Assembly: GCA_029865665.1 (NCBI GenBank)
Contig: JARXAV010000195.1
Span: forward strand, 1 to 22,150
DNA from: Flectobacillus sp.
GTDB taxonomy: Bacteria; Bacteroidota; Bacteroidia; Cytophagales; Spirosomataceae
Direction of reading: 5' to 3'
Length of the DNA: 22,150 bases
The position numbers were made by a program, and so were the translations under genes. Position 1 is the first letter of the stretch; each line of letters begins with the position of its first letter. Under the pieces are notes generated by a model. That model made no database searches, was not told the DNA's origin, and saw only the letters and a list, made by a program, of their open reading frames with translations. Below are positions 1-22,150 of this stretch, piece by piece.

Positions 1-3000
1 AGAATAACAGACTAATTTATTAGTAGGTAAATTAGCAATAGATGAATAAGTAATACTTCCTCTCACTTGGTATTTACCATCTTGTACAGCTTTAATAACT
101 TTGGTGAGATAATTGGTTTGAATCTTATCATTCAATTTCCATTCGTAACCCTTATCATCTCCTATAATTGGAGCTTCCAATGAGAATGGACCAAAAGGAA
201 GAATCGTGTTGTTGGGCGTTGAAGTAGGTAATGCACGAACATCAACCACTACACCACTCGATTGTGCAGATAAACATCCGTTCGTATCTTGTACTCTTAC
301 GGTGTATTTTCCTGTTTTCTTGGCAGTGAAAACATTTCCATTATTAGTTCTTCCTAAAGAATCCTTCGTATCTAAATACCAGTAGGGAGTTAGGTTACTT
401 TGTGCTGCTAATTTTACACTATCGCCACTACAAAAAGTAGTGTAGCCAAGTGTCGATATACTGGTAACACCAGGCAAAGGATTTACTCTAGCTATTACAG
501 GCGTAGATGATTTTGATAAACAGTTATATTGATTGATTGTTTGAACGCTGTAATTACCCGCCAAATTTACCTGAATACTTCTACTTTTAGCCCCTGTACT
601 CCACTGATAGCCTATCTCATCACTTGCATTTAAGGTAATAGACTGATCTGCACAGAATGGATTGCTACCTACTACCGTAATGAATGGTGTTGTTGGTAAT
701 GGGTTCACCCTTGTTTTTGCCGTATCAGATTTTGCCACTGCCAAACAGCCGTTGGCATCTGTAATAGATACTGAAACAATACTGGAACTCTTCAAACTAA
801 TAGCCCTTGCTGTAATTGTACTTGCTACATTGTCAATTGTCCAGAAATACGTATTTCTGCTACTGTCTGGAGTAGAAGTGGGCAATGAAGACTGCAATAT
901 TGTACTGTCGCCTGTACAGAACATTTTGGGTCTTAATGCTGTGATAATCGGCTTTTGTGGAAGCGGATTTACCTTAATCGTTACAGGGTCTGAATACGCT
1001 GAGAAGCAGGTTCTACTATCAATTACTTTTAAGCTATACTTTCCTGATTTTGTGATAGTAAGATTAGCAGAGGTCGCATACTCTAATTTGGTTTGTTCGT
1101 CTCTCCAACTATATTGTACCACATTTACGTTGGCTGCAAGTGCTTCTAAGATCACCTGTCCTCCGTTACAAAACGTTGTAGAAGAACGAGCAAAAATACT
1201 TGGTGTTAGCGGAGCGTCTAGTACTTTTGTGGTTATTTTAGCCGTATCTATTGAGTAACAAGCACCGTTAAAAGGACCTGGACTAGTTGTTTGTAAACCA
1301 TATATTCCTGCCTTACTTACTGTGATTTTTTGTTTTACAGAATCTTGTAAGAGAGCTTTATTAAAATACCAAACATACCCTTTGGGAGAAGTATTAGCTG
1401 TAAACGTTATGGTTTTGTCAGGACAGAATTCTAATGGACCATTTGCTGTGATACTAGGTGCACTTGGACGTGGATACATCTTACTAGCCAAGACATTGGA
1501 CGATTCTACCGACCTACAGCCCTGATTAGAAATGGCAATTGCAGAAATGCCCGTTTGCGTATAATTATAATCAACAGAAGAGGCCGTTTGTCCTGTACTC
1601 CAAATGTAATTGGCTGTATAAGATTCTACTGCTTCTGCTTTAATAGAGGTAAAGTCGTTCTGACAAAACTCTAGTGGTCTCAATGCTGAAATCGTAGGCT
1701 TGGATGGTAGTGGATTTACGGTGATACCTACATTGTCAGATGCCGTAGAGCTACACCCAAAACTATTGGTAACAGTTACATTATAGTTATTGCCTGTTTG
1801 CACATAAATAGTCTGACCAGAACGATTGTTATTCCAACTATAAGATGTTACGCTATTTCTGCTGAAAGCCGTAAGGCGTAAACTATCTCGGTCACAAAAA
1901 CTAAAGCGATTGTCTTGAGTAGTAATACTAGGCTTTTGTGGTGTGGGGTTAATCGTCAATATAATTGAGTTGGAGTAAGGAGATAAACATCCTGTTACAG
2001 CATCTTGAGCTTTTACTTTTACCGTAATTCTAGAGATAGCATAGGTATTTGTATCACTCACAGACAAGGTACGAATGTTTAAGCCTGTAGCCAATTCATT
2101 ACTTTGATTCGAACGATTCCAGATATTATATCCTGTTGTGTAAGAACTCTGTAACGTAGCCGCATTGTTTGTAGCACAGAAGGACGTAAAATTACTTGTC
2201 AATGTTGGGGTAGTGGGTAATGGATTTACTACAAAAACAAGCGTATCTGACGAAGGTGATTTACAGCCCAATGCACTTGTGACTCTTACGGCATATTTCC
2301 CCGCTGTTTTTACCACAATGGAAGCGGTTGTTTTATTATTGCTCCACAAATAAGTACCTGCTCCATTATTGCTTGAAGTCAGTGTACTAGAGTCTCCCGA
2401 ACAGATAGTTTTTAGACCTGTAATAAGGGGTTTGGTAGGAGTTGTGTTGACCGTTAAGGTAAACGGAGTCGAACTCGCAGAATAGCATCCTTGTGTGCTA
2501 ATGGTTCTTACACTATAATTTCCTGCTGTTTTTACCACAATAGTAGCCGTTGTTTTACTATTGTTCCACAAGTAAGTCCCTGTGCCTGCACTACTAGACG
2601 TTAGGGTTGTACTATCGCCAGAACAAATACTACTGAGGCCAGTAATCGTAGGAGTACTAGGTAAGACATATAGAGAAGTAGTTGTGTTTGTCGAAACCGC
2701 CGATGAACAACCTGCACTACTAATTACTTTTACGTTAAATGTTCCTGCCGTTTTTACAACGATACTTTGTGTGGTAGCATTCGTATTCCAAAGGTATGTA
2801 CCTCCTGTTCCTGTACTACTCGATGTTAATATGGTACTATCTCCTGTACAAAAAGCAGTAATTCCGGTGATAGTTGGTGTTGCTGGAGTGCTACTTTGTG
2901 TCACATTAACAGCCGTTGAACTAGCTGATTGACAACCTAGACTATTGGTTACTTTTACAGATATGGTACTTGGAGTACTTACCGAGATACTTTGTGTAGT

Positions 3001-4353
3001 AGCATTATTACTCCAAAGGTATGTACCTCCTGTTCCTGCACTACTCGCAGTTAAGGTAGTACTTCCTGCTAAACAGTAGGTAGAAGAACCGCTTATTGTT
3101 GGAGTACTTGGAGTTGCTTTTTCGGTAACAAATACGCTCGTATTCATGGAAGCACATCCTAGGCTATTGATAACTTGTACGCTATAATTTCCTCCTGTGG
3201 TTACTGTTATAGCTTGTGTGGTGCTTCCGTTACTCCAAAGATAGGAGCCTCCCGTGCCAGCACTACTACTGGTTAAAATGGTATTGCTTCCTGCACAAAA
3301 TGAAGTAGTTCCAGAAATGCTTGGCGGATTGGGTAATGCATTCTGAGTCACGCTTACTGCGGCTGAAGCACTCGAAAAACAACCTGAGCCATTGCCGATT
3401 TGTACCGTGTAAGTACCTGGTGTACTTACGCTGATGCTCTTTGTTGTACTTCCGTCACTCCAAAGGTATGTGCCTCCCGAAATGGTATTGCTAGAGGTAA
3501 GTGTCGTGCTTGAGCCTGCACAAAAACTAGCTGTTCCACTAATCGTAGGAGTTGCTAAAGAACTTGTTTGTGTAACATTAACAGCCGTCGAACTTGCTGA
3601 TTGACAGCCTACACTATTGGCTACTTTTACACTGTAAGGTCCTGCTGTTGAGATATTAATGCTTTTTGTAGTAGCGTTGTTGCTCCAAAGGTATGTTCCT
3701 CCTGTACCTGCATCACTCGATGTTAGGGCTGTGTTACCACCCGTACAAAAAGTTGTTCCTCCAGAAATCGTTGGTGTACTAGGGATGGTCGGTGATAATT
3801 TTAAACTGACACTTGAAGAGCTTGCCGATTCGCATGTTGTTACTGTGTTTACTGTGACAACCGTATAGTTATAAGTACCTTCTGCCGCAACGGATGTGCC
3901 TAGAACATTCAAACTATTTCCCGATACATTTAAGGAGGTGCCGTTTCGTTTCCAGAGGTAATTGCTTGCTCCACTGGCCATAATCGTTCTGCTGGCACTA
4001 CCACAAAGTGGAGTTGTGACATCGGCTGGAGGAGTAATCGTTGGAGCAACCGCTGGTACTACTGGACTATTGATTGTAAATGGTCCCAGTGTTGATGTTC
4101 CACTTGTCTGAATGATGGTAACAGTATATGAACCACTTGCTCTCGTAAGGGTAGCAGTAGAGCCTTCAAGTACTAGTGTACTTGCATTTCTCCAGGTATA
4201 GGAAGTGACATTGCTGGCATTAACTACCGATAAGGTGGCATTGTTGTTGGTACAAGAATAGTTGGCTTGAATAGCTGGTGTCTGTGCGAAAGTACTTTTA
4301 AAACACAGCATTACAAAGAAGACAGCGTAAAGAATAACGGATAAACGCTTCAT
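1..4353 (-). CDS. Secreted multi-module Ig/PKD-like surface protein, partial (C-terminus outside window)
   Basis: The frame stays open from an ATG at 4353 through base 1, giving 1451 codons with no stop, so the 3' end is missing. The N-terminus MKRLSVILYAVFFVMLCF is a signal peptide with likely cleavage after Ala23 (STFA/QT). The mature part is a chain of about 18 Ser/Thr-rich modules. Each has a core of FC.G....L, then YLW or a related Trp, then SI.V...G.Y.V.V, then GC.S. The Trp positions fall near residues 53, 134, 223, 298, 374, 447, 523, 596, 670 and onward to about 1405. Modules at residues 200-700 are about 75 residues long and very alike; later ones are about 75-95 and more diverged. 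Each module usually has two Cys, which could pair after export. Such proteins in Bacteroidota usually end in a type IX secretion or gliding-motility C-terminal domain, which cannot be seen here. The role is probably adhesion or cell-surface structure; ligand unknown. Confidence 0.88.
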   Translation of the reverse strand, partial: MKRLSVILYAVFFVMLCFKSTFAQTPAIQANYSCTNNNATLSVVNASNVTSYTWRNASTLVLEGSTATLTRASGSYTVTIIQTSGTSTLGPFTINSPVVPAVAPTITPPADVTTPLCGSASRTIMASGASNYLWKRNGTSLNVSGNSLNVLGTSVAAEGTYNYTVVTVNTVTTCESASSSSVSLKLSPTIPSTPTISGGTTFCTGGNTALTSSDAGTGGTYLWSNNATTKSINISTAGPYSVKVANSVGCQSASSTAVNVTQTSSLATPTISGTASFCAGSSTTLTSSNTISGGTYLWSDGSTTKSISVSTPGTYTVQIGNGSGCFSSASAAVSVTQNALPNPPSISGTTSFCAGSNTILTSSSAGTGGSYLWSNGSTTQAITVTTGGNYSVQVINSLGCASMNTSVFVTEKATPSTPTISGSSTYCLAGSTTLTASSAGTGGTYLWSNNATTQSISVSTPSTISVKVTNSLGCQSASSTAVNVTQSSTPATPTITGITAFCTGDSTILTSSSTGTGGTYLWNTNATTQSIVVKTAGTFNVKVISSAGCSSAVSTNTTTSLYVLPSTPTITGLSSICSGDSTTLTSSSAGTGTYLWNNSKTTATIVVKTAGNYSVRTISTQGCYSASSTPFTLTVNTTPTKPLITGLKTICSGDSSTLTSSNNGAGTYLWSNNKTTASIVVKTAGKYAVRVTSALGCKSPSSDTLVFVVNPLPTTPTLTSNFTSFCATNNAATLQSSYTTGYNIWNRSNQSNELATGLNIRTLSVSDTNTYAISRITVKVKAQDAVTGCLSPYSNSIILTINPTPQKPSITTQDNRFSFCDRDSLRLTAFSRNSVTSYSWNNNRSGQTIYVQTGNNYNVTVTNSFGCSSTASDNVGITVNPLPSKPTISALRPLEFCQNDFTSIKAEAVESYTANYIWSTGQTASSVDYNYTQTGISAIAISNQGCRSVESSNVLASKMYPRPSAPSITANGPLEFCPDKTITFTANTSPKGYVWYFNKALLQDSVKQKITVSKAGIYGLQTTSPGPFNGACYSIDTAKITTKVLDAPLTPSIFARSSTTFCNGGQVILEALAANVNVVQYSWRDEQTKLEYATSANLTITKSGKYSLKVIDSRTCFSAYSDPVTIKVNPLPQKPIITALRPKMFCTGDSTILQSSLPTSTPDSSRNTYFWTIDNVASTITARAISLKSSSIVSVSITDANGCLAVAKSDTAKTRVNPLPTTPFITVVGSNPFCADQSITLNASDEIGYQWSTGAKSRSIQVNLAGNYSVQTINQYNCLSKSSTPVIARVNPLPGVTSISTLGYTTFCSGDSVKLAAQSNLTPYWYLDTKDSLGRTNNGNVFTAKKTGKYTVRVQDTNGCLSAQSSGVVVDVRALPTSTPNNTILPFGPFSLEAPIIGDDKGYEWKLNDKIQTNYLTKVIKAVQDGKYQVRGSITYSSIANLPTNKLVCYS
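2340..3960 (-). repeat. Intragenic tandem repeats of about 222-225 bp in the surface protein gene
   Basis: The codons for the YLW core recur near 2346, 2569, 2787, 3014, 3234, 3461 and 3686, a spacing of about 220-225 bp (74-75 codons), with a more diverged copy near 3950. Stretches such as ccaaaggtatgt and the following Gly/Thr-rich codons are nearly identical between copies. This high DNA identity suggests recent duplication or gene conversion between modules. It is also a place where short-read assembly could collapse copies. Confidence 0.85.
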
Positions 4354-4531
4354 ATAAAGGAGGAGTTTGATGTTTAAGCAGAGCTGAAAAATGGCCATTG
4401 CTTCAATTCTAGCAGGTTGGTAGAACCTTCAACGGCTTGTACTATTCTAAATAATCTCAAAATGTACAAGAAAATCGTTTGGTTGGCTTCCTGATAGTTG
4501 CAAGATAATCTCCTCAAACGATTTAGCATAG

Positions 4532-4582
4532 ACACCTTCCTTCTATCATTTATGTGTAAGATGAATGATAAAAAGAAGGTGT
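4532..4582 (-). terminator. Long hairpin between obg and the surface protein gene
   Basis: The arms 4532-4552 and 4562-4582 pair at 19 of 21 positions (one G-U counted as paired) around a 9-nt loop. The hairpin starts 14 bases beyond the obg stop codon, so it probably ends or stabilises the obg transcript and separates it from the surface protein gene. No strong U-run follows on the minus strand, so Rho-independent termination is only a candidate. The rest of 4354-4596 shows no gene and no clear TAnnTTTG promoter. Confidence 0.6.
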
Positions 4583-4596
4583 TTTGGCAGAATTAC

Positions 4597-5640
4597 TTAT
4601 TCGGCATCACCTTCTGGAGCGATTGAACTAGGTAATTCGTTTACTTGTGCATCTTGTAATGTTCTCCACAATAAATCTTTCAACTCCATTAAGCCTTGTT
4701 GTAAGATAGATGAAATCATTACATAAGGCAAATCTTTTGGAATTTGACTGATAATTCGCTCACGGTCTTCTTCGGAAGTAATTAAGTCCGTTTTAGAAAT
4801 GGCTAATATTCTGTCTTTATCCAATAGAGCTGGATTGTATTGTTTTAACTCATTCAATAAAATATTATATTCATCCTCTATGTTTTCTGCCGATGCAGGC
4901 ACTAAAAACAATAGAATCGAGTTTCGTTCGATATGGCGTAGGAAACGCATTCCTAAGCCTTTTCCTTCAGATGCCCCCTCAATAATTCCTGGAATATCGG
5001 CCATGATGAAGGATTTGAAGTTACGATATGCAACTACGCCCAAATTGGGTACAAGGGTCGTAAAGGCATAATCGGCAATTTCTGGTTTTGCTGCTGATAC
5101 AACCGACAAAAGTGTTGATTTTCCTGCATTCGGAAAACCTACTAAGCCGACATCCGCTAATACTTTTAGTTCCAAAACAACCCATAAGTCTAGTCCCTCT
5201 TCTCCTGGTTGTGCATGGTGTGGTGCTTGGTTGGTAGCAGATTTGAAATTAGTATTTCCTAAACCACCTCTACCGCCTTTCAACAAAATTACTTCTTGTC
5301 CTTCTTCTGTAATTTCTGCAAGAATCTCGCCAGTTTCGGCATCTCGTGCAATTGTCCCTAAGGGTACTTCAACGATTGCATCTTCACCTTGTGCTCCAGA
5401 ACGTTTGCCACCTTCGCCAGCATTTCCTTTGTCAGCAAAAATATGCTTTTTATATTTTAAGTGAAGGAGCGTCCAGTGTTGAGAATTCCCTCTTAGGATA
5501 ACGTGTCCTCCACGACCACCATCACCGCCGTCGGGACCACCTTTGGGAACGTGTTTTTCACGACGAAAATGTGATGAACCAGCACCGCCATGCCCCGAAC
5601 GGACATTAATTTTTACGTAGTCAATGAAGTTACTTGCCAT
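4597..5640 (-). CDS. obg: Obg family GTPase (ObgE/CgtA)
   Basis: Full-length 347-residue Obg GTPase, which binds the large ribosomal subunit and links ribosome maturation, stress signalling and the cell cycle. Residues 1-158 form the glycine-rich Obg fold (for example [12 protein letters not shown] at 34-45 and KGGRGGLGN at 121-129). The GTPase domain follows: G1 GFPNAGKST at 168-176, the switch I Thr pair at 194-195, G3 DIPG at 215-218, G4 SKTD at 282-285 (Ser where NKxD is usual, as is common in Obg), and a G5-like SS near 310. The short acidic tail ends in PEGDAE. The ATG at 5640 starts the conserved N-terminal [11 protein letters not shown], so the start is secure. It lies downstream of adk on the same strand with a 288-base gap. 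Confidence 0.97.
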
Positions 5641-5717
5641 AATTTTACTATTATTTTTTGTTTGCTGTTTTCGTTAAAAAACAGATTGCCTACTCTTTTT
5701 TAGGCTGCTTACTAAGC

Positions 5718-5763
5718 TGTAAACGAATGCCGTATCACTTAATCGTTACAACATTCGTTTATA
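5718..5763 (-). repeat. Hairpin in adk-obg spacer
   Basis: The sequence tgtaaacgaatg (5718-5729) pairs with cattcgtttata (5752-5763), 12 bp with one G-U, around a 22-nt loop. It sits just upstream of obg on the transcribed strand and could be a terminator stem for adk or a leader structure of obg. No U-run follows. Confidence 0.45.
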
Positions 5764-5786
5764 GTATTACTGATAAATATGATAAT

Positions 5787-5926
5787 GATGTTGGATTTTG
5801 AATGTTAAATTTTGGATTTAATACCTGTATAAGAAAAGTAAATTTAGTAGATAGTTATTTTTCTTAAACAAGGATTGTTAGCCAGATTTTTAAATCCAAA
5901 ATTCAACATCCAACATCCAAAATTTT
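5787..5926. repeat. Long-spaced inverted repeat in adk-obg spacer
   Basis: The segment taaatccaaaattcaacat begins at 5891, and its near-complement ends at 5820 (arm about 5799-5820). The arms are about 22 bp with two mismatches and a spacer of about 70 bases. The right arm also contains a local direct repeat (caacatccaa). It begins just beyond the adk stop. It resembles short AT-rich interspersed repeats seen between genes in Bacteroidota, but family membership cannot be tested here. Confidence 0.55.
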
Positions 5927-5928
5927 AC

Positions 5929-6498
5929 TTAAAATGCGTCGATAGCCGAACAGATATTAGTGAAAATAGTTTCAATTTCTCCAATACCATTAACCTGAAC
6001 TACTTTGCCTTGTGCTGCATAGTAAGGTAATACATGGATTGTTTTTGAGAAATATTCATCAATTCTTTTTAACAATTTTTCTGCGTCATCATCAGCACGG
6101 CCAGAAATTTTTTGACGTTCAGCAATACGAGTTTTAATCTCTTCTTGATCTACGTCTAACTGCACAACACCGTTGATTTTTTGTCCTTTACCTTCCAAAA
6201 ACGCATCTAATGCTTCTGCTTGAGCAACTGTACGTGGAAAACCATCAAAAATAAATCCTTTTGCTTCTGGATTTTTCTGTACTTCTTCTTCCAACATATC
6301 AATCGTAATTGAATCTGGAACAAGTAAGCCATTTGCTAATATTTGCTTCACTTGTTGTCCAAGTGAGGTGTCATTACTAATGTGCATACGGAACAAATCG
6401 CCTGTTGAAATGTGAACAAGCTGATACTTTTCAATCAATTTAGCAGATTGAGTCCCTTTTCCTGCACCTGGAGGGCCAAACAATACGATATTTAACAT
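5929..6498 (-). CDS. adk: Adenylate kinase
   Basis: Full-length 189-residue adenylate kinase, catalysing ATP + AMP to 2 ADP in the cytoplasm. The P-loop GPPGAGKG is at 8-15, the AMP-site segment STGDLFR at 31-37, FDGFPRT at 84-90, and the LID-proximal GRADD at 133-137. The LID is short and has no zinc-binding Cys set, so this is the short form of the enzyme. The start MLNIVLFGPPG is the conserved N-terminus. It is transcribed towards obg, an order frequent in Bacteroidota. A TAAATTTG promoter-like box lies about 65 bases upstream of the start codon. Confidence 0.97.
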   Translation of the reverse strand: MLNIVLFGPPGAGKGTQSAKLIEKYQLVHISTGDLFRMHISNDTSLGQQVKQILANGLLVPDSITIDMLEEEVQKNPEAKGFIFDGFPRTVAQAEALDAFLEGKGQKINGVVQLDVDQEEIKTRIAERQKISGRADDDAEKLLKRIDEYFSKTIHVLPYYAAQGKVVQVNGIGEIETIFTNICSAIDAF

Positions 6499-6563
6499 TG
6501 GTTTTACTTTTTATGTATGTGATAATGAAATTATAGATAATTCTATGCTGGTTCTAAGAAACG

Positions 6564-6571
6564 CAAATTTA
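6564..6571 (-). promoter_or_regulatory. Candidate -7 box (TAAATTTG) of adk promoter
   Basis: On the minus strand the sequence reads TAAATTTGCGT, matching the Bacteroidota -7 consensus TAnnTTTG. It would give a leader of about 60 nt for adk. No TTG lies at the usual -33 distance, so the call rests on the -7 box only. The same TAAATTTGCGT string occurs in the candidate rpmE2 promoter. Confidence 0.45.
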
Positions 6572-6670
6572 CAAGAACGTAAGGGAATAATCGTGCTATT
6601 GTTCAATATTTTAGCAAATAATACCCCCATTCTTGTTAGAATAGTCCCAAATACAAATTTCATATCTTTC

Positions 6671-6708
6671 AAAAAAACAAGCCCTTCACTTTTCGTAAAG
6701 GGCCTGTT
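6671..6708 (-). terminator. Intrinsic terminator of nrdA
   Basis: On the minus strand, about 27 bases after the nrdA stop, aacaggcccttta pairs with tgaagggcttgtt around a short loop, followed by a run of seven T. This is a classic Rho-independent terminator ending the nrdA transcript before adk. Confidence 0.93.
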
Positions 6709-6735
6709 CTATTCACTTGATGATGAACGCTCTGC

Positions 6736-9189
6736 TTATGATCCGCAAGCCTCACAACCTTCTGGGTCATCTAATGAACACTGCATTGCCGACCAGTTTT
6801 CTTCCACTACTCCGCCAGTATTCAATGACGAAGCCGCTGCTTTGGCATACGTCTGATAATCCATGTCATGCTCGTGAACCTCACTTGTATGTTCTACCGC
6901 TACTTCTGCTTGTTTCTCAACTGTAAACTTGATTGCATCAGCAGCAGCTTTCGTACGTAAATAATACATACCTGTTTTCAATCCTTTTTCCCATGCGTAG
7001 AAGTGCATCGACGTTAATTTACCGAAGTTCGGATCCATTAAGTGGATGTTCAACGACTGCGACTGACAAATAAATGCTCCACGATCAGCAGCCATGTCAA
7101 TGATTGCTTTTTGCTTAATTTCCCATACTGTTTTGTATAGGTCTTTTAAGTGCTGAGGAATTTCTGGAATAAATTGAACCGAACCATTGGCTGTGATTAA
7201 CTTATTTTTCATGGAATCATTCCATAAACCTAATTTCACTAGGTCTTTCAATAAGTGTTTGTTAACAACCGCAAATTCTCCAGACAATACACGACGAACA
7301 TAAATGTTAGAAGTATAAGGCTCGAAACATTCGTTGTTACCCAAAATTTGTGAAGTAGAAGCCGTTGGCATTGGAGCAACTAATAAGGAGTTACGAACAC
7401 CATGCGTTTTTACAGCTTCACGCATTGCTTCCCAGTTCCAACGTCCTGATGTTGGCGTTACATCCCACATATCAAATTGGAAAATACCTTCTGAAATAGG
7501 AGAACCTTTCCATGTTTCGTAAGGACCTTCTACTTTTGCCAATTCCATCGACGCTTCCATTGCACCATAATAAATGGTTTCGAAAATGTCTTTGTTCAAC
7601 TGACGAGCCTCATCCGACTCAAAAGGCATACGTAATAAAATGAACGTATCTGCTAATCCTTGAACACCTAAGCCAATCGGACGGTGACGCATATTTGAAC
7701 GTCTTGCTTCTTCGACAGGATAGTAATTCTTGTCGATGATTTTGTTCAAGTTTTTCGTTGCCGTCTTCGTTACTTCGTATAATTTCTGGTGATCAAACTC
7801 AAAAATACCTTTTTCATTTTGCGTAATGAATTTCGGTAATGCCAACGAAGCTAAGTTACAAACCGCCACTTCGTCTTTTGACGTATATTCGATAATTTCA
7901 GTACATAAGTTCGACGACTTGATAGTACCTAAGTTTTTCTGATTTGATTTACGGTTGGCAGCATCTTTGAACAACATATACGGTGTTCCTGTTTCTGTTT
8001 GAGATTCTAAAATCTCGAACCATAAATCTTGTGCTTTTACGACTTTACGAGCTTTCCCCGACAATTCGTATCCTTCATATAATTTCTTGAAATCATCGCC
8101 ATACGTATCTGCCAAACCTGGGCATTCGTGCGGACAGAACAACGACCATGTATCGTTATCTTTCACACGTTGCATGAACAAATCTGGAATCCACATCGCA
8201 TAGAATAAATCTCTGGCACGCATTTCTTCTTTACCGTGGTTTTTCTTCAACGACAAGAAGTCAAATACGTCAGCGTGCCAAGGTTCTAAGTAAATTGCAA
8301 ATGAACCTTTACGCTTTCCACCTCCTTGATCCACATAACGAGCTGTGTCATTAAATACACGCAACATCGGAATAATCCCGTTTGAATTGCCGTTAGTTCC
8401 TTTGATATACGAACCTGTAGCACGGATGTTGTGAATGCTCAAACCAATACCACCTGCCGATTGCGAGATTTTAGCACACTGTTTCAAGGTGTCATAAATT
8501 CCTTCAATCGAATCGTCTTGCATGGTCAATAAGAAACACGAAGACATTTGAGGTTTTGGAGTACCCGCATTGAACAAGGTTGGAGTAGCATGTGTAAACC
8601 AACGTTCAGATAACAAATTGTAAGTGCTGATAACCGATTCAATATCTTCACCATGAATACCCACTGACACACGCATCAACATGTGTTGCGGACGTTCAGC
8701 GATTTTGCCTTCCATTTTCAAGAGATACGATTTCTCTAAGGTCTTGAAACCAAAGTAATCATAACCAAAATCACGGTCATAGATGATTGCACCATCTAAT
8801 TCAGCAGCGTGTTTTTTGATCGTATCGTACGTTTCTTTCGAAATCAATGCAGCGTTTTCACCCGTTTTAGGATCAACATAGTTATACAAACGCTTCATCG
8901 TTCCCGAAAACGACTTCTGGGTATTTTTATGTAAGTTAGACACGGCAATTCTTGCAGCAAGCGTTGCGTAGTCTGGATGTTTGGTAGTCATTGAAGCAGC
9001 CGTTTCTGCTGCCAAATTATCAAGTTCGGTGGTTGTTACACCATCATAAAGCCCAGCGATAACTTTTTTAGCTACCTCAAGCGGTTGTACAAAATACGGG
9101 TCGAGGCTATAGCAAAGTTTTTCGACTCTTGCTGTAATTTTGTCGAACTTCACGGACTCACGTCTTCCGTCTCTTTTTAAAACGTACAT
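6736..9189 (-). CDS. nrdA: Ribonucleoside-diphosphate reductase class I, alpha subunit
   Basis: Full-length 817-residue large subunit that reduces ribonucleoside diphosphates to deoxyribonucleotides. Residues 1-90 form an N-terminal ATP-cone ([18 protein letters not shown]), the allosteric activity site. The catalytic barrel carries C218 (SSCFLL), the NLCTE motif at 427-431 with C429 as the thiyl-radical Cys, C444 as partner of C218, FEPYTSNIY at 622-630, and the radical-transfer Tyr pair Y742-Y743. The tail ends in the redox pair CEAC (C812, C815), which takes electrons from thioredoxin or glutaredoxin. The radical-generating beta subunit NrdB is not next to it within this window. The start at 9189 (ATG) begins the conserved MYVLKRDG. 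A good promoter lies about 450 bases upstream (see 9641-9671). Confidence 0.97.
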
Positions 9190-9347
9190 ATTGATAGAAT
9201 TGGGGTTTAAAAGATTAGTAACCAGACCAACAATTACTTTCTTGAGACACTACTTGTCTCTATTTAGTAACATCGCAAGTGAAACTAAACTAAATATGGC
9301 TATGCTACATGAGAAAATACTCATTACGCTTAAAGCTCTGGAATAAA

Positions 9348-9634
9348 AAAAGATTCGATTGCCTTACACAAGGCACACAGATACAAGGTGTTCTTTATAA
9401 AATAAGGAACAAGCGTTAATTCCGTTGAATCATTATGGTTGTTTAAATTACAATGATAGTACTACTTACAAGGCATTCAATAAATAACTCCGATGGCGGA
9501 AATGTTACTTCGTCAAGTTTATTTATATACTTGGCTCTATACAGATAACTCCTAATGACAATCAATTTGTTTCAATTACTACAAATTTAATTTTAGCTAA
9601 TTAGGATTGTTTTTGAGTGGTGCGTTTCTGATAT
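9348..9634 (-). ncRNA. Candidate structured leader or small RNA upstream of nrdA
   Basis: A good promoter at 9641-9671 would start RNA near 9634 on the minus strand. The transcript contains a bulged hairpin at 9482-9510 (AAGTAAC/GTTATTT outer stem, TCCG/CGGA inner stem), an atcatt/aatgat stem near 9430-9460, a gttc/gaac hairpin near 9390-9411, and a GCCTT/AAGGC hairpin at 9361-9374. About ten bases later comes a T-run (9346-9352 region). It is either a small RNA of about 290 nt ending there, or the first part of a 445-nt nrdA leader. It matches no RNA family I recognise. The boundaries are inference. Confidence 0.3.
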
Positions 9635-9640
9635 GCGTTT

Positions 9641-9671
9641 CAAAGTTACTAAATTGTTAAGGGCAATGCAA
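9641..9671 (-). promoter_or_regulatory. Bacteroidota-type promoter directed towards nrdA
   Basis: On the minus strand the sequence has TTG, a 20-base spacer and TAACTTTG. Both the -33 TTG and the -7 TAnnTTTG elements are present at the expected spacing. The predicted start near 9634 is about 445 bases before the nrdA ATG, so this drives either a long nrdA leader or a separate RNA. Confidence 0.6.
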
Positions 9672-9871
9672 TCATAAAAATCAATATTCTTGTTATCGGA
9701 ATGTAGGTTATTTGTTCTGTCCAAGTTAAGTTTTAGAATATCAGCAAGCTAAGGCTTACCCACCTTAGAATAGTACTACTTATATTTTTTAGAAAAATAT
9801 GTGGATAACTTTTTTGTCATTAAAACCTTAAAATTCAAGCAGAAATGTTTTTTTAAAAGTAAAAATCTGTG

Positions 9872-9879
9872 TAAATTTG
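9872..9879 (+). promoter_or_regulatory. Candidate -7 box (TAAATTTG) of rpmE2 promoter
   Basis: TAAATTTGCGT matches the Bacteroidota -7 element. A T-rich stretch (9848-9854) lies at about the -33 distance, but there is no clean TTG. The predicted leader of rpmE2 would be about 150 nt. Confidence 0.5.
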
Positions 9880-10000
9880 CGTCCCTTTTGAGGGGTTTCT
9901 GATAAATATACTTTCCTGATTACGTCAATTATTTCTTGTATCGTCTTGAAATAAAGTGACTCCCAAAGACGAACAGGTATCAGTTATAATTTTAACCAAG

Positions 10001-10021
10001 AGGACGGCAGGGAATCGTCCT
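10001..10021 (+). promoter_or_regulatory. Hairpin in rpmE2 leader
   Basis: Perfect 6-bp stem aggacg (10001-10006) / cgtcct (10016-10021) with a 9-nt loop, ending 14 bases before the rpmE2 start codon. Its position just before the start codon could let it affect translation, for example as a ribosomal-protein binding site; this is inference. Confidence 0.35.
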
Positions 10022-10035
10022 ACAAATTACAAAAA

Positions 10036-10281
10036 ATGAAAAAAGACATTCACCCAAATTACAGACCAGTGGTATTCCACGATTTGTCTGCTGATTTCAA
10101 ATTCTTAACGCAATCTTGTTGTACTACAACAGAAACAACTGAATTTGAAGGAGAGACTTATCCTGTTTACAAACTAGAGGTTTCATCTTTATCTCACCCT
10201 TTCTATACAGGTAAAAACGTATTACTTGATACAGCAGGTCGTGTTGATAAATTCTACAAACGTTTCGGTGGTAAGAAATAA
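10036..10281 (+). CDS. rpmE2: 50S ribosomal protein bL31 type B
   Basis: 81-residue bL31 of the type B form: [16 protein letters not shown] at the start, then an [16 protein letters not shown] segment ([13 protein letters not shown], about 49-61) and the basic tail FYKRFGGKK. It lacks the CxxC zinc ligands of the zinc-containing bL31; only the adjacent pair C28-C29 is present. In many bacteria the zinc-free form replaces the zinc form when zinc is scarce. In Bacteroidota it is often the only copy, so zinc control cannot be assumed. It is monocistronic here, with its own promoter box and a strong terminator. Confidence 0.96.
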
Positions 10282-10300
10282 GTTTGAGAAAACAACAAAC

Positions 10301-10338
10301 AAAAACACCTCTTGGATTTTTTTCCAAGAGGTGTTTTT
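10301..10338 (+). terminator. Intrinsic terminator of rpmE2
   Basis: aaaacacctcttgga pairs perfectly with tccaagaggtgtttt around a T-rich loop, followed by a T-run. The A-run on the left arm means it can also act in the opposite direction. Confidence 0.93.
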
Positions 10339-10364
10339 GGTTTAAGGCTGACTCTTAAATTTAA

Positions 10365-10440
10365 CCCTCACTGGTGCAAGTGTTAAGCGTAGCGTCACTT
10401 GTACCTACCATCTATTCAGTTTATAACTGAATGATAAAAT
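10365..10440 (+). repeat. REP-like palindromic repeat, copy A (inverted relative to B and C)
   Basis: This two-hairpin unit has H1 at 10373-10405 (ggtgcaagtg pairing with cacttgtacc, one mismatch, with a loop containing tandem AGCGT). H2 is at 10414-10432 (ATTCAGTT, loop tat, AACTGAAT). The H1 core is identical in complement to copies B and C. It ends about 15 bases from the stop codon of the transposase gene. Confidence 0.9.
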
Positions 10441-10454
10441 TTTGAAAAACGCAT

Positions 10455-11012
10455 CTATTCAATTAAAGTTAAATCTTCAATTAGCCCTTTTCGATTATTT
10501 GTGTAATAATCAACTGCACTGCTATATATCCAGTCTTCAGCATTTCTAACAAATCCTGCTTTTACTGGATTTTCGTGCAGATAATCTAATTTTTGTCTCA
10601 TAATGGTAACAGAGTTTAACTCAATAGGTTGATTATGCTGTTGCCAAAATTGTACTTTTTCGTTATTGGGATTCTTTTTGCCTGCCCTCTCAAACATCCA
10701 AATCATCCAATCTTTTTTACTTTCTTGTGGATTTGTTCTAATGGCTTCAACTATTTTTTTTGAAGTGAATTTCTTGAAATCTCTCATTATATTTTGTAAC
10801 AGTTCACCTCTTGTACCTATAATTAGATGAATATGATTAGGCATAATTACCCAAGCATATAGCTCTAAGTCTTTTTCTTTGATACAATATTTTAAACTTT
10901 CAACCACGATGTCTTTATATATGTTTCGAGTAAAGACATCAATCCAATTTACGGTTGAGACACTAATGAAATAAAGTTTGCTTTGGTCGTGGAACTTATA
11001 CTTTCTACTCAT
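10455..11012 (-). CDS. REP-associated tyrosine transposase (RAYT, Y1 transposase family)
   Basis: 185-residue HUH single-strand endonuclease of the IS200/Y1 transposase fold, RAYT branch. The HUH motif is MPNHIHLII with H60 and H62. The family-typical YLHENPVKAGFV sits at 144-155, with Y144 as candidate nucleophile, followed by WIYSSAVDYY. These proteins bind and nick palindromic REP elements and are usually single-copy domesticated enzymes rather than active insertion sequences. The neighbours agree: copy A of the repeat ends 15 bases past the stop and copy B begins about 18 bases before the start codon, in inverted order, so the gene and its two repeats form a compact unit (10365-11122). 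Length is normal and there is no frameshift, so it could be active. Confidence 0.93.
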   Translation of the reverse strand: MSRKYKFHDQSKLYFISVSTVNWIDVFTRNIYKDIVVESLKYCIKEKDLELYAWVIMPNHIHLIIGTRGELLQNIMRDFKKFTSKKIVEAIRTNPQESKKDWMIWMFERAGKKNPNNEKVQFWQQHNQPIELNSVTIMRQKLDYLHENPVKAGFVRNAEDWIYSSAVDYYTNNRKGLIEDLTLIE

Positions 11013-11029
11013 AATTAATTGTTTTGTAG

Positions 11030-11122
11030 AATTTTAACTTAGCTTTTTTTATTATTCAGTTACAAACTGAATCAATTTTAGGTACAAGTGACGCTACGCT
11101 TAACACTTGCACCAGTGGGGGG
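11030..11122 (-). repeat. REP-like palindromic repeat, copy B
   Basis: The unit has H2 at 11054-11072 (ATTCAGTT, loop aca, AACTGAAT) and H1 at 11081-11113. It is nearly identical to copy C over about 93 bases and inverted relative to copy A. It lies directly upstream of the transposase start codon. Confidence 0.92.
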
Positions 11123-11173
11123 CTGATTGCAAATCAGCTTCCAGATGGAACGAGATTACAAATCTCGCTCAGC
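11122..11173. repeat. Two further short hairpins next to copy B
   Basis: Gctgatt/aatcagc with loop gca (11122-11138) and cgagatt/aatctcg with loop aca (11151-11167) are perfect 7-bp stems with 3-nt loops, the same architecture as H2. A third, ctcgct/agcgag, overlaps at 11164-11176. They fill the space between copy B and the stop codon of the reductase gene and may end that transcript or belong to another REP family. Confidence 0.75.
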
Positions 11174-11182
11174 GAGGCAGTT

Positions 11183-11749
11183 TTATGGTCTTGCGTAATG
11201 AAGTAAAATAATACCACATTCAAATGTCTTTGATTTAACTAGTTTGAGATGTTGCCAGTCGTTTAATTTGTCAAAAATTGGAACGCCTTGTCCTAACACC
11301 ACTGGGTTTACAAATAAGTAGAATTCGTCAATTAGGTTTTCTTTTACTAGGTTTGAAACAAAAGAACTACCGCCATAAACAATAATGTCTCTGCCACTTT
11401 GGTTTTTAAGTTTATTAACTTCGTCTATTAAATCGCCCTTGGCAAGCTCTGTATTTTCCCAAATGGATTTTTCTAATGTCTTTGAGAAAACGATTTTCTT
11501 TTGTCCTGCTTTTATCTTCGCTATTTCATACATCGTTGATTCTGGCTGTGTAAAGGTATCAGTCCAAAATGGAATATAGTCAACAGCCAATTTTCTGCCT
11601 ATTAGTTCGGTATCACAACTGTTAGCCAAGTCATGAACGTCTTGTTTTATTTCGTCCCAAGCCCAAGTTACCCATTTTTGCTCATCGTTTGGTCCAGTTG
11701 AATTAAACCCGTCAAGGGAAATCTGCATTTGTAATTTTAATTTTCTCAT
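11183..11749 (-). CDS. Dihydrofolate reductase-like / RibD C-terminal domain protein
   Basis: 188-residue single-domain protein of the RibD_C family, which has a dihydrofolate-reductase fold. Family features are QISLDGF at 9-15, LIGRK at 49-53, the nucleotide-binding glycine stretch VYGGSSF at 124-130, and NPVVLGQGVPIF at 148-159. Members of this stand-alone group (YyaP/YwjB-like) are presumed NADPH-dependent reductases with unknown substrates; a true folate or riboflavin role cannot be claimed. It lies 42 bases downstream of the acetyltransferase gene, so the two are probably co-transcribed. The spacer has a perfect inverted repeat cattaat/attaatg at 11752-11770. Both genes are enclosed between repeat copies B and C. 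Confidence 0.85.
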   Translation of the reverse strand: MRKLKLQMQISLDGFNSTGPNDEQKWVTWAWDEIKQDVHDLANSCDTELIGRKLAVDYIPFWTDTFTQPESTMYEIAKIKAGQKKIVFSKTLEKSIWENTELAKGDLIDEVNKLKNQSGRDIIVYGGSSFVSNLVKENLIDEFYLFVNPVVLGQGVPIFDKLNDWQHLKLVKSKTFECGIILLHYARP

Positions 11750-11751
11750 TT

Positions 11752-11778
11752 CATTAATTGGTTATTAATGCACTAGTG
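11752..11778. repeat. Small palindromes between the acetyltransferase and reductase genes
   Basis: A perfect 7-bp inverted repeat (cattaat, loop tggtt, attaatg) at 11752-11770 is followed at once by the 8-base palindrome cactagtg at 11771-11778. They fill most of the 42-base spacer. Confidence 0.55.
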
Positions 11779-11791
11779 AGGCGTTCGTTTT

Positions 11792-12415
11792 TTATTCGGT
11801 TAATTTGTCAATTTCATTGTCTGTTAAGTTTTGAATGTTTTTTGTTATTCTTTCAATGTCCCAATTCCACCATTTGAGTTTTAATAATTTTGAAATTGTT
11901 TCTTCGGAAAATCGCCTTTTAATTTCCTTAGCAGGATTTCCTCCGACAATCGAATAAGGTTCAACATCTTTTATAACTGTCGAATTTGTTGCAATTATTG
12001 CCCCATCTCCAATTGTTACTCCTGCCATTATTGTTGCATTGTAACCAATCCAGACGTCATTACCAATATTTATGTCGCCCTTTTGTGGGTAAGATTTATT
12101 GTCCATTGCGTTTTCCCAACCGTTTCCAAAAATCGCAAAGGGATAAGTTGTCAGAGCATTTGTCAAATGATTTGCTCCATTCATTATAAATTTCACGTCA
12201 GAAGCAATCATACAAAACTTTCCGATTATTAATTTGTCACCGACAAAGTCAAAATGGTATTTTACATTTTTTTCAAAGTTGTTAACATTATCAAAATCGT
12301 CATAATAGGTAAAGTCGCCTACAATTATATTTGGATTTTTAACAACATTCTTCAAAAAGCAAAGTCTGTCATAATTGTCAAGTGGAAATTTAATGTCTTT
12401 ATTGGGTCCTGTCAT
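11792..12415 (-). CDS. Vat-type hexapeptide O-acetyltransferase (xenobiotic acyltransferase family)
   Basis: 207-residue left-handed beta-helix acetyltransferase of the xenobiotic group, closest by eye to streptogramin A acetyltransferases (Vat). Conserved points are the N-terminal MTGPNKDIKFP, PNIIVGDFTYYDD at 28-40, GDKLIIGKFCMIASDVKFIMNGANH at 59-83 with the catalytic His at 83, IGNDVWIGYNATIMAGVTIGDGAIIATNSTV with hexapeptide repeats at 117-147, and VGGNPAKEIKRRF at 157-169. The C-terminal WWNWDIERI is also typical. These enzymes acetylate a hydroxyl of group A streptogramins from acetyl-CoA. Whether this one confers resistance is unknown, since chromosomal Vat homologues may have other substrates. 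It sits in a REP-bounded pair with a reductase gene, suggesting mobile or accessory origin. Confidence 0.88.
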   Translation of the reverse strand: MTGPNKDIKFPLDNYDRLCFLKNVVKNPNIIVGDFTYYDDFDNVNNFEKNVKYHFDFVGDKLIIGKFCMIASDVKFIMNGANHLTNALTTYPFAIFGNGWENAMDNKSYPQKGDINIGNDVWIGYNATIMAGVTIGDGAIIATNSTVIKDVEPYSIVGGNPAKEIKRRFSEETISKLLKLKWWNWDIERITKNIQNLTDNEIDKLTE

Positions 12416-12435
12416 AAAATTTTCTATTAATTTAC

Positions 12436-12450
12436 TCGCACCAGTGGGGG
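12436..12450 (-). repeat. Solo 3' fragment of the REP unit abutting copy C
   Basis: The string gcaccagtggggg equals the terminal bases of copies B and C and joins directly to the first base of copy C at 12451. It looks like the end of an older, otherwise lost copy, or a junction left by duplication of the unit. Confidence 0.6.
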
Positions 12451-12544
12451 AATTTTAACTTAGCATTTTTTATTATTCAGTTATAAACTGAATCAATTTT
12501 AGGTACAAGTGACGCTACGCTTAACACTTGCACCAGTGGGGGGG
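12451..12544 (-). repeat. REP-like palindromic repeat, copy C
   Basis: Same orientation as copy B and almost identical: H2 at 12475-12493 (loop ata instead of aca) and H1 at 12502-12534, ending in a run of seven G against six in B. It lies just downstream of the DUF6602-like gene stop and upstream of the acetyltransferase start. With B it makes a direct-repeat pair around 11123-12450. Confidence 0.92.
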
Positions 12545-12548
12545 ATTA

Positions 12549-13295
12549 TTAGAATTGTTTTATAAGGTTAAGCTCTTTGTCTGTTGCGTACCAAATGAAA
12601 TTATTTTTTTCGATTGATTTATTTGCTAAAGTGTCAATGAGGTTTGAAATAAAGAATGAAAATGAAAGGTCTTCAATATTATAAATTGAATGAGGATTTG
12701 TGTCATTATTCCAAACTTTAATAAACCAATCCTTATTCAAGGAAACGTGATTTACTTTAAATTTTAAGTAGTCAGGGTCAGCTAAAAACTCTGAGTTACT
12801 TTGTAAATAATTGTTTACGAAAGTTTCCTTAGCGAAATTATTTGCAAAACCTTCATATGAAAATACACCGTTGAAGAATTTTTGTGTTTTATCTTCTTTT
12901 CCTGATAAAATGAATTGTCCATTTTCATTTGCTTGTTTTAAAACACTGGGTATTCCTTGGTTTTGTAAATTTGCTTTAACTTCAATTATTCCTCTTACTG
13001 CGTCTGGTGTTAAGATGACAAAATCTCCCTCTTTAAATAGTACAGGACTTGCATCGTCATAAATTATTAAGTCAATTTGTCTTGATGACAAATGTTCGCC
13101 ACGATTTTGAGTTTGCTTAATAACAAAACCTGTTCCGATTGAATATTTTTCAGGAAGGAAACGTCTTATAACATTTTTCAAAACGGCTTCCTTGTAACGT
13201 CCGTCTTCACCCCAATGTGTTATAAGGTTCCTAACTTTATTTGTCAGGGCTAAGAGTTCGTTTGATGTTGTTCTATGATAGTCAATTAGGCTCAT
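12549..13295 (-). CDS. DUF6602-like protein with PD-(D/E)XK nuclease-type pattern
   Basis: 248-residue soluble protein. The stretch FLPEKYSIGTGFVI (46-59), the block SRQIDLIIYDDASPVLFKEG (71-90), and PDAVRGIIEVKA (97-108) are characteristic, as I recall them, of DUF6602. They fit the PD-(D/E)XK nuclease pattern: E36 in the first helix, D75 in QIDLIIYD, and E105-x-K107 in IIEVKA. The C-terminal half (about 130-248) is less conserved and has no recognised domain. There is no signal peptide. Related proteins are found alone and in accessory or defence-rich regions; their activity is, to my knowledge, uncharacterised. Here it stands alone: no methylase, helicase or antitoxin partner is adjacent. 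It is AT-rich compared with the catabolic genes to its right. The family name is moderately sure; nuclease activity is inference. Confidence 0.72.
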   Translation of the reverse strand: MSLIDYHRTTSNELLALTNKVRNLITHWGEDGRYKEAVLKNVIRRFLPEKYSIGTGFVIKQTQNRGEHLSSRQIDLIIYDDASPVLFKEGDFVILTPDAVRGIIEVKANLQNQGIPSVLKQANENGQFILSGKEDKTQKFFNGVFSYEGFANNFAKETFVNNYLQSNSEFLADPDYLKFKVNHVSLNKDWFIKVWNNDTNPHSIYNIEDLSFSFFISNLIDTLANKSIEKNNFIWYATDKELNLIKQF

Positions 13296-13422
13296 TGTGT
13301 CGGCTTAAAATCGCAGCCACTCATTAAATGATACAAAAGCTCTGTCACACCCTTTGTATCCTTTAAGGCTCTGCTTAGTTATAGTTTTTATTATCGTACA
13401 GATTCAGTATCTGATATTCCCC

Positions 13423-13430
13423 CAAATGTA
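13423..13430 (-). promoter_or_regulatory. Candidate -7 box (TACATTTG) upstream of DUF6602-like gene
   Basis: Matches TAnnTTTG on the minus strand, about 130 bases before the start codon. No TTG at the -33 distance was found, so support is weak. Confidence 0.28.
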
Positions 13431-13629
13431 AAAATTTAACCTTCATCTTTCCCATATCATCGTCTATTTATTTCGCTCTTTGTCGCTATAATTATTAAAC
13501 GTTCAAGGTATTCCCTCACTCTGGCACCGGTCTTAATTCAGACTCACTGAACTCTTGTAAGATAAATTATCATTTATCAATCATGACTTTTTTTTCAAAA
13601 TTCTACTTTTTCTTTCGACAGGTAAATTA

Positions 13630-13785
13630 TTACTTAAATACAACTTTACTTAAATGCTCACTAAACAGTGCAAGTTGCTTCTCTAGCTCTAAAAAGGAAT
13701 TCGGGAACGATTGCAAAAATAGAAATCTTTGCTTTATGCAATAAATCTTTTCTTTTAGTCGCTTCACAACGTGTTTTTTGTTCAT
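13630..13785 (-). CDS. Possible small basic protein, 51 residues
   Basis: The frame begins MNKKHVVKRLKEKIY and ends HLSKVVFK. It is Lys-rich at the N-terminus, with a Leu/Phe-rich amphipathic-looking middle. It matches no family I recognise and could be a chance frame or the remnant of a larger gene. A perfect hairpin (taccttttgataaggta) lies just upstream on the transcribed strand. No clear promoter or ribosome-binding site supports it. Confidence 0.22.
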   Translation of the reverse strand: MNKKHVVKRLKEKIYCIKQRFLFLQSFPNSFLELEKQLALFSEHLSKVVFK

Positions 13786-13883
13786 ACTAAATATTAAAAA
13801 AGTCATACATTACCTTTTGATAAGGTAAAGAAATCTACTTTCTAAACAGGTTAGGACATGACGGATAGGTATTTTAGAGCTTA

Positions 13884-13891
13884 TACTTTTG
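13884..13891 (+). promoter_or_regulatory. Candidate -7 box (TACTTTTG) for the garK operon
   Basis: Matches TAnnTTTG and would give a leader of about 170 nt before garK. No good -33 TTG is present. It is the best candidate I see upstream of the operon. Confidence 0.33.
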
Positions 13892-14070
13892 ATGAAAATT
13901 CAATAAAATATATAAATAGTCATATTTTTATTGCTATAAAATCAGCTAAGAATTGTCCAAAAAATAGGAATCGGAAAAGCTGTTTAGAAGTCTTGGCTTA
14001 GTCCAAATTCTGCTGCGTGTTACGCCTGTCTAACAATAGATGTTCTGATTTTTAAGAAGATATACAAAAC

Positions 14071-15171
14071 ATGAAAATACTTATTGCAGCCGATAGTTTT
14101 AAAGACTCTCTTGATTCCTTTGGCGTTTGTCGGGCAATTGGGAGAGGAATACAACTGGCTTATCCTGATGCCGAATTGGTCGAACTTCCGCTTTCGGATG
14201 GAGGGGAGGGCTTATCGGACATTGCGGGTCACTATTTTGACTTAGAACAAGTGGTGGTGGAGGTCTGTGACCCCCTTTTTAGACCCATCAAAGCGAGCTA
14301 CGGGTATAGTGTCGGTACGCAAACCGCTTTTATTGAAATGGCAAAAGCCTCAGGACTTCAACTACTCAGCAACGAAGAACGAAACCCTTTGAAGACAAGC
14401 ACCTTTGGTTTTGGACAGTTGATTCAAGATGCTATCCAAAAGGGAGCAAAGCGAATCATCATGGGCTTAGGAGGTTCTGCGACCAACGATGTGGGCATCG
14501 GCATGGCAACGGCATTGGGGTGGGTTTTTCGGGGAAAAGAAGGGGAGATACTACAGCCCATTGGCGAAAATTTGGATAAGGTTGCCACCATTGAATTTCC
14601 TCAGCATTGGTCAGAGGAGGTAGCTTTTGAGGCGATTTGCGATGTCAAAAATCCACTCTTCGGAGAGAATGGAGCGGCTCATATTTTTGCACAGCAAAAA
14701 GGAGCTGACCAAGCAATGATTGAGCAGCTTGATGCAGGTTTGGTACAGCTTGCAAGGGTAAGTAATCAATCAGAAAAAGCAGAGGCAATGGGAGCAGGAG
14801 CCGCAGGAGGCTTAGGTTTTGGATGCTTGTTTTTTCTGAATGCTCAGTTGAAACGAGGCATCGACTCGGTTCTGGATTGGGCAAATTTCGACCAAGAAGT
14901 TGCCACTGCCGATTGGATTTTTACGGGAGAAGGGCGTTTGGATAGGCAAACATTACAAGGAAAATTGATTTCGGGTATTGCAGAGCGAGCAAAGGGAAAA
15001 CCAATTATTGCTCTTTGCGGAGGACTTGATTTAATGCCCGACGATTTGAATGATTTAGGCATAAAGGCGGCTTTTTCGATTACACAAAAACCGTGTTTAC
15101 TATCGGAAGCTTTAGTGCAAACAGCAGAAAATTTAGAAAAAACATCGTTTAATATAGCAAGACTTTTATGA
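14071..15171 (+). CDS. garK: Glycerate kinase (GarK/GlxK family)
   Basis: 366-residue glycerate kinase of the GarK family, which phosphorylates D-glycerate with ATP; the characterised E. coli enzymes form 2-phosphoglycerate. Conserved segments are ADSFKDSL at 7-14, PLSDGGEG at 40-47, GLGGSATNDVG at 132-142, CDVKNPLFG at 190-198, GAGAAGGLGFG at 241-251, and TGEGRLDRQT at 285-294. Length is normal. It is the last enzyme of the sugar-diacid route but the first gene of this operon. Its TGA stop overlaps the ATG of the aldolase gene by 4 bases, so the two are translationally coupled. The ATG at 14071 gives the expected N-terminus MKILIAADSFK. Confidence 0.95.
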   Translation: MKILIAADSFKDSLDSFGVCRAIGRGIQLAYPDAELVELPLSDGGEGLSDIAGHYFDLEQVVVEVCDPLFRPIKASYGYSVGTQTAFIEMAKASGLQLLSNEERNPLKTSTFGFGQLIQDAIQKGAKRIIMGLGGSATNDVGIGMATALGWVFRGKEGEILQPIGENLDKVATIEFPQHWSEEVAFEAICDVKNPLFGENGAAHIFAQQKGADQAMIEQLDAGLVQLARVSNQSEKAEAMGAGAAGGLGFGCLFFLNAQLKRGIDSVLDWANFDQEVATADWIFTGEGRLDRQTLQGKLISGIAERAKGKPIIALCGGLDLMPDDLNDLGIKAAFSITQKPCLLSEALVQTAENLEKTSFNIARLL

Positions 15172-15935
15172 AAAATTTGAAAAAACGTATCCAGCAAGGC
15201 GAAACCGTGAATGGATGTTGGTTAAACCTTGGAAGTTCTCTTACCGCTGAAATTGTAGGTTTAGCAGGATTCGATTGGGTACTTATTGATTTGGAACATG
15301 GGGCAGGTTCAGAAAAGGATATTTTGTTTCAATTGCAAGCCTTAGAAAGTACGCCAACAGCGACCATTGTGCGAGTAGAAAGTGCAGACCATGCTCGTAT
15401 TTCAAGAGCCTTGGACATGGGAGCGGACGGAGTGATGTGTCCTAAAATCAAAACGGTAGAGGATGCAAAGGCGGTCATTAAGGGAATGTATTATCCTCCT
15501 TTCGGCAATCGGGGAGTAGCCAAGATGGTACGTGCTACAGGATTTGGAATCAATTTCGATCAGTATTATGCCGAATCAAAGGAATATATTCTGGGAGTTA
15601 TTCAAATAGAAACGGTGGAGTCCTTGAATCATTTAGACGAAATAGCGGCGTTGGATGGAGTGGATGTCTTGTTTATTGGCCCTGCAGACCTTTCGATGGA
15701 ACTAGGAATTTTTGGACAATTTAATAATCCAATCTTCTTAGATGCGGTAACAAACATCGTAGCGGCTGCCGATAAAGCAGGAAAAGCAACGGGGATATTA
15801 TTCTTTAATCCAGACGATTATAAGAAATACCATGACATGGGCATTCGCTTTATTGCTTGCGGAGCAGATGCAACCTTTGTGGCCGACGGAGCGAGAGCGA
15901 TGGCCAAAAAGTTACGAGATGCTTCCAATCAATAA
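15168..15935 (+). CDS. garL: HpcH/HpaI-family class II aldolase (5-keto-4-deoxy-D-glucarate aldolase, GarL-like)
   Basis: 255-residue metal-dependent aldolase of the HpaI fold. The catalytic set matches HpaI (H45, R70, E149, D175) with an offset of one: H44 in DLEHG, R69 in TIVRVE, E148 in QIE and metal ligands E148/D174 in GPADLS. The segment YYPPFGNRGVA (108-118) is also typical. The family includes HpaI, GarL and rhamnonate-pathway RhmA aldolases; sequence alone separates them poorly. The neighbours (glycerate kinase, GarD, GarR, GudD) point to cleavage of 5-dehydro-4-deoxyglucarate into pyruvate and tartronate semialdehyde. It starts within the end of garK (ATGA overlap). Confidence 0.9.
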   Translation: MKNLKKRIQQGETVNGCWLNLGSSLTAEIVGLAGFDWVLIDLEHGAGSEKDILFQLQALESTPTATIVRVESADHARISRALDMGADGVMCPKIKTVEDAKAVIKGMYYPPFGNRGVAKMVRATGFGINFDQYYAESKEYILGVIQIETVESLNHLDEIAALDGVDVLFIGPADLSMELGIFGQFNNPIFLDAVTNIVAAADKAGKATGILFFNPDDYKKYHDMGIRFIACGADATFVADGARAMAKKLRDASNQ

Positions 15936-15995
15936 GACGTGATTGCTTGTCTGTGTTTAAATTTTATTCCTCTTTTTCTTTTAATCGTTTATTCT

Positions 15996-17438
15996 ATGGA
16001 TCCTATCGTTATTTTATTAGTGGGTGTTGTCATTGTTGTGGGAGGTATTATTGGGCTAAAATTACATCCTTTCCTTTCGTTATTGTTAGCAGCTTTAGCA
16101 GTGGGTTTATTAACTCCTGTGGCAATGGTGGAGAATTACTACTTACTAAAAGGGAATGTCGCTGCGGAGGCTTTAAAACTGGCTCATAAAAGTTTGGGAG
16201 AGCGTATTGCTACGGAGTTTGGTAATACCTGTGTGAAAATTGGTATTCTGATAGCAATGTCGGCTATCATCGGTAAATCCATGTTAGAGAGCGGTGCAGC
16301 CGAGCGTATCATCCGTGCGATGCTTAAATTAACAGGGGTGAAAAAAGCCCCTATTGGCTTTTTGATTAGTAGCTTCTTTCTGACGATTCCTGTTTTTGTA
16401 GATACGGTTATTTTCTTGATGATGCCTCTCGTAAAAGCTATGGGCTTGCGGTTGGGCAAAAACTATTTATTACTCGCCCTGTCGGTTATTGCAGGAGCCG
16501 TGATGGCAAATTCCTTTGTACCTCCTTCGCCTGGGCCTTTGTTTTTAGTGGGAGCATTAAATGTACCGATCGGCTTAATGATGGTATGTGGCTCTTTATT
16601 AGGACTTTGTACAATAACGGTGGGCTACCTTTTTGCGGTTTGGGCAAATAAAAAATATAATATTCCCCTTCGTGATGCGGCAGACGCTCGATTAGAAGAC
16701 ATTCAGAAAAATGCGGATAAAAATGATAACGAATTGCCTGCCTTGAGTTGGTCGCTTTTACCAGCGGTTTTCCCTTTAGTAACGATTTGTATTCGTTCGG
16801 CAGTAGAAGCGTTCTTTAAACCAGACGAAGCAATTACTCCCTTTGAATGGCTAAATAAATTGATTGGCGTAGTGATGTTCTTTGGGGATAAAAATATCGC
16901 CTTGCTAACAGGTGCTTTGTTTGCCTTGTTTGTGCTTTCTAAGCAGAAAAAGACTTTGAAAGAAGGTATGACGGCCTTTGTGCAAACGGCTATTATGAGT
17001 GGCGGAGGTATTATCTTGATTACTGCTTCGGGTGGTGCTTTTGGTGGCATGTTGCAACAAACGGGTATTAGCATTCGCATTGCAGAACTTACGAAAGATT
17101 ATCAAATGGCTCTGATTCCCTTGGCATTTTTTATCACGGCAGTCGTGCGTACTGCTCAAGGGTCTGCTACTGTGGCTTTGATTACGGCTTCGGGGATTTT
17201 ATCAGGAATGGCACAAAATGCTAATTTGGGTTTCAATCCTGTATATTTATGTTTAGCCATTGGGGCAGGGGCAAAGTTAGTGCCGTGGATGAACGATGCA
17301 GGTTTTTGGATTATGTGTAAAACCAGCAATTTGACGGAACAGGAAGCACTAAAAACCATTGCTCCCATGCAAACAATTATGGGTATTACAGGGCTGGTGT
17401 TGATTATGGTTGCCGCCCAGTTTTTTCCAATGATTTAA
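15996..17438 (+). CDS. GntP-family gluconate/sugar-acid:H+ symporter
   Basis: About 480 residues, highly hydrophobic, with roughly 12-14 membrane segments. GntP-family features include the early LHPFLSLLLAALAVGLL stretch, FGNTCVKIGILIAMSAIIGKSM, the SFVPPSPGPLFLVGAL motif, and the C-terminal TAQGSATVALITASG. I prefer the ATG at 15996 (MDPIVILL), 60 bases after the aldolase stop. An upstream GTG at 15939 would add 19 residues (MIACLCLNF...) of low plausibility. Known members carry gluconate, D-serine or related acids with protons. By context this one probably imports glucarate and/or galactarate, which in E. coli are carried by MFS proteins (GarP/GudP) instead. It is the last gene before the operon terminator. 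Confidence 0.92.
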   Translation: MDPIVILLVGVVIVVGGIIGLKLHPFLSLLLAALAVGLLTPVAMVENYYLLKGNVAAEALKLAHKSLGERIATEFGNTCVKIGILIAMSAIIGKSMLESGAAERIIRAMLKLTGVKKAPIGFLISSFFLTIPVFVDTVIFLMMPLVKAMGLRLGKNYLLLALSVIAGAVMANSFVPPSPGPLFLVGALNVPIGLMMVCGSLLGLCTITVGYLFAVWANKKYNIPLRDAADARLEDIQKNADKNDNELPALSWSLLPAVFPLVTICIRSAVEAFFKPDEAITPFEWLNKLIGVVMFFGDKNIALLTGALFALFVLSKQKKTLKEGMTAFVQTAIMSGGGIILITASGGAFGGMLQQTGISIRIAELTKDYQMALIPLAFFITAVVRTAQGSATVALITASGILSGMAQNANLGFNPVYLCLAIGAGAKLVPWMNDAGFWIMCKTSNLTEQEALKTIAPMQTIMGITGLVLIMVAAQFFPMI

Positions 17439-17457
17439 CAGGGAAGAATAAACGTTC

Positions 17458-17537
17458 TTCATGAAGCTGTTTAAACTTTCTTGACACAGGTGAATGAATT
17501 CACCTGCTAAATGGAATGCTTGGTTTTAACGCTAAAT
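17458..17537 (+). repeat. Inverted-pair repeat L (left flank of garD-garR)
   Basis: It shares ttaaactttcttgacac, ggtgaa, an aa-tggaat block and ttttaacgctaaat with the complement of 20558-20657. This copy contains a perfect hairpin caggtgaa/ttcacctg with loop tgaa (17487-17506). Its last block also forms the left arm of the following terminator. Confidence 0.75.
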
Positions 17538-17567
17538 CTGTATTAAACGTTAACCCAAGCATTTTTT
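17515..17567 (+). terminator. Intrinsic terminator of garK-garL-gntP
   Basis: aatgcttggttttaacg pairs with cgttaacccaagcatt (one bulge) around a 16-nt loop, followed directly by a run of T (17562-17567). It lies about 75 bases after the gntP stop, ending the first operon. Confidence 0.88.
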
Positions 17568-17678
17568 CCATACAAAATAAGCTTTAAACCACTGAAGTAA
17601 GCGTGCAAAATTAGTTAATAGTTGTTTTTATTATAAAGGACTAATAGCTGGGTCATTAAATCCAAGATTTAGAATTAA

Positions 17679-17891
17679 TAGTGTACGAAGGATTGAGAAA
17701 CGTTTGGAAAATTTAAATTTCGAGACCTAGGGCTTCACCCTAGGCTTAGGTATGTTGCCCTTTCAGGGCTAAAATGTACTGTCTTAGCCCTGAAAGGGCG
17801 ACATATCTAAGCGATGGGTGTTAGCCCATCGTCAAAAAAGGATTTTACAAAATTGGTCAGAGAATGCTATTTTTCAATCCTTCGTACACTA
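17679..17891. repeat. Nested palindromic element (213 bp) upstream of garD
   Basis: The outer perfect inverted repeat tagtgtacgaaggattga (17679-17696) matches 17874-17891 and extends imperfectly by about 6 bases. Inside lie three hairpins in a row. The first is cctaggg/ccctagg with loop cttca (17726-17744). The second is a 28-bp stem (17744-17771 with 17785-17812, all 28 positions paired including two G-U) with a 13-nt loop. The third is cgatggg/cccatcg with loop tgttag (17812-17831). The three hairpins abut without spare bases. The complete element looks like a small non-autonomous mobile repeat or an interspersed palindromic repeat; no coding frame is evident. It fills most of the 540-base gap between gntP and garD. 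Confidence 0.92.
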
Positions 17892-17906
17892 CTAATTTAG
17901 AATTCA

Positions 17907-17914
17907 TAATTTTG
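17907..17914 (+). promoter_or_regulatory. Candidate -7 box (TAATTTTG) of garD promoter
   Basis: Matches TAnnTTTG and lies 16 bases beyond the outer arm of the nested palindrome; the predicted leader is about 58 nt. The -33 position would fall inside the right outer arm, so the element may supply or disturb the promoter. There is no clean TTG. Confidence 0.42.
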
Positions 17915-17978
17915 CATCACCACTTATGTGTCTTTTCAAACTTGATTAAAGGACATTTAACATAATTATCTCTTAAAA

Positions 17979-19505
17979 ATGACAAACACCATTGTAAAAA
18001 TAAGTCCTGCCGACAACGTAGGCATCGTTTGTAACGCCTTTGGTTTGCCCAAAGGTGCGTGTGTACAAGACGATATACTATTGGTCGAAGCGATTCCGAT
18101 GGGGCATAAAGTAGCTTTGTCGGCTATTCAGAAGGACGAAGCGGTTTTGCGTTATGGACAAATTATTGGCTACGCAATTGAACCCATTGAAAAAGGAGCA
18201 TGGGTAAATGAAGATAAAATTACCTTGCCTCAAGCTCCTGATTTAGAGAGTATTCCGTATTCGGAAGTGGTTCAGGAAGAAATCGTGCCGTTGGAAGGTT
18301 ATACCTTTGAAGGCTATCGAAATCCAGATGGTAGCGTAGGAACGAAAAATATGCTAGGGATTACCATTAGCGTACAGTGCGTTGCGGGCATTACGAATTA
18401 TATCACCAATAAGATTAAACAGGAGTTACTACCAATATACCCCAATGTGGACGATGTGGTAGCCTTTAATCATACTTATGGTTGTGGGATTGCGATTAAT
18501 GCTCCTGCTGCTATTATTCCCATTCGGACGATTAAAAACATTGCTCAAAATCCAAATTTTGGGGGAGAAATCATGGTGTTGGGTTTGGGTTGCGAGAAGC
18601 TTAGACCAGAGCGTCTGTTGCCCAACGAAGAAAAAACGGACGATAATTCGATTCTCTATCTTCAAGACGAAGCCTTTACGGGTTTTGAAGAAATGATTAA
18701 TGGAATTATGGCAGTTGCCGAAAAGCATCTTAAAAAATTGAACCTTCGTCAGCGAGAAATCTGTCCTGCTTCGGCTTTGGTGGTTGGAATGCAGTGCGGA
18801 GGAAGTGACGCATTTTCGGGTATTACGGGAAATCCTGTAGCGGGTTTTGCTTCTGACTTGATTGTGCGTGCAGGTGGAACGGTCATGTTTTCGGAAGTAA
18901 CGGAGGTGCGTGATGCCATTCATTTGTTAGTACCAAGAGCGGTGAATGCAGAGGTGGCTCAAAAGCTAAAAAATGAAATGCAATGGTACGACCAATACCT
19001 TGATAATGGATTGGTAGATCGTAGTGCAAATACGACTCCAGGGAATAAAAAAGGAGGATTGAGTAACATCGTAGAAAAGGCTTTAGGGTCTATCGCAAAA
19101 TCGGGAACGAGTCCGATTGTCGATGTGATTGCTCCAGGCGAAAAAGTGCGTAGAAATGGCTTGCATTTTGCCGCAACGCCTGCTAGTGATTTTGTGTGTG
19201 GAACACTCCAATTGGCAGCAGGAATGAATATGCACATCTTTATCACAGGACGTGGTACGCCTTATGGTCTAACGATGGTACCTGTCATTAAAGTAAGTTC
19301 AAATTCTAAACTGAGCAATCGTTGGTTTGATTTGATTGACTTTGATGCAGGTCCCGTCGCTTTTGGACAGAAAACCATTGAAGAAATGGGCTGGGAGTTA
19401 TTCCATCTGATTTTGGAAGTAGCTAGTGGGAAGAAAAAAGTGGCTGCCGATAGATTAGGGATTTATAACGACTTGGTCTTATTTAATCCTGGACCACTGA
19501 CCTAG
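17979..19505 (+). CDS. garD: Galactarate dehydratase
   Basis: 508-residue UxaA/GarD-family dehydratase that removes water from galactarate (meso-galactarate) to give 5-dehydro-4-deoxy-D-glucarate. The N-terminal SAF-like domain spans about 1-85 (MGHK at 41-44), followed by a long catalytic part with [20 protein letters not shown] at 105-124, NHTYGCG at 164-170, GLGCEKL at 202-208, and [11 protein letters not shown] at 271-281. The C-terminus ([26 protein letters not shown]) follows E. coli GarD closely and is unlike altronate dehydratase, so I choose galactarate. Iron dependence is known for the family. The gene has its own candidate promoter and is followed after 75 bases by garR on the same strand. 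Confidence 0.94.
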
Positions 19506-19580
19506 TATTTATTCTTATTAAGAAAGATAAAATACTGATGTACAATTTAATAGACTTAGTTTTTAATTCAAAAATCAAAT

Positions 19581-20441
19581 ATGAAAACAATTGGATTTAT
19601 AGGTTTAGGTATCATGGGGAAACCGATGGCACTCAATCTAATTAAAGCAGGGTATCAAGTATCCGTATTAAGTTCAAGCAATGCAGCGGCAAGCCTTGTA
19701 GAAGCAGGAGCAACTACCTTTGATAACACAAAGGCATTGGCTGAAAATAGCGAAGTCGTAATTACGATGTTACCCGATTCGCCCGATGTAGAAAAGGTGG
19801 TATTAGGAGAAAACGGCGTGTTGGACGGTATCAAAAAAGGCTCACTTTATATTGATATGTCGTCTATCTCGGCAGGGACGGCCATTAAAATCTATGAAGC
19901 CATGCAAGAAAAAGGCGTTGAAGCTTTGGATGCTCCTGTTTCGGGTGGACAAGTGGGAGCAGAGGCAGCGACGCTTTCGATTATGGTCGGAGGAAATGAG
20001 CAGGCTTTTGAGGAGGCACTTCCTTTGTTTCAGGTAATGGGTAAAAACATTGTACTAATTGGAGTAGCAGGGGCAGGGCAGACGACAAAAATTTGTAATC
20101 AAATGATTGTGGGAATGACCATTCAAGCCGTTGGTGAAGCCTTTTCTTTGGCTACCAAAGCAGGAGTTGATCTTGAGAAAATGAGAGAGGTACTATTAGG
20201 TGGTTTTGCTCAAAGTCGTATTTTAGACCTTCATGGAAAACGCATGATTGATAGAAATTTCAACCCTGGCTTTAAAATTAAGCTACATAATAAAGATATG
20301 AACTTGGCACTACAAGCAGGAAAAACGTATGACATTGCGTTGAATGGCGTGGCTCAAGTAGCAAGTTTGATGGCGGCATCTATTGAGGATGGAAACGGAG
20401 AGTTAGATCACAGTGCCATTGTATTGCAAATTGAAAAATAG
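19581..20441 (+). CDS. garR: Tartronate semialdehyde reductase (2-hydroxy-3-oxopropionate reductase)
   Basis: 286-residue beta-hydroxyacid dehydrogenase that reduces tartronate semialdehyde to D-glycerate with NAD(P)H. The Rossmann motif GLGIMG is at 8-13, the substrate-binding DAPVSGG at 117-123, and the catalytic Lys in TKICNQM is K170. After strand beta-2 the sequence is VLSSSN rather than an acidic residue, which may allow NADPH; this is inference. The family also includes 3-hydroxyisobutyrate and glyoxylate/succinic semialdehyde reductases; context decides in favour of GarR. It lies 75 bases after garD, and a terminator follows at 20458-20507. Confidence 0.9.
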   Translation: MKTIGFIGLGIMGKPMALNLIKAGYQVSVLSSSNAAASLVEAGATTFDNTKALAENSEVVITMLPDSPDVEKVVLGENGVLDGIKKGSLYIDMSSISAGTAIKIYEAMQEKGVEALDAPVSGGQVGAEAATLSIMVGGNEQAFEEALPLFQVMGKNIVLIGVAGAGQTTKICNQMIVGMTIQAVGEAFSLATKAGVDLEKMREVLLGGFAQSRILDLHGKRMIDRNFNPGFKIKLHNKDMNLALQAGKTYDIALNGVAQVASLMAASIEDGNGELDHSAIVLQIEK

Positions 20442-20457
20442 GGCTAAAATCCTTTTT

Positions 20458-20507
20458 AAATGACTATTCTAATACCGATTTATGGCGGTAATGGAATAGT
20501 CATTTTT
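20458..20507 (+). terminator. Intrinsic terminator of garD-garR
   Basis: aaatgactattc pairs with gaatagtcattt, with a further accg/cggt inner stem, followed by a T-run. It begins 17 bases after the garR stop and separates garR from gudD. Confidence 0.9.
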
Positions 20508-20557
20508 ACGATAATATTTTTTATTTTTCAGGAAAATGTTCTGGTTAAAGCTGGATA

Positions 20558-20657
20558 ATTTAGCGTTAAAATCAAGTGTAGAGCGAGTTCCTAAGGATTC
20601 CACTTAGCGGGAGGAGGAGTTCACCCGTGTCAAGAAAGTTTAACCAGTTCATAAAGC
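20558..20657 (-). repeat. Inverted-pair repeat R (right flank of garD-garR)
   Basis: The complement of this segment repeats the order of L: ttaaactttcttgacac, ggtgaa, an aagtggaat block and ttttaacgctaaat, with a longer middle (about 30 extra bases). It has its own small ctaag/cttag palindrome. It ends about 50 bases before the gudD start. Confidence 0.75.
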
Positions 20658-20706
20658 ATCGATGTAGGTTTTCAATCATTTTCGTCACAACTTAATCATT
20701 TTTAGT

Positions 20707-22005
20707 ATGAAAAAAGGTCCTTGTATTAAGGAGTTTAATATCACTCTCATTGCTATTGTTGACCCGCCCTTGCTGAATGCAGCAGGTTTACATGCTCCGT
20801 ATGCCCTCCGTATTGTGGTCGAACTTGTTACGGATGACAACATATCAGGTATCAGCGAAATTCCCGGAACAGTTGAGATAGAGCAGGCTTTGCACGAGTG
20901 TAAACACTTAATAATTGGGCAAGATCCTTTTCAGACAAATAAGATTAATGATATTTTGACGGCTTATTTTGGTGCCGATTCGAGTGCCGACAGAGGGCTG
21001 TTCCCTTGGGATTCTCGCAAACGGGTGCATATTTTTAGTGCTTTAGAAGTAGCCTGTTTGGACATTATAGGTAAAATCGTGAATCGTCCTGTGGTGGACT
21101 TATTGGGTGGAAAACGAAGAGAACGAGTACCTTTTGCAGCTTATCTTTTTTATAAATACAAAGGAGCAGGCGGAGAACTAGCTTTTGATACAGATCCCAA
21201 CGCTACAGGATGGGCGGATGCTCGCCAGAAGTCAGCGTTGAATCCTGATGAAATTGTGAAACAGGCGAAAGCGATGTGTAAAGAGTTTGGTTTTCAGTCG
21301 ATAAAACTAAAAGGAGGAGTCTTTGAACCTCGACAAGAAGTAGATGCGATTTTGGCTTTGCGAGAAGCATTTGGCGAAAAAATGCCTTTACGACTCGACC
21401 CCAATGCTCTTTGGACAGTAGAAACGTCCATTAAATATGGGCTTGAGATGGAAGGAATTCTCGAATATTTGGAAGACCCTTGCCGAGGACAGGAAAATAT
21501 GGCACTTGTTAGAAATACACTACGAACCCCTTTGGCAACCAATATGTGTACGACTTCTTTCAGTGATATACCCAATAGTGTAAACGTGGGTTCAGAAGAT
21601 ATTATTTTGAGTGATCATCATTTTTGGGGAGGACTGCGGGAATCCATGAACTTAACAGGCATTTGTCAAACCTTTGGTAGAGATTTGTCGATGCACTCCA
21701 ATAGCCATTTAGGTATTTCACTGGCAGCAATGGTGCATTTGGGAGCAGCAATTCCTAATTTCCGTTATGCCTTAGATACGCATTATCCATGGCAGTCAGA
21801 CGAGGTAATTACCCAAGGACGCTTCACGTTTGAAGAAGGTTCAGTAGCCGTTCCAGAAGGGCCAGGGCTAGGAGTGGAGCTTGATAAAACAGCCTTAGCA
21901 AAATTACACCAAAACTACTTAGCCTGCGGACTGACCAAGCGAGACGACCAAGTAGAAATGCGAAAAGTAATTCCAGATTGGGAGTTTAAACAAACCCGTT
22001 GGTAA
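20707..22005 (+). CDS. gudD: Glucarate dehydratase
   Basis: 432-residue enolase-superfamily enzyme that dehydrates D-glucarate (and often L-idarate) to 5-dehydro-4-deoxyglucarate. Catalytic residues align with E. coli GudD: the KxK pair K200/K202 in SIKLKGG, metal ligands D231 (RLDPNA), E256 (LEDP) and N279 (ATNMC), and the catalytic His H334 in HSNSHLG. The N-terminal capping domain (1-~150) carries the substrate-specificity loop ADSSADRGLFPWD (90-102). Length is normal. The ATG at 20707 fits the usual N-terminus. It is separated from garR by a terminator and repeat R, so it probably has its own promoter, although none with a clear consensus was found. Confidence 0.95.
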   Translation: MKKGPCIKEFNITLIAIVDPPLLNAAGLHAPYALRIVVELVTDDNISGISEIPGTVEIEQALHECKHLIIGQDPFQTNKINDILTAYFGADSSADRGLFPWDSRKRVHIFSALEVACLDIIGKIVNRPVVDLLGGKRRERVPFAAYLFYKYKGAGGELAFDTDPNATGWADARQKSALNPDEIVKQAKAMCKEFGFQSIKLKGGVFEPRQEVDAILALREAFGEKMPLRLDPNALWTVETSIKYGLEMEGILEYLEDPCRGQENMALVRNTLRTPLATNMCTTSFSDIPNSVNVGSEDIILSDHHFWGGLRESMNLTGICQTFGRDLSMHSNSHLGISLAAMVHLGAAIPNFRYALDTHYPWQSDEVITQGRFTFEEGSVAVPEGPGLGVELDKTALAKLHQNYLACGLTKRDDQVEMRKVIPDWEFKQTRW

Positions 22006-22009
22006 TCAA

Positions 22010-22042
22010 AAAGGGGCTGTCCCAAAAGGGCAGCCTCGTTTT
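22010..22042 (+). terminator. Intrinsic terminator of gudD
   Basis: ggctgtcc pairs with gggcagcc around caaaa, followed by tcgttttgtt. It lies a few bases after the gudD stop. The T-run is short but the stem is strong. Confidence 0.8.
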
Positions 22043-22099
22043 GTTGGTCAATGTTCTAGTAAGCAATAGTTTTCTGCCCTTGGCTTACCAAAATTCAAT

Positions 22100-22150
22100 A
22101 TGAATGAAATGAACTCTTTTAAGAGGCATAAATTACTGTTAAAGCTCCCC
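22100..22150 (+). CDS. Possible 5' end of a downstream gene, partial
   Basis: An ATG at 22100 opens a frame (MNEMNSFKRHKLLLKLP) that stays open for 17 codons to the window edge. It is too short to identify and may be chance. Confidence 0.25.
   Translation, partial: MNEMNSFKRHKLLLKLP

Follow-up and report, generated by a model that had tools for sequence, protein, structure and literature searches.

RAYT (REP-associated tyrosine transposase) genes are typically framed by an inverted pair of REPs, and further REPs have been proposed to arise preferentially near the rayt gene, as set out in the available part of PMC2817692. REPs lie mostly downstream of ORFs, often with less than 20 bp between them and the 3' end (PMC3733652, excerpt), and 446 of the 4,072 REPs predicted in E. 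coli lay no farther than 15 nt from a stop (PMC12306157, excerpt). For RAYT subclass 2.6, whose members are mostly from Bacteroidetes, the accessible text of PMC6006769 gives the motifs NH[LIV]H, WQ and YIH[QN]NP, and describes atypical secondary structures at the gene flanks with copies elsewhere in the genome.

The DNA analysed, here called the window, was the whole 22,150-nt stretch of Flectobacillus sp. contig JARXAV010000195.1. Three REP copies were located in it: A (10365-10439, minus strand), B (11029-11122, plus strand) and C (12450-12543, plus strand), and the three copies of a two-hairpin repeat proposed by an earlier sequence-only reading were confirmed by both coordinates and single-strand folding. 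Taken as single-stranded DNA, each copy adopted a two-hairpin fold (z = -4.7 to -5.6; for each, 0 of 200 shuffles folded as well). Hairpin 1 was formed by the stem GGTGCAAGTG...CACTTGTACC with an inner bulge, hairpin 2 by ATTCAGTT...AACTGAAT, and the foot end of the repeat read ...CACTTGCACCAG. The palindrome foot was CACT in A, B and C, and the GT[AG]G tetranucleotide was absent. An exact 29-nt core occurred three times in the window and in none of 100 shuffles. Over 75 nt, copy A showed 91-92% complementarity to B and C (91% for the pair A and B), so the inverted placement of A and B around a Y1/RAYT gene was upheld. B and C, given before as direct, near-identical copies of about 93 bases, were on the same strand at a spacing of 1421 nt and identical at 92 of 94 positions (98%), including 18 nt that are absent from A. 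Over the 75-nt core the two were 99% identical, the closest of all pairs compared (next pair, 97%), and counting ORFs of 100 aa or more they enclosed just two genes, as had been stated. Foot ends of the repeat were found only at A, at B, at C and in a 17-nt foot-end piece (12434-12450, plus strand; 16 of 17 identical), which abuts C on its Vat side.

The first stem was aligned over 18 rows (17 distinct) from the window and relatives. Its pairing was kept in 90.9% of alignment cells, against 17-42% with the partners slid. Two-sided changes were present at 2 stem pairs, and covariation adds little, since 220 of 500 shuffles reached that number. The hairpin interior was conserved in sequence in the same set. 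An Rfam scan of 10250-12650 gave no match at E ≤ 0.1, and TRF found no tandem repeats in the window. A second pair of short palindromes, unlike the REP, was read at about 11121-11165 (no strand assigned), between B and the stop of the next gene. Neither these palindromes nor the 17-nt piece had figured in the sequence-only reading.

The gene between A and B (10455-11012, minus strand, 185 aa) was identified as a RAYT (TnpA-REP) gene with a Y1_Tnp match and a score of 104.2 bits for NF047646, passing the NCBIfam cut-off of 80. Its score with the IS200/IS605 equivalog model NF033573 stayed below the cut-off (26.9 bits, cut-off 55). The aligned motifs of its Y1/HUH domain were NHIH, FWQ and YLHENP. 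Compared by motif rather than by tree, NHIH and WQ fit subclass 2.6, YLHENP deviates from that subclass at two positions, and the subclass 2.4 motif (YIxNNP) matches less well. By these motifs the window RAYT appears closest to subclass 2.6 as published in the available part of PMC6006769, with which it shares the HUH and WQ motifs, a protein of about 180 aa, an inverted pair of hairpin repeats around the gene, copies in related genomes and placement behind stops. It differs in its Tyr motif (YLHENP against YIH[QN]NP), and the CACT foot is unlike the GT[AG]G of REPtrons; the missing tetranucleotide does not exclude subclass 2.6, because that subclass is described with atypical structures. The group 2 REPtron of E. 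coli (PMC8266576, as far as its accessible text goes) has a similar single-strand hairpin with an internal bulge, and CT, which the E. coli enzyme cuts, is likewise present at the foot of the window repeat; cutting in the window is putative, and the window repeat lacks the GTAG guide. The unit of A, RAYT and B fits the known Bacteroidota REP/RAYT unit.

We consider it probable that A, the RAYT gene and B form a REPtron, that C is an extra REP copy, and that the two genes between B and C are bystanders. The REPtron would be of a Bacteroidota type with unusual hairpins, its RAYT gene framed by two inverted copies of the cognate REP. C would be a further, probably recent copy, set by RAYT activity behind the stop of the next gene, where the 17-nt piece may be the remnant of an older repeat end that occupied the landing site or lay next to it. 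Copying by the window RAYT presumably involved a single strand, and C is probably younger than B; its nearness to the rayt gene fits the proposal in the available part of PMC2817692 that new REPs form there preferentially. The two bystanders would be independently spread accessory genes in a low-GC, variable stretch behind rpmE2, and their position between B and C would result solely from both REPs following, in the orientation usual for the family, the stops of co-directional genes (DHFR and DUF6602). The unit is an unremarkable Bacteroidota REPtron with a nearby extra copy, of a kind already known. Its value is as a worked example of a little-described type of Bacteroidota REPtron, for which the repeat is defined, the foot departs from GTAG and the orientation is clearly biased towards stop codons.

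The surrounding genes were annotated as follows. On the left lies a gene for an rpmE2-like ribosomal protein L31 (10036-10281, plus strand), here called rpmE2, followed on its 3' side by a terminator-like hairpin (10297-10342, plus strand; inverted repeat with 20-nt arms, 95% complementary). Between B and C are a RibD_C-domain, DHFR-like reductase gene (11183-11749, minus strand, 188 aa; PF01872, 8.3e-24) and a gene for a Vat-like streptogramin A O-acetyltransferase (11792-12415, minus strand, 207 aa; PF00132), a hexapeptide protein that scored 287.2 bits with NF000311, slightly below the 300-bit Vat cut-off. C is followed by a gene with a DUF6602 domain (12549-13295, minus strand, 248 aa; PF20247, 1.5e-20), for which no match at E ≤ 1e-6 was obtained in eight genomes of the related genus. 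The foot end of A points to the rpmE2 stop, that of B lies 60 nt from the DHFR stop (its other end being 16 nt from the RAYT start), and that of C lies 5 nt from the DUF6602 stop. With the foot facing stops, the shared direction of DHFR and DUF6602 makes B and C direct copies, and A is inverted relative to them because rpmE2 runs the opposite way.

This orientation was scored for 35 copies on 20 stretches from the window and its relatives, using a simple ORF caller at loci chosen for holding the repeat and including weaker copies near strong ones. Of 34 scorable foot ends, 26 faced a gene stop. When the nearest gene was no more than 60 nt away from the foot end, its stop faced the foot in 18 of 19 cases (16 of 17 with the window copies removed). 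At the non-foot end, 17 stops and 18 starts were counted overall, and 6 of each within 60 nt, so that the two ends differed in their stops within 60 nt (18/19 vs 6/12, Fisher p = 0.007). The bias explains why REP copies can resemble cassette borders: repeats that sit behind stops in a fixed orientation give the direct order of B and C without cargo.

The window Obg was 80-84% identical to the Obg of eight genomes in the genus of the Cytophagales MAG G001, so the window comes from a genus-level or slightly more distant relative of that genus. The divergent RNR-rpmE2 pair was present in 7 of these 8 genomes, the whole proteins being 85-87% and 88-89% identical, and a gene of 384-388 aa recurred 3' of rpmE2 in several of them, with or without genes before it. 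The repeat was not found at the rpmE2 loci of the genus (best E, 0.69). Since the contents 3' of rpmE2 differ among the genus genomes and none shows the repeat there, the window stretch represents one version of a variable site. The GC content of the RAYT, DHFR, Vat and DUF6602 genes was 31-35%, against 38.8% for the window; rpmE2 (35.0%) and adk (36.1%) were nearly as low.

An exact search with the 29-nt core returned two loci from genome_contigs, in G001 and in the Flavobacteriia MAG G002, and a shifted 29-nt core had no match in viral_contigs. Genome-wide searches at E ≤ 0.1 gave 6 copies in G001, 13 in G038 and none in G067, and from 1 to 4 matches in each of five other genus genomes (best 1.9e-5, in G079). 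G067 has a RAYT 77% identical to that of the window and no repeat copy at this threshold; within the genus, the repeat thus does not strictly accompany the RAYT.

The sequence-only reading had suggested that the segment between B and C was cargo picked up by REP/RAYT activity or a duplication made by it. Duplication of the Vat-DHFR pair was ruled out, neither gene being repeated within the window. A close Vat match was found in 60 of 390 genomes sampled from the order (61 matches at E ≤ 1e-70), and 33 Vat loci were examined, namely the best 30 of the 61 matches with about 1.5 kb of flank and three genus loci with more flank. The repeat was absent at E ≤ 1e-3 from 33 of 33, and the reductase gene stood beside Vat in 0 of 33. 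In G038 the Vat gene adjoins another kind of RAYT, which has inverted repeats of its own, the single such case among the 33. The DHFR-like reductase belongs to a widespread family, with 6024 homologues at E ≤ 0.001, and its sole genus match at E ≤ 1e-6, in G090 (41-44% identity), had no repeat nearby. Plasmids and phages yielded distant relatives of Vat and DHFR, none covering the repeat among the 20 of 59 plasmid records listed and the 3 of 3 phage records; one further plasmid/phage search used DHFR alone. In viral contigs, DHFR gave two pattern matches, neither of which was confirmed. Relatives that carry the genes without any repeat had been named as evidence against cargo, and for Vat such relatives are what was found. 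The part of the reading that identified a REP/RAYT system stands on model score, motifs, fold and literature, and the part that invoked cargo or duplication was not borne out by the REP-free Vat loci and the REP-free DHFR-like gene of G090.

The closeness of B and C over the 75-nt core is also compatible with a linked event. One such event would be homologous recombination, in which a DHFR-Vat circle carrying one REP crossed with a resident REP and the RAYT merely made the repeats. It would account for the 94 nt of near identity, with the 18 nt missing in A, at the ends of the block. B and C may equally be two young copies, however, and 94 nt is short for homologous exchange. A clean crossover does not predict a 17-nt repeat end abutting C, and no circle or REP-tagged donor was seen among the Vat loci and viral contigs searched. 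We regard this explanation as unlikely.

A second account takes the REPs as tags of gene cassettes, which the RAYT would cut at the tags, moving a gene with its 3' REP as a single strand and so building direct arrays such as DUF6602-C and Vat-DHFR-B. The 3' position and orientation bias of the repeat agree with it, as does the finding that, counted by hand, 12 of 13 pairs of neighbouring copies within one stretch outside the window were direct, with genes between most, a pattern unlike that of REPtrons. The copies were also clustered beyond uniform scatter. In G038, 3 pairs no more than 3.3 kb apart were present among 13 copies (0.10 expected, P = 0.0004), and in G001, 2 such pairs among 6 copies (0.02 expected, P = 0.00015); at E ≤ 1e-3 alone, G038 retained 2 pairs among 10 copies (P = 0.001). 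The test was limited to genome-wide matches because the weaker copies added later came from DNA around strong ones. All clustered pairs in both genomes were direct, with copies 1-3 genes apart, and the enclosed genes were mostly of accessory type: a GNAT acetyltransferase in one G001 pair, and orphan genes, an ABC transporter gene, a glyoxalase-like protein and a YhcG/DUF1016 nuclease in the G038 pairs. The other G001 pair encloses an 868-aa ORF. Clustering of direct copies within 3.3 kb is left unexplained by the REPtron and bystander account alone.

One insertion site could be compared among genomes. In G054, G001 and G079 the SixA and p324 genes were neighbours, about 40-180 nt apart, with neither insert nor REP (p324 identity across the genomes of this site, 39-40%), and in G038 the same site held [REP-p81-REP-p158-REP], that is, three REPs and two small genes. 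The array at a site empty elsewhere would suit REP-tagged cassettes; against this, G067 and G099 had other, REP-free inserts there (G099 matching p324 only by a fragment). The sequence-only reading had proposed looking in relatives for empty sites in which one repeat copy replaces the enclosed segment. None was seen at the SixA site or around the 33 Vat loci, nor was the same gene found with its own REP at a second locus. Gene-enclosing direct pairs did recur in G001 and G038. In a small test tallied by hand, genes behind REPs in G038 did not vary measurably more among strains than control genes of those loci: matches of at least 50% identity in at least 2 of 3 genomes were obtained for 3 of 14 genes and 6 of 19 controls (p = 0.70), and in at least one genome for 6 of 14 and 10 of 19 (p = 0.73). 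The 19 controls were drawn from the same regions, the last one used with 53 of 65 residues, and five further drawn controls were left out. Thirteen genes flanking the REPs on the opposite side (one a seemingly spurious ORF) were searched and excluded from this test. The 33 REP-free Vat loci likewise speak against such cassettes.

REPs and accessory genes share the same variable soft spots, and local REP hopping with a preference for variable intergenic regions accounts for the clustering more simply than gene transport. REP-tagged cassettes are accordingly held to be quite improbable, and the wider claim that REPs in this Cytophagales genus are 3' tags of genes or small groups shuffled by the RAYT, with B-C (Vat-DHFR) as one unit, is very doubtful. 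If the cassette reading were true, it would describe an integrase-free analogue of integron cassettes filling variable regions. Gene traffic by RAYTs was not stated in any of the titles listed by a targeted literature search; to our knowledge none was known earlier, and the cassette reading, if shown, would be the first case.

Integron cassettes carry an attC site behind the gene in a preferred orientation, form direct arrays of small genes, and depend on an integrase and pairs of core sites. The window repeats resemble them in lying behind genes in a preferred orientation and in direct arrays of small genes, but identity with attC sites was rejected as extremely improbable, since the paired attC core sites are missing from A, B and C (by eye, against the attC consensus), conservation of sequence extends into the hairpin interior, a RAYT lies framed by repeats A and B, and no integrase was found among the 14 scanned of 20 window ORFs of 100 aa or more.

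Two observations concern the repeat family more widely. In some copies from G038 and more distant genomes, two more arms paired as a long hairpin (seen by eye, with one copy folded); relatives of the window repeat differ from REPtrons in that shorter and longer, four-arm forms coexist. The G002 repeat was 91-97% like six other window-like copies and the Obg of this genome 64% identical to the window Obg, which could reflect transfer or a misbinned contig.

In G038, a related genome, a different RAYT gene was found immediately adjoining a Vat gene on contig C15 (positions 8742–10664 of stretch L114, also 610–2614 of stretch L078). The Vat gene was 83% identical to that of the window, and its neighbouring RAYT, about 30% identical to the window RAYT, carried inverted repeats of its own; an additional partial repeat of this RAYT locus adjoined a 150-aa orphan gene. 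On contig C72 of a second genome, G067, a 77%-identical RAYT was adjoined by two tandem repeat units of 90 nt and 56 nt, each present twice (L108, 7646–7937). These units were unlike the window REP, with a CCAG end and one hairpin arm in common when compared by eye.

REPs on contig C45 of G038 were adjoined by a 138-aa ORF (L095, 1882–2298), which looks like frr. A sequence search matched this ORF and a longer frame on contig C22 equally, at 97% each, and G038 therefore seems to have a second, shorter frr-like copy.

REP copy A faces the stop of the rpmE2-like gene (window 10036–10281, forward strand). On contig C122 of genome G090 (L154, 2946–5706), the last 25 codons of rpmE2 were present in a second copy about 2.4 kb away, with 84% identity to the window protein, and three ORFs (388, 140 and 229 aa) separated the gene from its repeated end. 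This arrangement looks as if an element had integrated at the rpmE2 3′ end.

Other repeats were observed within the window. Two diverged direct-repeat families with 222–225-nt spacing (2284–3786; five copies at 61–72% identity and two copies at 73%) probably represent a repetitive protein. Two short palindromes, GCTGATTGCAAATCAGC and GAGATTACAAATCTC, were located between REP copy B and the stop of the DHFR-like reductase gene (11121–11165), and are possibly another repeat family. A 55-nt inverted repeat (17467–17521 and 20593–20647, 80% identity) brackets genes for galactarate dehydratase and 2-hydroxy-3-oxopropionate reductase.
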